From an uncultured Roseobacter sp. (GTDB taxonomy: Bacteria; Pseudomonadota; Alphaproteobacteria; Rhodobacterales; Rhodobacteraceae), in the NCBI RefSeq assembly GCF_947499265.1, contig NZ_CANMNK010000002.1, positions 248,001 to 312,000 of the forward strand: a stretch of DNA of 64,000 bases, given 5' to 3'. Positions 1-64,000 of the stretch are shown piece after piece. Every line of letters starts with the position of its first letter. The stretch's first letter is position 1. A program made the position numbers and the translations under genes. The notes under the pieces were generated by a model. The model was given only the letters and a program-made list of their open reading frames with translations. It had not been told where the DNA came from and made no database searches.

Positions 1-825
1 ATCCAGAGCTGGCTGTCGATGCGTTTTGCACAGCGGCGCCTCGCGATGCAGAGCCATGCGATGTCCGACAAGGTGCTGACCCTGACCGGTCGGATGAGCG
101 TGTTTCGTGCTAAGCATATCATCGACGAAAAGTTCATTCGCACGGTCGAGGCGGATCATCTGGACCATTGGCTCTGGGGCAGGTTCCGCTTCTTGTCCGG
201 GGACGACAAAAGCACCTGGTACCACCTGCTGAGCAAAGGCGCCAAAATGACCTATGTGCCTGATGCCTGTGTCTATACGATCGAGCGGATCGAAGGCTCA
301 GGCACGGGCCGTATGGTTCAGAATTTCCGGCGCTGGTCCGGCAATATGCTGCGCAACGGCGCGCGGGCGATTGCCCTTGGTCCGCGTCTGGTCAACCCGT
401 TTATCTGGTGGTGTCTTGTCGATCAACGCATCGCGATGTGGACCATGCTGGTCAGCCCGACGCTAGCGCTGCTGACCCTCTTTGTCGATCCGGCCTATCT
501 TGTGCATTGCGTGATCTGGATCGTGTTGAGCCGCACCTTGCTGTGCCTGTTTCTGTTCAGATATGCACGCATCCCGGATATCAGCTGGCCGTTCATTCTC
601 TATTTCAATCAGATCATCAACGCGGGCGTGAAGGTCTACATGATATTTCACCTCAGCAAACAAAGCTGGGCAAACCGCGGCAATCAGACAGCGGGTCGTG
701 GCACGGCGATGCGCGACAGGATCCAGACTCTGATCGCCAAGTTTCAGATGATCACCACAGTCCTTGCGTTTGTCTCCGGGTTGGCGGTGTACGTTGGCCT
801 GCTGGACCTGCCGCGGGTTTTCTGA
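1..825 (+). CDS. Alg8-type mannuronan synthase glycosyltransferase, C-terminal part
   Basis: The 5' end lies outside the window; 274 residues are visible. The conserved Alg8 stretch is present: a QRR..M.S.A..VLTLTGR segment, then D/H acceptor-site residues, the motif GDDKSTW, and an R/W-rich segment before the membrane part (NFRRWSGNMLR). The remainder is hydrophobic with about three to four membrane helices (roughly residues 135-240 of the visible part). In Pseudomonas, Alg8 is the inner-membrane processive enzyme that polymerises GDP-mannuronate into polymannuronate. The next recognisable gene is a GDP-mannose dehydrogenase, which would supply that substrate, so an alginate-like polymer is the natural reading. 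A different family-2 synthase making a related uronate polymer is possible. Confidence 0.8.
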   Translation: MQSWLSMRFAQRRLAMQSHAMSDKVLTLTGRMSVFRAKHIIDEKFIRTVEADHLDHWLWGRFRFLSGDDKSTWYHLLSKGAKMTYVPDACVYTIERIEGSGTGRMVQNFRRWSGNMLRNGARAIALGPRLVNPFIWWCLVDQRIAMWTMLVSPTLALLTLFVDPAYLVHCVIWIVLSRTLLCLFLFRYARIPDISWPFILYFNQIINAGVKVYMIFHLSKQSWANRGNQTAGRGTAMRDRIQTLIAKFQMITTVLAFVSGLAVYVGLLDLPRVF

Positions 826-1201
826 CGCCGGGGACAGGGTTTGCCATCAGCGTTCATGAGGTGGATGACCCCGTGAATACTATTCGCAATGTCCCCCAGT
901 CCAGCCGTCGCCATATGCGAAGCTGTGGTCGGTATCCTGTAGCGACCTCTAATCTCTCTATCGAGCTGCCAACGCGCGTGCTGCTGGCAGAATTGGTTTC
1001 CCGCGCCAAAGACCCATCCGGTTCAGACCCGATGCTGCGCCGTTCAAGCGTCGTTTCTTTGAACCCGCGCGAAGGGTCAAGCGAGGCTATGCCAAAGGAT
1101 AGGGACCCCATACAAATTTTATCCGACCTATACGGGCGCGGAAAAGATTGTTGAAAAACAGTCCGCTACAAAGGGTTCAGTTACGAGTAAAGGATTTAAA
1201 G
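826..1201. other. Intergenic stretch between the glycosyltransferase and the dehydrogenase
   Basis: About 376 bases without a convincing gene. One open frame on the plus strand (GTG at 873 to stop at 1154, 93 codons) has weaker GC bias at third positions than its neighbours and no recognisable motif, so it is not called. No strong terminator hairpin was seen. The last bases carry the AAGGA ribosome site of the following gene. Confidence 0.5.
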
Positions 1202-2602
1202 ATGTTTGACAGTCCCCCCACGTTCGCCCAGGAAATCGCGATCCCTCCCCTGCGGATGGTTGATGAAAAACCAGCCATCAGCGTCGTTGGCCTTGGCTAC
1301 GTGGGGGCTGTTTCGACGGCCTGTCTGTCCAGCCTCGGGCACCCTGTGATCGGTGTGGATATTGACCCCGATAAGGTGGCATGCATCGGCAACGGACGCT
1401 CTCCGATCCACGAAAAGAGCCTGGAGCATTTGCTGCAAAAGGGCGTCGCGCGCGGCCTGGTAACGGCCACGGATGATCTGGAACAGGCCGTGGTGGAAAC
1501 GGACGTCACCTTTGTTTCCGTCGGCACGCCAACGGCCGCAGATGGCGGGTGCGATCACAGCTATATCGACGCCGCCGCCCGCGCCATCGGCGCCGGATTG
1601 AAGCGCAAGCAGGATTTTCATGTGGTGGTGATGCGATGCTCGATCCCGCCGGGCGTCACCATGGGGTATATGGCCCCGATCCTCGAAGAGGTGTCAGGCC
1701 TCAGGGCGGGCGTGGATTTTGGTGTCTGCTTCAATCCCGAATTCCTGCGTGAGGGCGTGGCGGTCGAGGATTTCTACGCGCCGCCCAAAACGGTTATTGG
1801 TGCAAATGACGACCGCAGCGCGCGCATTCTCTCGCGCATCTACGAGGCGGTCGATGACGCGCCGATCATCACCTCCGTCGAGACGGCGGAGATGGTCAAA
1901 TATGTGGACAATGTCTGGCACGCGACCAAGGTCTGCTTTGCCAATGAAGTCGGACGTCTGTGCAAGCCACTGGGTGTCGACAGCCACGATGTGATGGATG
2001 TTTTCGTGCAGGACACGAAGCTCAATCTCTCGCCCTATTACCTCAAACCCGGTTTTGCCTACGGGGGGTCCTGCCTGCCGAAAGAGGTGCGCGCGGTTGC
2101 CCATATCGCAGCGGCGCAGGGTGTCGATGTGCCCCTGATCAACAGCCTTGGCGCGTCGAACACATCGCATATCGACACCACCATTGGCATGGTTCGACAG
2201 ACCGGGGCGAAAAAGGTCGGTGTTCTGGGGCTGGCTTTCAAGCCTGGGACAGATGACTTGCGCGAAAGCCCAATTCTGGAGGTGATCGCCGCCCTCAACG
2301 CCGAAGGTGTCGAGGTTGTCATCCACGACCCGGTCATCACGCCGGACACGCCACTGGCCGGGCAACTTGCCTATGTGCGTCATGGCAGCCCCGGTTTGCA
2401 GGCGCTGGCAAAGGACCTGCCGGGCATGATGCGCGCGGAATTGGATGACGTTACGCAAGACGTCGAAGCGCTGATCGTGACCCATGCCAATCCGGCCTAT
2501 CGGGCAGCGGCACTGAATGCAGGCGATACGCCCGTCATCGATGTTGTTCGTGTGGCGCAAACCCTCCCGCCGTCGCCGGCCTACAGCGGCATCGGCTGGT
2601 AA
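1202..2602 (+). CDS. algD: GDP-mannose 6-dehydrogenase (AlgD-type UDP-glucose/GDP-mannose dehydrogenase family)
   Basis: Oxidises GDP-mannose to GDP-mannuronic acid with two NAD+, the committed step of alginate precursor synthesis. The 466-residue product begins with about 25 extra residues, then the Rossmann motif GLGYVGAV. It has the central NPEFLREG motif, the helix containing EMVKYVDNVWHA, and the catalytic cysteine in GGSCLPKE at about residue 291. The C-terminal domain has GLAFKPGTDDLRESP. The sequence resembles Pseudomonas AlgD more than UDP-glucose dehydrogenase in these blocks. ATG 1202 is preferred because AAGGA lies 7 bases upstream; a TTG at 1148 is in frame but has no good site. 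Together with the preceding synthase it points to an alginate-like exopolymer; nucleotide specificity is inferred. Confidence 0.85.
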   Translation: MFDSPPTFAQEIAIPPLRMVDEKPAISVVGLGYVGAVSTACLSSLGHPVIGVDIDPDKVACIGNGRSPIHEKSLEHLLQKGVARGLVTATDDLEQAVVETDVTFVSVGTPTAADGGCDHSYIDAAARAIGAGLKRKQDFHVVVMRCSIPPGVTMGYMAPILEEVSGLRAGVDFGVCFNPEFLREGVAVEDFYAPPKTVIGANDDRSARILSRIYEAVDDAPIITSVETAEMVKYVDNVWHATKVCFANEVGRLCKPLGVDSHDVMDVFVQDTKLNLSPYYLKPGFAYGGSCLPKEVRAVAHIAAAQGVDVPLINSLGASNTSHIDTTIGMVRQTGAKKVGVLGLAFKPGTDDLRESPILEVIAALNAEGVEVVIHDPVITPDTPLAGQLAYVRHGSPGLQALAKDLPGMMRAELDDVTQDVEALIVTHANPAYRAAALNAGDTPVIDVVRVAQTLPPSPAYSGIGW

Positions 2603-2646
2603 ATCAGCTTCGTCATCAACGGTACGCATAATCAAGGAAAAGAAAA

Positions 2647-5352
2647 ATGTCAGTAAATCAAAATCAATCCCTCCAGATCGGCACCCACCTGTCCGAAGCA
2701 CTTTACGGCACCACGGCCTCCGACTATGTGGTCGGGCTCTCCGGTGATGACGTGATCCGAACCGACATGGGGGACGATGTTGTTTTCGGCGATTTCCTGC
2801 AGTCGAACCTGCTGAATGGCACCGAAAACGCCACCAGCTTCGCACAATATGCGGAAACGGGGGTTTGGGCGGTCACCACCGGCGCAAATGGCCACACCAG
2901 TATGAGCCAAGCGGTCGATACCCGGTTGGGCGAGGTCTATGAGATCCGTTTTGATCTGGCGGCCAACTATGGCGCGGGCTCCGTCAGCGGCGCGGTGGAG
3001 GTGCTGTGGAATGGTACGGTGATCGACAGTTTCGACACCAACAGCGCCAGCTTTTCCGCCCATGATATCACCTTCGAAGGTGTGGATGGCATCGGTGAAT
3101 TGACGTTCCGGTCCATTGACAGCGCCCAGCCCACCGGTCCGGTTATTCACACGGACGGTCCGATTTACTACTATGAAAAGCAGATGCAGATCGGTGACCA
3201 GCCCGTTGAAGTGAAGGCCTTTGCCGAAGGCCAGCCCAATATCTATCAGGTCATCAATGGCACCCTTCAGGTCTTTGATCCGCAGGCCGGCACCTACACA
3301 CGCGCCGGAGAGACGGCGACTGTGACGGTCAATGCGATTGGGTTCAACACCCAGGACGACATGATCTACGGTCTTGCCGTATCGAATGGCACGGATAGCC
3401 TTGGCAATGCCGTGGCCAGTTCTGACCTGGTGATGCTGGATGCCTCGGGCGCCAGTTTCCGCATTGGCACCACACCCTATCGCTCCTGGACGGGGGATTT
3501 TGATGCGGATGGCAACCTCTGGGCGTTCCAGTCCAGCATGGATCGCATCACGATGATCGATGTGGACGACGTGGGCGCGGATGGCGCCGTTGCAACAAAG
3601 ACGTTTCCGTTCCCCAAGTCCATGATCACGGATCAGCTCTGGGATGTGGCCTTTGACGCGCAAAGCGGGTCCTTTTTTGGTGTGACGCGTCCCATCGCCG
3701 AGGGCCGCCCCAGCACGCTCTACCAGATCGATATCTCCACAGTGGCTGACGGTGGTGTGCCGACCATTTCCACCACCCAGATCACCGGCACGGTGATCGA
3801 CGGCATCCTCCAGGACGGCGTGCCGCAGATCACATTCGGTGCCGCGATCCATGATGCGGATGGCAATCTCTATGTTGGGGGCAATGGTGGTGATCATGAT
3901 ATGAACGATGCCACGGCCAGCGCCGGGGGTATCTACCGTGTGGTGCAGGAGGCGGGCAGCGACACCGCGCATCTCGAACTGGTGGCGACCAGTCCTAAAT
4001 CCTATTCCAACGATGGCACCGCAGACCCGCGCGCCATGGACCCGTTTACCGAGATTGATCGCGCCGCAACTGTTCTGATCCGCGATCTGAATGTAGCGGC
4101 GACAACGGGGGGCGACACCTCATACGACGATGTCATTGAAAACGGTGCCGGGGCGGATGCCGCCCATGGTGGGATCGGTGATGACAAGATCGCGGGCCAA
4201 AGCGGGAATGACACGTTGACTGGTGGTGATGGCGATGATCAGCTCTTTGGCGGCAATTCCGACCGAAGCGCCGCGCCCGTTGCCTATACCTATGACGGGC
4301 TCGGCAACCGCTACGATGCCGCGGGCAACCTGCTGCCCGAAGACAATGATACGCTTTTTGGCGGGGCGGGGGCGGATATGATCCACGGCGGCGCTGGCAA
4401 TGACCAGCTTGATGGCGGGACGGGCGATGACGAACTCATCGGCGGGTCCGGGTTCGACACGCTGCACGGGGGGGACGGTCACGATCAACTTTCGGGGGGA
4501 TCGGAAAATGATCATCTTTATGGCGGGGTCGGTGATGACACGCTGACAGGTGGCACTGGCAACGATCACCTTTTTGGTGACGCCGGAGCCGATACGCTGG
4601 CGGGTGGCGAAGGCGATGATGTGATGGACGGCGGGGCGGGCAATGATCTGCTCAATGGCGGTGTTGGCGATGACCTGTTGAACGGCGGGCAGGGTGACGA
4701 CGTTCTGCGCGGCAGCACGGGCAACGATATCCTGACCGACGCCCACGGCAATAACACGATGGAAGGTGGCTCTGGACACGACCAGCTGACCGGCGGCAGC
4801 GGCATCGATCATATGACCGGGGGCTCTGGAAATGACATTCTCTCAGGGGGCGGTGCCCGTGATGTTCTGAAAGGCGGTACCGGTGATGACCGGCTCGACG
4901 GGGGCGATGACAAGGACAAACTCTACGGTGGCACCGGCAATGATGTGATCCATGGCGGCAACGGCAGCGATTATATCAACGCCTCAGCTGGGGATGATCA
5001 GGTTGATGCGGGCGCCGGCCGCGACAAGATCCTGCTGGGCGCAGGGGACGATATCGCCCTGGGTGGTGCTGACACCGATTGGTTTGTGTTCCGCGCCGAG
5101 GATATGGACGGCGGCACCGACACGATCCAGGATTTCACTTGTGACGGTGTTGAAAATGACCGCTTGGACTTCCGGCTGCTTGAGCTCCTGGCGGCGGGTC
5201 AATCCAAATCAGAATGGGTCGCGGAACACGTGGTTCAGAACCAGGATCATAGCGTAACCATCGATGTGCAGGATCTGACCGTTAATCTATGGGACCACAA
5301 CGACATGATGGACGCGTTTTACCTTCAGGTCTGTGACGGTTTGGAGCTTTGA
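2647..5352 (+). CDS. Secreted RTX (hemolysin-type calcium-binding) repeat protein
   Basis: A 901-residue acidic protein without an N-terminal signal peptide. After a short RTX-like segment (residues about 20-45), residues 60-170 look like a beta-sandwich carbohydrate-binding-like domain. Residues 190-480 contain several DADGNLW/DADGNLY-type blades, suggesting a beta-propeller like that of DUF6923. From about residue 497 to 810 there are roughly 30 GGxGxDxLx calcium-binding nonapeptides. The C-terminus (DWFVF, then DTIQDF and a D-rich tail) is typical of type I secretion substrates. The stretch at about 542-575 interrupts the repeats with a YD-like insert. No secretion ABC transporter is in the window. 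Position right after algD suggests a matrix protein or a polymer-modifying enzyme such as an epimerase or lyase, but no catalytic motif was recognised. AAGGA precedes ATG 2647. Confidence 0.8.
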   Translation: MSVNQNQSLQIGTHLSEALYGTTASDYVVGLSGDDVIRTDMGDDVVFGDFLQSNLLNGTENATSFAQYAETGVWAVTTGANGHTSMSQAVDTRLGEVYEIRFDLAANYGAGSVSGAVEVLWNGTVIDSFDTNSASFSAHDITFEGVDGIGELTFRSIDSAQPTGPVIHTDGPIYYYEKQMQIGDQPVEVKAFAEGQPNIYQVINGTLQVFDPQAGTYTRAGETATVTVNAIGFNTQDDMIYGLAVSNGTDSLGNAVASSDLVMLDASGASFRIGTTPYRSWTGDFDADGNLWAFQSSMDRITMIDVDDVGADGAVATKTFPFPKSMITDQLWDVAFDAQSGSFFGVTRPIAEGRPSTLYQIDISTVADGGVPTISTTQITGTVIDGILQDGVPQITFGAAIHDADGNLYVGGNGGDHDMNDATASAGGIYRVVQEAGSDTAHLELVATSPKSYSNDGTADPRAMDPFTEIDRAATVLIRDLNVAATTGGDTSYDDVIENGAGADAAHGGIGDDKIAGQSGNDTLTGGDGDDQLFGGNSDRSAAPVAYTYDGLGNRYDAAGNLLPEDNDTLFGGAGADMIHGGAGNDQLDGGTGDDELIGGSGFDTLHGGDGHDQLSGGSENDHLYGGVGDDTLTGGTGNDHLFGDAGADTLAGGEGDDVMDGGAGNDLLNGGVGDDLLNGGQGDDVLRGSTGNDILTDAHGNNTMEGGSGHDQLTGGSGIDHMTGGSGNDILSGGGARDVLKGGTGDDRLDGGDDKDKLYGGTGNDVIHGGNGSDYINASAGDDQVDAGAGRDKILLGAGDDIALGGADTDWFVFRAEDMDGGTDTIQDFTCDGVENDRLDFRLLELLAAGQSKSEWVAEHVVQNQDHSVTIDVQDLTVNLWDHNDMMDAFYLQVCDGLEL
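4138..5067 (+). repeat. RTX nonapeptide-coding repeats
   Basis: Tandem codon blocks for GGxGxDxLx, read in the preceding gene's frame. Each full turn binds calcium in the beta-roll fold of this family. The array is interrupted once, at about 4260-4350, by sequence that does not fit the repeat. Confidence 0.85.
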
Positions 5353-5373
5353 AGCGCGCGCGAGAGTGGCAGG

Positions 5374-6021
5374 TCAGAACAGGCCTGCCTCTTTCGCGAT
5401 CATCGCCGCATGAGTGCGGTTCTTTGCTTCCAGCTTGCGGCAAAGCGTTTTGACATGCAGCTTGATGGTGACTTCCTGCAGATCGATCTCGCGCGCGATC
5501 TCCTTGTTTGCAAGGCCGCGCGTCAGGCCGGAAAGCACCTGCAACTCACGCTCTGTCAGCACATCCTTGAGCGGATGCGCGGTCTCTTCCTCTTCCTGGG
5601 TCATAAAGTCGATGGGCGCATATTTCTCGCCCATGGCCATGAACCGAATGGCGTTTACCAGCGATTTGGCGGCAACCGTTTTGGGCAGGAAGCCAGCGGC
5701 GCCCATTTCCAGCGCTTCTTCTGCAATCGATTTGCTGGCCGATCCCGATATCAGCGCCACAGGCCTTGGCCGCACCGCATCCATGATTTTTTGCAGGCCG
5801 TTCAACCCGTTCATTCCCGGCATCTCGTAGTCAAGCAACACCAGATCGAAGGGATCATGCGCCACCAGCGCTTTTTCAACGCCGGTCAGGTCGCTGGATT
5901 GGACAACCGTGAACCCATCTTCGTTTTCGATAAAGGCCGCAATCGTCTCGCGGACCAATTCATGATCGTCTGCTAAGAGAATTCTCACCTGTGCCTCACA
6001 TTTGATCTCCGGCACCTGCAT
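5374..6021 (-). CDS. LuxR/NarL-family two-component response regulator
   Basis: A 215-residue protein with a receiver domain (about residues 13-130; acidic pair DD at 18-19, phospho-acceptor D64 in LLDYEMPG, a conserved S/T in ALISGS and K in LPKT) and a C-terminal LuxR helix-turn-helix (LTERELQVLSGLTRGLANKEIA). It should be phosphorylated by an unlinked histidine kinase, since none is visible here, and then bind DNA. A GTG at 5988 preceded by GAGG would give a product starting right at the receiver domain and is a credible alternative start. The gene converges on the RTX gene with 21 bases between stops, so control of the polysaccharide locus is possible but unproven. Confidence 0.9.
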   Translation of the reverse strand: MQVPEIKCEAQVRILLADDHELVRETIAAFIENEDGFTVVQSSDLTGVEKALVAHDPFDLVLLDYEMPGMNGLNGLQKIMDAVRPRPVALISGSASKSIAEEALEMGAAGFLPKTVAAKSLVNAIRFMAMGEKYAPIDFMTQEEEETAHPLKDVLTERELQVLSGLTRGLANKEIAREIDLQEVTIKLHVKTLCRKLEAKNRTHAAMIAKEAGLF

Positions 6022-6172
6022 ACCACCTAAACGCTAAAATCGTATGGCTTTTCATGCATTTTCTTTGGTGGTGCCAGACGCTCGCCGGTGACCATGTGGA
6101 GAGTAAAAAACACGTGCCAACAACGGCGATAGATGACGCCGTCGTAACACGATGATTTTCCTGAGGACCCAT

Positions 6173-6247
6173 TGGAGCGGGCGAGGCGATTCGAACGCCC
6201 GACCCTAACCTTGGCAAGGTTATGCTCTACCCCTGAGCTACGCCCGC
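6173..6247 (-). tRNA. tRNA-Gly, anticodon GCC
   Basis: Read on the minus strand the sequence folds into a standard cloverleaf. It has a 7-bp acceptor stem GCGGGCG/CGCCCGC, D-arm GCTC..GAGC, anticodon arm TAACC-TTGCCAA-GGTTA with anticodon GCC, T-loop TTCGAAT, discriminator U and an encoded CCA end. It decodes GGC/GGU glycine codons. Confidence 0.97.
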
Positions 6248-6365
6248 TTCCTTGGGTGAGCCGTGGAATACCCCTGCTGCCGATCACCTGCAAGAGGAAA
6301 AACCCAAAACCGGGATATTTTTTTGGCCGCTGACGGTCCGCCATATTCGGAGATTTTTCCCAGGC

Positions 6366-6746
6366 TCAGCTGGCTTTTTGAAGCAAATCCCAACGGTTGC
6401 CAAACGGGTCGCGGAAAACGGCCACGCGACCATAGAGTTCGTCGCGCGGGTCTTCTTCAAATATGATGCCACGGGCCAACAGGCGCGCGTGATCCCGGGC
6501 AAAATCGTCGGTTTTCAGGAACAACCAGACCCGCCCACCGCCTTGCTGGCCGATCATCGCTTTTTGCTCGGGGCCGTTTGCTCTGGCCAGGACAACGGAT
6601 GTGGTTGCGCCCGGTGCACGCACTTCGACCCAGCGTTTGCGCCCTTGTGGCTCATCAGCGATCAGTTCAAATCCCAAGGTGTCACAGAAAAACGCAATCC
6701 CGGCGTCATAATCGGGAACGATAAAAGAGAAAGAAGAGATTTCCAT
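6366..6746 (-). CDS. VOC (glyoxalase/bleomycin-resistance) superfamily protein
   Basis: A 126-residue single-domain protein with the VOC pattern: an N-terminal strand (FIVPDYDAGIAFF) followed by LGFEL, and the C-terminal FRDPFGNRWDL. Such proteins are metal-dependent lyases, isomerases or dioxygenases, or metal-free binding proteins; the substrate cannot be told from sequence. The start at 6746 is chosen because GGAGG lies 5 bases upstream. A longer frame to 6803 adds a low-complexity stretch without a ribosome site. Confidence 0.85.
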   Translation of the reverse strand: MEISSFSFIVPDYDAGIAFFCDTLGFELIADEPQGRKRWVEVRAPGATTSVVLARANGPEQKAMIGQQGGGRVWLFLKTDDFARDHARLLARGIIFEEDPRDELYGRVAVFRDPFGNRWDLLQKAS

Positions 6747-6877
6747 CCGGCCCTCCTGATGGCGTGGCGGGGTCGGCGCGATGGAGGCTGCGCCGCGTTT
6801 CATATCTTTTTGACCGCCTCACCATAGTAAAGCAGCTCACTGAAAAAGTGCTTTGCCTTCAATGGCCTGTGGCCACT

Positions 6878-9800
6878 TTACTCCAACTCGACCAGCAGAT
6901 CCTTTGCATCGATCTGCCCACCCGGCGTGACATGCACGGCCTTAATCACCGCATCGCGTTCGGCGTGGATGCCGGTTTCCATCTTCATCGCTTCGATGGT
7001 CAACAGCAGATCGCCCGCTTTCACCTTGCCGCCGACCTTCGCGGCCACCGAGGCCACAACGCCCGGCATCGGTGCGCCGATGTGGTTTGCGTTGCCGGCT
7101 TCTGCTTTGGGACGTTGTGCGGTGGTTGCCTTGACCAACCGGTTCGGCACCCGAATGACCCGTGGCTGGCCGTTCAGCTCAAAGAAGACCTTGACCTCGC
7201 CGTCCTCATTGGTGTCACCCACGGCCTGCAGCCGGATTTCCAATGTCTTGCCCGGGTCGATCTCGGCGGAGATTTCCTCACCCGGTTCCATCCCGTAAAA
7301 GAACGTGCGGGTCGGCAGCGTGCGCACCGGGCCATAGGTGCGATGACGGCCCATATAATCCAGGAAAACTTTGGGGTACATCAGGTAGCCAGACAGGTCT
7401 TCATCATCGACGGTGCGGCCCTCCATCGCGTCGGAGGCCTCCTTGCGCAGCGCTTCAAGGTCTGCTGCGGGCAGGTGTTTGCCGGGCCGCTCGGTATTGG
7501 GTTTTTCGCCCTTGAGCACCTTGTCCAAGATGCCGGTCGGGAAGCCGCCGGGAGGCTGCCCAAGGTTGCCGCGCATCATGTCAATGACGCTGTCGGGGAA
7601 GGACACATCCGTGCCAGGGTCTTCCACATCGGCGCGCTTCAGGCCTTGCGATACCATCATCAGCGCCATGTCACCCACCACCTTGGACGACGGCGTGACC
7701 TTCACGATATCGCCGAACATCTGGTTCACATCCGCATAGGTCTGCGCCACCTCATGCCAACGATCTTCCAGCCCCAATGAGGCCGCTTGTGCCTTGAGGT
7801 TGGTAAACTGACCGCCGGGCATTTCGTGCAGATAGACCTCGGACGAGGGCGCCTGCATGCCGGTCTCGAAGGCCGCGTAGTGGCTGCGCACCTCTTCCCA
7901 GTAATCCGAGATTTCGCGTACCGCCGCCATGTCCAGCCCGCTATCGCGGTCGGTGTGTTTGAGGGCCGAGACAACGGAGCCAAGGGTTGCCTGGCTGGTG
8001 TTCCCTGAAAGCGCGTCCATCGCACAGTCGACCGCATCAACACCGGCTTCGGAGGCGGCGAGGATGGTCGCGCAAGCGACACCAGCGGTGTCATGGGTGT
8101 GGAAGTGAATGGGCAGGCCGACCTCGGATTTCAGCGCCCGGATCAGCTGGCGCGCAGCGGCGGGTTTCAGCAGCCCGGCCATATCCTTGAGCCCCAGCAC
8201 ATGGGCGCCTGCTTCGCGCAGTTCCTTGCCCATATCGACATAGTACTGCAGGTTATACTTCGCGCGGTCGGGGTCGTTGATGTCCCCGGTGTAGCAGATC
8301 GAACCTTCACAAACCTTGCCCGCTTCGATCACCGCATCCATGGCGACGCGCATGTTCTCCACCCAGTTGAGGCTGTCAAAAACGCGGAACACATCGACAC
8401 CGGTGTTCGCGGCGACGCGGACAAATTCCTGCACCACATTATCGGGGTAATTGGTATAGCCGACGCCGTTGGAGGCGCGCAGCAGCATCTGCGTCATCAC
8501 GTTAGGCATGGCCGCGCGCAGATCGCGCAACCGCTGCCAGGGGCATTCCTGCAGGAACCGGTAGGCCACGTCGAAGGTCGCGCCGCCCCAGCATTCCACG
8601 CTGAAAAGCTGTGGCAGGTTGGCGGCGTAGGCGGGGGCCACCTTGATCATGTCATGGCTGCGCATCCGCGTGGCCAGCAGCGACTGGTGACCATCCCGCA
8701 TCGTGGTGTCGGTGATCAGCAGCTGGCGCTGTTGTTTCATCCAGTCGGCAACGGCCTGCGGGCCTTTTTGCTCCAGCAGATTGCGCGTGCCCATCATCGG
8801 CTCGGCTTTCAGCGCCGGGGGGCGTGGGTCTCGGACATGGGCACCGGGGCGCGGGTGGTCCTTGGTCTCCGGGTGCCCGTTAACCGTGATGTCCGCGATA
8901 TAGGTCAGCACCTTGGTGCCGCGGTCCCGGCGGCGGCTGAACTGGAACAGGTCCGGCGTCTCATCGATGAATTTGGTGTGGTAGGTATTATCAAGGAACG
9001 TCGGATGTTTCAGCAGGTTCTCGACAAAGGCGATGTTGGTGCTGACCCCGCGGATACGGAACTCACGCAAGGCTCTGTCCATCCGCGCAATCGCGGCTTC
9101 GGGTGTCTGCGCCTTGGCGGTCACTTTCACCAGCAGGCTGTCATAGTAGCGCGTGATCACGCCGCCGGAATAGGCCGTGCCGCCATCGAGCCGGATGCCC
9201 ATGCCGGTCGCCTCGCGGAAGGCGGTGATACGGCCATAATCGGGGATGAAATTGTTCTGCGGATCTTCGGTGGTGATCCGGGTCTGCAGCGCGTGCCCGG
9301 TGAGGTGCACGTCACCCTGCGTGGGTTTGCCCGTGGCGTCCGCGATGCTCTTGCCCTCGGCGATCAGGATCTGCGCCTGCACGATGTCGATGCCGGTGAC
9401 CTCTTCGGTCACCGTATGTTCGACCTGAACCCGCGGATTGACCTCGATGAAATAGAACTTGCCGTCCGCCATATCCATCAGGAATTCGACCGTCCCGGCG
9501 CATTCATAATTCACGTGTTTGCAGATTTTATAGCCCAGCTCGCAGACCTCTGCGCGCTGCGCTTCGGTCAGATAGGGGGCAGGCGCGCGCTCCACCACTT
9601 TCTGGTTGCGCCGCTGAACGGAGCAGTCCCGCTCATAAAGATGGTACATGCCGCCGTGTTTATCGCCGAGGATTTGCACCTCCACATGACGGGCCTTGAG
9701 GATCATCTTTTCCAGATAGCCTTCGCCATTGCCGAAGGCCGCTTCGGCCTCGCGGCGGCCCTCCAGCACCTTTTCCTCCAGCTCAGCTTCGGCGTTGATC

Positions 9801-10318
9801 GGGCGCATGCCGCGCCCGCCACCGCCCCAGGAGGCCTTCAGCATCAGCGGATAGCCGATCTCTTTCGCTTCCGCCTTGATAGCTTTCATGTCATCGCCCA
9901 GCACTTCAGTGGCCGGGATCACCGGCACATCTGCGGCCATGGCAACGCGGCGGGCCGAGGCCTTGTCCCCCAGTGCCCGCATCGTTTCCGCACGTGGCCC
10001 GATGAAGGTGATGCCATTCTGGTCACAAGCATCCACAAATTCGGGGTTTTCAGACAACAGCCCGTATCCGGGGTGGATCGCGTCGGCACCGGACGCCTTG
10101 GCCACCCGGATCATCTCGTCAATCGACAGATAGGCGGCCACGGGTCCCAATCCTTCGCCAATCCGGTAGGCTTCATCCGCCTTGAAACGGTGCAGGCCCA
10201 GCTTGTCTTCCTCGGCATAGACCGCGACCGTTTTCTTACCCATCTCATTGGCGGCGCGCATGATGCGGATGGCGATTTCGCCACGATTGGCAATCAGGAT
10301 TTTGCTGAATTCTGGCAT
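6878..10318 (-). CDS. pyc: Pyruvate carboxylase
   Basis: Catalyses biotin- and ATP-dependent carboxylation of pyruvate to oxaloacetate, the anaplerotic entry to the TCA cycle. The 1146 residues match the full single-chain enzyme. There is an N-terminal biotin carboxylase (start KILIANRGEIAIRI, ATP-grasp glycine loop KASWGGGGRGM near 160-175, EVNPRVQVEHT near 295). A central carboxyltransferase TIM barrel follows (TTMRDGHQSLLATR near 540, and the HFHTHDTAG metal site). The C-terminal carrier domain has the biotinylation motif EAMKM with the acceptor lysine at about 1112. The gene is monocistronic in appearance. Malate synthase G at the right edge is another C4-supplying enzyme, though not adjacent. 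Confidence 0.97.
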   Translation of the reverse strand: MPEFSKILIANRGEIAIRIMRAANEMGKKTVAVYAEEDKLGLHRFKADEAYRIGEGLGPVAAYLSIDEMIRVAKASGADAIHPGYGLLSENPEFVDACDQNGITFIGPRAETMRALGDKASARRVAMAADVPVIPATEVLGDDMKAIKAEAKEIGYPLMLKASWGGGGRGMRPINAEAELEEKVLEGRREAEAAFGNGEGYLEKMILKARHVEVQILGDKHGGMYHLYERDCSVQRRNQKVVERAPAPYLTEAQRAEVCELGYKICKHVNYECAGTVEFLMDMADGKFYFIEVNPRVQVEHTVTEEVTGIDIVQAQILIAEGKSIADATGKPTQGDVHLTGHALQTRITTEDPQNNFIPDYGRITAFREATGMGIRLDGGTAYSGGVITRYYDSLLVKVTAKAQTPEAAIARMDRALREFRIRGVSTNIAFVENLLKHPTFLDNTYHTKFIDETPDLFQFSRRRDRGTKVLTYIADITVNGHPETKDHPRPGAHVRDPRPPALKAEPMMGTRNLLEQKGPQAVADWMKQQRQLLITDTTMRDGHQSLLATRMRSHDMIKVAPAYAANLPQLFSVECWGGATFDVAYRFLQECPWQRLRDLRAAMPNVMTQMLLRASNGVGYTNYPDNVVQEFVRVAANTGVDVFRVFDSLNWVENMRVAMDAVIEAGKVCEGSICYTGDINDPDRAKYNLQYYVDMGKELREAGAHVLGLKDMAGLLKPAAARQLIRALKSEVGLPIHFHTHDTAGVACATILAASEAGVDAVDCAMDALSGNTSQATLGSVVSALKHTDRDSGLDMAAVREISDYWEEVRSHYAAFETGMQAPSSEVYLHEMPGGQFTNLKAQAASLGLEDRWHEVAQTYADVNQMFGDIVKVTPSSKVVGDMALMMVSQGLKRADVEDPGTDVSFPDSVIDMMRGNLGQPPGGFPTGILDKVLKGEKPNTERPGKHLPAADLEALRKEASDAMEGRTVDDEDLSGYLMYPKVFLDYMGRHRTYGPVRTLPTRTFFYGMEPGEEISAEIDPGKTLEIRLQAVGDTNEDGEVKVFFELNGQPRVIRVPNRLVKATTAQRPKAEAGNANHIGAPMPGVVASVAAKVGGKVKAGDLLLTIEAMKMETGIHAERDAVIKAVHVTPGGQIDAKDLLVELE

Positions 10319-10478
10319 GAGATGGTTTCTTTCGGTGTTGGTCGGGTGCGTCTGTGTAGAAAGATTATCTTGGCGCGTAAACGCGTAGTATTGGGTAGAG
10401 CCGGTTATTTCCGCCGCACCGCAGCATTTTGCGACAGAAATGTAAAGTGACCATCGTCCCTTCGGTGCCTGCGCGAGG

Positions 10479-11618
10479 TTAGGTCAATCTCAGGGGCGGT
10501 GGCAAATCCTGCAGCCTGCGTGCGCCCAGTTGGCCCATGTTTGAAATGAGATCCTTGGTCAGCAAGTCCACAAGGTGGTCGACGCCTTTGGGACCCAGGG
10601 CGGCAAGGGCAAAGTGAAATGCGCGGCCCAGCATGATAAAATCGGCGCCCAAGGCGAGGGCGCGCAGGATATCGAGGCCGCCTTCGATGCCGCTGTCAAA
10701 AATCAGGGGCAGCTTGGTTGCGGCGCGGATGTCGGGCAGGGCGTCGATGCTCGCCGGGGCGGCATCAAACTGCCGCCCGGCGTGGTTCGACACCCAAAGC
10801 GCATCCACACCCGCTTGTTCCGCAGGCTGCGCATCTTCCGGGCGCAGCACTCCTTTGAGGACAAACGGCCCGTCCCAGGCATCGCGCAGCCATGCGACAT
10901 AGTCCCAATCCGGCGAGGTGCGCAGCAGGTAACCGACGTGCGCGGTGGAGGACAGCGGCGTTGCCGTCTGCGGCGCGTATTTTTCCAGAGTTCGCATCTT
11001 TGGCAGACCGCGCTGCGCCATCGCCAGGGCCCAGGCGGGGCGCAGCGCAATCTGCCCCATCAAACGCGGTGTAAGCCGTGGGGGCATGGTCAGGCCAGAG
11101 CGCGTTTGCCGTTCGCGGCGCGAGGCTACCGGCACATCCACGGTCAGCACCAATACTTTGAAACCGGCCAGCTTGGCGCGGCCCAGCATGTCCCGGCGGA
11201 TGTTTTCGTCGCGCGGCGGGTACATTTGAAACCAGGCTGCCGGTCCCAAATGGGGGGCGAGATCCTCTGGCGACTGCGTGGCCACGGTCGACAGCGTATA
11301 GGGAATGCCCGCGCGCGCCGCACCCCGCGCCAGATGTCCCTCGGCGTCCGGCCAGATCAGCCCGGACATGCCGACAGGCGCCACACCGAAAGGCAGCGGC
11401 AGATCGTCGCCGAATAGGCGGGTGCTCAAATCCGGTGTGAATTCGCCGCGCAGAATTGCGGGTGCAAAGCCGATCCGGTCCAGGCAGGTTCGGTTGCGCG
11501 TTTTTGTGGCCTCATGGCCCGTGCCGCTGTCGAGATATTCCCAGACAAATTTCGGAATGCGTTTTTGCGCGCGGGCGCGCAGGTCAACGAGGGCAGGGTA
11601 GGTGCTGTGCAAATCCAT
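10479..11618 (-). CDS. FMN-dependent alpha-hydroxy-acid oxidase/dehydrogenase (LldD-like)
   Basis: The 379-residue protein belongs to the family of L-lactate dehydrogenase (LldD), glycolate oxidase and (S)-mandelate dehydrogenase. Family features visible are the N-terminal helix with FVWEYLDSGTG, GVAPVGMSGLIWPDAEG, FQMYPPRD, VLTVDVPVASRRER, the catalytic SNHAGRQFD with the base histidine, and the FMN phosphate loop FDSGIEGGLDILRALALGAD. It oxidises a 2-hydroxy acid with electrons passing via FMN. L-lactate is the commonest substrate but others such as glycolate cannot be excluded. It is transcribed toward pyc with 160 bases between them; product pyruvate would feed pyc, which is an inference from position. 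Confidence 0.88.
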   Translation of the reverse strand: MDLHSTYPALVDLRARAQKRIPKFVWEYLDSGTGHEATKTRNRTCLDRIGFAPAILRGEFTPDLSTRLFGDDLPLPFGVAPVGMSGLIWPDAEGHLARGAARAGIPYTLSTVATQSPEDLAPHLGPAAWFQMYPPRDENIRRDMLGRAKLAGFKVLVLTVDVPVASRRERQTRSGLTMPPRLTPRLMGQIALRPAWALAMAQRGLPKMRTLEKYAPQTATPLSSTAHVGYLLRTSPDWDYVAWLRDAWDGPFVLKGVLRPEDAQPAEQAGVDALWVSNHAGRQFDAAPASIDALPDIRAATKLPLIFDSGIEGGLDILRALALGADFIMLGRAFHFALAALGPKGVDHLVDLLTKDLISNMGQLGARRLQDLPPPLRLT

Positions 11619-11706
11619 GCCGGGACGCTAGCAACCAATCGTGGAGCCGGAAAGCGCGTTTTACACCGGCTCGACCCCGTTCAGGTTCGCCGTCAACGGT
11701 TCAATG

Positions 11707-13602
11707 CTAACTGGCCCGCGACACATGTTCCGCCTGGGCTTCGAATGCGCGGTCCGCCATTTCTTCGGCATCTTCGCTGCGCCCTCCGCCGTCGGTACGG
11801 CCAACGACCACCAGATTGCGACCCTGTGCCTTGGCGTCATACATCGCGTCATCGGCCACACGCAGCAGGTCCTGTGGCATCTGGCCATGGTCCGGGAAAA
11901 GCGCGACCCCAACCGAAACGGTGATCCGTGGCAGGTTCTTTTCGCCATAGCGTAGTGTGATGGCTTCGATGGCGCGGCGCAGCTTTTCCGCGCGGTGTTC
12001 GGCCGTCTGACGGTCTGTGCCCGGCAGCAGCAGCATGAACTCCTCGCCGCCCATCCGGCAGGCAATCTCATCGCCATCGCAGGCCCGTTCCAACGCTTCA
12101 CCCACAGTGCGCAGGACCATGTCACCCGCATCATGCCCGTGGTTGTCGTTGAATTTCTTGAAGTGATCCACATCCATATAGAGCATGCTGAACGGGCTCT
12201 CGTTCCGCTGTGCGCTCTGGATCATTGTCCGCAGATAATCCGTCATATGCCGACGGTTGAACAGACCCGTCAGAGGGTCGCGCACCGAGCGTTCCTGCAG
12301 CTGGTCGCGCATCTGCACATTGGCAATGGCGAGGCTGATCTGTTCGGCGCACATTTGCGCCAGCTTCTGGTTTTCGCGAAAAACCTCAACCGGGACCATG
12401 GATTTCGCTTTCAGATGCATCAGGCCAACTGTTTCGCCATGGGCCAAGATCGGGAAGCAGAAATAGGGGCGGTCGTCATGGGGCTCCGCATGCTCGCAGA
12501 CAAAATCGATGCTGGAGGTGCCATAGATATAGGTGCGCCCACGCCGCAGGCCCCAACACTCCTCGGGATGAATATGCGCTTTATGCGTGCCTTCATTCCA
12601 GGCGGCCGCACCGTCCAGCACATCCCGCGAGTTGGAATATACATAGACGCTCCCTTCACAATCCGGCAGCATATGCGTCATGAAACGCGCGACCATTTCA
12701 AAGAGTTCGTCGAGTGACCGGCTGGATTGCAGCCATTCATTCAACTCGCCGAGCAGGCTCACCTCACGGGCCAGCTGCATCTGCCGCTCAAGCGATTGAC
12801 GCTCCTGTGTCGTCCGGGTTTCCAGTTCCAGCATCTGCCGCCGCCCCCGGCGCAAAACCGACGATACAATGACGGAAAAGATGGTCATGAAGATCGCGGA
12901 CAGGGTCATCATCAACCACTCGATGCGCCAGGCATAGGTGTCGCGAATGTCGGTCATATCGGTGTAGAACTCGATCGCGCCCACAACGGCCCCGTCAATC
13001 ACCACCGGCGTGTAGACTTCGGCCACCTCCCGCGACATCTCGTTGGTGTCGGCCAAGGCGTGCAGCTCAAAATCATCTACCTCGGAGGCCGATTTGGTTG
13101 AATGCGTGTAATACGCCTCTCCCCGCATGACCTGCTCCGAGAAATAGGGTGTGGCATTGACGCCGCCGATGTCCGAGGCGCGGCTGGACCAGAAGACGTT
13201 GCCCTCGGCGTCGAAGAGTTTGAACCGGTAAATGTCGGAGGCCCGCGTGATCTGTGACAAGAACAGCGTGTCTCGAGACGTAAGGCTGTATTTGCTGTCG
13301 ACGATGGGGCTGCTGGAGTTCAAACCCTGATTGCCCGGCCCGATGTCCGTATCGGGCACAAATGCACGCGCGCCGTAGTCCAACTGATCGAGCACGCGTT
13401 TGCGCCAGAGTTTGGCCTCCTGCTTGATGTCCGTCTCCAGCATCCAGTCGACAATCGGGTAGGGCAGCTTGATGTTGGCGAAGATGTTGGCGGCGGCCAT
13501 GAAGACCAGCAGGGCAACAACACCGTATTTGCGAATCCGGACCGAAGACGTTTTATCTTTGATATGATCCGAAATCTTGTTGGACAGTTCTACCACTTCC
13601 AC
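11707..13602 (-). CDS. Membrane-anchored GAF-GGDEF diguanylate cyclase
   Basis: A roughly 631-residue signalling protein. It has a membrane helix at about 27-46, an extracytoplasmic sensor segment, and a second helix at about 225-248. A coiled linker, a GAF-like domain (about 300-445) and a C-terminal GGDEF domain with DPLTGLFNRRH, DVDHFKKFND and the active-site GGEEF follow. The intact GGEEF predicts synthesis of cyclic di-GMP. An RACD sequence lies eight residues before GGEEF rather than the five usual for the RxxD inhibitory site, so product inhibition may be absent. The GTG start at 13602 has AGGAG 8 bases upstream; a frame to 13680 adds 26 residues. It is divergent from the helicase gene. 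A role in biofilm or polysaccharide control is inference only. Confidence 0.88.
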   Translation of the reverse strand: MEVVELSNKISDHIKDKTSSVRIRKYGVVALLVFMAAANIFANIKLPYPIVDWMLETDIKQEAKLWRKRVLDQLDYGARAFVPDTDIGPGNQGLNSSSPIVDSKYSLTSRDTLFLSQITRASDIYRFKLFDAEGNVFWSSRASDIGGVNATPYFSEQVMRGEAYYTHSTKSASEVDDFELHALADTNEMSREVAEVYTPVVIDGAVVGAIEFYTDMTDIRDTYAWRIEWLMMTLSAIFMTIFSVIVSSVLRRGRRQMLELETRTTQERQSLERQMQLAREVSLLGELNEWLQSSRSLDELFEMVARFMTHMLPDCEGSVYVYSNSRDVLDGAAAWNEGTHKAHIHPEECWGLRRGRTYIYGTSSIDFVCEHAEPHDDRPYFCFPILAHGETVGLMHLKAKSMVPVEVFRENQKLAQMCAEQISLAIANVQMRDQLQERSVRDPLTGLFNRRHMTDYLRTMIQSAQRNESPFSMLYMDVDHFKKFNDNHGHDAGDMVLRTVGEALERACDGDEIACRMGGEEFMLLLPGTDRQTAEHRAEKLRRAIEAITLRYGEKNLPRITVSVGVALFPDHGQMPQDLLRVADDAMYDAKAQGRNLVVVGRTDGGGRSEDAEEMADRAFEAQAEHVSRAS

Positions 13603-13818
13603 GCGATACACTCCTCTGAAACACCATGTACCGGGATGAGGTGTTAAGATTTCGAATTCCTTAATCTCTTGATCTGCCAATGGTAAATGCGTGCCGTTAC
13701 AGCCGGTATTTCAGTTGCATTTGTCCTAGTTTGGGCGGGTTCCCATGCGTCATAGGACCTGTCGAACATTATAAGAACATAGCTTTAAACCGAGGCCAGT
13801 CCGGGGTAAGATGGCGCC

Positions 13819-16230
13819 ATGAGCAGTTTTGATGAAATGGACGCCTTTGACGGCGCATCGCTGAGTGCGCGGGCGATGGCCGCCCGTCCGCAGCCCTATC
13901 TGGATGGTCTGAACCCGGCACAGCGCGCCGCGGTGGAGCAGTTGGACGGCCCGGTTCTGATGCTGGCCGGTGCGGGGACGGGTAAAACCCGGGCGCTGAC
14001 GGCGCGGATCGTGCATTTGCTGAACACCGGGCGGGCCCGACCCAACGAGGTGCTGGCCGTGACCTTCACCAACAAGGCCGCGCGCGAGATGAAAAACCGC
14101 GTGGGCCAGATGTTGGGCCAACAGGTGGAGGGAATGCCCTGGCTTGGCACCTTCCACGCGATCTGTGTGAAGCTCTTGCGCCGCCATGCGGAACTGGTGG
14201 GGCTGAAGTCGAACTTCACCATTCTGGACACCGACGACCAGTTGCGGCTGCTCAAACAATTGGTCTCTGCCGCCAACATCGATGACAAACGCTGGCCCGC
14301 GCGGCAACTGGCCAGCATCATCGACGGCTGGAAGAACCGCGCCCTGACGCCAGAAAAAGTGCCCGCCAGCGATGCGGGCGCCTATAATCATCGTGGTACG
14401 GAGATTTATGCGCAATATCAGACACGGCTGAAGGAGCTGAACGCCACCGACTTCGGTGATCTCCTGCTGCACATGGTCACGATTTTTCAGGCGCACCCGG
14501 ATGTGTTGGCGCAATACCAGCGCTGGTTCGCCTACATCCTCGTCGACGAATATCAGGATACGAACGTGGCCCAATATCTCTGGCTGCGCCTACTGGCGGG
14601 GGGGCACAAGAACATCTGCTGTGTAGGCGACGATGACCAGTCGATCTATGGCTGGCGCGGTGCCGAAGTGGGCAATATCCTGCGGTTCGAAAAGGATTTT
14701 CCGGGCGCTCACGTGGTTCGGCTGGAGCAGAATTACCGCTCCACCCCGCATATTCTGGCCGCAGCTTCCGGTGTGATCGAAGGCAACGAGGGGCGGCTGG
14801 GCAAGACGCTGTTCACCGACCTGACCGAGGGCGAAAAAGTGCGCCTGATCGGGCATTGGGACGGCGAGGAAGAGGCGCGCTGGATCGGCGAGGAGGTCGA
14901 GGCCGCACAACGCGGCACCCGCGGGATGAAGCCCTTTGGCCTCGATCAGATGGCCATCCTGGTGCGCGCGTCGCATCAGATGCGCGCTTTTGAGGATCGG
15001 TTCCTGACCATCGGGCTGCCCTACCGCGTCATCGGCGGCCCGCGCTTTTACGAGCGGATGGAGATCCGCGATGCGATGGCCTATTTCCGCGTCGTGGTTA
15101 GCCCGGACGATGATCTGGCCTTTGAGCGGATCGTGAACACACCCAAACGCGGCCTTGGCGACAAGGCACAACAGACCATTCAGCGCATCGCGCGGGAAAA
15201 CGGCGTCGCCCTGCTCGAAGGCGCGCGGATCGTGGTGGAGACGCGTGCCATCGGCGGCAAGGGCGGCGCGGCGCTGGCGCAGCTTGTTGAGGGCATTGAC
15301 CGCTGGGGCAAGATGACAAAAGGGCGCCTGCTGTCGGTGTCCGAGACCGATGACGTGATCGATGATGGCACGGTTCAGATGGAGTATGGCCCGCCTGAGG
15401 TCAGCCATGTGGAACTGGCGGAGATCATCCTGGATGAAAGCGGCTATACCGCGCATTGGCAAAACGACAAGACGCCCGAGGCGCCCGGGCGGTTGGAAAA
15501 CCTCAAGGAGCTGGTCAACCAGCTGCATAACTTCGAAAACCTGCAGGGATTCCTCGAACATGTCAGCCTGATCATGGACAATGAGAGCGATGACGGCGGC
15601 GAAAAGGTGTCGATCATGACGCTGCATGCGGCCAAGGGGCTGGAGTTTCCGGTTGTGTTCCTGCCGGGCTGGGAGGACGGTCTCTTTCCCTCGCAACGCT
15701 CGATGGATGAAAGCGGGATGAAAGGTTTGGAGGAAGAACGCCGTCTGGCCTATGTCGGCATCACGCGGGCCGAAGAGGTCTGCACCATCTCCTTTGCGGC
15801 CAACCGGCGGGTGTTTGGCCAGTGGCAAAGCTCGATGCCCTCGCGATTCATCGACGAGTTGCCCGAGGAGCATGTCGAGGTCCTGACCCCGCCTGGCCTC
15901 TACGGCGGTGGCTATGGTGCGGCGGCGCCCACGTCCAACCTGCATGACGCGGCGGCAGAGGCGAATGTCTATAATTCACCGGGCTGGCGACGCTTGCAGG
16001 CCCGCAGTCAGGAACGCCCGGTCAGCCAGCCGCGCGAAAGCAAGAACACCGTGATCGACATGTCCGCCGTTTCCAGTTTCACCATGGGCGAACGGGTGTT
16101 CCATCAGAAATTCGGCTATGGGGCCATTCAGGGCATCGAGGGTGACAAGCTGGAGATCGCGTTTGAAAAGGCGGGTGTTAAAAAGGTGGTCGCCAAATTC
16201 GTGACAGGGTGCGACGATATCCCGTTTTGA
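13819..16230 (+). CDS. uvrD: UvrD/PcrA-type superfamily 1A DNA helicase
   Basis: An ATP-dependent 3'-5' helicase for nucleotide-excision and mismatch repair and for clearing replication blocks. The 803-residue length fits the family. Visible motifs are LNPAQRAAV (Q motif), AGAGTGKT (Walker A, about 51-57), TFTNKAAREMK (Ia), LVDEYQDTN (II), VGDDDQSIYGWRGA (III), QNYRS (IV), TLHAAKGLEFPVVFLPGWEDG (V region) and YVGITRAEE (VI). The C-terminus carries a Tudor-like tail (GERVFHQKFGYGAI). Whether the ortholog is called UvrD or PcrA cannot be settled here. Confidence 0.95.
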   Translation: MSSFDEMDAFDGASLSARAMAARPQPYLDGLNPAQRAAVEQLDGPVLMLAGAGTGKTRALTARIVHLLNTGRARPNEVLAVTFTNKAAREMKNRVGQMLGQQVEGMPWLGTFHAICVKLLRRHAELVGLKSNFTILDTDDQLRLLKQLVSAANIDDKRWPARQLASIIDGWKNRALTPEKVPASDAGAYNHRGTEIYAQYQTRLKELNATDFGDLLLHMVTIFQAHPDVLAQYQRWFAYILVDEYQDTNVAQYLWLRLLAGGHKNICCVGDDDQSIYGWRGAEVGNILRFEKDFPGAHVVRLEQNYRSTPHILAAASGVIEGNEGRLGKTLFTDLTEGEKVRLIGHWDGEEEARWIGEEVEAAQRGTRGMKPFGLDQMAILVRASHQMRAFEDRFLTIGLPYRVIGGPRFYERMEIRDAMAYFRVVVSPDDDLAFERIVNTPKRGLGDKAQQTIQRIARENGVALLEGARIVVETRAIGGKGGAALAQLVEGIDRWGKMTKGRLLSVSETDDVIDDGTVQMEYGPPEVSHVELAEIILDESGYTAHWQNDKTPEAPGRLENLKELVNQLHNFENLQGFLEHVSLIMDNESDDGGEKVSIMTLHAAKGLEFPVVFLPGWEDGLFPSQRSMDESGMKGLEEERRLAYVGITRAEEVCTISFAANRRVFGQWQSSMPSRFIDELPEEHVEVLTPPGLYGGGYGAAAPTSNLHDAAAEANVYNSPGWRRLQARSQERPVSQPRESKNTVIDMSAVSSFTMGERVFHQKFGYGAIQGIEGDKLEIAFEKAGVKKVVAKFVTGCDDIPF

Positions 16231-16234
16231 GCGC

Positions 16235-17500
16235 TTAGCCGACCTTGCTGCGCAACAGTGCTGCGGCTTCATAGCTTTTCACAAAGGGCCGGGCGGCGCG
16301 CAGCGGCCCGCGATGACCCTTGGCAATCTCAGGGAAGATGTCGACCAATTCGTCATAGCTGGCCTGATCCGTCTGCAAAATATGATCTCCGGCGAAGAAG
16401 CTTTCCAGTTGTGCGCCCTGAGAGAAGACGATCTCATGTCGGTCGAACATCATGTGATAATAGGTAACGGTCTCGCAAGGCGCTGCAAAAACCTGATCTC
16501 CGTCGCACAAATGCTTGGCGGCGCAGAGGACCTCGGGCGCCTGAAACATCAACTCACATTTCCAACCCGATAAAAGGACGCGGTGCTGCGGCGAAAGGCT
16601 GATCTTCTGCGCATTTCCGATGCTGCCGGGCATGAATGTAATGGGCGCGAGATGGCCTTTGCCGACCACTGCCCGCCTGCCGATCCAGCGGATGGGGCGC
16701 GGCCCGTGATCCAGCGTCTCAACCAGATCCCCAACGCTCATGTCTTCCACCGCGACGTCCCCCTGTGGCGTGGCAAGCGGGGTGCCTTCGGTGAAACAGG
16801 CAACCGTCACATTCGTGATGTTAAGGTAGGTAAAACTATTGCCGTTCGGCAGATTTACGGTTCCGCCTGTGGCGGAAAACGGATTAACGGTGGAGCCCTG
16901 CGGTACAATCAGGCTGTCATCGCCGGTGCCCCCCTGCACGAACCCGGTATTCAGGCCCGCGAAAATCGTGTCGTCGCCGCTGCCGCCTTCGAGGTTGCCG
17001 CCGCCGTCCTCCGCAAAAAGCGTATCATCGCCGCTGCCCCCGCGCAGGATGTTGTTGTTGCCGCCACCGCCGCGCAGGATGTCGTCGCCGCGCCCGCCGT
17101 CCATGTTGTTGTTGCCACTGCCGCCCTGCAGCACATCATCACCGCGCCCGCCGCGTATGGTACCGCCGAGGGTGCCGTCGTCCGTGAAGGTATCGTCGCC
17201 CCCGCCACCGCGATACCCGCGCGCGTTCAATCCAACAGATCCGCTGACGTCGTTGTCGGCGTCGTTTCCGCGGAACTCGACGAATTCGCTGAAAGACCCG
17301 CCTGCCAGGTCGGTATCGGTATAGGTGGTGGTGACGCCGCTGTTGGTGTCGGTGAAGGTGATCGAATTGCCCGTCAGCGTGATCTGGAACCGGTCGCTGA
17401 GGCTGCGGGCGTCGATGGTGCTGTCGGGGCCGATGTCCAGTGACGCCCAAAAGGACGCATCCGTGATATCCGAATTCGTCAATCTGATGAAAACTGGCAT
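16235..17500 (-). CDS. RTX-repeat protein with C-terminal Hint (autoprocessing) domain
   Basis: A 421-residue protein without a signal peptide. Residues 1-95 are a short beta-rich head, and about 95-195 hold GGxGDDxL and GGGGNN-type RTX repeats. From C235 begins a Hint_2-type domain: CFTEGTPLATPQGDVAVEDMS (split across the N-terminal block), WIGRR, and the LSPQHRVLL block. Hint domains cleave the peptide bond before the first cysteine in inteins and hedgehog proteins. The family is common in roseobacters, usually with type I secretion signals, but its substrate role is unknown. The start at 17500 begins at MPVFIRL, a sensible family start; an upstream ATG at 17539 adds 13 residues. It converges on the helicase gene, with 4 bases between stops. 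Confidence 0.82.
   Translation of the reverse strand: MPVFIRLTNSDITDASFWASLDIGPDSTIDARSLSDRFQITLTGNSITFTDTNSGVTTTYTDTDLAGGSFSEFVEFRGNDADNDVSGSVGLNARGYRGGGGDDTFTDDGTLGGTIRGGRGDDVLQGGSGNNNMDGGRGDDILRGGGGNNNILRGGSGDDTLFAEDGGGNLEGGSGDDTIFAGLNTGFVQGGTGDDSLIVPQGSTVNPFSATGGTVNLPNGNSFTYLNITNVTVACFTEGTPLATPQGDVAVEDMSVGDLVETLDHGPRPIRWIGRRAVVGKGHLAPITFMPGSIGNAQKISLSPQHRVLLSGWKCELMFQAPEVLCAAKHLCDGDQVFAAPCETVTYYHMMFDRHEIVFSQGAQLESFFAGDHILQTDQASYDELVDIFPEIAKGHRGPLRAARPFVKSYEAAALLRSKVG
16918..17214 (-). repeat. RTX-type glycine/aspartate repeats in the Hint protein
   Basis: Tandem codons for GGRGDD, GGSGNN and related hexamers and nonamers. These are shorter and more asparagine-rich than those of the large RTX protein at 2647. 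Confidence 0.75.
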
Positions 17501-17690
17501 GTCGCACCAACCCGTTTTTCGCGCCACATCCCCAGGCATCTGCCCGGATGATTTGCGGAATTATCCTCACACCCCTCACACAATCCTATCAGGAACAGGG
17601 GTTAAGTCACTCAGATCGCGACAATTTGAGCAGTTTTCAGCCCAAGGCGGCACCGCACTCTGTGGCGCCGACCGAGGGGACGATGGGGGT

Positions 17691-17733
17691 TTTAAGAAAG
17701 AAAAGGCGGCGCCCGGGAGGAGGGCGCCGCCTT
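17691..17733 (-). terminator. Rho-independent terminator of the DUF1127/sRNA transcript
   Basis: The GC-rich stem of hairpin A is followed on the minus strand by TTTTCTTTCTT. This is a strong intrinsic-terminator shape placed exactly at the end of the CCTCCTCCC array. Confidence 0.75.
17703..17733 (-). ncRNA. CcsR/cuckoo-type hairpin A with CCTCCTCCC loop, also terminator
   Basis: Perfect 12-bp inverted repeat (17703-17714 with 17722-17733) enclosing a 7-base loop. On the minus strand the loop and closing bases read CCCTCCTCCCGGG. It is the last hairpin of the array when transcribed from the DUF1127 gene. It is followed by a T-rich run, so it can also end transcription. Confidence 0.7.
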
Positions 17734-17740
17734 CTTTGTC

Positions 17741-17778
17741 CGCTTCGGAGATCAGGGAGGAGGATTGTCCCCGAAGCG
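17741..17778 (-). ncRNA. CcsR/cuckoo-type hairpin B with CCTCCTCCC loop
   Basis: Stem CGCTTCGG (17741-17748) with CCGAAGCG (17771-17778). The 22-base loop carries CCTCCTCCC on the minus strand (complement of 17755-17764). Confidence 0.68.
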
Positions 17779-17813
17779 TATGACACCAAGCCGGTTGGCT
17801 TGAAGATTAGGGA

Positions 17814-17846
17814 CAGCGGCATCCGGGAGGAGGATGAATGCCGCTG
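17814..17846 (-). ncRNA. CcsR/cuckoo-type hairpin C with CCTCCTCCC loop
   Basis: A 9-bp perfect stem (17814-17822 with 17838-17846) with a 15-base loop containing the motif (complement of 17825-17834). It is closely related to hairpin E: the loop is identical and the stem differs in ways that keep pairing. Confidence 0.7.
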
Positions 17847-17854
17847 CCAAGTTA

Positions 17855-17887
17855 CAGACATCCCAGGGAGGAGGAGAGGAATGCCTG
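17855..17887 (-). ncRNA. CcsR/cuckoo-type hairpin D with CCTCCTCCC loop
   Basis: A 7-bp stem including one G-U pair (17855-17861 with 17881-17887). The loop carries CTCCTCCTCCC on the minus strand (complement of 17866-17876). An outer GTTAC/GTAAC pairing (17851-17855, 17893-17897) could compete with or extend it. It is related to hairpin F. Confidence 0.65.
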
Positions 17888-17957
17888 ATCTGGTAACCTG
17901 CCCGCGGCGACGCTGTGTCGAAGAGGGCCGGCGCGCATCTGAGCGCTTTTGTTCATG

Positions 17958-17992
17958 GCGGCGGCATCCGGGAGGAGGATGAATGCCGCCGC
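17958..17992 (-). ncRNA. CcsR/cuckoo-type hairpin E with CCTCCTCCC loop
   Basis: A 10-bp perfect stem (17958-17967 with 17983-17992). The loop is identical to that of hairpin C and the motif is the complement of 17970-17979. It lies 145 bases from the corresponding motif of C. Confidence 0.7.
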
Positions 17993-17999
17993 TGTGTTA

Positions 18000-18030
18000 C
18001 AGATGTCCAAAGGGAGGATAGGAGCATCTG
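18000..18030 (-). ncRNA. Degenerate CcsR/cuckoo-type hairpin F
   Basis: A 6-bp stem CAGATG/CATCTG (18000-18005, 18025-18030). The minus-strand loop reads CTATCCTCCC, so only part of the CCTCCTCCC core is kept. It is the first hairpin after the DUF1127 stop codon and the degenerate partner of hairpin D. Confidence 0.55.
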
Positions 18031-18043
18031 ATCCGGTTCAGGC

Positions 18044-18280
18044 TTAGACGCCTGTTTGTTTCTGAGCTGTTTCCCAGGCCAGGCCGCGCAGCATCGAGCG
18101 GGACAGGCCGAGGTCGGCCAGTTCGCGATCGCCCAGTTCCGCCAATTCGGCATATGTCTGGCTATAGATGCGGTACCGTGCGTAGCGTGCGGCTGCCGAG
18201 TGCAGCAGGTTTGCGGTTGCGGCCAGGATCCGTTCGATCACACTGGCAGAAGCTGTGTTTGTATGTGTGTAATAGGCCAT
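18044..18280 (-). CDS. Small DUF1127 protein (CcaF1-like)
   Basis: 78 residues, basic. An alanine-rich helix is followed by the DUF1127 core with YAELAELGDRELADLGLSRS. In Rhodobacter sphaeroides the DUF1127 protein CcaF1 (RSP_6037) is an RNA-binding protein encoded directly upstream of the CcsR1-4 small RNAs, and it affects sRNA maturation and RNA turnover under stress. The same arrangement is seen here: hairpins with CCTCCTCCC loops start 14 bases after the stop codon. The start at 18280 has GAGG 8 bases upstream and matches the usual family length; a frame to 18388 exists but lacks a ribosome site. Function in this organism is inferred from that synteny. Confidence 0.85.
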   Translation of the reverse strand: MAYYTHTNTASASVIERILAATANLLHSAAARYARYRIYSQTYAELAELGDRELADLGLSRSMLRGLAWETAQKQTGV

Positions 18281-18323
18281 TGTTTTCGCCTCGAGTTTCG
18301 TTCGTGTTCGTTCTTGTGTCCTA

Positions 18324-18351
18324 TATTTAGGAATATGCTGCGGGTGCACAA
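18324..18351 (-). promoter_or_regulatory. Possible promoter of the DUF1127/sRNA operon
   Basis: On the minus strand TTGTGC is followed after 16 bases by TAAATA, which would place the RNA start about 35-40 bases before the start codon. The Rhodobacter counterpart is driven by the stress sigma factors RpoHI/RpoHII. The sequence alone does not decide which sigma factor acts here, and another TTGAAA lies just upstream. Confidence 0.3.
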
Positions 18352-18498
18352 TGCCTAGATTTTCAATGCTGCTATGCAGCAAATGCATGGGCGACCTAGC
18401 GTAAATTTATGCGTATCGCTATAGGGTTAAGCAGTTTGAACGCTTACATTATGTTAGCGGCAACAGGCGCTTAAGAACGCAGCGCTAATGAGGAGAAA

Positions 18499-19578
18499 AT
18501 GAGCATGTCTGTAACGAAAGCCGAAATCGAAGCGGCTCTGAGCCGTGTTGCGCTGCCAGACGGCAAAAGCCTCCTTGAGCATGATTTGATTCGTGCCTTG
18601 ACCATCGACGGCGGCGCCGTGCGCTTTGTGATCGAGGCGCCGAGCCCGGAGGTTGCGCGCCAGATGGCCCCGCTGCGGGATGCTGCAGAGAAGGTCGTTG
18701 CAGAGCTGCCCGGCGTCGATACCGCCTCCGTTGCGCTGACCGCCCACGGTCCGGCGGAAAAGAAGTCGCCGCCCCCCAGCCTCAAGATCGGTGGGCATCC
18801 AAAACCGCAGGCAGGGCCGACGAAACCCAGCGGTGTCAAACGCATTCTGGCCATCGGCTCGGGCAAGGGCGGGGTGGGCAAATCCACCGTTTCGTCAAAC
18901 CTGGCCGTGGCGCTGGCGCGGGCGGGTCGTAAGGTCGGGCTGCTGGATGCCGATATATATGGTCCCAGCCAGCCGCGGATGATGGGGGTGAACAAGCGCC
19001 CGGCCTCGCCGGATGGCAAGACCATCATTCCGTTACACGCGCATGGCGTCACACTCATGTCCATCGGCTTCATGCTCGAAGAGGGGAAGGCCGTGGTCTG
19101 GCGTGGCCCGATGCTGATGGGCGCGTTGCAGCAGATGCTGGGGCAGGTGGAATGGGGAGAGCTCGACGTTTTGCTCGTCGATCTGCCGCCTGGTACCGGG
19201 GATGTGCAGCTGACACTATGTACCAAGAGCGAGCTGACCGGCGCCATCGTCGTGAGCACCCCGCAGGATGTGGCCCTTATAGATGCGCGCAAGGCGCTTG
19301 ATATGTTCGACACGTTGAAAACGCCGGTGTTGGGGCTGATCGAGAACATGTCGATGTTTGTCTGCCCCGACTGTGGGTCCGAACATCAGATATTTGGGCA
19401 GGGCGGCGTGGCCGCCGAGGCTGAGAAACTTGGCGTGCCCCTGCTGGGGGCGCTGCCGATTGATCTGGAAACGCGGTTGGCGGGCGACCGAGGTACCCCC
19501 ATCGCCGTGGGTGATGGCGCGATGGCGCAGGCCTATGCGCAGATCGCGCAGGGCCTGATCAAAGGCGGGATGGCGTAA
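18499..19578 (+). CDS. apbC: Mrp/NBP35-family Fe-S cluster carrier ATPase
   Basis: A 359-residue protein with an N-terminal FeS-assembly (MIP18-like) domain (about 5-80), a variable linker, and a ParA/MinD-type ATPase with the deviant P-loop GSGKGGVGKST at about 120-130. It also has LLDADIYGPSQPRM and the cluster-binding pair CPDC near residue 290. Such proteins deliver iron-sulfur clusters to apo-enzymes in the cytoplasm. AGGAG precedes ATG 18499 by 5 bases. It is divergent from the DUF1127 gene across a 218-base region. Confidence 0.93.
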   Translation: MSMSVTKAEIEAALSRVALPDGKSLLEHDLIRALTIDGGAVRFVIEAPSPEVARQMAPLRDAAEKVVAELPGVDTASVALTAHGPAEKKSPPPSLKIGGHPKPQAGPTKPSGVKRILAIGSGKGGVGKSTVSSNLAVALARAGRKVGLLDADIYGPSQPRMMGVNKRPASPDGKTIIPLHAHGVTLMSIGFMLEEGKAVVWRGPMLMGALQQMLGQVEWGELDVLLVDLPPGTGDVQLTLCTKSELTGAIVVSTPQDVALIDARKALDMFDTLKTPVLGLIENMSMFVCPDCGSEHQIFGQGGVAAEAEKLGVPLLGALPIDLETRLAGDRGTPIAVGDGAMAQAYAQIAQGLIKGGMA

Positions 19579-19592
19579 AGCCGGTTGCCGTT

Positions 19593-20363
19593 TCAGTCGA
19601 GTGACCGGCCCTGTAGCAGGTATCCATAGAGTGTGCTGAGCACGCTGATGTAGATCAGCGACTGCACCATGATTTGCAGAATGACAAAGAGACCTAGATA
19701 CGCGGGCATAGCTGTCGCCAGGCCTGTTGCGAGCTGCTCGACCACAACATTCAGCACGCCGAGCAACACGGCCGTCCACAGAATGTCACGCGACACAGCC
19801 TTGGTCGCCTGCCAGCTTTCGGAATAGCGCAACCGCTGCCCGGTGGCCGCGGCTGGCAGGATCAGGCTGACCCGCAGCAGAACCCAGGACAGGAACATAG
19901 CAAAGGCCAGGCTGAGAGCGATGGAGGCAAGGGTAATGATGCTCGCACTTGTCGCCGCCAAAATGGCCAGAACGAAGCCAAGCACAAAGCCACCGGGCAG
20001 GGCAGCGAGAAACGAAATCACCCCGACGACCAATGCACCCTTGAAGTACTGACCGAAGATGGCCGCCGTCGGACGCATGATATGGTCCCGGTCCTCCCCT
20101 TGCAGCAGCGCATATCGATGCCAGAGAATGGCAAAGGTCATCCACCCCAGGATACCGAGCAGGAGCGCGCCGCCAAACAGCGGGAAATTGATCGCGGCAG
20201 GAGCATCCAGCAGATCGTTTCCCAAACCGCCCAGGCTGTTGAAAAGCAGATATGTGGCATAGCCGCTCACGATCATGCCCGGCGCAATGACCTTCAGGGT
20301 TTGGGTTGGGGCTGCAAGAATGAGCCGGAAGGATCTGCTGAGGATATTGATGGGGAGGCTCAT
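19593..20363 (-). CDS. Multi-pass membrane protein of unknown function
   Basis: 256 residues with about six hydrophobic helices spread over residues 25-250 and short loops, one containing LWHRYALLQGED. The general layout resembles YciC/DUF975-like membrane proteins with glycine- and alanine-rich helices, but no motif allows a family call. It converges on mrp and lies 739 bases from mraZ in divergent orientation, so its upstream region may share the large regulatory interval of the dcw cluster. Confidence 0.8.
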   Translation of the reverse strand: MSLPINILSRSFRLILAAPTQTLKVIAPGMIVSGYATYLLFNSLGGLGNDLLDAPAAINFPLFGGALLLGILGWMTFAILWHRYALLQGEDRDHIMRPTAAIFGQYFKGALVVGVISFLAALPGGFVLGFVLAILAATSASIITLASIALSLAFAMFLSWVLLRVSLILPAAATGQRLRYSESWQATKAVSRDILWTAVLLGVLNVVVEQLATGLATAMPAYLGLFVILQIMVQSLIYISVLSTLYGYLLQGRSLD

Positions 20364-20498
20364 GGGGCGGTCTCATTGGATTTCTATTGCGTTATCTCTC
20401 TACTACGCGCCCACAGCCGTGCGCGCAGCATCAAGTTGATGCTTTCGGACGAGATCAGCATGGGAATTGATGGGACGTGTTGAATGGGTCACAGGGAT

Positions 20499-20554
20499 GA
20501 CTCGCTGGTCCGCGCCGGAAACGAATCAAAAATGGCGGATTTCCTGAAGGAATC
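20499..20554. promoter_or_regulatory. Cluster of three GANTC (CcrM) methylation sites
   Basis: GACTC at 20499-20503, GAATC at 20523-20527 and GAATC at 20550-20554. GANTC is the target of the cell-cycle methylase CcrM in alphaproteobacteria, and clusters in promoters are recognised by GcrA in Caulobacter. A link to dcw transcription is inferred. Confidence 0.45.
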
Positions 20555-21002
20555 TGCGAATTCCCAGCTCGGCGTGGTAGAACATAAAGTAAACAAAGGG
20601 CCCGTAATTGGTGCTCGGCTAATTTATTTGGGAAATCGAGGGAAAATTTTTGCTTTCTGGTCGGGTCTATATGTTGTGTTTCATCTGTCCACGGACGCTA
20701 TTTGTTCCTCTTGGTCGTGAAATATACAACTATATATTGTTTTTCGTTAACCTCAAAAGCAAGATTTAGGGATTTGGTAACTAAAAATCCCTTGCCGTAC
20801 CATGATTTCCCGCGTTATACCTTTCTACATCAGATGAGAACGAGCCAGGGGCACCAAACGACCCCACGCAAATCAAAAACTCTAGCAGGTTTCATACAGG
20901 CACCTCGCTTTCATCCGACCAAGAGATCCGGCGCGCGAGCGAGCAGACATCCCCCCAGGTGGCGCGCGCAGCTGGACTTCCCCGCAGGAGCGGGACGAGG
21001 GC

Positions 21003-21036
21003 GGCGGGTTGATCAGTGGCAGCAGATCAACCCGCC
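21003..21036 (+). promoter_or_regulatory. Perfect 12-bp hairpin 67 bases before mraZ
   Basis: GGCGGGTTGATC (21003-21014) and its exact complement (21025-21036) flank a 10-base loop. It is followed only by GTTTCC, so it is a weak terminator at best. It could be a leader-RNA structure or a protein-binding palindrome. Confidence 0.4.
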
Positions 21037-21102
21037 GTTTCCATTTCACGGCAGGGGGATAGGCGTCAATCTTAAAGTGGCGTCGAAGGTTGGGATAAGG
21101 CA

Positions 21103-21606
21103 GTGGGCCGCAGGTTCAGAGGCGAAAGCCATCACAAGGTCGACACAAAGGGGCGGGTCTCTATCCCAGCCTCTTTTCGGCGTGTGATCGAGGCTGCTGA
21201 TCCGAACTGGACCTCCGGCGATGCCCCTGAATTGGTGATTGTCTATGGCGATCACCGCCGCAGTTACCTGGAATGCTATACCGTTGAGGCCATCAACGAG
21301 GTCGATGACAAGATCGACGCGCTGCCGCGCGGATCGATGGAGCGCAAAATGCTGCAGCGCCTCTTTCACGGTCAGTCCTTTCCGACGTCCGTGGATGAGA
21401 CCGGGCGGCTGGTGCTGCCCGCCAAGCTGCGCCAGAAAATCGGGCTTGATAAGGAAGCGTTCTTCATTGCGGCTGGCGATACTTTCCAGATCTGGCAGCC
21501 CGAGACCTATGAGGCGGAAGAGGCGGCCAAAACCGAAGCCTGGTTGGACGAGCTGCCGCAAGACTTCGATCCGCTGGCGTTTTTGGATGCCAAGCAAGGG
21601 GAGTGA
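21103..21606 (+). CDS. mraZ: Transcriptional regulator MraZ
   Basis: First gene of the dcw cluster. MraZ forms a ring of SpoVT/AbrB-fold domains that binds TGGGN repeats and represses its own operon in E. coli. The 167-residue product has two such domains: FRGESHHKVDTKGRVSIPASFR near 5-26 and the second with SVDETGRLVLPAKLRQKIGL near 87-110. The start is GTG 21103, giving MGRRFRGE. TGGGA and TGGGC occur just before and at the start codon but not in the tight 10-base repeat of the known operator. Stop and rsmH start are separated by 3 bases. Confidence 0.93.
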   Translation: MGRRFRGESHHKVDTKGRVSIPASFRRVIEAADPNWTSGDAPELVIVYGDHRRSYLECYTVEAINEVDDKIDALPRGSMERKMLQRLFHGQSFPTSVDETGRLVLPAKLRQKIGLDKEAFFIAAGDTFQIWQPETYEAEEAAKTEAWLDELPQDFDPLAFLDAKQGE

Positions 21607-21609
21607 CAC

Positions 21610-22599
21610 ATGGCTGCTGCGGCCCCCTCTGACACGTCTGCCCCCCACATTCCGGTTCTGTTGCCCTCGATCCTAAAGGCCGTAGCCCCGGTCACGGGCG
21701 TTTGGCTTGACGGTACTTTTGGGGCGGGTGGCTACACGCGCGGCTTGCTTAAAGCCGGCGCGGATAAGGTCATCGCCGTGGATCGTGATCCGCTGGCCTT
21801 CGAGATGGCAGCCGACTGGTCGGGTCAATACGGCGCGCGGCTGGTGCAGCAGCAGGGTGTCTTTTCCAAGATGGACGAATATGCGACCGATCTGGACGGT
21901 GTTGTGCTCGATCTGGGCGTGTCCTCGATGCAACTGGATCTGGCGGAACGCGGATTTTCCTTCATGCGGGACGGTCCGCTGGACATGCGCATGAGCCAGG
22001 ACGGCGTGTCGGCGGCAGACATTGTCAATGACGCTGCCGAAGAGACGCTTGCCAATATCCTGTTTCACTACGGTGAAGAGCGTGCCAGCCGCCGCATTGC
22101 CAAGGCGATTGTGCGGGAGCGCGCGCTGGATCCGATCAAAACGACATTACGTCTGGCGAGCATCATCGAAGGCTGCTTGCCGCGCGCCAAGCCGGGGCAA
22201 TCGCATCCGGCAACGCGAAGCTTTCAGGCGCTGCGCATTGCGGTGAATAATGAGTATGGCGAGCTTTTTCAGGGGCTTATGGCAGCCGAACGGGCCTTGG
22301 CGCCCGGTGGAAAGCTCGCTGTGGTCACCTTTCACTCGGTGGAAGACCGTATGGTCAAACGCTTCCTGACCGCGCGGGCGGGTGCCGGCGGCAATGCCAA
22401 CAGATACGCACCCCAGATCGAACAGGACCCACCAGCGTTCACGTTGAAGTCGCGCAAGGCCGTTGCCGCGGATGCTGCTGAGATTGCCGCCAACCCGCGT
22501 GCTCGTTCGGCGAAACTGCGGGTCGCCGAGCGCACCGATGCGCCAGCCCAGGAAATAGACGCGAAAACCATCGGGATGCCGATGGTCAAAGAGGTATAG
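21610..22599 (+). CDS. rsmH: 16S rRNA (cytosine-1402-N4)-methyltransferase RsmH
   Basis: Methylates N4 of C1402 in the ribosomal P site using S-adenosylmethionine. The 329 residues fit the family. Motifs are [13 protein letters not shown], the SAM loop [13 protein letters not shown] at about 35-47, [11 protein letters not shown], the [15 protein letters not shown] block, [15 protein letters not shown] and [13 protein letters not shown]. It sits between mraZ and ftsL with near-contiguous junctions, as usual in dcw clusters. Confidence 0.97.
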
Positions 22600-22601
22600 T
22601 G

Positions 22602-22964
22602 ATGCGGACGGTCCTTTACATTCTCACCACCCTTGGCGTGATTGGCCTCGCCTTCTGGGCCTACCGGGAAAACTACGCGACCCAGGCGGCGCTGAGCGAG
22701 ACCAGAGATCTGCGTCAGGACATCCGCGAAGCGCATGAACGTTTGGCGGTGTTGCGTGCGGAGTGGGCCTATCTCAACCGTCCGGACCGTTTGCGCGATC
22801 TGGCCGAGATCAATTTTGACCGGTTGGGCCTGCTGGAACTGCGCCCGGAACAATTCGGTTTTGTCGATCAGGTGGCCTACCCGCCCGATCCGATTTTGCC
22901 CATCACAAATCCGGTAGATGTATCCAACCTCGGGGACGCATCGAATGAAGAGGCCCGCCCATGA
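22602..22964 (+). CDS. ftsL: Cell division protein FtsL
   Basis: A 120-residue single-pass protein: a short cytoplasmic N-terminus, one helix at about 3-22 and a periplasmic coiled coil with LRQDIREAHERLAVLRAEW and the LNRPDRL block. FtsL bridges FtsB/FtsQ and activates FtsW/FtsI at the septum. ATG 22602 has GAGG 7 bases upstream; the stop overlaps the ftsI start by ATGA. It is identified by position and architecture as much as by sequence, since FtsL diverges quickly. Confidence 0.85.
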   Translation: MRTVLYILTTLGVIGLAFWAYRENYATQAALSETRDLRQDIREAHERLAVLRAEWAYLNRPDRLRDLAEINFDRLGLLELRPEQFGFVDQVAYPPDPILPITNPVDVSNLGDASNEEARP

Positions 22965-24742
22965 TCCGCACACCGCTTCGCCCGCTCGCGCGTATTCTGG
23001 AAGCCCGCGAAAAGGGGGAAAACCCCGACGCGATTGAACGCGAAAACATCCGCATCCGCCACGAGCAGATGCGCGACCAGGCCCGACAACGCGCCGAGGG
23101 CCGCCTGCTGGTGCTTGGGTTGTTCTTTGTCGTGGCGTTCAGCGTCATCGGCACGCGCATGGGGCTGCTGGCAACCGCAGAGCCGATGGAGCCGCAGGCC
23201 GAAGCGCCCGGCGCCCGCATCCATGCCAGCCGCGCGGATATTGTCGACCGCTACGGGCGTCTGCTGGCCACCAATTTTGAGACGCATTCACTTTACGCAC
23301 AGCCACCGCAGATGATCGACCCGGCGCATTCTGCGCGGGAGCTGGCCCGCGTGTTTCCGAACCTTGATGCCGATGAATTGCTGGAGGATTTTACCAGCAA
23401 ACGCAAATTCATCTGGATCAAGCGCAAGATCAGCCCGGAGCAAATGCAGGCGGTGCATGAAATCGGCGATCCGGGGTTGCTCTTTGGGTCCCGCGACATG
23501 CGCCTCTATCCCAATGGGCGTCTTGCGGCCCATGTCATGGGCGGCGCAAGCTACGGTCGGGAAGGCGTGCATGCCGCTGAAGTCATCGGCGTGGCGGGGG
23601 TGGAGAAGTATTTCGACGACTACCTGCGTGATCCGGCAAATGGCAATAAGCCCCTGCAGTTGTCGCTGGACCTGACGGTTCAGGCCGCCGCGGAGCGCGT
23701 GCTCTATGGCGGCATGAAGCTGATGAACGCCAAGGGGGCGACCTCGATCCTGATGGATGTCCATACCGGGGAAGTGGTCAGCGTGGTTTCGCTGCCGAAT
23801 TTTGACCCCAACAACCGCCCGCGTCCCGCGACCCAGGGTGATGCCTCCGACAGCCCGCTTTTCAATCGCTCGGTGCAGGGCGTTTACGAGCTTGGTTCTA
23901 CCTTCAAGATCTTCACCGTGGCACAAGCGATGGATCTGGGGCTGGTCAACCCCTCCACGGTGATCGACACCAAGGGGCCGTTGCGTTGGGGGAAATTCCG
24001 CATCCGGGATTTTCGCAACTATGGCAATGAGCTGACCGTCTCCAAGATCATCGAGAAAAGTTCCAACATTGGCACGGCACGACTGGCACAGCAGATCGGT
24101 GTGGCGCGTCAACGTGCGTTCCTGGGCGAGCTTGGCATGCTGGAGGCCACGGATTTCGAGATCGTGGAGGCCGCAACAGGCAAACCGCTTCTGCCCAAAA
24201 ACTGGTCCGAGCTGAGCACCATGACCATCTCTTATGGCCATGGGTTGTCGACCTCACCGATGCATCTCGCGGCGGGCTACGCCGCCATCGCCAATGGCGG
24301 GTTGAAAGTGAAGCCCACGCTGCTCAAGCAGGATGGCCCGCAATCCGGCGCGCGCGTTTTCTCGGAAAGAACATCCGCAGAGGCGCGCAAGATGCTGCGC
24401 CGCGTCGTCACCGAAGGTACCGCCAGCTTTGGTGATGTAGCGGGCTATGCTGTGGGCGGCAAAACCGGTACGGCTGACAAACCGCGCCGTCAGGGTGGTT
24501 ATTATGATGACAAGGTGATCGCGACATTTGCCTCGATTTTCCCGGCACATGACCCGCGCTACGTATTGATTGTGACGCTGGACGAGCCGGTGGATACCAT
24601 CGGTGACGAGCCGCGCCGGACCGCCGGATGGACCGCCGTGCCCGTGGCGGCGGAGATGATCAAACGCGTGGCCCCCTTGCTGGGCCTCAGACCAACCGTT
24701 GAACCTGTGGAATTGACAGATATAAAGCTCACCAAGAATTAA
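22961..24742 (+). CDS. ftsI: Septal peptidoglycan transpeptidase FtsI (penicillin-binding protein 3)
   Basis: A class B penicillin-binding protein that crosslinks septal peptidoglycan on the outer side of the inner membrane. The 593 residues contain a membrane anchor at about 45-65, a pedestal domain starting with the RGxI-like IVDRYGRLLATN, and a transpeptidase domain. The nucleophile is S313 in STFK, the second motif is SSN, and KTGTA has its lysine at about 501. It overlaps ftsL by 4 bases and works with FtsW, encoded downstream. Confidence 0.96.
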   Translation: MIRTPLRPLARILEAREKGENPDAIERENIRIRHEQMRDQARQRAEGRLLVLGLFFVVAFSVIGTRMGLLATAEPMEPQAEAPGARIHASRADIVDRYGRLLATNFETHSLYAQPPQMIDPAHSARELARVFPNLDADELLEDFTSKRKFIWIKRKISPEQMQAVHEIGDPGLLFGSRDMRLYPNGRLAAHVMGGASYGREGVHAAEVIGVAGVEKYFDDYLRDPANGNKPLQLSLDLTVQAAAERVLYGGMKLMNAKGATSILMDVHTGEVVSVVSLPNFDPNNRPRPATQGDASDSPLFNRSVQGVYELGSTFKIFTVAQAMDLGLVNPSTVIDTKGPLRWGKFRIRDFRNYGNELTVSKIIEKSSNIGTARLAQQIGVARQRAFLGELGMLEATDFEIVEAATGKPLLPKNWSELSTMTISYGHGLSTSPMHLAAGYAAIANGGLKVKPTLLKQDGPQSGARVFSERTSAEARKMLRRVVTEGTASFGDVAGYAVGGKTGTADKPRRQGGYYDDKVIATFASIFPAHDPRYVLIVTLDEPVDTIGDEPRRTAGWTAVPVAAEMIKRVAPLLGLRPTVEPVELTDIKLTKN

Positions 24743-24759
24743 GCCGAAAAGGCTCGGGC

Positions 24760-26241
24760 ATGAGCGCTGACATAAAATCACTTTCCTCACTGGGACTGAC
24801 GGCCAAGGCCGGGCGGAACCCGACGATCACCGGTCTTGCCGTGGACAGCCGGGATGTGGAGGAGGGGTTCCTCTTTGCCGCCATGCCGGGGGTCAAGATG
24901 CACGGCGGGGAGTTCATCCAATACGCCTTGCGGATGGGTGCTGCGGCGATCCTGACCGATGCGACGGGTGCGGAGATTGCCCGCGATGTGCTGGCCGAAA
25001 GCGATGCCGCCATTGTCGTGACGACCGAGCCCCGTGAAGCACTGGCCCGCACTGCCTCGCTGTGGTTCGGGCGCCAGCCCCCGGTGGTTGTCGCCGTGAC
25101 GGGGACCAATGGCAAAACCTCTGTCAGCACCTTCGTGCGGCAGATCTGGACGATGCTGGGGCATCAGGCGATCAACCTCGGCACGACCGGCGTTGAAGGA
25201 TCCTGGACTGCGCCGCTGATGCACACCACGCCGGAGCCGATCACCCTGCACCGGGCGCTTGCTCAGGCTGCAGATCATGGCGTGACCCATGCGGCGATGG
25301 AGGCCTCCAGCCACGGATTGGATCAGCGGCGTCTGGATGGCGTGACGCTCAAGGCGGCAGGGTTCACCAATTTCAGCCAGGATCATCTGGATTATCACGA
25401 AAGCTTCGAGGCCTATTTCGATGCCAAGGCGGGGCTCTTTGCGCGGGTCCTGCCGGAAGACGCCAAGGCCGTGATCAACATCGAGGAAGAGCGCGGGGTC
25501 GATATGGCCGCCATAGCCAATGCCCGCGGGTGCCCGGTGGTCTCGGTCGGGCGCGATATCGGTGATTTCCATCTGGGGAATGTTCAGGTCGATGCGACAG
25601 GTCAGACCGTGCAGTTTTTCCATTTGAGCAAATCCTACGTGCGTCGCCTGAACCTGATCGGTGATTTTCAGGCGGAAAACGTGATGCTGGCGGCAGCACT
25701 TGTGGTGGCCTGCGGTGAAAAGCCGAACCATGTATTTGATACCTTTGAAGACCTCAAGACGGTGCGGGGCCGGATGCAATTGGCGGCAAAACGTGAGAAC
25801 GGGGCAACCGTTTTTGTGGACTATGCCCATACGCCGGATGCGGTGGCCACCGCTTTGCGCGCACTGCGGCCGCATGTGGTGGGACGGCTCATCGCCATTG
25901 TTGGCGCAGGTGGGGATCGTGATGCCACCAAACGCCCGCTGATGGGACAGGCTGCGGCTGACAACGCGGATCTGGTGATTGTGACCGATGACAACCCGCG
26001 CTCCGAAGACCCCGCATCGATCCGCGCGTCGGTTCTGCTGGGGGCGCCTGAGGCGCAAGAAGTGGGGGACCGGGCCGAAGCCATCCTGCGCGGTGTCGAC
26101 GCGTTGGGACCGGGAGATGCCCTGTTGGTTGCAGGCAAGGGCCATGAGACCGGCCAGATCGTTGGCGATGATATCTTGCCCTTTGACGATGTGGAGCAGG
26201 CGAGCGTTGCCGTTGCCGCGCTTGATGGGAGGATGGCATGA
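24760..26241 (+). CDS. murE: UDP-MurNAc-L-Ala-D-Glu:meso-diaminopimelate ligase MurE
   Basis: Adds meso-diaminopimelate to the cytoplasmic peptidoglycan precursor with ATP. The 493-residue protein has the N-terminal UDP-binding domain, the P-loop GTNGKTS at 115-121, the EASSHGL block, and DNPRSEDP near residue 409. The DNPR form is diagnostic for the diaminopimelate rather than lysine enzyme. Its stop overlaps the murF start by 4 bases. Confidence 0.97.
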   Translation: MSADIKSLSSLGLTAKAGRNPTITGLAVDSRDVEEGFLFAAMPGVKMHGGEFIQYALRMGAAAILTDATGAEIARDVLAESDAAIVVTTEPREALARTASLWFGRQPPVVVAVTGTNGKTSVSTFVRQIWTMLGHQAINLGTTGVEGSWTAPLMHTTPEPITLHRALAQAADHGVTHAAMEASSHGLDQRRLDGVTLKAAGFTNFSQDHLDYHESFEAYFDAKAGLFARVLPEDAKAVINIEEERGVDMAAIANARGCPVVSVGRDIGDFHLGNVQVDATGQTVQFFHLSKSYVRRLNLIGDFQAENVMLAAALVVACGEKPNHVFDTFEDLKTVRGRMQLAAKRENGATVFVDYAHTPDAVATALRALRPHVVGRLIAIVGAGGDRDATKRPLMGQAAADNADLVIVTDDNPRSEDPASIRASVLLGAPEAQEVGDRAEAILRGVDALGPGDALLVAGKGHETGQIVGDDILPFDDVEQASVAVAALDGRMA

Positions 26242-27674
26242 CCCTCTGGACGGCGCAGGAAGCCGCGGCTGCCACGGGCGGCACGGTCACGGGCGATTGG
26301 TCCGCCACGGGCGTGTCCATTGACACGCGCACGCTGCAGCCGGGCAATCTCTTCGTAGCCCTGAAGGATCAGCGCGATGGGCATGAGTTTGTCGCGCAGG
26401 CGCTGGAAAAAGGGGCGGCCGCGGCGCTGGTGGACCATGTTCCAGGCGGCGTGCCCGACACGGCACCCTTGCTGATGGTTGACGACGTTCTGGCCGGGCT
26501 GGAAGCCCTGGGTGCCGCCGCACGCGCCCGCATGACCGGCAAGGTCGCGGCGGTCACCGGTAGCGTCGGCAAGACATCCACCAAGGAAATGCTGCTCGAA
26601 ATGCTCTCTGCTCAGGGGCGCACCCACGCCTCCGTGGCCAGCTACAACAACCACTGGGGCGTGCCGCTGACCCTCGCGCGGATGCCCCGCGAGACCGAAT
26701 TTGCCGTCATCGAGATCGGCATGAACCACCCTGGTGAAATCGCCCCGCTTGCCAAAATGGCCCGCCCGCATGTGGCGCTGGTCACCACGGTCGCCGCCGC
26801 GCATCTGGAGGCCTTTGACGACATCAGCGGCATTGCGGTGGAAAAGGCCTCGATCTTCGAGGGTGTGGAACCGGGCGGCGTGGCGGTTCTGAATGCGGAT
26901 GTCGAAACTTCTGCGATTCTGATGGCCAAGGCGCTGGATTGCAAACTCCGCGACATCAGTTTTGGTGCGGAAGGCTATGATTTCAAACTTATTCGCGCTG
27001 ATCTGCGCGATGACATGACCGTGGTGCAGGCGCAGATGGGCGAGGCGCCGCTGCTCTATAAAATCGCCTCACCGGGGCGCCATTTTGCGATGAATGCGCT
27101 GGGGGCGCTGGCGGTCGTGGCAGCGCTCAGGGTTGATATTGCACTGGCGGTCGGCGCTCTGGGGCGTTGGCGCCCCTATAAGGGGCGGGGGCAGCGGGAA
27201 CGGATTTTCCTCGACGCGGTACACACGCGCCTCTCGCTTGACCTCATTGATGACAGCTATAACGCCAATCCGACCTCGATGGCTGCCGCACTGGAGGTTC
27301 TGGCCGCAGCGCCGGTGATGAATGACATTGGCCGCGTGTCCAAGGGTCGCCGCATCGCCTATCTGGGCGATATGAAGGAGCTGGGCTCGGACGAGATTGC
27401 CCTACACGCGGGCCTTGCCCATTTGCCCGCGACGCAGGAGATCGATGTGATCCACTGCATCGGGCCGCTGATGCGCGCGCTCTATGATCTCTTGCCGGAT
27501 GCCCAACGCGGCGATTGGTTCGAAACCGCACAAGAGGCGCTGCCCCGCCTCAAACGTTCTCTTGATAGCGGTGACGTGGTGCTGGCCAAAGGGTCACTCA
27601 GCATGAAACTCGGCCTGATCGTTGACGCGATCCGCAAAATGGGACATGCCCCGCTGGACGTGGAAGAAGGATAA
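26238..27674 (+). CDS. murF: UDP-MurNAc-tripeptide:D-Ala-D-Ala ligase MurF
   Basis: Completes the pentapeptide by adding D-Ala-D-Ala made by Ddl (encoded later in the cluster). The 478 residues show the P-loop GSVGKTSTKE at 108-117, NNHWGVPLTLARMP, EIGMNHPGEI, and DDSYNANPTSM. The start overlaps murE (ATGA), and mraY follows 3 bases after the stop. Confidence 0.97.
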   Translation: MTLWTAQEAAAATGGTVTGDWSATGVSIDTRTLQPGNLFVALKDQRDGHEFVAQALEKGAAAALVDHVPGGVPDTAPLLMVDDVLAGLEALGAAARARMTGKVAAVTGSVGKTSTKEMLLEMLSAQGRTHASVASYNNHWGVPLTLARMPRETEFAVIEIGMNHPGEIAPLAKMARPHVALVTTVAAAHLEAFDDISGIAVEKASIFEGVEPGGVAVLNADVETSAILMAKALDCKLRDISFGAEGYDFKLIRADLRDDMTVVQAQMGEAPLLYKIASPGRHFAMNALGALAVVAALRVDIALAVGALGRWRPYKGRGQRERIFLDAVHTRLSLDLIDDSYNANPTSMAAALEVLAAAPVMNDIGRVSKGRRIAYLGDMKELGSDEIALHAGLAHLPATQEIDVIHCIGPLMRALYDLLPDAQRGDWFETAQEALPRLKRSLDSGDVVLAKGSLSMKLGLIVDAIRKMGHAPLDVEEG

Positions 27675-27677
27675 CGA

Positions 27678-28760
27678 ATGCTTTACTGGCTCACGCTGCT
27701 GTCGGACGGGGGGGATTTCTTCAACCTCTTTCGCTACATCACTTTCCGCGCGGGCGGGGCATTCCTGACGGCTCTGGTCTTCGGGTTCCTTTTTGGCAAA
27801 CCGCTCATCGCGGTGCTGCGCAAACGCCAGGGCAAGGGTCAGCCGATCCGGGATGACGGCCCGGAAAGCCATTTTATCAAGGCCGGTACACCCACTATGG
27901 GTGGGTTGCTGATCGTCGGCGCACTGCTCACCTCGACACTGCTCTGGGCCCGGCTCGACAATCCCTTCATCTGGATCGTGCTCTTTGTCACCATGTCCTT
28001 CGCGGCCATCGGCTTCATGGATGACTATGCCAAAGTCTCCAAACAGACCACGGCGGGGGTGCCGGGCCGGGTGCGTCTGCTGCTGGGCTTTGTCATCGCC
28101 GCTGTCGCCGCCCATTGGGCCGCACAGCATCACCCGGAGGCGCTGCACAACCGGCTGGCGCTGCCTGTTTTCAAGGACACGCTGATCAACCTGGGCTATC
28201 TCTTTGTGCCCTTCGCGATCATCGTGATCGTGGGCGCTGCCAATGCGGTGAACCTCACCGATGGTCTCGATGGTCTGGCGATCATGCCGGTGATGATTGC
28301 CGCCGGAACGCTGGGCGTGATCGCCTATGCGGTGGGGCGGGTCGACTTTACCGAATATCTCGATGTGCATTACGTGCCGGGAACGGGTGAAATCCTGATC
28401 TTCACGGCGGGTATTTTCGGCGGTGGCCTTGGCTTTCTATGGTACAACGCGCCGCCCGCGGCGGTGTTCATGGGCGATACCGGAAGCCTTGCCCTGGGCG
28501 GGGCGCTGGGGGCGATTGCGGTTTCCACCAAACACGAGATCGTGCTGGCGATCGTCGGCGGGCTCTTCGTGGTCGAAGCGATGAGCGTGATCATCCAGGT
28601 GCTCTACTTCAAACGCACCGGCAAGCGGGTCTTCCTGATGGCGCCGATCCACCATCACTATGAGAAAAAGGGCTGGGCGGAGAGCACCATCGTCATTCGC
28701 TTCTGGATCATCTCGCTGATCCTAGCGATGATTGGGCTGGCGACGCTGAAGGTGCGGTGA
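27678..28760 (+). CDS. mraY: Phospho-MurNAc-pentapeptide transferase MraY
   Basis: The integral membrane enzyme that transfers phospho-MurNAc-pentapeptide to undecaprenyl phosphate, forming lipid I. It has 360 residues and about ten membrane helices. Conserved pieces are [43 protein letters not shown], the cytosolic [11 protein letters not shown] and the histidine-rich [12 protein letters not shown]. Confidence 0.97.
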
Positions 28761-28919
28761 CACGTCTCCTTTGGGCGGCGCTCAGACAAATCCGGCGCTG
28801 ATCGCCGCGTGCAAATGTGGCCTGATCCCTGTCGCATTTTCTCCCGATAGAGTTAACGCGCTTGTCAGCAAGCTGCAGGAGCGGCAGTGTCGCCCCGACA
28901 ATTTCCAAGGAGAGCTTAG

Positions 28920-30311
28920 GTGATTCCGGTCAGAGGTTTGCAAGGTCACAAAATCGCTGTGTTGGGTCTTGGCCGTTCCGGTCTGAGTGCTGCGCGCGCG
29001 CTGGCCGCGGGCGGTGCCGTGCCAATTTGTTGGGATGACACACAGGCCGCGCGCGACACGGCTGAGGCTGAAGGGTTCACCTGTCAAAGCTTCCGCAATG
29101 CCCGCGACTTTGACGACATCGCCCGGTTGATCGTCAGTCCGGGCATCCCCCATCTCTATCCCGCACCGAACCCGGTTGTCGCCGCAGCGCTGAGCGCGGG
29201 CGTGCCGGTCGACAATGACATCGGGCTGTTCTTTCAGTCCTTTGCCACGGCGGAATGGAACCGCTTTGACGTGCCCCCGCGGGTCGTGGCGATCACCGGA
29301 TCCAACGGAAAATCCACAACTTCGGCGCTCGTGCACCATATTCTGAGCGAGGTGAACCGGCCGTGTCAGTTGGCGGGCAACATCGGGCGCGGGGTTCTCG
29401 ATATCGATCCGCCGATTGATGGCGAGGTCGTTGTGCTGGAGCTGTCCAGTTACCAGACCGATCTCGCGCGCAGCCTGACCCCGGACATCGCGGTGTTCAC
29501 CAACCTGTCGCCGGATCACCTGGACCGTCACGCAGGTATGGGTGGGTATTTCGCGGCCAAACGACGCTTGTTTGCGGAAGGCGGCCCGGACCGCGCGATC
29601 ATTGGCGTGGATGAAGCCGAAGGGCGTTTTCTGGCGGGGCAACTGGCGGAGGGCCGCGCCGATGACCGGGTGATCCGGTTGTCCGTGGCCGAAAAACTGA
29701 CCGGGCCGGGCTGGCAGGTCTTTGCCCGCAAGGGGTTCTTGTCGGAATACCGCAAGGGCAAACAGGCCGCCTCGATTGATCTGCGCGGCGTGCCGGGATT
29801 GCCCGGCGCGCATAATCACCAGAACGCCTGCGCCGCCTATGCCGCCTGCCGGGCATTGGGGCTTGCCCCCAAAGTCATCGAGGCCGCGTTCCATAGCTTT
29901 GCAGGGCTCCCGCACCGCAGTCAGCTGATTGGTGAAAAGGATGGTGTGCGCTTTGTGAACGACAGCAAAGCCACCAATGTGGATGCCGCGGCCAAGGCCC
30001 TCTCGGCCTTCGAGCGGGTGCGCTGGATCTGCGGCGGGCTTGAAAAAGAGGGCGGCTTAGCAACGCTCGGCGACGCCCGCACCGTGGTGAAAGCCTATGT
30101 GATCGGGCGCGAGGCGGCCAATTTTGCGATGCAATTGCCGGTGGAGGCCGAGGTCTGCACCACGATGGAAAAAGCGGTGGCGCGGGCGGTATCTGAGGCT
30201 GAGGCGGGGGAAGTGATCCTGCTTGCGCCTGCGGCAGCGAGTTTTGATCAATACGATAACTTTGAAAAACGCGGCGAGGCCTTTGCCGACGCCGTGGCAA
30301 AACATCTCTGA
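28920..30311 (+). CDS. murD: UDP-MurNAc-L-alanine:D-glutamate ligase MurD
   Basis: Adds D-glutamate to UDP-MurNAc-L-Ala. The 463-residue protein has the N-terminal Rossmann motif [10 protein letters not shown], the P-loop GSNGKST at 127-133, [17 protein letters not shown], and FVNDSKATN. The start is GTG 28920, with AAGGAG 7 bases upstream. A 159-base gap separates it from mraY, the first break in the tightly packed run, so a secondary promoter is possible there. Confidence 0.96.
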
Positions 30312-30332
30312 CTGCGGGGATCTCGGTTGCGC

Positions 30333-31508
30333 CTAGGGCCGCAGTGCGGAGGCGGCCGCCATGGCCGATGACCACGCCCATTGAAAATTGTAACCGCCCA
30401 GCCAGCCCGTCACATCCACGGCCTCACCGATGAAAAACAGCCCCGGAACAGCGGTAACCTCCATTGTCTTGGCCGAAAGCGCGTCGGTGTCCACACCGCC
30501 CAGCGTCACTTCTGCGGTACGGTAGCCTTCGGTCCCCGTGGGTGTCAGGTACCATTCGGACAGCCGCGTGCTGATCGCCTTGAGTTTCGCATCCGATTGA
30601 TCGGCGAGATTGCCAGACAGATCGGTTTCAGTGGCGAGAAAGTCTACCAGCCGGGCGGGCAGGTGCTGCGACAATTCCGTTGTCAGGTTGCGCCGTCCGG
30701 AGTGTCTACGTTTGTCGCGCAGCGCGGTATAGAGATCAGCGTGGGGTGCCAGATTGACGCAAATCGGCTCCCCCTCACGCCAATAGGAAGAGGCTTGCAG
30801 AACCGCCGGCCCAGACAGCCCGCGATGCGTGAAAAGCAGTGCTTCCTCGAAACTGGTCCCGCCGCCGGTGACCCGGACATCGGTGGCCACACCCGCCAGA
30901 CCGGCAAACCGCTCCTTGGTGAAGGTAAAGGGCACAAGCGCCGGGCGCGTCTCGGTGAGGGGCAGACCAAACTGCGCCGCGATCTCATAGGCAAGCCCTG
31001 TCGCCCCCATCTTGGGGATGGATTTGCCGCCGGTGCAAATCACCAGCGTTTTTGCGGTCACCGGTGTTTCCGCCCCGTCGGATTTCAGCAGAAACGTGAG
31101 TCCGTCAGGCGACTTTGCAAAGCTGTGCGCGGTTGTTTGCAAACGCAGGTCAACGCCGTTTTCCTGCATCAACCCGCGCAGCATCGCGATGATTTCCTTT
31201 GCGGAGGTGTCGCAAAACAACTGACCCAGCGTCTTTTCGTGCCACGCGATGCCGTGGCGATCCACCAGATCAATGAAATCCCACTGCGTGTATCGGGCCA
31301 GCGCGGATTTGGCGAAATGCGGATTGCCGGACAAAAAGGCCCCGGCGTCGCAATACATGTTGGTGAAGTTGCAACGCCCGCCGCCTGAAATGCGGATCTT
31401 TTCCCCTGGCGCGCGGGCATGATCCACGATCAGAATGCGCCCCTTGGCATGGGCGGCGCACATCATGCCTGCGGCCCCGGCACCGATAATTGCTGTGTCT
31501 ACCTGCAT
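30333..31508 (-). CDS. BaiN/HI0933-family NAD(P)/FAD-dependent oxidoreductase
   Basis: A 391-residue flavoprotein with an N-terminal FAD-binding Rossmann motif (IIGAGAAGMMCA), the family block KIRISGGGRCNFTN, CTGGKSIPKMGATG and the C-terminal VTGWLGGYNFQWAWSS. The family includes bacterial 2,4-dienoyl/bile-acid reductases, but most members have no known substrate. It lies on the opposite strand inside the dcw cluster, converging on murD and divergent from ftsW. ATG 31508 is used; TTG 31517 and GTG 31511 are alternatives and none has a clear ribosome site. Confidence 0.88.
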   Translation of the reverse strand: MQVDTAIIGAGAAGMMCAAHAKGRILIVDHARAPGEKIRISGGGRCNFTNMYCDAGAFLSGNPHFAKSALARYTQWDFIDLVDRHGIAWHEKTLGQLFCDTSAKEIIAMLRGLMQENGVDLRLQTTAHSFAKSPDGLTFLLKSDGAETPVTAKTLVICTGGKSIPKMGATGLAYEIAAQFGLPLTETRPALVPFTFTKERFAGLAGVATDVRVTGGGTSFEEALLFTHRGLSGPAVLQASSYWREGEPICVNLAPHADLYTALRDKRRHSGRRNLTTELSQHLPARLVDFLATETDLSGNLADQSDAKLKAISTRLSEWYLTPTGTEGYRTAEVTLGGVDTDALSAKTMEVTAVPGLFFIGEAVDVTGWLGGYNFQWAWSSAMAAASALRP

Positions 31509-31644
31509 CACGGCCAACTGGCGTGAAATCCCGCAAATGGCAAGCCTTGAGGCTAGCGTTGTGGATGATTTCGCGTTACTGTGTGCGGATCAGACCCCGA
31601 AAAGGGGCGTATCGAGGCAGTGTAGTTATCCAAGGCAGGCACCC

Positions 31645-32814
31645 ATGACAGAAATGGTCTATGGCGCAGTTCCGGTTCGCGATGGTGAACCGATCCTTCC
31701 CAAATGGTGGCGGACGATCGACAAATGGGCGATGTCCTGTGTGCTCATCCTCTTTGCGGTGGGGCTCTTGCTGGGGCTCGCCGCCTCGCCGCCGCTGGCC
31801 GCAAAGAACGGGTTCGAACCCTTCCACTACGTGCAGCGGCAGGCGTTCTTTGGCACATTGGCGCTCCTGACCATGATCGTGACCTCGATGATGTCTCCGG
31901 TGCTGGTGCGGCGGCTGGCTGTGCTTGGTTTCATTGTGGCCTTTATCGCGCTGTCTTTACTGCCATTTTTCGGAACGGACTTTGGCAAAGGGGCCGTGCG
32001 CTGGTACGGGCTGGGCTTTGCGGCGATCCAGCCCTCCGAGTTTCTGAAACCAGGGTTCGTGATCGTCGCGGCCTGGATGATGGCGGCTTCCTCCGAGTTG
32101 AATGGCCCGCCCGGAAAAACATGGTCTTTCGCGCTCTGCATGGCGATTGCGATGATGTTGGTCATGCAGCCCGACTTTGGGCAGGCCTGCCTCATTCTCT
32201 TTGCTTGGGGTGTGATGTATTTCGTCGCGGGGGCGCCGATGGCGTTGCTGGTCGGAATGGCGGCACTGGTGGTTTTTGGCGGCACGCTGGCTTATTCCAA
32301 TTCGGAACACTTCGCCCGCCGTATCGACGGTTTTCTGAATCCCGATATCGACCCACGGACGCAATTGGGGTATGCCACAAATGCTATTCAGGAAGGTGGC
32401 TTTTTTGGTGTCGGTGTGGGTGAGGGGCAGGTAAAATGGTCCCTGCCGGACGCGCATACGGACTTCATCATTGCAGTGGCAGCTGAGGAATACGGATTGA
32501 TCCTGGTGCTGGTCATCATAGCACTTTATGCGACCGTGGTTGTGCGCTCCTTGCTGCGGCTGCTGCGGGAACGCGACCCGTTTATCCGCCTGGCGGGCAC
32601 CGGGTTGGCTTGTACGCTGGGGGTTCAGGCGATGATCAACATGGGCGTCGCCGTGCGGCTGCTGCCCGCCAAGGGGATGACCCTGCCGTTTGTGAGCTAT
32701 GGTGGGTCTTCGGTGATTGCCAGCGGGATCGCGGTTGGCATGTTGCTGGCGTTCACCCGCACCCGCCCGCAAGGCGAAATCAGTGATCTTCTGGCACGTG
32801 GGCGGGTAAAGTGA
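31645..32814 (+). CDS. ftsW: Septal peptidoglycan glycosyltransferase FtsW (SEDS family)
   Basis: The SEDS-family polymerase that works with FtsI to build septal glycan strands. 389 residues with about ten membrane helices. Recognisable parts are the first helix after [23 protein letters not shown] with the FQPSE-like IQPSE, the loop with [12 protein letters not shown], and the terminal block with [14 protein letters not shown] 31645 is chosen because AAGGCAGG precedes it and the upstream open frame has no SEDS similarity. The stop overlaps the murG start (GTGA). Confidence 0.95.
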
Positions 32815-33914
32815 GCAAGCAACCTCTTTTATTGATCGCGGCCGGGGGCACAGGCGGGCATATGTTCCCAGCCCAGGCGCTGGCCGAAGCGATGTTGCTG
32901 CGGGGATGGCGGGTGAAGCTGTCCACCGACGCGCGCGGTGCGCGCTATACCCAAGGCTTCCCGCACAGCACCGAGATCGAAGAGATCAGCAGCGCCACTT
33001 TTGCGCGCGGCGGCCTGCTGGCAAAGGCGATGGTTGCACCGCGTCTGGCCGTGGGGGCGGTTTCGGCGCTTTTTGCCTTCATGCGGGACCGACCATCGGT
33101 GGTGGTGGGATTTGGCGGCTATCCGACGATCCCGGCAATGTCGGCGGCTTACCTGATGAAGCTACCGCGGATGATCCACGAGCAGAACGGCATATTGGGG
33201 CGTGTAAACAAGATCTTCGCGGCGAAAGTTGATGCGATTGCCTGCGGCACATGGCCCACGGATCTGCCCGATGGGGTCACAGGCTATCACACCGGAAACC
33301 CGGTCAGAAGCGCCATCCTGGAACGGGTGGAGGCCGGGTATATCTCGCCCGGCGACTATCCGATGGAGCTTCTGGTCATCGGTGGCAGCCAGGGCGCGGG
33401 CATTCTCAGCGATGTGATCCCGCCCGCCATTGCAGGTCTGCCCATGGACATGCTGCGCAACATCCGGGTCAGTCACCAGGCCCGCGACGAAGATCATGAG
33501 CGCGTAACGGAATTTTATGCAGAGCAGGGTATCAACGCGGATGTGCAACCGTTCTTTCATGATGTTCCGCGCCGCATGACCGAAGCGCAACTGGTGATCA
33601 GCCGTGCAGGGGCCTCTTCCGTCGCCGACCTCTCGGTGATCGGCAGGCCCTCTATTCTGATCCCCTATGCGGCGGCGACCGGCGATCACCAAACCGCAAA
33701 CGCGCGCGGGCTGGTTGAGGCGGGCGGCGCGATCATGATCCCCGAAAGCCGGTTGAACGTGGATGCCGTGACGGAACAGATCCTCTCGGTGCTGGACAAT
33801 CCCGAGGGGGCGATGCAAATGGCCCGCTCGGCCGCGCGCTTTGGCAAACCGGATGCAACGGAAGCCTTGGTGGAACTGGTCGAGGGGCTGACAATGAAAA
33901 GGCAAGAAGAATGA
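32811..33914 (+). CDS. murG: UDP-GlcNAc:lipid I N-acetylglucosamine transferase MurG
   Basis: A peripheral membrane GT28 enzyme that converts lipid I to lipid II. The 367 residues carry the N-terminal glycine-rich loop [23 protein letters not shown], the HEQN motif, TGNPVR and GGSQGA, plus the UDP-binding [10 protein letters not shown] segment. Start GTG 32811 overlaps ftsW; the end overlaps murC by ATGA. Confidence 0.96.
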
Positions 33915-35317
33915 GTGCAGCAACAAAACTGCCCGGCGACGTTGGGCCCATCCATTTTGTCGGCATCGGCGGTATCGGCATGTCGGGCATCGCCGAGGTG
34001 CTGTTGAACCATGGCTATACCGTGCAGGGGTCTGATCTGAAAGCCACGCCGATCACCAAGAGGCTGCAAGAGCTGGGCGCGCATATTTTTGAAGGTCAGC
34101 GCGCCGAAAACATCAACAATGCCGAAGTCATCGTGATTTCCAGCGCGATCAAACCCGGCAATGCCGAGCTGGACGCGGCCCGCGTGCAGGGCCTGCCCAT
34201 CGTGCGCCGTGCCGAGATGCTGGCGGAGCTGATGCGGCTGAAATCGAACATTGCGGTGGCGGGCACCCATGGCAAAACCACCACGACGACCATGGTGGCG
34301 ACGCTGTTGGATGCGGGGGAGTTCGACCCGACGGTCGTGAACGGCGGCATCATCCATGCCTACGGCTCCAACGCGCGGGCGGGTGAGGGCGAGTGGATGG
34401 TGGTCGAAGCGGATGAAAGCGACGGCACGTTCAACCGCCTGCCGGCCACCATCGCGATTGTCACCAACATCGATCCCGAGCACATGGAGCACTGGGGGGA
34501 TTTTGACACACTGCGCCAGGGCTTCCTCGATTTTGTCTCCAATATTCCGTTCTATGGCGTTGCCGTCTGCAACACCGATCATGCGGAGGTGCAGGCGCTG
34601 GTGGGCAAGATCACTGACCGCCGCGTGGTGACCTATGGCTTCAATGCTCAGGCTGATGTGCGGGCGGTCAATCTGACCTATAAAAACGGTGTGGCGCATT
34701 TCGATGTCGCCCTTCAGGCTGAGGGGATCATGATCGAAGACTGCAGCTTGCCGATGCCTGGGGATCACAACGTCTCCAACGCGCTGTCGGCCATTGCCGT
34801 GGCGCGACATCTCGGCATGAAGGGCGATCAAATTCGCACCGCACTTGCCAATTTCGCCGGCGTGAACCGTCGCTTCACGCGCGTGGGCGATGTCGAAGGC
34901 GTAACGATCATCGATGATTACGGCCATCACCCGGTGGAGATCACAGCCGTTCTGAAAGCAGCCCGGCAGGCGACGGAGGGTCGGGTGATCGCCGTGCATC
35001 AACCGCACCGTTACACGCGGCTGTCTGATCTCTTTGATGAATTCTGCGCCTGTTTCAATGACGCCGATGTGGTCGGCATTGCCGAGGTCTATGCCGCGGG
35101 CGAGGACCCGATCGAGGGTGCCAGCCGCGATGATCTGGTGGCCGGGCTCATTCGGCATGGCCATCGTCACGCCCGTGCAGTGGTGGGTGAGGATGATCTT
35201 GAACGTCTTGTGCGTGAACAGGCCCGCCCCGGCGATATGGTGGTCTGCCTTGGCGCGGGGACCATCAGTGCCTGGGCCAACGGCCTGCCTGCGCGGCTGC
35301 GCAGAGGCGCCGCCTGA
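33911..35317 (+). CDS. murC: UDP-MurNAc:L-alanine ligase MurC
   Basis: First amino-acid ligase of the Mur pathway, adding L-alanine to UDP-MurNAc. 468 residues with the N-terminal [12 protein letters not shown] motif, the P-loop GTHGKTT at 118-124, [19 protein letters not shown], and [10 protein letters not shown]. Translation is probably coupled to murG and to the small gene that follows, since both junctions overlap. Confidence 0.97.
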
Positions 35318-35565
35318 TGTTGCTTTGGGCCGCAATCCTGTGGGTTTTTGCCTCTGCGGCGGTCGCAATGCTGCCGATGCGTCATCAATATATTCCGGGC
35401 GTTGCCTTGCTGATTGCAGCACCCTTGTTGATCCTCTGGATCGGGATGGAGGTTGCATGGTGGGCGGCGGTGCTGGCCCTCTTTGCCTTCATATCCATGT
35501 TTCGTAACCCGTTGCGTTTTTTTCTCGCCCGCGCCCGTGGGCAAAGACCGGAGATCCCTGAATGA
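35317..35565 (+). CDS. DUF2484 family small membrane protein (copy 1)
   Basis: 82 residues with two to three hydrophobic helices, the motif LPMRHQYIPG, and a conserved tail MFRNPLRFFLAR typical of DUF2484. No biochemical role is known to me. It is squeezed between murC (TGATG overlap) and a second copy (ATGA overlap), so it is co-translated with cell-wall genes. Location in the inner membrane and a link to precursor synthesis or division are inferences from this placement. Confidence 0.82.
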   Translation: MLLWAAILWVFASAAVAMLPMRHQYIPGVALLIAAPLLILWIGMEVAWWAAVLALFAFISMFRNPLRFFLARARGQRPEIPE

Positions 35566-35810
35566 GCCTCTCGTTGATTTTGGCCGCCTGCTGGGCCGTG
35601 GCGGCAAACGTCCTGGCGATGACGCCGAGCAAGGATCACCACTGGCGCAATGCCTATGTCCTGATCGCCATCGGCATTCCCATCGTTGGGTTCGTGACCT
35701 GGCAACATGGGCCCTGGATTGGCATGTTGGTATTGGCGGGCGGCATGTCGGTGCTGCGCTGGCCGGTCATTTACCTGGGCCGCTGGATCAAGCGCGTGAC
35801 CCTGCGATAG
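35562..35810 (+). CDS. DUF2484 family small membrane protein (copy 2)
   Basis: 82 residues, a paralog of the preceding gene: the same N-terminal helix pattern (LILAACWAVAANVLAMTP), a central aromatic/tryptophan helix (WQHGPWIGMLV), and a tail with LRWPVIYLGRWIK in place of the MFRNPLR block. It is separated from murB by 9 bases. The divergent tail suggests specialisation rather than a simple duplicate. Confidence 0.78.
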   Translation: MSLSLILAACWAVAANVLAMTPSKDHHWRNAYVLIAIGIPIVGFVTWQHGPWIGMLVLAGGMSVLRWPVIYLGRWIKRVTLR

Positions 35811-35819
35811 GCTTGGCCG

Positions 35820-36737
35820 ATGAGTGACATGCCAGAGGTTCGCGGGCGCCTGACGCCCAATCGTGCATTGAGCGATCTGACGTGGTTGCGCGTGGGCGGA
35901 CCCGCCGATTGGCTGTTTCAACCGGCTGATCTTGAGGATTTGCGCGATTTTCTGCGCAATCTGCCTGCGGATGTTCCGGTGTTCCCAATGGGTGTCGGAT
36001 CCAACCTGATTGTGCGCGATGGCGGCTTGCGCGCTGTGGTCATTCGCCTTGGGCGCGGGTTCAACAGCATCGAGATCGATGGCACAGCTGTGATGGCGGG
36101 GGCGGCAGCTCTTGATGCGCATGTGGCAAAGAAAGCGGCCGACGCGGGCCTTGATCTGACGTTCCTGCGCACAATCCCGGGCAGCATTGGCGGGGCCGTG
36201 CGCATGAATGCGGGCTGTTATGGCAGCTATACGGCGGATGTCCTGATCGAGGCGCAGGCTGTCACACGCAGCGGCGATGTTGTGACCTTGCGTGCTGATG
36301 ACCTGCAATTCGCCTACCGGCAAAGCCATTTGCCGGCGGGATGGGTGCTCACACAAGCGACGTTTCAGGCGCCACCGGGAGACCCCGCGGAGTTGCACGC
36401 GCGCATGGCGGATCAGATCGCCAAACGCGACGCCACGCAGCCAACCAAGGACCGCAGCGCAGGCTCCACGTTCCGCAACCCCGCCGGTTTTTCCTCCACC
36501 GGTCAGTTGGATGATGTGCATGATCTCAAAGCCTGGAAGGTTATCGACGACGCAGGATTGCGTGGGGCGCGGCAGGGCGGGGCGCAAATGAGTGAGAAGC
36601 ATTCGAATTTTCTGATCAACACCGGGGAGGCAACAGCGGCGGACCTGGAAGGATTGGGGGAAGCTGTGCGAAAAAAGGTTTACGCCCAAAGCGGTATCAC
36701 GCTAGAATGGGAAATCATGCGCGTCGGCGAGCGTTAA
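35820..36737 (+). CDS. murB: UDP-N-acetylenolpyruvoylglucosamine reductase MurB
   Basis: The FAD/NADPH enzyme that makes UDP-MurNAc. 305 residues of the shorter type. Conserved elements are [63 protein letters not shown] (catalytic serine) and HSNFLIN with the C-terminal glutamate region. The stop codon overlaps the CtrA-type site described below. Confidence 0.96.
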
Positions 36738-36748
36738 CGGGGCATTAA
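36734..36748 (+). promoter_or_regulatory. CtrA-type binding box TTAA-N7-TTAA
   Basis: TTAACGGGGCATTAAC contains two TTAA half-sites exactly 7 bases apart, the consensus of the alphaproteobacterial cell-cycle regulator CtrA. It lies at the murB stop codon, about 107 bases before ddl-ftsQ-ftsA. In Caulobacter CtrA acts on the ftsQA promoter; action here is inferred. Confidence 0.5.
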
Positions 36749-36822
36749 CCAAACCCTCGCCAGAGTGCAGAAAGAAAATTAGCGGTGAACCGGCGCAAAA
36801 GTCGGAGCTAAAAACAAATAAT

Positions 36823-36837
36823 GGACCGAAACGGTCC
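36823..36837 (+). promoter_or_regulatory. Short palindrome GGACCG-AAA-CGGTCC ahead of ddl
   Basis: A perfect 6-bp stem with a 3-base loop ending 17 bases before the ddl start codon and close to the GAGG ribosome site. It may be an operator or a leader hairpin affecting translation; neither is shown. Confidence 0.3.
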
Positions 36838-36854
36838 GGCAAAGAGGCACCAAA

Positions 36855-37775
36855 GTGGGTCAGTCGAGCAGGACACCCCAGCGTGTGGCGGTATTAATGG
36901 GCGGCCCTTCGGCTGAGCGCGAAGTGTCTCTGTCGAGCGGGCAAGCCTGTGCAGCCGCCCTGCGGGGAGAAGGATTTGAAGTGATCGAGGTCGATGCAGG
37001 CCGCGATCTCTGCACGGTTCTCGACGATATTTCACCGGATGCGATCCTGAATTGCCTGCATGGGCGGTGGGGTGAGGATGGTTGTGTGCAGGGCCTGCTG
37101 GAATGGATGGGGATGCCCTATTCGCATTCCGGCGTATTGTCCTCCGCGCTGGCCCTGGACAAACAACGCAGCAAGGATGCGTTTGTTGCTGCAGGGCTGC
37201 CCATTGTCGACAGTGTGATTGTCCCTGCCGAGGACGTGCGCAAGCGGCATGTGATGCCGCCGCCCTATGTGGTCAAGCCCAACAACGAAGGGTCTTCGGT
37301 TGGGGTCTATCTGGTGCATGAGGCCAGCAACGGGCCACCGCAGCTCTCCGATGACATGCCTAAGGACGTCATGGTGGAGGCCTTTGCGCCGGGCCGCGAG
37401 TTGACCACCACTGTGATCGGGGATCGTGCACTGACCGTGACCGATATCCTGACGGACGGTTGGTACGACTATGATGCAAAATACAAACCGGGCGGCTCGC
37501 GCCACGTCGTGCCCGCTGATGTGCCGTCGGAGATCTTCGATCTGTGTATGGATTACGCGTTGCGGGCGCATAAAGCTTTGGCTTGTCGCGGTGTCAGTCG
37601 TACCGATTTTCGCTGGGATGAAAGCAAGGGTGCTGACGGGTTGATCCTGCTCGAAACCAACACTCAGCCCGGCATGACCCCGACCTCGCTGACGCCGGAG
37701 CAGGCGCAGGCCTGCGGCATGACATTTGGTCAGCTCTGCGCCTGGATGGTGGAGGATGCCTCATGCGATCGCTGA
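36855..37775 (+). CDS. ddl: D-alanine:D-alanine ligase
   Basis: An ATP-grasp enzyme making D-Ala-D-Ala for MurF. 306 residues: VLMGGPSAEREVSL at the N-terminus, HGRWGEDG.VQG, the VVKPNNEGSSVGV ATP-binding block, FAPGRELTTTVIG, and LLETNTQPGMT with metal ligands. The start is GTG 36855 with GAGG upstream. It overlaps ftsQ by 13 bases, placing ddl, ftsQ and ftsA in one unit behind the CtrA-type box. Confidence 0.95.
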   Translation: MGQSSRTPQRVAVLMGGPSAEREVSLSSGQACAAALRGEGFEVIEVDAGRDLCTVLDDISPDAILNCLHGRWGEDGCVQGLLEWMGMPYSHSGVLSSALALDKQRSKDAFVAAGLPIVDSVIVPAEDVRKRHVMPPPYVVKPNNEGSSVGVYLVHEASNGPPQLSDDMPKDVMVEAFAPGRELTTTVIGDRALTVTDILTDGWYDYDAKYKPGGSRHVVPADVPSEIFDLCMDYALRAHKALACRGVSRTDFRWDESKGADGLILLETNTQPGMTPTSLTPEQAQACGMTFGQLCAWMVEDASCDR

Positions 37776-38638
37776 TGTCCCGCAGGCCCGCTGCAAGCGA
37801 CCCGGCACCGTCGCGGTGGGCTTGGCGCATGCAGCGGTTGATGCTGACGCCTGCGTTCTTGCTGATGCTGCGCGCGGGCGTGCCCATGGCGCTGACCTTT
37901 CTGGCGGGGGCCTGGTACCTGTCGGACGACGGGCGGCGACAAGCCATTCACGACACTGTCGCCGAGACACGTGCCAGTTTCGAGACACGCCCGGAGTTCA
38001 TGGTCCAGCTGATGGCCATCGATGGCGGTGACGACGCGCTGGCCGAAGACATCCGCGAAGTGGTGCCGCTCAATTTCCCGGTCAGCTCCTTTGACCTCGA
38101 TCTCGTCGAAATCCGGAAGACAATCGCAGCGCTTGCACCGGTGAAAACAGTGGGGGTTCGCATCCGTCCGGGCGGTATCCTGCAGGTTGACGTCACCCCA
38201 CGCAGACCCGTTGCAATCTGGCGCGGACGCAAAGGGCTGATCCTGGTGGATATCACCGGCACGCATCTGGGGACGCTGCCCAAACGCATGGACCGCCCCG
38301 ATTTGATGGTGATCGCTGGCGAAGGGGCCGAAGCGCAGGTCAAGGAAGCGTTGAGCCTTTACCGGGCCGCGGCCCCCTTGGGCGGGCGGCTGCGTGGCAT
38401 TGTCCGGATGGGCGCGCGGCGCTGGGACGTCGTGTTGGATCGGGGTCAACGCATCCTGCTGCCCGAAACCGATGCTGTGGAAGCGCTGGAGCGGGTGATT
38501 GCGCTGGATGGGGCACAGGACATTCTGGCGCGCGACGTGGTGCGGGTCGATTTGCGGCTGGGCACGCGACCGACCGTACAGATGAGCGAACAGGCCACGG
38601 CATTGTGGTGGGACATAAAACAGTTTTCGGGGCAATAG
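37763..38638 (+). CDS. ftsQ: Cell division protein FtsQ
   Basis: A bitopic division protein that connects early FtsZ-ring proteins with FtsB/FtsL. 291 residues: basic cytoplasmic N-terminus, one membrane helix at about 30-50, then a POTRA domain and the FtsQ beta domain (VGVRIRPGGILQVDV, WRGRKGLILVD, WDVVLDRGQRILLPE, RVDLRLGTRPTV). It is identified by family blocks and position before ftsA. Confidence 0.93.
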   Translation: MRSLMSRRPAASDPAPSRWAWRMQRLMLTPAFLLMLRAGVPMALTFLAGAWYLSDDGRRQAIHDTVAETRASFETRPEFMVQLMAIDGGDDALAEDIREVVPLNFPVSSFDLDLVEIRKTIAALAPVKTVGVRIRPGGILQVDVTPRRPVAIWRGRKGLILVDITGTHLGTLPKRMDRPDLMVIAGEGAEAQVKEALSLYRAAAPLGGRLRGIVRMGARRWDVVLDRGQRILLPETDAVEALERVIALDGAQDILARDVVRVDLRLGTRPTVQMSEQATALWWDIKQFSGQ

Positions 38639-38643
38639 AAACA

Positions 38644-39975
38644 ATGGATTTATACGACAGCCAGCGCCAGATGCGGAACATGCGCAAGGCGGCCATGCAA
38701 CGCGGCGTGGTGGCCATTCTGGATGTGGGCAGCTCCAAGATTTCCTGTCTGGTGCTGCGGTTCGATGGCACCGGCGATCTCGGGGATGAGGGCGAAATCG
38801 GATCCCTGGCCGGGCAGTCCGGGTTTCGGGTCATCGGCGCGGCCACGACGCGGTCCCGCGGGGTCCGGTTCGGCGAGATCTGCGCCATGCAGGAAACCGA
38901 ACGCGCCATTCGCACCGCCCTTCAGGGCGCTCAGAAAATGGCTGGTATCCGTGTTGATCATGTCATTGCCTGTTTCGCCGGGGCCGAGCCGCGGTCCTAC
39001 GGTCTGGATGCGCAGATCGCGCTAGAAGGGCAGGCGGTCGATGAACAGGATGTGGCGCGCGTGCTGGCGGCCTGCGATGTGCCGGATTACGGACCGGGCC
39101 GCGAAGTGCTGCACGCGCAGCCGGTGAATTTCGCCATCGACCACCGCTCCGGTCTCAGCGATCCGCGCGGGCAGTTGGGCAATGCGCTCTCGGTGGACAT
39201 GCACATGCTGACCATCGACGGCGCGGCGGTGCAGCATCTGGCGCATTGCATCAAACGCTGTGATCTGGAGCTCGCGGGCATTGCCTCATCGGCCTATGTC
39301 AGTGGCATTTCCGCGCTTGTGGAGGATGAGCAGGAATTGGGCGCAGCCTGTATCGATCTCGGCGGCGGGTCCACGGGCGTGTCGATCTTCATCAAGAAAC
39401 ACATGATCTACGCCGATACCGTACGCATGGGCGGCGACCATGTGTCCGGGGATATTTCCATGGGGCTGCAGGTGCCGATGGCGATGGCCGAGCGGATCAA
39501 GACCATGCACGGCGGGGTGCATGCCACCGGAATGGACGACCGGGAGATGATCGAGATCGGCGGCGACACCGGCGATTTTGAGCACGACCGCCGGACGGCC
39601 AGCCGCGCCGAAGTGATCGGGATCATGCGGCCCAGGGTCGAGGAAATTCTGGAGGAGGTGCGGGCGCGTCTGGATGCGGCTGGTTTCGACCACTTGCCCA
39701 GCCAGCAGATCGTTCTGACCGGCGGCGGCAGCCAGATCCCGGGGCTTGATGGTTTGGCCAGCAAAATTCTCGGACAACAGGTGCGGTTGGGGCGCCCCCT
39801 GCGGGTACATGGGTTGCCGCAGGCGGCAACTGGTCCAGGATTTGCATCCGTGGTTGGGCTCACGCTCTTTGCGGCGCATCCGCAGGACGAATGGTGGGAT
39901 TTCGATATTCCGGCTGAGCGTTACCCGAACCGGTCGCTGAAACGCGCCGTCCGCTGGTTTCGCGATAACTGGTAA
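38644..39975 (+). CDS. ftsA: Cell division protein FtsA
   Basis: An actin-like ATPase that tethers FtsZ to the membrane. 443 residues with the phosphate loop VAILDVGSSKISCLV, the 1C-domain region, IDLGGGSTGVSIF, and the adenosine block TGGGSQIPGLDGLA. The C-terminus ends in the amphipathic, basic RSLKRAVRWFRDNW, the expected membrane-targeting helix. ATG 38644 is preferred to an in-frame start at 38605 that would overlap ftsQ. Confidence 0.96.
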   Translation: MDLYDSQRQMRNMRKAAMQRGVVAILDVGSSKISCLVLRFDGTGDLGDEGEIGSLAGQSGFRVIGAATTRSRGVRFGEICAMQETERAIRTALQGAQKMAGIRVDHVIACFAGAEPRSYGLDAQIALEGQAVDEQDVARVLAACDVPDYGPGREVLHAQPVNFAIDHRSGLSDPRGQLGNALSVDMHMLTIDGAAVQHLAHCIKRCDLELAGIASSAYVSGISALVEDEQELGAACIDLGGGSTGVSIFIKKHMIYADTVRMGGDHVSGDISMGLQVPMAMAERIKTMHGGVHATGMDDREMIEIGGDTGDFEHDRRTASRAEVIGIMRPRVEEILEEVRARLDAAGFDHLPSQQIVLTGGGSQIPGLDGLASKILGQQVRLGRPLRVHGLPQAATGPGFASVVGLTLFAAHPQDEWWDFDIPAERYPNRSLKRAVRWFRDNW

Positions 39976-40335
39976 GACTTTAGCGAATCACGATGACGCG
40001 TCGCGTGCGTTGTGATACGATTCCACTAAGGCCCATAAGAGGCCCGAGGCGACCGAGCAGTCGTCCTGAAATTGCTGACCACGACGCGCTAGCGCGGATC
40101 AGATGCCCTGCATCTGGCCGAATCCCCTGCGCGTTTTCTAGCGTCTTGATGCGCGATTTGCGCAACATCTTGCCAAAGAACACTCCCTGAAGCGGAGTGA
40201 GGCCGGATTTGGGCCATATTTTGTGGCGAAAATGCGTTTTTTGCGTGACGCTGCGGCGCTCAAAGGGTAGTGTCAAGCCGGAATAGGCACAAAAACACCC
40301 GCGAATGCGGGGCAGCAGCACAGGCGGATTTTACC
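39976..40335. other. Spacer between ftsA and ftsZ
   Basis: About 360 bases, unusually long within this packed cluster. It has GANTC sites at 39985-39989, 40019-40023 and 40120-40124. A minus-strand frame of 113 codons shows no protein-like features. The spacer most likely holds an ftsZ promoter. Confidence 0.5.
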
Positions 40336-41970
40336 ATGACCCTTACTCTTTCCATGCCCGGACAGGCAGATCTCAGACCTCGTATCACCGTGTTCGGCGT
40401 TGGTGGTGCCGGTGGGAATGCGGTCAACAACATGATCGAGAAGGAGCTCGACGGCGTAGAGTTCGTCGTGGCCAATACCGACGCGCAAGCGCTGCAGCAG
40501 GCGAAATCGGACAACCGGGTGCAACTGGGCATCAAGGTCACCGAAGGTCTGGGCGCGGGCGCCCGCGCGACGGTTGGGGCCGCCGCCGCTGAGGAAAGCA
40601 TTGAACAGATCGTCGACCATCTGGCCGGCGCGCATATGTGTTTCATCACCGCAGGTATGGGCGGCGGCACCGGCACCGGGGCCGCACCGATCATCGCGCA
40701 GGCTGCGCGCGAGCTGGGTGTGCTGACCGTTGGTGTCGTGACCAAACCCTTCCAGTTTGAAGGCGCCAAGCGGATGCGTCAGGCCGAAGACGGCGTTGAG
40801 GCGCTGCAAAAAGTTGTCGACACGCTGATCATTATTCCAAACCAGAACCTGTTCCGTCTGGCCAATGAAAAAACCACCTTCACCGAAGCCTTCTCCATGG
40901 CGGATGACGTGCTTTATCAGGGTGTTAAGGGGGTGACCGACCTGATGGTCCGTCCGGGCCTGATCAACCTCGACTTTGCCGATGTGCGCGCCGTGATGGA
41001 CGAAATGGGCAAGGCAATGATGGGCACGGGGGAAGATGACGGCGAAGATCGCGCCATCCAGGCCGCCGAGAAGGCCATCGCCAACCCGCTGCTGGACGAG
41101 ATCAGCCTGCGTGGCGCCAAAGGTGTCCTCATCAACATCACCGGCGGTCATGACCTGACCCTGTTTGAACTGGACGAGGCGGCAAACCGCATTCGTGAGG
41201 AAGTGGACCCAGAGGCCAACATCATCGTGGGTTCCACGCTGGATACGGATATGGGGGGCCTGATGCGCGTCAGCGTCGTGGCCACAGGCATCGACGCGAC
41301 GGATGTGAACACCGAAATGCCCGTACCGCGCCGCTCTTTGTCCCAGCCGCTCAAGCCTGCAGAGGTTGTTGAGGAAGAAACGCCAGCACCGGCAGTGGCC
41401 GCCGTGGCCACGATGCCTGAACCTCAGGAAAGCGTGGTCGCCGAAGCAGCGGAAGAGCCCTCGCTCTTTGAATCGCTGGACGTGCACCAGGCCGCTCCCG
41501 AGGATACGCGCGACGATGTTTTTGCACATGACACACCCGCGCAGGATGACGACGATCTGCCGCCCCCGGCCTATCAGCCGCAGGTTGCCGCCTTTGAACC
41601 CAGCCGTGTTGACACGGATGTCGAGCCCGAAAGCTTTGTCGCACCCCGTGCGCCGACCCCCGGAACACCATCGCCAGAAGCCATGGCGCGGTTGCGGGCG
41701 GCTGCGCAAAAAGCAGCGCCACAGCAGTCCGCCCCACGGGAGGTCGCTGAACCTCGCGATGCGGCACAGGGTGATCGCCCCCGCTTCGGGATCAATTCCC
41801 TGATCAACCGGATGACCGGACATGCTGAAGGCGGCGCACAGCCTGCGCCGCGCCAGCAACCCCCTGTGCAACAGCGCGCGCATGAACCTGCGCCAATGCC
41901 CCAGGAACAGGCGGATCCGGATCAGGAGCGGATCGAAATTCCCGCGTTTTTGCGGCGTCAGGCGAACTAA
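40336..41970 (+). CDS. ftsZ: Cell division protein FtsZ
   Basis: The tubulin-like GTPase that forms the division ring. 544 residues, long because of an alphaproteobacterial linker. The GTPase domain occupies about 14-330 with [13 protein letters not shown] and the tubulin signature GGGTGTG at 109-115. An acidic, proline/alanine-rich linker (about 335-520) follows, and the conserved C-terminal peptide [10 protein letters not shown] binds FtsA and partners. ATG 40336 gives the canonical start MTLTLSMP; a frame from 40270 adds 22 non-conserved residues. It is followed by a strong terminator. Confidence 0.97.
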
Positions 41971-41993
41971 ATACTTCACGAAATTCGAAGAAG

Positions 41994-42019
41994 GAGCCGC
42001 AGAGATGCGGCTCTTTTTT
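41994..42019 (+). terminator. Rho-independent terminator after ftsZ
   Basis: An 8-bp perfect stem GAGCCGCA/TGCGGCTC with a GAGA tetraloop, directly followed by six T residues. It closes the dcw cluster and separates it from lpxC. Confidence 0.9.
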
Positions 42020-42176
42020 ATTTAAAAACAGTAATTTAGGGCGTGGCAGGCGTCTTTGTGCTCAAATGTAACAGATGTGTTTCAGTCGGTTGCAAAGATT
42101 GAGTTGAGGCTGGAGCGATCAACCCATAGTTACCATTGCAACCGGGCCAAAGGGCTCGAAGAATGTGGGGCAACCA

Positions 42177-43100
42177 GTGCAGACGACGATCAAATCACCG
42201 ATCAGCTTTTCCGGCTGTGGTCTTCATACAGGCCACAAAGCCACCGTGACGATCCGTCCGGCGGGTGCCGAACATGGCATCTGGTTCTCGCGCACGGATA
42301 TTGCCGTCGGTGATCGCCTGATCCCCGCGCGCTGGGATGCCGTTCTGCGGTCGCCCCTCTGCACAAAAATCGAAAATGGTGCTGGCCTTCAGGTGTCCAC
42401 CGTTGAGCATATCATGGCGGCGCTGGCCGGCTGTGGCGTGCACAACGCGCTGGTTGAAATCGACGGTCCGGAAGTGCCGATCCTGGATGGATCTGCGGTC
42501 CCATTCGTGCGCGGTATCATGCAACGCGGACTGCGGAAGCTCGCAGCACCCGTGCGCGCCTTTGAGGTGTTGAAAACCGTAACGGTCACCGATGGGCTTG
42601 CATCTGCAACGCTGGCCCCGGCGGACACGCTGCGGATCGATTTCGAGATTGATTTTGACGACCTGGCGATCGGCCATCAGAAGAAGTCGCTGGTGATGAA
42701 CAACGGCAGCTTTGCGCGCGAGCTGTGCGACAGCCGTACCTTCTGCCGTCAGGCGGATGTGGATGCGATGCGCGCGAACGGCTTGGCCCTGGGCGGCACA
42801 CCTGGTGAGAACGCAGTTGTTTTTGACGGTGAGCGGGTCCTGAGCCCCGGCGGTCTGCGCCACAGCGACGAGCCCGTGCGTCACAAGATGCTGGACGCGC
42901 TGGGTGACCTGGCGCTTGCCGGGGCGCCGTTGATCGGACATTACACCGGCGTGCGGGCCGGGCACTCCCTGACCAACACGCTTTTGCGCAGCCTCTTTGC
43001 AACGCCGGATGCGGTGCGCATGGTGGTCTGTGATCAAAGCACGGCATCGCGGCTGCCGGGCTACGGCCTCGTCTGGGACGAGATCCCCGCGGTCGCATAA
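42177..43100 (+). CDS. lpxC: UDP-3-O-acyl-N-acetylglucosamine deacetylase LpxC
   Basis: The zinc enzyme of the committed step of lipid A synthesis. About 307 residues. Features are QTTIKSPISFSGCGLHTG at the N-terminus, VEHIMAALAGCGVHNA with the first zinc histidine, EVPILDGSA, and DEPVRHKMLDALGDLAL with the histidine/aspartate zinc ligands. GTG 42177 fits the usual family start; GTG 42165 is an alternative. It commonly follows ftsZ in Gram-negative dcw regions. Confidence 0.95.
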   Translation: MQTTIKSPISFSGCGLHTGHKATVTIRPAGAEHGIWFSRTDIAVGDRLIPARWDAVLRSPLCTKIENGAGLQVSTVEHIMAALAGCGVHNALVEIDGPEVPILDGSAVPFVRGIMQRGLRKLAAPVRAFEVLKTVTVTDGLASATLAPADTLRIDFEIDFDDLAIGHQKKSLVMNNGSFARELCDSRTFCRQADVDAMRANGLALGGTPGENAVVFDGERVLSPGGLRHSDEPVRHKMLDALGDLALAGAPLIGHYTGVRAGHSLTNTLLRSLFATPDAVRMVVCDQSTASRLPGYGLVWDEIPAVA

Positions 43101-43269
43101 GGTCATGTCGCGGCTTGGCGGCAAGAGGCCTCTCATTTTCCCAAGCTTTCTCACCCTCGCGTTCACAAAGGATGCAATGGGCGTTTTGCATGGGAAATTT
43201 CTATGCTAGGACCTCTGAGAGTTGACGTGAAATGCAGCTCACAGGGGTACGGAGCAAAGGTGGCAAAGC

Positions 43270-44139
43270 ATGAGTAGGCTTGGGTCGCGCCAGCGGTGGG
43301 TAGCTGCGGTGTTGGTATCAACAACATTGGTGGCGTGTGGTGACGGGAATCCCGGGCGCACCACAGGTAATTTCTTTAACCCACAGGAAATTCCGCTTGA
43401 AACCTATTCTCCGGAACAGATTTTCGAGCGGGGTGAGTTCGAGCTCACCCGGAGCCGACCCGATGACGCGGCATTCTATTTCGCCGAGATCGAGCGGCTT
43501 TATCCCTATTCCGATTGGGCGCGCCGGGCGCTGATCATGCAGGCGTTTTCCTACCACCGCGACCAGGACTACCCCAATAGCCGGTCGGCGGCGCAGCGGT
43601 TCATTGATTTCTACCCCGATGATGAAGATGCCGCCTACGCCCAGTATCTTCTGGCGCTGAGCTATTACGATCAGATCGATGAGGTCGGTCGCGATCAGGG
43701 TCTGACATTCCAGGCGTTGCAAGCGCTGCGCGAAGTGATCGAACGCTATCCGGACAGCGACTATGCACGCTCCGCCATTTTGAAATTTGATCTCGCCTTT
43801 GACCACCTGGCGGGCAAGGAAATGGAGATCGGACGCTACTATCTGCGCCGCGATCATTACACCGCTGCGATCAACCGTTTCCGCGTCGTGGTCGAGGATT
43901 TCCAGACCACGTCGCACACCCCGGAAGCGCTGCACCGTCTGGTTGAAGCTTATCTGTCACTCGGTCTGACCGATGAGGCGCGGACCGCCGGGGCGATCCT
44001 CGGCTTCAACTACCGATCCACCGATTGGTACGAGGACAGTTTTGCGCTGCTGACCGGGCAGGGGCTCACGCTTGAGGCCGCTGGCGATGGTTGGTTGCGT
44101 CAGGTTTACCGCCAAACTGTCAGGGGCGATTGGCTCTGA
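43270..44139 (+). CDS. bamD: Outer-membrane assembly lipoprotein BamD
   Basis: A lipoprotein of the BAM complex that inserts outer-membrane beta-barrels. 289 residues with a signal peptide ending in the lipobox LVAC-G (lipidated cysteine at about 23). TPR repeats include the family motif FERGEFELTRSRPDDAAFYFAEIERLYPYS. The final part is divergent. Neighbours lpxC and recN match the usual alphaproteobacterial order. Confidence 0.93.
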   Translation: MSRLGSRQRWVAAVLVSTTLVACGDGNPGRTTGNFFNPQEIPLETYSPEQIFERGEFELTRSRPDDAAFYFAEIERLYPYSDWARRALIMQAFSYHRDQDYPNSRSAAQRFIDFYPDDEDAAYAQYLLALSYYDQIDEVGRDQGLTFQALQALREVIERYPDSDYARSAILKFDLAFDHLAGKEMEIGRYYLRRDHYTAAINRFRVVVEDFQTTSHTPEALHRLVEAYLSLGLTDEARTAGAILGFNYRSTDWYEDSFALLTGQGLTLEAAGDGWLRQVYRQTVRGDWL

Positions 44140-44165
44140 CCCGGCGGGGATAACGGAAAAGGCCA

Positions 44166-45815
44166 ATGCTGCGCGGGCTCGATATCTCCGACATGCTCAT
44201 CATCGACCGGTTGGAACTCAGCTTCCAGCCGGGGTTGAATGTGCTGACGGGCGAGACCGGCGCGGGCAAATCCATCTTGTTGGACTCTTTGGGGTTTGTG
44301 CTCGGCTGGCGCGGTCGCGCGGACCTTGTACGCCAGGGCGCGGCGCAGGGCGAGGTCACCGCGTGGTTTGATCTGGTCGAGGGGCATCCGGCCCATGCCA
44401 TTCTGAGCGAGGCGGGGCTGCCGGGGGGGGATGAGTTGATCCTGCGCCGCATCAACACGGTTGATGGCCGGAAAACCGCCTGGATCAACGACCGGCGGTG
44501 TTCCGGAGAGGTGCTGCGGCGGCTGTCGGAAACGCTGGTGGAACTGCATGGCCAACATGATGACCGCGGGCTGCTTAACCCGCGCGGACACCGGCTGATC
44601 CTGGATGACTTCGCCGGGCTGGACAAAGCCAAGGCAAAGTGCCGCGCCGCTTGGACCGAAAAAGGCAAGGCCGCCAAGGCATTGGCCGCGGCGGAGGCGG
44701 CAATGGCGATGATCCGGGAGGAGGAGGACTTCCTGCGCCACGCGGTTGCCGAACTGGATGCGCTGAGCCCGGAACCCGGCGAAGAGGCCACATTGGATAC
44801 GCAGCGCCGGGCGATGCAAAACGCCGAGAAAATCCGCAGCGATGTGGTGCGTGCGCATGAAATACTGAGCGGGCAGGGCGCCGAAGCGGCGCTCAGTGAC
44901 GCGCTGCGCTGGCTCGATGGCGCAGCTGAACAGGCGGAGGGGGCGCTCGAAGCGCCCATGGCCGCGCTGTCACGGGCGCTTGTCGAGCTGGATGATGCGA
45001 CGGCGGGCATTTCCGCGGCGATCGAGGGGTTGTCGTTCAACCCCATAGAGTTGGAAGATACCGAAGAACGCCTCTTTGCCATCCGCGCCCTGGCGCGCAA
45101 ACATGAGGTGCTGGCAGACGATCTTGCCGCTTTTGCCGATACCCTGCGCGGCAAATTGGCGGCCCTCGACGCCGGGGATGCGGATCTAGCGCAATTGGGC
45201 CGGGATCTGGCGGCGGCAGAAGCCGCCTATGACGCCGAGGCGGCACACTTGACCAGCGCACGCCAAAAAGCAGCCAAAGCACTGGACGAGGCTGTCACCG
45301 CAGAACTCGCGCCGCTCAAGATGGAGCGCGCGGTTTTTGAGACGCAAATCACCGCGGATGCACCCGGCCCGGAAGGCGCCGATGCCGTGGCCTTCACCGT
45401 GGCGACAAACCCCGGCGCGCCCTCGGGACCTCTGAACAAGATCGCCTCCGGTGGCGAACTGAGCAGATTTTTACTGGCGCTGAAGGTTTGTTTGACCAAG
45501 GGGCAAAGCGGGCTGACCATGATCTTTGATGAAATCGACCGCGGCGTAGGCGGCGCGACCGCAGATGCGGTGGGGCGCCGCTTGGCGACGCTGGCCAGTG
45601 ACGGGCAGGTTCTGGTGGTGACGCATTCGCCGCAGGTGGCCGCCCTGGGCGCGCATCACTGGCGCGTGGAAAAACGCGTGGCCGCCGGCATGACGACCTC
45701 CACCGTGACGCCCCTGCCGACACCGGAGCGGGTGGATGAGATCGCGCGCATGCTCTCGGGGGACACGATTACAGAAGAGGCGCGGGGTGCTGCGCGCGCG
45801 CTTCTGGCCGGGTAG
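44166..45815 (+). CDS. recN: DNA repair protein RecN
   Basis: An SMC-like ATPase in recombinational repair of double-strand breaks. 549 residues: Walker A GETGAGKS at 29-36, two coiled-coil arms (about 155-215 and 285-370), and the ABC signature region KIASGGELSRFLLALK. Walker B follows with LTMIFDEIDRGVGG, then VVTHSPQVAALG. It begins 26 bases after bamD. Confidence 0.96.
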   Translation: MLRGLDISDMLIIDRLELSFQPGLNVLTGETGAGKSILLDSLGFVLGWRGRADLVRQGAAQGEVTAWFDLVEGHPAHAILSEAGLPGGDELILRRINTVDGRKTAWINDRRCSGEVLRRLSETLVELHGQHDDRGLLNPRGHRLILDDFAGLDKAKAKCRAAWTEKGKAAKALAAAEAAMAMIREEEDFLRHAVAELDALSPEPGEEATLDTQRRAMQNAEKIRSDVVRAHEILSGQGAEAALSDALRWLDGAAEQAEGALEAPMAALSRALVELDDATAGISAAIEGLSFNPIELEDTEERLFAIRALARKHEVLADDLAAFADTLRGKLAALDAGDADLAQLGRDLAAAEAAYDAEAAHLTSARQKAAKALDEAVTAELAPLKMERAVFETQITADAPGPEGADAVAFTVATNPGAPSGPLNKIASGGELSRFLLALKVCLTKGQSGLTMIFDEIDRGVGGATADAVGRRLATLASDGQVLVVTHSPQVAALGAHHWRVEKRVAAGMTTSTVTPLPTPERVDEIARMLSGDTITEEARGAARALLAG

Positions 45816-45880
45816 GACCACCAAGGGGCTTTCCACACATCACCGGGTGGCCTAGACAGGAAGCAGCCAGAGTAAAGTTG

Positions 45881-47566
45881 ATGTCCAGCCCAAAGCGATC
45901 CATCCTGTCCCAGCAGCTTGATATAGCGCTGACCACCTGTCGGGATGGATTGCGGGTGATACGCCACCGCGGTCCCAATCAGATCCAGTTCTGGTTCATC
46001 GCCCTGGCCATCGGGATTGCGGCTGGCTTTGCTGCGCTGTTTTTCCGCAAGGGCGTCAATGCGCTGCAGACCTATCTTTATGGCACCGAGGACGTGCGTC
46101 TGCTGCATAGTTTTGCGGAATCGCTGCCCTGGTATCTGATCCTGATCATCCCGATCTGTGGCGGACTGGTGGTGGGGCTGATCCTGCATTTCTTTACACC
46201 CGACGGGCGCGCACGGTCTGTGGCGGATGTAATCCACGGCGCGGCCATGAATGACGGGCGCGTGGAGACGCGTGCAGGTCTCGCCTCGGCGCTGGCTTCG
46301 ATGATCACGCTGGGCACGGGCGGATCGACCGGCCGTGAGGGACCGGTGGTGCACCTGGCCGCCGTGATTTCCACCTGGGTGAGCCGCCGCATGCACGCGG
46401 ACGGGATCACCGGGCGTGATTTGCTGGGCTGTGCCGTGGCCGCCGCCGTATCGGCCAGCTTCAACGCGCCGATTGCCGGGGCGCTCTTTGCGCTGGAGGT
46501 GGTGCTGCGCCATTTTGCCGTGCATGCCTTTGCGCCCATCGTGATCGCCAGTGCCGCTGGCACGGTGATCAACCGTTTGGAATTTGGCGATGTTACGGAG
46601 TTTGCGCTCTCGACCACGGGGGCCGTGCAATTCTATCAGGAAATGCCAGCCTATCTGATACTGGGCCTTGTCTCCGGTCTGATTGCGGTGGCGCTCATGA
46701 AGGGGATTTTCTGGGCGGAAGACCTTGGCACTCTGGTGCAGAACAAGATCAGGCTGCCGGGGTATCTGCGCCCCGCCCTTGCCGGGGTGATGCTGGGGGG
46801 GCTGGCGATCTATTTCCCCCACATCATCGGCGTGGGTTATGAGACCACCTCGCTGGCGCTGACCGGGCAGCTGGCGCTGTGGAACGCCATCGTTTTTGCC
46901 ATCCTCAAGGCGGTCGCGGTGGCGATCACCATGGCGGGCCGTATGGGTGGCGGTATCTTCTCGCCGTCGCTGATGATTGGCGCGCTCTCCGGTCTCAGCT
47001 TCGGGCTGATTGCCACAAGCGTCTTTCCGGATGTCTCCAGCTCGGTCACGCTCTACGCGCTGACCGGCATGGGCGCTGTGGCCGCCGCTGTGCTCGGCGC
47101 ACCGATTTCAACAACGCTCATCGTGTTTGAGCTGACGGGTGACTGGCAGACGGGGCTTGCCGTGATGGTCGCCGTCTCCATTTCCACGGCTCTGGCGTCA
47201 CGGTTGGTGGACCGCAGCTTCTTCCTCACCCAGCTGGAGCGGCGTGACATCCACCTTGCCGCCGGGCCGCAGGCCTATCTGCTGGCGATGTTCCGCGTCG
47301 GCTCCGTGATGCGCGCCATGGATGATCCACGCGCGGCGACCGAGGAGGAGTGCTGGGAAATGATCGGCGATGGTGTCTACATCGACAGCAACGCAACGCT
47401 GGAAGCTGCTATGCCGATCTTTGAAACCGGCGTCCGGTTCATCCCGGTCGTGACCCTCAGCGCCGACGCGTCGCCGCCCGAATTACACGGCGCGCTTTTC
47501 CACGTGGATGCGTTAAAAGTCTACAATCGTGCATTGGCCGCCACCGCCGCCGAAGAGCATTCCTGA
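45881..47566 (+). CDS. ClC-family chloride channel/antiporter with CBS-like tail
   Basis: 561 residues. The membrane core of about 10-12 helices has the ClC selectivity motifs GTGGSTGREGPVV (with the gating glutamate in GREGP) and GGIFSPSLMIGA. The cytoplasmic C-terminus (about 465-555) resembles a CBS pair remnant with FIPVVTL. The gating glutamate is present in both channels and H+/Cl- exchangers, so transport mode is undecided. ATG 45881 is used; TTG 45878 adjoins it. Confidence 0.92.
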   Translation: MSSPKRSILSQQLDIALTTCRDGLRVIRHRGPNQIQFWFIALAIGIAAGFAALFFRKGVNALQTYLYGTEDVRLLHSFAESLPWYLILIIPICGGLVVGLILHFFTPDGRARSVADVIHGAAMNDGRVETRAGLASALASMITLGTGGSTGREGPVVHLAAVISTWVSRRMHADGITGRDLLGCAVAAAVSASFNAPIAGALFALEVVLRHFAVHAFAPIVIASAAGTVINRLEFGDVTEFALSTTGAVQFYQEMPAYLILGLVSGLIAVALMKGIFWAEDLGTLVQNKIRLPGYLRPALAGVMLGGLAIYFPHIIGVGYETTSLALTGQLALWNAIVFAILKAVAVAITMAGRMGGGIFSPSLMIGALSGLSFGLIATSVFPDVSSSVTLYALTGMGAVAAAVLGAPISTTLIVFELTGDWQTGLAVMVAVSISTALASRLVDRSFFLTQLERRDIHLAAGPQAYLLAMFRVGSVMRAMDDPRAATEEECWEMIGDGVYIDSNATLEAAMPIFETGVRFIPVVTLSADASPPELHGALFHVDALKVYNRALAATAAEEHS

Positions 47567-47911
47567 TCAGATCTGCTCCACCGTCACATCGCCATTGGTG
47601 TAAAAGGCCAGATGGTCCTTGATCCGCGCCACACCTTCCTTGGGTGTCTCGTAAGACCACACAACGTCCGACAGCGTCGTGCTTTTTGTCACCACCGAAA
47701 AATAGCTGGCGTCGCCCTTGTGCGGGCAATGGGTGGATTTTTCGGTGCGATCCAGAAAGGCCATGGCGATGTCATCACGCGGGAAATAAATCACCGAAGG
47801 GTAGTCGCCCTCGACCAGTTCCAACGCATTGGCACTTTCGCCCAGAACCGCGCCACCTGCGCGCACACTCCAGGTGCCTTCAGCTTTGCGGATGGTGATA
47901 TGGTCGGCCAT
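47567..47911 (-). CDS. DUF427 domain-containing protein
   Basis: A 114-residue single-domain protein with the DUF427 pattern: GESANALELVEGDYPSVIYFPRDD, a central STHCPHKGDASYF and the C-terminal WSYETPKEGVARIKDHLAFY. The biochemical role is unknown. It has a GGGGGAG ribosome site and converges on the ClC gene with no gap. Confidence 0.92.
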   Translation of the reverse strand: MADHITIRKAEGTWSVRAGGAVLGESANALELVEGDYPSVIYFPRDDIAMAFLDRTEKSTHCPHKGDASYFSVVTKSTTLSDVVWSYETPKEGVARIKDHLAFYTNGDVTVEQI

Positions 47912-47985
47912 AGACGCGTCTCCCCCTGATCGTCAAACTGTACCTGCGCTCGCTTGGTAACACCCTCATGACATCCGCAGGGGCC

Positions 47986-49776
47986 TCAGATCGGCGCAGT
48001 TGCCGCATCCAACCATGTTTTTGCAGCGGGCGATAGCCGGGGGGCGATCTTTTCTGCAACCTCAGCGTGATAGCTGTTCAGCCAGTCGCGTTCCGCCGCG
48101 GTCAGCATCTCCGCGACAATCAACCGCCGGTCGATGGGCGCGAAGGTCAGTGTCCGCCAGTTCAGCATCTTGCGATGACTGTCGCCGCCCGGCAGGTCGG
48201 GTGCTTCCTGCGCCACGATCAGGTTTTCGATGCGGATGCCAAACGCCCCCTCGCGGTAGTATCCCGGCTCATTGGACAGGATCATGCCAGCCTCAAAGGG
48301 CACATGGCTGGTTCGGGCGAGCCGTTGCGGACCTTCGTGCACGCTCAGATAAGCGCCGACCCCATGACCCAACCCGTGATCAAAGTCCTGGCCCGCCAGC
48401 CACAGCGGCATCCGGCCAATGGCCTCGATGTCGCGCCCGGCAAGACCTTCCGGCCAGCGCAAGCGGCTCATGGCGATCATACCCTGCAGCACACGGGTAA
48501 AGGCTTCCATGGCCTCACGCGGCGGCGTGCCAATGGGGATCGTGCGGGTGATATCCGTGGTGCCATCCAGATACTGGCCACCGCTGTCGAGCACGATCAG
48601 CTGGCCGTCTTCCAGCTCACTGTCGGTCTCTTCGGTCACGCGGTAATGCATGATCGCACCATTGGGGCCGGTTCCGGCGATGGTCTCAAAGCTGATGTCC
48701 TGCAGCGCGTTGTCATTGCGCCGAAAGGTCTCCAGCCGGGTCACAACTTCCGTTTCACGCAAACTACCCACCGGTTGCGCATCAAGCCAGGCCAGCAGCT
48801 CGACAATCGCCGCCCCATCGCGCAGGTGCGCCGCCGCGCTGCCTTCGATTTCGGCGGCGTTTTTGCGCGCTTTCGGCATGGCGCAGGGGTCCCCGGCAAA
48901 GGCCGCGCACTCCCCCAGACGTTCCGACAGGATGAAAGGCACCGTGCCCCTGTCAACCCGCACCGGACCCTCCAACGCGGCCACGGCGTCCAGCAGGTGG
49001 TCGGGCGCATGCTGCCTGACATCAGGGCCGAGGTGATCCCCCAGCTCCACCAGTTTCTCCGCCGCCATGAACAGATCCAGCGACCCGTCATCGTGCAGAA
49101 TGGCAAAGCCCTGTGCGATTGGATTGCGTGGAATATCGGCGCCCCGGATGTTCAGCAGCCAGCATACCGAATCCGGCAGGGTAATCACCGCCGCCTTGTG
49201 CCCGTCGTCGCGCAGCTCCGCCGCAAGGCGCGCGCGTTTGGCGTCATGGCTTTCACCCGCAAATTCGAGGGGGTGGATTTTCGCATGCGCCAGGGCCGGC
49301 GCAGGTTGATCCTCCCAGATACGATCCACCAGATTTGCATGCGCGCGCATGGATATGCCCGATGTCTCCAGCGTCTTTTCAAGCGTTTCAATCTGCCCCG
49401 CACTGTGCAGCCAGGGATCAAACCCCACGACACCGCCATTGGGCAGCTGTTCAGTCAACCATGATCCAAGCGAAACATCAGGCCAGGGCACCGGTGTGTA
49501 GTCTTCCGCGACCTGCGCCTTGACCTGGGTTCGGTACCGCCCGTCGATAAAAACGCCCGCGATCCCCGTCAGCGCGGCACAGAACCCGGCGGAGCCCGTG
49601 AACCCGGTGAGCCAGGCCAGACGCTCATCGCGAGGGGCAACATATTCTCCCTGATGCGCATCGGCGCGCGGGATCAGAAACCCATCCAGCCCGTCGCGCG
49701 CCATTTCATCGCGCAGCGCTGCCAGACGGGGTGGCCCCTGTTCGGGCCGCGCGGTCACCTCAAAGGTCTGAAACAT
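47986..49776 (-). CDS. pepP: Xaa-Pro aminopeptidase (M24B family)
   Basis: Removes N-terminal residues that precede proline, in the cytoplasm with two metal ions. 596 residues in the long three-domain form: two creatinase-like N-terminal domains and the pita-bread catalytic domain. Metal ligands are in VLDSGGQYLDGTTDITRT (two aspartates), HGLGHGVGAYLSVHEGP (histidine) and SNEPGYYREGAFGIRIEN (two glutamates). GGGGGAG precedes the start by 4 bases. Confidence 0.94.
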   Translation of the reverse strand: MFQTFEVTARPEQGPPRLAALRDEMARDGLDGFLIPRADAHQGEYVAPRDERLAWLTGFTGSAGFCAALTGIAGVFIDGRYRTQVKAQVAEDYTPVPWPDVSLGSWLTEQLPNGGVVGFDPWLHSAGQIETLEKTLETSGISMRAHANLVDRIWEDQPAPALAHAKIHPLEFAGESHDAKRARLAAELRDDGHKAAVITLPDSVCWLLNIRGADIPRNPIAQGFAILHDDGSLDLFMAAEKLVELGDHLGPDVRQHAPDHLLDAVAALEGPVRVDRGTVPFILSERLGECAAFAGDPCAMPKARKNAAEIEGSAAAHLRDGAAIVELLAWLDAQPVGSLRETEVVTRLETFRRNDNALQDISFETIAGTGPNGAIMHYRVTEETDSELEDGQLIVLDSGGQYLDGTTDITRTIPIGTPPREAMEAFTRVLQGMIAMSRLRWPEGLAGRDIEAIGRMPLWLAGQDFDHGLGHGVGAYLSVHEGPQRLARTSHVPFEAGMILSNEPGYYREGAFGIRIENLIVAQEAPDLPGGDSHRKMLNWRTLTFAPIDRRLIVAEMLTAAERDWLNSYHAEVAEKIAPRLSPAAKTWLDAATAPI

Positions 49777-49833
49777 GCCACTCCCCCTGATTTCTTCTGG
49801 CCAAAAATATCCCCCGCGGAGCGTCCCGCCGCA

Positions 49834-51711
49834 TCAGCTTGCGCGTTTGATGCCCATGATACGCGCCCGCGCGCGGGGATCGCTGTCAAAAAGCGCCGCC
49901 AGCTGTTCGGTCATCGCACCCGCCAGTTGATCCACATCCGTAATGGTCACCGCGCGGTCGTAATAGCGCGTCACATCATGGCCAATGCCGATGGCCAGCA
50001 GCTCAACCGCGCGGCGTTTCTCGACCATGGCGATCACATCCCGCAGGTGTTTCTCTAGGTAATTCGCCGGGTTCACCGACAGCGTGCTGTCATCCACCGG
50101 CGCACCGTCGGAAATCACCATCAGGATCTTGCGCGCCTCATGCCGCATCAGCATACGGCGGTGCGCCCATTCCAGCGCCTCACCGTCGATGTTCTCTTTC
50201 AACAGCCCTTCTTTCATCATCAGACCCAGGTTGGGCCGGGTCCGCCGCCAGGGCGCATCAGCTGATTTATAGATGATGTGGCGCAGGTCGTTGAGACGCC
50301 CGGGTTGCTGCGGACGGCCCTCACCCAGCCAGGCTTCCCGCGCTTGCCCGCCTTTCCACGCCCGCGTGGTAAAACCCAGGATTTCAACCTTCACATTGCA
50401 GCGCTCCAGCGTGCGGGCCAGAACATCCGCGCAGATCGCCGCAATTGAAATCGGCCGCCCGCGCATGGAGCCGGAGTTGTCCAGCAGCAGCGTCACAACC
50501 GTATCGCGGAATTCGGTGTCTTTTTCGACCTTGAACGACAATGGCGTGGTGGGGTTAGCCACCACCCGCGCCAGACGCCCGGCATCCAGCATGCCTTCTT
50601 CCAGATCGAACTCCCAGGACCGGTTCTGCTGCGCCTGCAAGCGGCGTTGCAGCTTGTTGGCAAGGCGACTGACCGCGCCCTTCAGCGGTTCAAGCTGTTG
50701 ATCGAGGTAGGCGCGCAGGCGTTCCAGCTCGATGGGATCGGCCAGATCTTCGGCACCGATTTCCTCATCATGATCATTCATGTAGACCAGATAATCCGGG
50801 TCTGCTTCGGAGGCAGGCGGTGGGGCAGGCGGCTCCATAGGCGCCTCGCCATCGGGCATCTCGGCCTCTTCACCCATCTCCTGATCTGCCATGTCATCCA
50901 TGGAGACCTGCGCCTGTGCGGCGTCCTGCTGCTCTTCTTGCGATTGCTCGGGCGAGGCATCCGCCTCTTCGTCGTCTTGATCATCCTGACCTGTGCTGTC
51001 GGGATCGGACTCCTCCTCCGCGCCTTCTTCGGCTTCGTCTTCCTGATCCTCGTCAATCTGATCGGGGTCGTCGCCCAGCTGATCGCCATATCCCAGATCG
51101 GAAATCAACTGACGGGCAAATTTGGCAAAGGCCGCCTGATCGCTCAGCGTCTCATCCAGGTTTTCCAGCGTCCCGCCGCATTGCTCCTCAATGAAACCAC
51201 GCCACAATTCCATCACGTTCTGCGCACCAGACGGCAGCTCCCGCCCCGTGGCCAAGTGCCGGATCAGATAGCCCGCCGCTGTGGCCAGGGGCGCATCCGC
51301 TGCTTGCGTGACCTGATCATAGCCCTTGCGCATCGCCTCATGCGCGATCTTGGCATCAATATTGCCAGCGGTGCCCGGCATGTCGCGTGCACCCATGGCT
51401 TCGCAGCGCGCCGTTTCCATCGCCTCATAGAGGTCTTTCGCCATCTCCCCCTGCGGCTCATAGCGCGCATGGGTCTGACCATTGTGATAGCGCCGGTTCA
51501 GTGCCAGCGCATCCGCCGTGCCGCGTGCCAGCATCACCTCGTCCCGCGTCATCCGGCGGCTGACTTGGGGCAAGCGCATTGCGTCGCCCGACATGCCGGC
51601 AGGGTCCACCGAATAGGAAACGGTCAACTCCGGATCATGGGCCATGACCTTGGTCGCTTCTGACAGCGCCTTTTTGAACGCATCAGCCGGGTTGTCTGAC
51701 GGTTTGCTCAT
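49834..51711 (-). CDS. cobT: Aerobic cobaltochelatase subunit CobT
   Basis: With CobN and CobS this subunit inserts cobalt into hydrogenobyrinic acid a,c-diamide in aerobic cobalamin synthesis. 625 residues: an N-terminal helical region, a very acidic stretch at about 215-315, and a C-terminal von Willebrand A domain. Its MIDAS motif DNSGSM begins at about D411. The start overlaps the stop of the racemase-like gene by ATGA, so expression is probably coupled. CobN is not in this window. Confidence 0.95.
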
Positions 51712-52415
51712 CGCTCTTTGCCTTTCGTCCCTTGCGGCAGGGTCGCGTCCCCCGTGGCCAGATCGGCCAGCAGGGCAACATGCACATCCAACGCATCAAT
51801 CACTCTATACCCCGGATCATGCCCGTCAAAGGCCAAACCCAGATCGGTCCCGGCGAGCACGATGGCCTCCGCACCCTGATCTTCGACCATGAGACGCCCG
51901 GCTTCGAAAAATAACGCGCGATCCTCTTCGGTGCAGGTGCCACGCAGGGCCATATCAAGATAGATGCGCGCCACCCGATCCATGTTCTCCGCAGGAGCGA
52001 GTGCTTGCGTGGTCTGCAATTGACCGTAAAGGCGCGTGCGCATGACAACTTCGGTGCCCAACAGCCCGACAGTCTTCAGTCCCTGCGCAGCGAAGTAGGC
52101 GTCCAAGGGGGTGACGCCGCTGATCAGCGGCAGAGGGCTGATCGCCTCGGTTTCCGCGTAACAAAAATGGCCGCCCAAGGACGTGATCGCTGCGCAATCA
52201 GCGCCCGCAGCTTGCAAGCGCCCGATGAGCTCCGCATAGATCTGCGCCTGTGCCGCGCGGTTATCTGCCAGATTGTTGGCCACCAGCTCATCCGAGCTTG
52301 CCTGCACAATCGTCAGTTCAAGCTTTTTCCCGCGTTCCCGCATCAGCGCCGTCAGCCGCTGATAGTAAACCACCGTGGCTGCCGGGCCGATACCGCCGAT
52401 CAACCCGATGTGCAT
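51708..52415 (-). CDS. Aspartate/glutamate racemase-superfamily protein lacking the usual cysteines
   Basis: 235 residues with the family start [20 protein letters not shown] and the overall pseudo-symmetric fold. In active two-cysteine racemases one cysteine sits in a CNTAH-type motif and the other in GCTE. Here the corresponding parts read ITSLGGH and LAGTDLG, without cysteine. A cysteine two residues after that histidine (HFC) is not in the canonical place. The protein may therefore have another activity. It lies between cobS (4-base gap) and cobT (4-base overlap), which ties its expression to the cobaltochelatase. Confidence 0.82.
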
Positions 52416-52419
52416 GGAC

Positions 52420-53406
52420 CTATCCTAAGCTCACGCTGGCAGCGCTCTCTGGCAATTCTTCGTCAAAGAGGCGCTGGTAGAATTCTGCCACGGTCTGACG
52501 CTCCAACTCGTCACACTTGTTGAGGAAGCTGAGGCGGAAAGCATAGCCGACATTGCGGAAAATTTCAGCGTTTTGTGCCCAGGCAATCACCGTCCGGGGT
52601 GACATCACCGTGGAGAGATCGCCGTTCATGAAGGCCGTGCGCGTCAGGTCCGCAACCGTGACCATCTGCTTGACGATCTTGCGGCCTTTTTCGGTATTGT
52701 AATGCGGGTTCTTGCTCAGCACGATCGCCGTCTCCGCATCAATGCTGAGGTAGTTCAGCGTTGCCACCAGCGACCAGCGGTCCATCTGACCCTGGTTGAT
52801 CTGCTGTGTGCCGTGATAGAGGCCGGTGGTATCGCCGAGGCCAACGGTATTGGCCGTTGCAAAGAGGCGGAAATAGGGGTGCGGCTCAATCACCTGGTTC
52901 TGATCGAGCAGCGTCAGCTTGCCGTCCACTTCCAGCACCCGCTGGATCACGAACATCACGTCCGCGCGACCCGCGTCATATTCATCAAAGACAATCGCGG
53001 TCGGATTGCGCAGGGCCCAGGGCAGGATACCTTCTTGAAAATCAGTAACCTGCTTGCCGTCCTTCAACTTGATCGCGTCCTTGCCAATGAGGTCGATCCG
53101 GCTGATGTGACTGTCGAGGTTCACCCGCACGGCCGGCCAGTTGAGGCGGCTTGCAACCTGTTCGATGTGCGTCGATTTGCCCGTGCCGTGATAGCCCTGG
53201 ATCATCACCCGGCGGTTGTGCTGGAAACCGGCAAGAATCGCCAGCGTCGTGTCGGGGTCGAATTTATAGGTGCTGTCGACTTCCGGCACCCGGTCACTGC
53301 GATCTGAGAACCCCTTGACCACCATATCGGTATCAATGCCAAAGACGTCGCGGACGTGGATCTCTTCGGTGGGCTTTGTGTTGATGTCCAGTGCGCCGTC
53401 GGCCAT
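52420..53406 (-). CDS. cobS: Aerobic cobaltochelatase AAA+ subunit CobS
   Basis: A MoxR/AAA+-type ATPase that forms the CobST chaperone of cobaltochelatase. 328 residues with Walker [11 protein letters not shown] (K at about 77), a Walker B of the type IVFDEYDAG, a sensor region RLFATANT and the C-terminal lid. It is first in the minus-strand run cobS, racemase-like gene, cobT. Confidence 0.96.
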
Positions 53407-53531
53407 GAGGTTTCACCCTTATAGAAAGAACAAGAATTCGGAGCCGGTCAGGCCCGGCTCATCTGGTGCAACATATATCGGGCATGTGCAAGGGGAAGGG
53501 GCGTGCCAGTTGGCGCAAATCGGTAGCGCCA

Positions 53532-54158
53532 TCAATCCTTGAAGTTGCGGCTGCCCTTGATTTGATCCCAGGCCCAGACAACCTCCTGCAACTGCTCTTC
53601 CTGGCTGCGGTCACCGCCGTTCATATCCGGGTGCAGGACTTTGATCAGCGCCTTATACGCCTTGCGAACCTCCGGCTTGGTCCAGGTGTCCTTGGCTTCC
53701 AGAATTTCGAGCGCCCGGCGCTCGGTGGGCGGCAGGCGACGACCCGCTTGTGCACCGCGTCCGGGGTTTTGCGTGGCATTGGCGCCCAGCACCTGATGCG
53801 GGTCTTCGATGCCCAGCCGTGCCCAGGCGCGCGCCTCCGGATCGCCCATCGGTTTGGTATTGCGTTCCCAAACCTTGTCCTTGGACATCTGCGCGTTCAA
53901 TTCGGCCTCGGTGGTGCCATCAAAGAAATTCCACTTCAGATTATATTCCCGCACGTGCGCCTGACAGAACCAGAAAAAATCATCCAGAACGTCCGGCGCC
54001 TTTGGCGCGCGGTACTTGCCCGGCTCGTTGCATCCCTCATGATCGCAGATGCGTGTCGACGTCTCGGAGGCGCCGGACATGCCACGCCGACCGCGTGGGT
54101 TTTTCTTCTTGGAAGAAGAGACGGACATATCGAATCCGAAAGGATCTTGTTTTGGCAT
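53532..54158 (-). CDS. DnaJ-domain protein with C-terminal J domain
   Basis: 208 residues. An unusual layout for a J protein: an N-terminal part with a possible zinc site (CDHEGC, then FCQAH) and a J domain at the very C-terminus (about 148-205) with the HPD motif at 176-178. HPD stimulates Hsp70 ATPase. This type is common in alphaproteobacteria near cobS and bolA, as here, but its client is unknown. Confidence 0.88.
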   Translation of the reverse strand: MPKQDPFGFDMSVSSSKKKNPRGRRGMSGASETSTRICDHEGCNEPGKYRAPKAPDVLDDFFWFCQAHVREYNLKWNFFDGTTEAELNAQMSKDKVWERNTKPMGDPEARAWARLGIEDPHQVLGANATQNPGRGAQAGRRLPPTERRALEILEAKDTWTKPEVRKAYKALIKVLHPDMNGGDRSQEEQLQEVVWAWDQIKGSRNFKD

Positions 54159-54232
54159 ATTGGCACCTATACGAGTCGAGGCCGCTTAGTTTAGACTGCA
54201 CACCGAAAGAGTGAAGGGGTCGGGCGAAAAAA

Positions 54233-54490
54233 ATGTCGAAACGACAAGAGATTGAGGATCGGTTGCGCGAAGCTTTTGCACCGCGCGAACTGGAAGTGGT
54301 GGATGACAGCGAAAGCCATCGTGGCCATGCAGGATATCCCGAGGGGGGTGAAAGTCACTTTAACGTGGCGATCCGTGCCGAGCAGTTCAAGAGCATGAAC
54401 AGACTGGCGCGGCACCGGGCGGTGCATGCAGCGCTCGGGCCCAAGCTGATCTCAGAGATCCACGCGCTTGCGCTTGACGTGGATGTTTAG
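54233..54490 (+). CDS. bolA: BolA-family protein
   Basis: 85 residues with the BolA core: EDRLREAFAPRELEVVDDSESH, then GGESHFNVAI, and RHRAVHAALG near the end. BolA proteins pair with monothiol glutaredoxins to handle iron-sulfur clusters and influence cell shape. Divergent from the DnaJ-domain gene with 74 bases between them. Confidence 0.93.
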   Translation: MSKRQEIEDRLREAFAPRELEVVDDSESHRGHAGYPEGGESHFNVAIRAEQFKSMNRLARHRAVHAALGPKLISEIHALALDVDV

Positions 54491-54499
54491 CAGCACGGG

Positions 54500-54970
54500 C
54501 TAGTCTTCTGTTTTTTCGGGATTTCTGCTGGCCGCGAGTTGTTTCAGTGAATTCGTCATGCCTGCCACGTCACTGGGCTCCTCAACGCCATTGTCGCTGA
54601 GCATTCGGGTAGCGCCTTCGCTTTGCGAGGCATCGTCATCGGGTGTTTTGGGCGGAACAATGACCGGTTCCTTGCGGATTGGATCGGTCTCTTCCGCCGC
54701 TTCCTCCGCGTCTTCCAGGGGCTGGGATGCGATTTCCGCGACCTGCTTGCGAAACACCAGAACGTTGCGCCAGGAGGTCGTTGATGAGGTCAAACCGGAG
54801 CGCTCAACCGAGGGCAACGTTTCCGCGCGCTGATATTCCCAGCCCTCTGCCGCCATTTGGTTCATGACCTCTTCGAGCGCGTGAGAAAACCGGTCCTCGG
54901 GTGTCTTGATCCCCTTCGCCTTGACGCCGCGATTGGGGGCGGTGATCACCCGGTATTCGAACTGTGGCAT
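54500..54970 (-). CDS. DUF4177 domain-containing protein
   Basis: 156 residues. The N-terminal 75 residues (FEYRVITAPNRG, MNQMAAEGWEYQRAE, WRNVLVFRK) match DUF4177, a small alpha/beta domain of unknown role. The C-terminal half is acidic and low in complexity, probably disordered. Its stop is 9 bases from the bolA stop in convergent orientation. Confidence 0.82.
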   Translation of the reverse strand: MPQFEYRVITAPNRGVKAKGIKTPEDRFSHALEEVMNQMAAEGWEYQRAETLPSVERSGLTSSTTSWRNVLVFRKQVAEIASQPLEDAEEAAEETDPIRKEPVIVPPKTPDDDASQSEGATRMLSDNGVEEPSDVAGMTNSLKQLAASRNPEKTED

Positions 54971-55064
54971 AATGCCTCTCCAAACTTGTGACGTGTTTTA
55001 TAGCAAGCTCGACAGCATGCGCCAATTGACCGGATGCCGTCAGGCCAGCACCCGGGGTGCGGGG

Positions 55065-56576
55065 TCACCCCTTGAGCTTCTGTGCCACCAGCTGGTTGAC
55101 CGCCTTGGGGTTGGCTTTACCGCCCGTGGCTTTCATCACCTGTCCAACAAACCAACCCGCCAGTTTCGGGTTTTCCTGCGCCTTGGCGACCTGCTCGGGG
55201 TTGGCGGCGATGATCTCATCGACCGCAGCCTCAATCGCACCGGTATCGGTAACCTGCTTCATGCCACGCGCCTCGACGATCTCCGCAGGGTCGCCGCCTT
55301 CGGTGTAGACGATCTCAAAAAGATCCTTCGCGATCTTACCCGAAATCGCATCAGAGGCGATCAGGTCAATCACGCCGCCCAATTGCGCAGGGGTCACGGG
55401 GCTTTCAGTGATGTCCTTGTCGTCCTTTTTCAGCCGTCCAAAGAGTTCGTTGATCACCCAGTTCGCCGCCATCTTGCCGTCACGGCCCGCCGCCACGGCT
55501 TCGAAGTAGCCCGCCGACTCCAGATCGGCGGTCAGCACCGAAGCATCATAATCGCTCAGCCCGAAATCGCCGATAAAACGGGCCTTCTTGGCGTCGGGCA
55601 GTTCGGGCAGGGTGGCACCGATATCATCGACCCAGGCCTGTTCAATCACCAGCGGCAGCAGATCGGGATCGGGGAAATAGCGGTAATCATGCGCCTCTTC
55701 CTTGGAACGCATGGAGCGGGTTTCGTTTTTGTCTGGATCATAAAGCCGCGTTTCCTGATCAACGGACCCGCCTGCCTCAACAATCGCAATCTGGCGCCGG
55801 GCCTCGATATCGATGGCGGCCTGAATGAACCGCATGGAGTTCATGTTCTTGATCTCGCAGCGGGTGCCAAGGTGCGAGAAATCCTGTGTCGCCTGGTATT
55901 TCTCATAATCGCCCGGTCGGCAGATCGACACGTTCACATCTGCGCGCATCGACCCCGACTGCATATTGCCGTCACAGGTGCCCAGATAGCGCAGGATCTG
56001 GCGCAGCTTGCCTAAATAAGCGGCGGCTTCCTCGGGGCCACGAATATCGGGGCGCGAGACAATTTCCATCAGCGCCACGCCGGTACGGTTCAGGTCCACA
56101 AAGGACATGTTCGGGTCCATGTCGTGGATCGATTTGCCCGCGTCCTGTTCGAGGTGAATGCGCTCGACGCGCACCAGCCGTGCCGTGCCGTCGCCCATTT
56201 CCACCAGCACTTCGCCCTCGCCGACGATGGGGTGGTAGAGCTGGCTGATCTGATACCCCTGCGGCAGATCCGGGTAGAAATAGTTCTTGCGGTCAAAGGC
56301 GCTTTGCAAATGGATCTCGGCCTTGAGGCCCAGGCCCGTGCGCACCGCCTGTTCCACGCAGAATTCGTTGATCGTCGGCAGCATGCCCGGCATCGCGGCG
56401 TCGACGAAGGACACGTTGTTGTTGGGCTCGGCGCCGAATTTCGTGGAGGCTGCGGAAAAAAGCTTCGCGTTGGAGGTGACCTGCGCATGCACCTCCATGC
56501 CGATCACCAGTTCCCAGTCATGTTTGGCGCCTGCAATGGTCTTGGGTTTCGGCGTTTCAAAGGTCAAGTCAAGCAT
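55065..56576 (-). CDS. gatB: Asp-tRNA(Asn)/Glu-tRNA(Gln) amidotransferase subunit B
   Basis: Kinase subunit of GatCAB, which converts misacylated Glu-tRNA(Gln) (and Asp-tRNA(Asn)) to the correct amide form. 503 residues: [13 protein letters not shown] at the start, [13 protein letters not shown], the EDAGKSIHD-like segment [23 protein letters not shown], and the [11 protein letters not shown] block. The C-terminal YqeY-like tail has [21 protein letters not shown]. gatA and gatC are not in the window. GAGGGA precedes the start. Confidence 0.97.
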
Positions 56577-56659
56577 TGCGGTCCCTCGTCAGGCAGGTCT
56601 GATCGTGCCAGAGGTCTTAGGCCAGTGTGCGGAGTGCTGCAAGCCCCCGCACCGCCCGT

Positions 56660-57145
56660 TCAGTTGCTTGTGGGCAGGTCGCGCCAATGAATTTCGAATG
56701 TGCCCTCGCGCTGGTCGGGCAAGGACGCACGCCGCATCATCCGACCCTCTGCCACGAAATTATTGTTGATGCGCACAACGATCAGACACCAGAACGGTTT
56801 TGCCAAATCCACGGTCACGATGTTCAACGGATTGTTCGGCGCAAGCGTGATGATCTGCGCCGGTTCATTGTCCGCGTTGCACATCAATCTGCTTTCAGAT
56901 GGCAGATCAAAGGCAAGCGCGGCATGGACCTTTGCAATGTCTTCATAGATGGGCAGGTGATCCCCTGTGAGCGTGAAATAGGCTCGGGCACATTGCAACA
57001 TACGCATGTGCAGCGTGTGCAGGCGCGCGCGCGGGTCTTCGGACGGTGCGGCACAGGGAGGATTGGCGGGCAGCTGCGCGTTGCGGTGCCAGTCGATCCA
57101 GTCGCCTGTATCCCAATGGGTTGCGTCGGTGGGTATCTCGCCCAT
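56660..57145 (-). CDS. Uncharacterised protein upstream of gatB
   Basis: 161 residues, soluble, with no signal peptide and no family I recognise. The N-terminal third is rich in tryptophan and histidine (THWDTGDWIDWHRN). The middle has a helical ARAYFTLTGDHLPIYEDIAKVHAAL, and the C-terminus is beta-rich. AAGGA lies 7 bases before the start. It follows the next uncharacterised gene by 20 bases and precedes gatB by 83 bases, so the three may be one transcript. Confidence 0.7.
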   Translation of the reverse strand: MGEIPTDATHWDTGDWIDWHRNAQLPANPPCAAPSEDPRARLHTLHMRMLQCARAYFTLTGDHLPIYEDIAKVHAALAFDLPSESRLMCNADNEPAQIITLAPNNPLNIVTVDLAKPFWCLIVVRINNNFVAEGRMMRRASLPDQREGTFEIHWRDLPTSN

Positions 57146-57165
57146 GATGCGTCCTTTCTTCTCGT

Positions 57166-58305
57166 CTAGCTCGGTTCTGCCACGGGACCATCCGCGGTGA
57201 AAATGATGCGATGCCCGGAGGCGATTTCGCGTTTGAAGAGATCCGCAATGATGCGCAGCGCTTCTTTCTGTCCGGCCAGGGCAAAACCCCGGGCGGATTT
57301 TACGGTGAGGTTGTTGTCAAAACCAACTGCCGCATGCGCCCAGATCATTGGGTGCAATTCGGTCATATGGTTGCGGACAATCCCGCCCGCGCAGGCGGCG
57401 ATGCGGGCGCGGGTCTGGTCGGCCGTGTCACACCCGGTCAAATTGCCGCCGATGGTATGGGCGCAATAGGCCGCGAGCAGATTGACCATATGCTGGTTCG
57501 GGGTGCGGGCGAGGATGTCGTGCAGACCTTCGACAAAGAATTCCAGATCGAGGTTGGCGCAGGCGACGTCGTCGCCGGACAGCGCGTCGAACATCACCCA
57601 GGTATAGGCGCCAGCGCCCCAAACGTCCTGCGTCCGGGCCGCTGTTCTGCGGGCTTCGAGCTCAAGCTTTTGATAGCTGCCGAACCAGCGTGGTGACAGG
57701 AAGTTGCCCATGGCGCGCATCGGGCCGGGATTGCCCGGGGCCAGATCGATGAGCGCCTCGTAGTCGGCGGCGAGCCGGTCGCTTTGGTCGTATCCCACGC
57801 CGTGCAACGCGCATTTCGCCGCCGCCAATGTGGGGGATTGCGTTTCAGCCACGGAAAACCGGGCAAGGATATCGCGGGCACGGTCAAAATGCGCCTCAAA
57901 GGCGTCCCGGTTGCGCCGCGGCACCTGACTGTCCCAACCGGTGCCGCGCCAGGCCCAGGCGATGTCCATATGCGCATGGGCCACCACCGTGGACAGGAGC
58001 ATATCATTGCCCGCTTCCGCCAGCACTTCCTCGAGCGCTTCGATCCCGCGCAGCATGGGTGCGCCGCGGGCCGGACGCCCGTCAAAAAGCGCATGTTCTA
58101 CGGCCAGCACCACGTCGGAGCGCGCGCCATAGCTCAGCAAATCGGCTACTGGCATGGCGCTCGGGGTCGCACGCCGGGCATCTTCGGCCAGCCGGATATC
58201 CTCGACCAATTCGGTCCAGCGGTCCTGACGCGCCAGGAACTGTCCACGCATCTGATGCGTGTCGCGCGCAGTTTCTTCCGCGGTAGGATTGGGGCAGGCG
58301 ATCAT
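57166..58305 (-). CDS. Uncharacterised protein, possibly helical-repeat
   Basis: 379 residues, soluble and rich in alanine and helix-forming segments. Spaced tryptophan/aromatic residues (AWAWRGTGW, WGAGAYTWVMFDAL) and repeated ALxxxxLA patterns suggest a TPR-like repeat fold. No catalytic motif is evident. The start at 58305 has AAGGAG 5 bases upstream; an open frame to 58440 adds a basic, non-conserved stretch and is not used. Confidence 0.7.
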   Translation of the reverse strand: MIACPNPTAEETARDTHQMRGQFLARQDRWTELVEDIRLAEDARRATPSAMPVADLLSYGARSDVVLAVEHALFDGRPARGAPMLRGIEALEEVLAEAGNDMLLSTVVAHAHMDIAWAWRGTGWDSQVPRRNRDAFEAHFDRARDILARFSVAETQSPTLAAAKCALHGVGYDQSDRLAADYEALIDLAPGNPGPMRAMGNFLSPRWFGSYQKLELEARRTAARTQDVWGAGAYTWVMFDALSGDDVACANLDLEFFVEGLHDILARTPNQHMVNLLAAYCAHTIGGNLTGCDTADQTRARIAACAGGIVRNHMTELHPMIWAHAAVGFDNNLTVKSARGFALAGQKEALRIIADLFKREIASGHRIIFTADGPVAEPS

Positions 58306-58682
58306 CAGCGCTCCTTCAGGGCGTACACTTGGCGGGTGCGCGGCGTGAGGGGAGGTCTCATCGGAGAATTTTGCCGCCCTACGGACGCTCCGGCGAAACG
58401 GCGCCAACGAACCTTTGGCAACACGGTACAGCAGTGACATTTACAAATTCCAACTTCGGTAACAGATTTAAACATTGCGGTTCTTTTGGGCTGAATAAAG
58501 GCGGTCGCGCGGAGATATCGCGTTGATTGGAAGCGGTGAAGGAGACAATTGTTCGCAGTTGTTCAGAAACCGACAACGATCTTTTAAGGCGCCTTTGGGG
58601 CGTGCGCGGGTTTTGGTCGGTCTGCGCCCGGGTGGACACAAGAGGCTTGAAAAGACAAAAGTTTTTGGCGCATAGATGCGGG
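58306..58682. other. Divergent promoter region
   Basis: 377 bases between two divergently transcribed genes. Open frames enter it from both sides but lack ribosome sites. No strong hairpin or RNA gene was recognised. It presumably carries the promoters of both neighbours. Confidence 0.4.
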
Positions 58683-59330
58683 ATGAAAGCCCTCATGCGC
58701 CTTGTGATATGTGTGATTTGCCTGCCTTTGAGCGTGGCCGCAAAAGATCCCGACCCCGGTGACCAATCCGCGCCGCTGCCGCAGATGCGGTGGAGCCATA
58801 TGCCCAATCAGCACCTGTGGAACGAAGCCGCCCTGGCGGCCCTGCGCGCGCACGGGCAACCGCTGACATCCATGGTACCTGCCGATATTGCGCAGTGGTG
58901 CCCCTATTATGAGGCGGCGGATCAGACCGGGCGGCAGGCCTTTTGGGTCGGGTTCATGTCGGCGCTGGCGAAACACGAGAGCACATACAAGCCGCGCGCG
59001 GTGGGCGGCGGCGGCAAATGGTTCGGTCTGCTCCAGATCGCGCCCGCCACGGCGCGGGGCTATGAATGCCGTGCAGGATCCGGCGAGGCGTTGAAGAACG
59101 GCGGTGACAACCTGAGCTGTGCGATCCGGATCATGGCGGTGACCGTGCCGCGCGATGGCGTGATCTTTGCCCGGGAGCCCCGCTGGAGCGGCGTTGCAGC
59201 CGATTGGGGCCCGATGCGCAGCCCAACCAAGCGGCGCGACATCGCGGGCTGGTTGCAGCAACAACCCTATTGTCAGGCTCCCGTGGAACCGGTGCGACAA
59301 CGCCGGCGGTATTCATCCGAGGAACGCTAG
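58683..59330 (+). CDS. Lytic transglycosylase SLT-domain protein (secreted)
   Basis: 215 residues with a signal peptide (about 1-22, MKALMRLVICVICLPL then AAKD). A goose-lysozyme/SLT-like core follows, with the catalytic glutamate in AKHESTYKPRA and the family's GLLQIAPATARGY block. It should cleave glycan strands of peptidoglycan in the periplasm. The tail is basic (RQRRR). A nearby ATG at 58695 is a possible start; an open frame back to 58527 would bury the signal peptide. Confidence 0.85.
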   Translation: MKALMRLVICVICLPLSVAAKDPDPGDQSAPLPQMRWSHMPNQHLWNEAALAALRAHGQPLTSMVPADIAQWCPYYEAADQTGRQAFWVGFMSALAKHESTYKPRAVGGGGKWFGLLQIAPATARGYECRAGSGEALKNGGDNLSCAIRIMAVTVPRDGVIFAREPRWSGVAADWGPMRSPTKRRDIAGWLQQQPYCQAPVEPVRQRRRYSSEER

Positions 59331-59341
59331 GCGACCCGGCA

Positions 59342-59809
59342 TCAGCCGATCAGCGAGAAGTGATGCCGTTCGGTGCGGATGCCGATGGCGTGCAGTGCGT
59401 CTTCCAGCGCCTGATGCGGCGGGGTGGCTTCATAGGGCAGCCTGATCTTGCGCCCGGTTTCCAAGACCGCCGTCGCGCGCACGGAGAAGTCCAACCTCGT
59501 ATCAAGCCGCATGTGGTCGACTTCAGACCAGGGCAGCATGCCCGTGCGGTTGCCGCTGAACCAGCTGATCTGCTGGTCGTCAAATGTGAGACCCGCGCCC
59601 GGGTTGGCGTAAAGATCCCAGAGCGCGGGCAGGGTAAAAAGGGCGATGATGCCCATCAGCCAGGGCGCGGCATCCACCCAGATGATGGCCAGCAAGAGCA
59701 CCGCCCAGACGGCAAGAACCGCCCAGAGCGTCGCCCGGTTGCGCCCGTCACGCCGGAAGCTGAAGGGCTCATCGGCCACCGGTGACGTCCAGCGTCGATC
59801 CGGTGACAT
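59342..59809 (-). CDS. Membrane protein with PH-like C-terminal domain, unknown function
   Basis: About 155 residues: two adjacent hydrophobic helices (about 27-65) and a soluble part with LTFDDQQISWFSGNRTG and LPWSEVDHMRL, a pattern seen in bacterial PH-like membrane proteins. The exact start is uncertain: ATG 59809 overlaps the SDR gene by 41 bases, and an in-frame GTG at 59779 overlaps it by 11. No enzyme motif is visible. Confidence 0.65.
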   Translation of the reverse strand: MSPDRRWTSPVADEPFSFRRDGRNRATLWAVLAVWAVLLLAIIWVDAAPWLMGIIALFTLPALWDLYANPGAGLTFDDQQISWFSGNRTGMLPWSEVDHMRLDTRLDFSVRATAVLETGRKIRLPYEATPPHQALEDALHAIGIRTERHHFSLIG

Positions 59810-60509
59810 AGCTCGCATCATCCGACAGCAGCCAGACCACCGCCTGCGCCACTTCTTCGGCGGAGCCTTTGCGTTTCATCGGCACCATATGCGCGAGCTT
59901 GTCGGCGCGGCCCGGCTCCCCGCCCTTGGCGTGCAATTCGGTTTCAATCAGGCCGGGGCGCACGGCCATGACGCGGATGTTATCCGCTGCAACCTCGTCT
60001 GATAAGCCTTTGGTAAAGCAATCAATTGCTGCTTTGGAGGCTGCGTAGTCCACATATTGATTGCCAGATCCCAACCGCGCCGCCGCCGAGGAGATATTGA
60101 CGATCACCCCGCCTGCGCCGCGGGTCTGCATGCGGATCACCGCCTCTTTTGCCACCAGAATGGCGCCGATCACATTGATATCAAACATGCGGCGTAATCT
60201 TGCGTGGTCGATATCGGTCACTTTCGCGGTCTGATCGACCACGCCGGCGTTGTTGATCAGCGCATCGAGGCGGCCAAAACTCTCATCTAATTTTGCGTAG
60301 ATGTCGGCAATCGCCTGCGGATCGGACACGTCACCCGGGCAGAGAATGACCTTGGCCCCGGCCTTCCGGCAGGCGGCAGCGACCGTTTCGGCACCCGCCG
60401 TATCCGTCCGGAAGTTCAGCGCCAGATCAAAGCCCTGGGCCGCGGAGATGCGGGCGCAGGCGGCGCCAATGCCAGCGGAACCGCCGGTGATTAAGAGTAC
60501 GGGTCTCAT
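59769..60509 (-). CDS. Short-chain dehydrogenase/reductase
   Basis: 246 residues with the classical SDR layout: the cofactor loop TGGSAGIG near 8-15, NNAGV near 88, the catalytic serine in NISSAAARLG, the YVDYAASKAA active site with Tyr and Lys, and a C-terminal DVTGGR. The residues after the second strand (NFRTD) favour NADP(H). Substrate unknown; FabG-like 3-oxoacyl reductases and sugar dehydrogenases share this pattern. The start overlaps the pepN stop (ATGA). Confidence 0.9.
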   Translation of the reverse strand: MRPVLLITGGSAGIGAACARISAAQGFDLALNFRTDTAGAETVAAACRKAGAKVILCPGDVSDPQAIADIYAKLDESFGRLDALINNAGVVDQTAKVTDIDHARLRRMFDINVIGAILVAKEAVIRMQTRGAGGVIVNISSAAARLGSGNQYVDYAASKAAIDCFTKGLSDEVAADNIRVMAVRPGLIETELHAKGGEPGRADKLAHMVPMKRKGSAEEVAQAVVWLLSDDASYVTGSTLDVTGGR

Positions 60510-63061
60510 GATGTAGTTCCTCGGATACGGGTCAGCATTTCGGTGGTGTCTGGGGAGAGGTCGGGCGTGCCCAATATCCGGTCCAGCTGGGCGGCGATCA
60601 GGCCCTGACGGTTCGCATCATAGCGCCGCCAGGTCTGGAAGGCGGAGCACATGCGTGCCGTGGTCTGCGGGTTGACCGGATCCAGTTTGATCAGCCAGTC
60701 GGCCAGCAATTGATAACCGGCACCATCGGCTTTGTGGAACCCGGCGTGATGCGACGCCAGCGGGCCCAGCACCGCGCGGAACCGGTTGGGGTTCTTCCAG
60801 TTGAAATCCGGATGCTCGGTCAGCCTTGCGGCGGTGGCGGCGACCTGATCCGGTCGGGCCTGCATGACCTGCAGCGCGAACCACTTGTCCATGACCAGGC
60901 GATCATTCTGCCATTGCTTGGCGAAAGATTTCAACGCGTCCTCCCCGGCGCTTTCCCGCAGCAGCACGGCCAATCCGGCCAATTGCTGTGTCATGTTGTC
61001 GGCGGCATCATATTGTGTCTGCGCCCGCGTCGGCCCGTCGCGCAGACACAGCAGCCGAAGCGTCGCATTGGCAAGGCTGCGTCTGCCAGCCTGATCGGCG
61101 TTGGGCTGATAGGGTTCCGTGACCTGATGCTGGTCAAAGAGCCGGTCGAGCAGATCGCCGAAATGCGCCGCCTGCGCCTGCGCCATTTTTTCGGTCGCGG
61201 CCCAGATCGCATCCGGATCGGGCGTGTCGCCCTCATTGTGCAGCGTCGTCGCCAGATCGGATTGCCCGGGCAGGTTCAGTATCAGCGCGCGGTAGGCCGG
61301 ATCAAGGCTGTCGTCCGCCAGCACCGCCTGCAGCCCGTCAAGATACCCGGTATCCGGCTTCGCATCCTCGCGGATCATCGCCAGAAGGCTGGCGCGGGCG
61401 AGGCTGCGCCCGGCCTCCCACCGGTTGAAGGGATCGGTGTCATGGGCGAGCAGGAAGGTGGTATGTTCCTGTGACAAGTCCCGTTCCAGCACCACAGGGG
61501 CGGAAAACCCGCGCAGGACGGAGGGGATCGGACGCTCTGGCAAACCTTCGAAGGTGAAAGACTGCGAGGCCTCGGTCAGTTCGAGGATCTGGCTTGGCAC
61601 CAGTTCCTCGCCTGACGGCGAAAACAGCGCCGTGGCGATTGGGATCACCTGCGGTTGTGGGTCCGGGGTCGGCGTCGACGGCTTCAGATTTTGTGTGAAG
61701 GTCAGGATGTAACTGCCTGCATACCAAGCATCTTTCACGGTCACCGTTGGCGTGCCCGCCTGTGAATACCAGCGCTTGAACTGGCTGAGATCGCGCCCCG
61801 TGGCATCCTCAAACACCTTGAGCCAGTCTTCGATTGTGCAGGCCTGCCCGTCGTGCCGTTCGAAATAGAGGTCCAGCGCCTTGCTGTAAGCCTCCGCCCC
61901 GACCAGACGGCGCAGCATGCCGATGACCTCCGCGCCTTTTTCATAGACGGTGGCGGTGTAGAAGTTGTTGATTTCTTGAAAGCTTTCGGGCCGTACCGGG
62001 TGGGCGAGCGGGCCTTGATCTTCGGGAAACTGTCGCGCGCGCAGATCGATGACATCGGCAATGCGTTTGACGGGGGCCGAGCGCATGTCGGAGGTGAACT
62101 GGCTGTCACGGAAAACCGTCAGACCCTCCTTCAGACACAGCTGGAACCAGTCGCGGCAGGTGATGCGGTTGCCCGTCCAGTTGTGGAAGTATTCATGTGC
62201 AATGATGGCCTCGATGCGTTCGAAATTGCCATCTGTCGAGGTTTCGGGCGAGCCCAACACAGCCGAGGAATTGAAAACATTCAGTCCCTTGTTTTCCATG
62301 GCCCCCATGTTGAAATCATCCACGGCGACGATGTTGAAGATGTCGAGGTCATATTCACGCCCATAAACCTCCTCATCCCATTTCATCGAATCCTTCAGCG
62401 CCTGCATGCCAAAAGCGCATTTGTCCTCATCGCCCGGACGGACATAGAGGTTCAGATCAACCTTGCGCCCTGATTTTGTCGTGAATTCTCCGGGGTGGGC
62501 AACCAATTCACCTGCGACCAGCGCAAACAGATAGGCCGGTTTGGGCCAGGGGTCATGCCATTCTGCCGCCCCCTCCGAGGCCGAAACCGGGTTGCCATTG
62601 GAGAGCAGCACCGCGTGCGGACCATTGATGCGCACGGTGAAAACGCTCATCACATCCGGACGGTCGGGGTAGTAGGTGATTTTGCGAAACCCTTCGGCCT
62701 CGCATTGGGTGCAATACATGCCGTTTGACATATAGAGCCCCTCAAGCGCGGTGTTGCCCGCCGGATCGATCTCAACCTCAGCTTCCCAGATGAAGGATGC
62801 CGCGGGCACATCGCAGGTCAGACCTGCCGCCGTTAGGGTTGGTGAGACGGGGGCACCGTCGATATGCGCGGAGATTAGCTTAAGATTTTCGCCATGCAGA
62901 AAGAGCGTCGGGTCGGTACCGGGTTTCGGCACGAAAGCGATGCGGCTTTTGACCCGCGTGGCTGTCGGGTGCAGATCGAAGGTTAGCTCAACCGAGCTGA
63001 CATCATACCCGAAAGGTTTGTAATCGCTCAGATAAATGGTTTGAGGGGTGGCGTCGCGCAT
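60506..63061 (-). CDS. pepN: Aminopeptidase N (M1 metallopeptidase)
   Basis: A zinc aminopeptidase for peptide turnover in the cytoplasm. 851 residues, matching the E. coli-type PepN. The substrate loop GAMENKGLN is near 252, and the zinc site HEYFHNW has the downstream glutamate in CLKEGLTVFRD. A C-terminal helical domain of about 400 residues follows. ATG 63061 has AGGTG just upstream; a GTG at 63067 is an alternative. Confidence 0.97.
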   Translation of the reverse strand: MRDATPQTIYLSDYKPFGYDVSSVELTFDLHPTATRVKSRIAFVPKPGTDPTLFLHGENLKLISAHIDGAPVSPTLTAAGLTCDVPAASFIWEAEVEIDPAGNTALEGLYMSNGMYCTQCEAEGFRKITYYPDRPDVMSVFTVRINGPHAVLLSNGNPVSASEGAAEWHDPWPKPAYLFALVAGELVAHPGEFTTKSGRKVDLNLYVRPGDEDKCAFGMQALKDSMKWDEEVYGREYDLDIFNIVAVDDFNMGAMENKGLNVFNSSAVLGSPETSTDGNFERIEAIIAHEYFHNWTGNRITCRDWFQLCLKEGLTVFRDSQFTSDMRSAPVKRIADVIDLRARQFPEDQGPLAHPVRPESFQEINNFYTATVYEKGAEVIGMLRRLVGAEAYSKALDLYFERHDGQACTIEDWLKVFEDATGRDLSQFKRWYSQAGTPTVTVKDAWYAGSYILTFTQNLKPSTPTPDPQPQVIPIATALFSPSGEELVPSQILELTEASQSFTFEGLPERPIPSVLRGFSAPVVLERDLSQEHTTFLLAHDTDPFNRWEAGRSLARASLLAMIREDAKPDTGYLDGLQAVLADDSLDPAYRALILNLPGQSDLATTLHNEGDTPDPDAIWAATEKMAQAQAAHFGDLLDRLFDQHQVTEPYQPNADQAGRRSLANATLRLLCLRDGPTRAQTQYDAADNMTQQLAGLAVLLRESAGEDALKSFAKQWQNDRLVMDKWFALQVMQARPDQVAATAARLTEHPDFNWKNPNRFRAVLGPLASHHAGFHKADGAGYQLLADWLIKLDPVNPQTTARMCSAFQTWRRYDANRQGLIAAQLDRILGTPDLSPDTTEMLTRIRGTTS

Positions 63062-63164
63062 GGTCACCTACATCTTTTTTTGGAACGGATCAGACAGCGC
63101 AGACGTTAGGTGCCCAAGACACAAGCTGCAAGTCGGCTTGGCCAAGCAATTCGAAGGAGACCTC

Positions 63165-63335
63165 ATGTCAGCGCCTGACACAAACATCGCGAAACAGAAA
63201 ACCCGGCATCGGCCCGCGCTTTGGGGGCTCTGGACGGGTGTGTTGCTCGCCATCGTTGTCGGATCGATCCTGGCCTGGACGCTCAGCGCGGATGAAGCCG
63301 CCGCGTCCCTCGCGGCCCTTGAGTTGTTTGTCTAG
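63165..63335 (+). CDS. Small single-helix membrane protein
   Basis: 56 residues with a basic N-terminus (KQKTRHRP) and one membrane helix (LWGLWTGVLLAIVVGSILAW), predicted N-in. GAAGGAG lies just upstream of ATG 63165. It is followed 6 bases later by the DUF2256 gene. Unknown function. Confidence 0.65.
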   Translation: MSAPDTNIAKQKTRHRPALWGLWTGVLLAIVVGSILAWTLSADEAAASLAALELFV

Positions 63336-63341
63336 GTGGCC

Positions 63342-63506
63342 ATGCGGCGCAAAGGCGATTTGCCGACAAAGACCTGTGCCACCTGTCAGCGCCCCTTCGC
63401 ATGGCGGAAGAAATGGGCGAAAACCTGGGAGGAGGTGCGCTATTGTTCGGATAGATGCCGACGCGAGCGTCGCTCGAATGCCTCAACAGAGGCGACAAAC
63501 CAGTGA
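63342..63506 (+). CDS. DUF2256 domain-containing protein (zinc-ribbon-like)
   Basis: 54 residues matching the DUF2256 pattern throughout: [19 protein letters not shown], then [14 protein letters not shown]. The two CxxC pairs suggest a bound zinc. Function unknown; in many bacteria DUF2256 genes neighbour DASH-type photolyase/cryptochrome genes, but none is visible here. Confidence 0.85.
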
Positions 63507-63515
63507 TTGGTAAAA

Positions 63516-63526
63516 TAGTCTGACCA
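63516..63526. promoter_or_regulatory. Possible GntR/FadR-family operator before malate synthase G
   Basis: TAGTCTGACCA fits the TNGTNNNACNA pattern bound by FadR-subfamily GntR regulators and is nearly palindromic. E. coli malate synthase G belongs to the glc operon controlled by GlcC of this subfamily. A regulator gene is not in the window. Confidence 0.35.
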
Positions 63527-63602
63527 GTCTTGTTGCCTATCGGAAACAAACTTCTTACACCTTCGGTCCAAACAAAGACGCCGAAGTTGGGGAGTGTTCC
63601 GG

Positions 63603-64000
63603 ATGGCCGAGTTTCTTCAGAAAAATGATCTTCAGGTGGCGGCGGAGCTCGTGCGCTTTATCGAAGACCGCGCCTTGCCCGGAACGGATGTCGACCCGGC
63701 CAGCTTCTGGTCGGGTTTTTCGCAACTGGTGAATGATGCGGCACCTGAAAACCGTGCATTGCTGGAAAACCGTGAGGCCATTCAGGCGCAGATCGATGCC
63801 TGGCATAAGGAACGTCGCAGCGCCCCCCATGACCACGAAGCCTACTGCGCCTTCCTGCGCGAGATCGGCTATCTGGTCCCCGAAGGCGACAGTTTCGAGA
63901 TCGACACCGCCAATGTGGATGATGAGATCGCGCGCGTGCCCGGGCCGCAGCTGGTCGTGCCGATCACCAATGCGCGCTATGCGCTCAATGCAGCGAACGC
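63603..64000 (+). CDS. glcB: Malate synthase G, N-terminal part
   Basis: Condenses glyoxylate with acetyl-CoA to malate. The first 132 residues are visible before the window ends. They match the long G-type enzyme: LQVAAELVRFIEDRALPGT, FWSGFSQLVND, AYCAFLREIGYLVPEG, and PQLVVPITNARYALNAAN. GGGAG lies upstream of ATG 63603. Confidence 0.93.
   Translation, partial: MAEFLQKNDLQVAAELVRFIEDRALPGTDVDPASFWSGFSQLVNDAAPENRALLENREAIQAQIDAWHKERRSAPHDHEAYCAFLREIGYLVPEGDSFEIDTANVDDEIARVPGPQLVVPITNARYALNAAN

Follow-up and report, generated by a model that had tools for sequence, protein, structure and literature searches.

An ordinary-sized ccaF1-CcsR-type hairpin RNA array in an uncultured Roseobacter sp., with a probable PhaR-type operator

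We analyzed a 64,000-nucleotide stretch of DNA from an uncultured Roseobacter sp. (the window), the minus strand of which carries a DUF1127 gene followed by an array of hairpins with a shared loop motif. The locus as a whole is, in our assessment with good confidence, best explained as a ccaF1-CcsR-type (CIN1, cuckoo RNA) operon giving loop RNAs that lower translation. The array is genuine, conserved, and of ordinary size, a further copy of a described system. A single transcript would start just 3′ of a conserved two-site operator and run through the DUF1127 gene, three two-hairpin units, and a terminator formed by the last hairpin (Table 1). By analogy with Rhodobacter sphaeroides, this transcript is probably cut into small RNAs, the loops of which, presenting CCUCCUCCC, could base-pair with Shine-Dalgarno sites rich in purines and thereby reduce the translation of a group of mRNAs; the DUF1127 protein probably binds these RNAs and modulates them. 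Reports on R. sphaeroides (PMC10253847, PMC8307010, and PMC8625941) are the source from which we infer that the operon is transcribed, that RNase E cuts the RNA, and what the DUF1127 protein does.

Six hairpins lie 3′ of the DUF1127 gene, spanning 330 bases of the minus strand (18030-17701), and the first stem starts at the 14th base after the stop codon. A preliminary description had claimed a minus-strand DUF1127 gene with six hairpins in about 330 bases, five exact loops and a reduced one, and a final hairpin shaped like a terminator, all of which held up on analysis. The 78-residue protein is a PF06568 member, the motif CCTCCTCCC is present exactly in five loops (minus-strand starts 17715, 17755, 17825, 17866, and 17970) and as TATCCTCCC in the first, and the last hairpin (17735-17701) has 14 pairs, a loop of 7, and a T-rich tail. 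Four terminator-like sites were found in 17600-18600, compared to a shuffled mean of 1.1. Every motif copy falls within a stem of 9 to 13 pairs; when hairpin 6 folds freely, the outer C residues of its motif are drawn into the stem. The 354-nt stretch folds with a z score of −8.63, and none of 100 shuffles was as stable. The exact motif occurs seven times in the 64-kb window (100 shuffles: mean, 0.52; maximum, 3), and the two copies outside the array lie at 44716-44724 and 63427-63435 (minus strand). Beyond what had been described, we found two motif-less hairpins between units and a conserved promoter element at 18336-18384.

Table 1. Features of the DUF1127-hairpin array locus (window coordinates)
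Feature	Position	Strand	Description
Site A	18367-18381	minus	TGCTGCATAGCAGCA; PhaR-type palindrome, 12/12 letters of TGCTGC-N3-GCAGCA
Site B	18336-18351	minus	TTGTGCACCCGCAGCA; weaker, 10/12 letters, four-base spacer; overlaps likely −35 region
Candidate −10 region	18320-18335	minus	TATTCCTAAATATAGG
DUF1127 gene, counterpart of ccaF1	18044-18280	minus	78 aa; open reading frame and PF06568 match (E 5.9e-13)
Hairpin 1 (unit 1, first)	18000-18030	minus	Reduced loop motif TATCCTCCC at 18012-18020
Hairpin 2 (unit 1, second)	17958-17992	minus	Loop ATCCTCCTCCC; partial RF02791 match
Motif-less hairpin, spacer of units 1 and 2 (weak)	17933-17946	minus	From folding; spacer failed separator criterion
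Hairpin 3 (unit 2, first)	17855-17887	minus	Exact loop motif; within RF02791 match
Hairpin 4 (unit 2, second)	17812-17848	minus	Exact loop motif
Motif-less hairpin, spacer of units 2 and 3	17786-17803	minus	From folding; spacer passed separator criterion
Hairpin 5 (unit 3, first)	17741-17778	minus	Exact loop motif
Hairpin 6 (unit 3, second)	17701-17735	minus	Exact loop motif; intrinsic-terminator-like end

Kinship with the CcsR and cuckoo RNAs, also proposed earlier, is supported by covariance models, at scores below gathering thresholds. The CcsR1 model (RF02791) matches the array three times (E 9.5e-9 at 17808-17897, 6.9e-6, and 1.1e-5; best score, 41.2 bits versus a cutoff of 65.3), and the ar14 model (RF02344) matches it twice (E 4.9e-7 and 0.014; 44.5 bits versus 58.8). 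These matches come from a permissive Rfam scan that also returned ar7 (E 0.00089; 28.4 bits versus 60) and unrelated families, all below cutoff; at the gathering threshold, Rfam returned only a tRNA in the whole window. The CcsR1 model describes a two-hairpin RNA. Across the 122 loci compared here, the motif-to-motif distance alternates between medians of 41 and 67 nt. Of the 115 related arrays with at least two hairpins, 82 have an even number. Units 1 and 2 of the window align over 65 of 82 columns. Based on the two-hairpin model, the alternating spacing, the even counts, and the alignment of units 1 and 2, we conclude that the array consists of three two-hairpin units. Spacers of at least 22 nt after a second hairpin contained a further hairpin in 117 of 215 cases, where 50.7 were expected.

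The preliminary description had made its reading depend in part on stems conserved with covariation in related genomes, and these were found. We aligned the array with seven related arrays (L009 to L014 and L035), giving eight sequences in which the six stems comprise 69 pairs and 89.3% of the cells are paired. Two-sided changes were seen in 22 of the 69 pairs (shuffled mean, 9.9, with 0 of 500 shuffles reaching as many; 2 to 6 when partners were slid). As in cuckoo/CIN1 RNAs, then, the stems vary in sequence and stay stems. Changes of this kind affect 5 of the 9 pairs of helix 1 (77.9% of cells paired), three pairs of hairpin 4, and 8 of the 13 pairs of helix 5 (74.2% of cells paired); helix 2 had none among the eight aligned arrays. 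Loops are changed in some relatives, for example in the last hairpins of L009 and L035. The covariation contradicts a reading of the array as chance or nonfunctional repeat expansion, which we regard as extremely improbable even though some arrays (such as L062) contain near-identical tandem units. Family-wide presence also speaks against it, as does strand specificity: hairpins numbered zero on the reverse strands of the 122 regions and six in 122 shuffles, which preserved only single-base composition, as did those used for the weight matrix and the phasin and array palindrome scores below.

The 122 rows of the comparison were the window, 53 loci recovered by a protein similarity search as encoding relatives of the DUF1127 protein, and 68 loci around RF02791 matches in 63 genomes, these 68 being chosen among the matches listed; two of the rows (L018 and L089) are apparently one locus. 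RF02791 matched at E ≤ 0.001 in 99 of 120 family genomes, including the source genome of the window, and exceeded its cutoff in 7 of the 120. One of 14 control genomes, Thermus composti, matched, below cutoff. Our strict caller requires TCCTCC with at most two mismatches, so its counts are lower bounds (looser rules give up to 16). By this measure, the 121 related loci have 0 to 15 hairpins (median, 6), with more than six in 50, six in 16, and fewer in 55. Arrays of 1 to 15 hairpins were present at 119 of the 121, the extremes being 0 at L045 and L083 and 15 at L030 and L037, both from Limimaricola. With a looser motif count, motifs lie downstream of the DUF1127 gene in 52 of the 53 loci found by protein similarity, L045 being the exception.

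The array is not expanded relative to Rhodobacter, as had been suggested, since its six hairpins make three CcsR-like units and R. sphaeroides has, according to publications, four RNAs; six hairpins is also the median of the related loci. Nor is the reduced first motif peculiar to the window. In arrays of three or more hairpins, the motif was exact in 68 of 96 first, 452 of 483 middle, and 84 of 96 last hairpins, rates that are biased upwards by what the strict caller demands. T-rich tails were seen after 62 of 116 last hairpins, compared to 24 of 599 hairpins at other positions. Layouts differ at several loci. The fourteen motifs at L062 (genome G051) include several near-identical units with a period of about 114 nt, which suggests recent tandem amplification. 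Two DUF1127-plus-array modules with 8 and 2 motifs (L041 and L081) lie about 1 kb apart on what is apparently one Tropicimonas contig (G007:C6), and L033 and L043, with motifs 528 to 577 nt downstream of the gene, may have the same arrangement. Six loci (L077, L078, L087, L096, L109, and L115) are lone two-hairpin units with neither the promoter element nor a DUF1127 gene just upstream.

In the window, a longer DUF1127 frame from 18388 was not favored, as it would overlap the operator. The same genome has three more DUF1127 genes (G000:C4:210445, C2:593673, and C4:109118), and none of the genome-wide places listed for exact CCTCCTCCC is near any of them. Divergent from the operon, and sharing its intergenic region, is a gene for an Mrp/NUBPL-type ATPase (18499-19578, plus strand; PF10609); such a gene lies upstream of the array at 94 of the 122 loci. 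Downstream of the array, a minus-strand gene (16235-17539) encodes a Hint_2 domain and RTX calcium-binding repeats.

The array appears to be an independent RNA gene. Among the 68 loci found with RF02791, our script placed a DUF1127 gene just upstream in 51 (52 with L064, which was read by eye), with 13 to 119 nt between its stop codon and the first motif. Eight of the 16 gene-less loci (L069, L072, L073, L074, L082, L086, L097, and L120) nevertheless have both the promoter element and an array, and so does L174, which was fetched later. The ATPase gene is also upstream at gene-less L072, L073, L074, L083, L102, and L120, placing these six at the same position. In one genome (G048), the parts are split: one locus (L172) has the element and the DUF1127 gene but lacks any motif over the following 1.4 kb, and another (L097) has the element and the array without the gene. 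The order in genome G055 (L177) is element, two motifs, DUF1127 gene, and one more motif. We draw the apparent independence of the array from the eight gene-less loci with the element and from the split genome.

These observations bear on whether the hairpins are a mere 3′ untranslated region of the DUF1127 mRNA, a stabilizer or a series of terminators protecting the message and not acting as RNA in trans. Exonucleases could be stopped by strong stems, and the window array does follow its gene closely and end in a terminator-like hairpin, all of which fits such a role. Arrays that sit behind the promoter element but lack an adjacent upstream DUF1127 gene, as at the eight loci, do not fit it, nor does the separation of gene and array in G048, and we consider this explanation quite improbable. 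A possible absence of the protein from genomes with gene-less arrays was rejected; DUF1127 genes occur elsewhere in all 11 such genomes checked, as they do in the window's own genome. Nature has thus provided, in the split loci and those lacking DUF1127, experiments in which the roles of RNA and protein are separable, and the copy-number range of the arrays makes dosage testable.

Upstream of the gene, a composite element, ATTTGCTGCATAGCAGCATTG-N12-TTGTGCACCCGCAGCA, contains site A and, about 30 bp further downstream, site B. A weight matrix for the element, trained on 49 of the loci later scored, placed 111 of the 122 loci above all 241 null values. Exact matches to the composite pattern were found at 47 places in 46 of the 120 family genomes, and its reversed control never occurred. 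The window's site A, TGCTGCATAGCAGCA, fits the operator CTGCNNNGCAG published for R. sphaeroides PhaR (PMC12542648), and a phaR gene is present in the source genome (PF07879, E 3.2e-28). Judging from these sequence features, the promoter is probably held down by PhaR, a PHB-sensing repressor, in addition to being served by stress sigma factors. A TGCTGC-N3/4-GCAGCA palindrome matching in at least 10 of 12 letters was found in 115 of the 122 regions upstream of arrays, compared to 59 of 1,220 shuffles, and two such sites 25 to 36 nt apart in 74 of the 122 regions and none of the 1,220 shuffles, although the high-scoring site may differ from the composite one. As a positive control, we used phasin promoters from 20 of the 62 listed phaR neighborhoods and from the source genome, of which L219 had no phasin match and L217 was too short. 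All 19 promoters scored contain the palindrome, with 11 letters in 7 and 12 in 12, a level of 11 that 380 shuffles reached once; the source genome's own phaP promoter has 11 of 12.

Several observations would fit the element being the site of another regulator, or the sigma-factor promoter itself, rather than a PhaR operator. The ccaF1 promoter of R. sphaeroides has been described as RpoHI/RpoHII dependent (PMC10253847). The likely −10, which follows TTGTGCA, reads CCCCATGT in some relatives and CCTAAATA in the window, an assignment made by reading the sequence; a sigma-70 promoter scan of 17600-18600 gave no match. Only 50 of 97 aligned elements have the strict CTGCN3GCAG palindrome, and Shimia-type loci have a degenerate site A. 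Co-occurrence of phaR is no help in deciding, the gene being present in 62 of 63 genomes. Weighed against the palindromes and paired sites at the arrays and the 11- to 12-letter palindromes in every phasin promoter scored, a non-PhaR element seems to us possible but on balance doubtful. PhaR and an RpoH-type promoter could also act together, with site B overlapping the likely −35 region.

Genome-wide occurrence of TGCNGCNNNGCAGCA was not taken as proof of PhaR binding: it has 23 matches in the source genome (5 places being counted on both strands) versus 3 when reversed, and 14 of its 18 places lie in open frames according to a crude caller that also flagged the phaP site and the one in the window. 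One of its intergenic places (L155) precedes a gene that resembles, by eye, a CoA-ester lyase gene. A second match to site B near phaC (G000:C5:44380) was rejected as support for PhaR because it lies inside the phaC frame. No link between PhaR and DUF1127 or CcsR was found in the literature searched, which excluded the original CcaF1, CcsR, and cuckoo reports, so that the link may be in print elsewhere; the one paper found to name both PhaR and DUF1127 (PMC9230146) does so in unrelated places.

Taken across the Rhodobacteraceae, these sequence patterns point to a broader proposal to which we give about an even chance. The array and the DUF1127 gene would belong to the PhaR regulon, so that, when PHB granules are present, PhaR would leave the two-site operator and the translation brake would be released. 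Operator and array would form the core, the DUF1127 gene being a separable passenger that may be lost or moved with an operator of its own, and array length would change in two-hairpin steps and set the dose. CcsR RNAs are known as stress RNAs controlled by RpoHI/RpoHII. If true, a PHB sensor acting on the same promoter would tie a multitarget translation brake to carbon storage, in parallel with mmgR in rhizobia.

The loop sequence CCUCCUCCC contains the anti-Shine-Dalgarno core CCUCC of the 16S rRNA tail twice. With any ATG counted as a start, GGAGGAG occurs 4 to 10 nt before ATG at 89 places in the source genome, compared to 19 for the reversed sequence, and 4 of the 89 lie on the opposite strand of the array. 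Ribosome sites thus seem to offer many seven-base targets. For the exact nine-base motif, the same genome shows no enrichment (30 places, the array accounting for 5, versus 29 when read backwards), and hence no large group of targets matching all nine bases can be seen. The excess of GGAGGAG without a nine-base excess leads us to regard the array as most likely a source of several redundant anti-Shine-Dalgarno RNAs that have numerous moderate targets instead of a small perfect set.

A different use of the same RNAs would be as a sponge that titrates an RNA-binding protein (the DUF1127 protein or Hfq) without pairing to mRNA. CcaF1 is an RNA-binding protein with an effect on CcsR maturation, and an interaction between CcsR RNAs and Hfq has been reported (PMC10253847 and PMC8307010). 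Many copies fit titration, as does the presence of DUF1127 genes elsewhere in the 11 genomes whose arrays lack a linked gene. Mutating the three loop motifs of NfeR1, however, abolished silencing of a reporter (PMC10746234), and we regard a sponge without mRNA pairing as unlikely compared to loops acting on ribosome sites.

Among known systems, the cuckoo RNA family has a consensus reported to be 2 to 4 hairpins (Reinkensmeier and Giegerich, in 2015), whereas arrays related to that of the window reach 15 by strict count. The window shares with cuckoo/CIN1 loci same-strand CCUCCUCCC hairpins, a DUF1127 gene directly upstream, and a terminator at the 3′ end. DUF1127 proteins together with CcsR-like RNAs make up the published CIN1 locus (PMC10253847). 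The closest described counterpart is ccaF1-CcsR1-4 of R. sphaeroides (RF02791), which likewise combines a DUF1127 gene, same-strand two-hairpin RNAs, CCUCCUCCC loops, and a terminal terminator. It differs in having four CcsR RNAs (PMC10253847), where the window has three units, a reduced first motif, and Rfam matches below cutoff. Its RS0680a RNA has two stem loops with the motif in each (PMC3927594), and expression of the CcsR RNAs, their cutting by RNase E, and the target flhR have been reported (PMC10253847 and PMC8307010).

Two RNAs of Sinorhizobium meliloti offer further parallels. NfeR1 (alpha-r14, RF02344) has identical anti-Shine-Dalgarno loops that act redundantly and have been shown to mask ribosome sites; the same loop motif silences ntrB, and mutated loops do not (PMC10746234). 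Unlike the window array, with its RF02344 match below cutoff, NfeR1 comprises three hairpins and is served by a sigma-70 promoter of its own (PMC10746234). The other, mmgR (alpha-r8), is also an anti-Shine-Dalgarno RNA, and its promoter is bound by PhaR at a site, CAATTGTGCACCGCAGCATTA, that is very like site B of the window (PMC12542648), although mmgR belongs to another RNA family, is a single 77-nt RNA (PMC7143759), and comes from another bacterial order.
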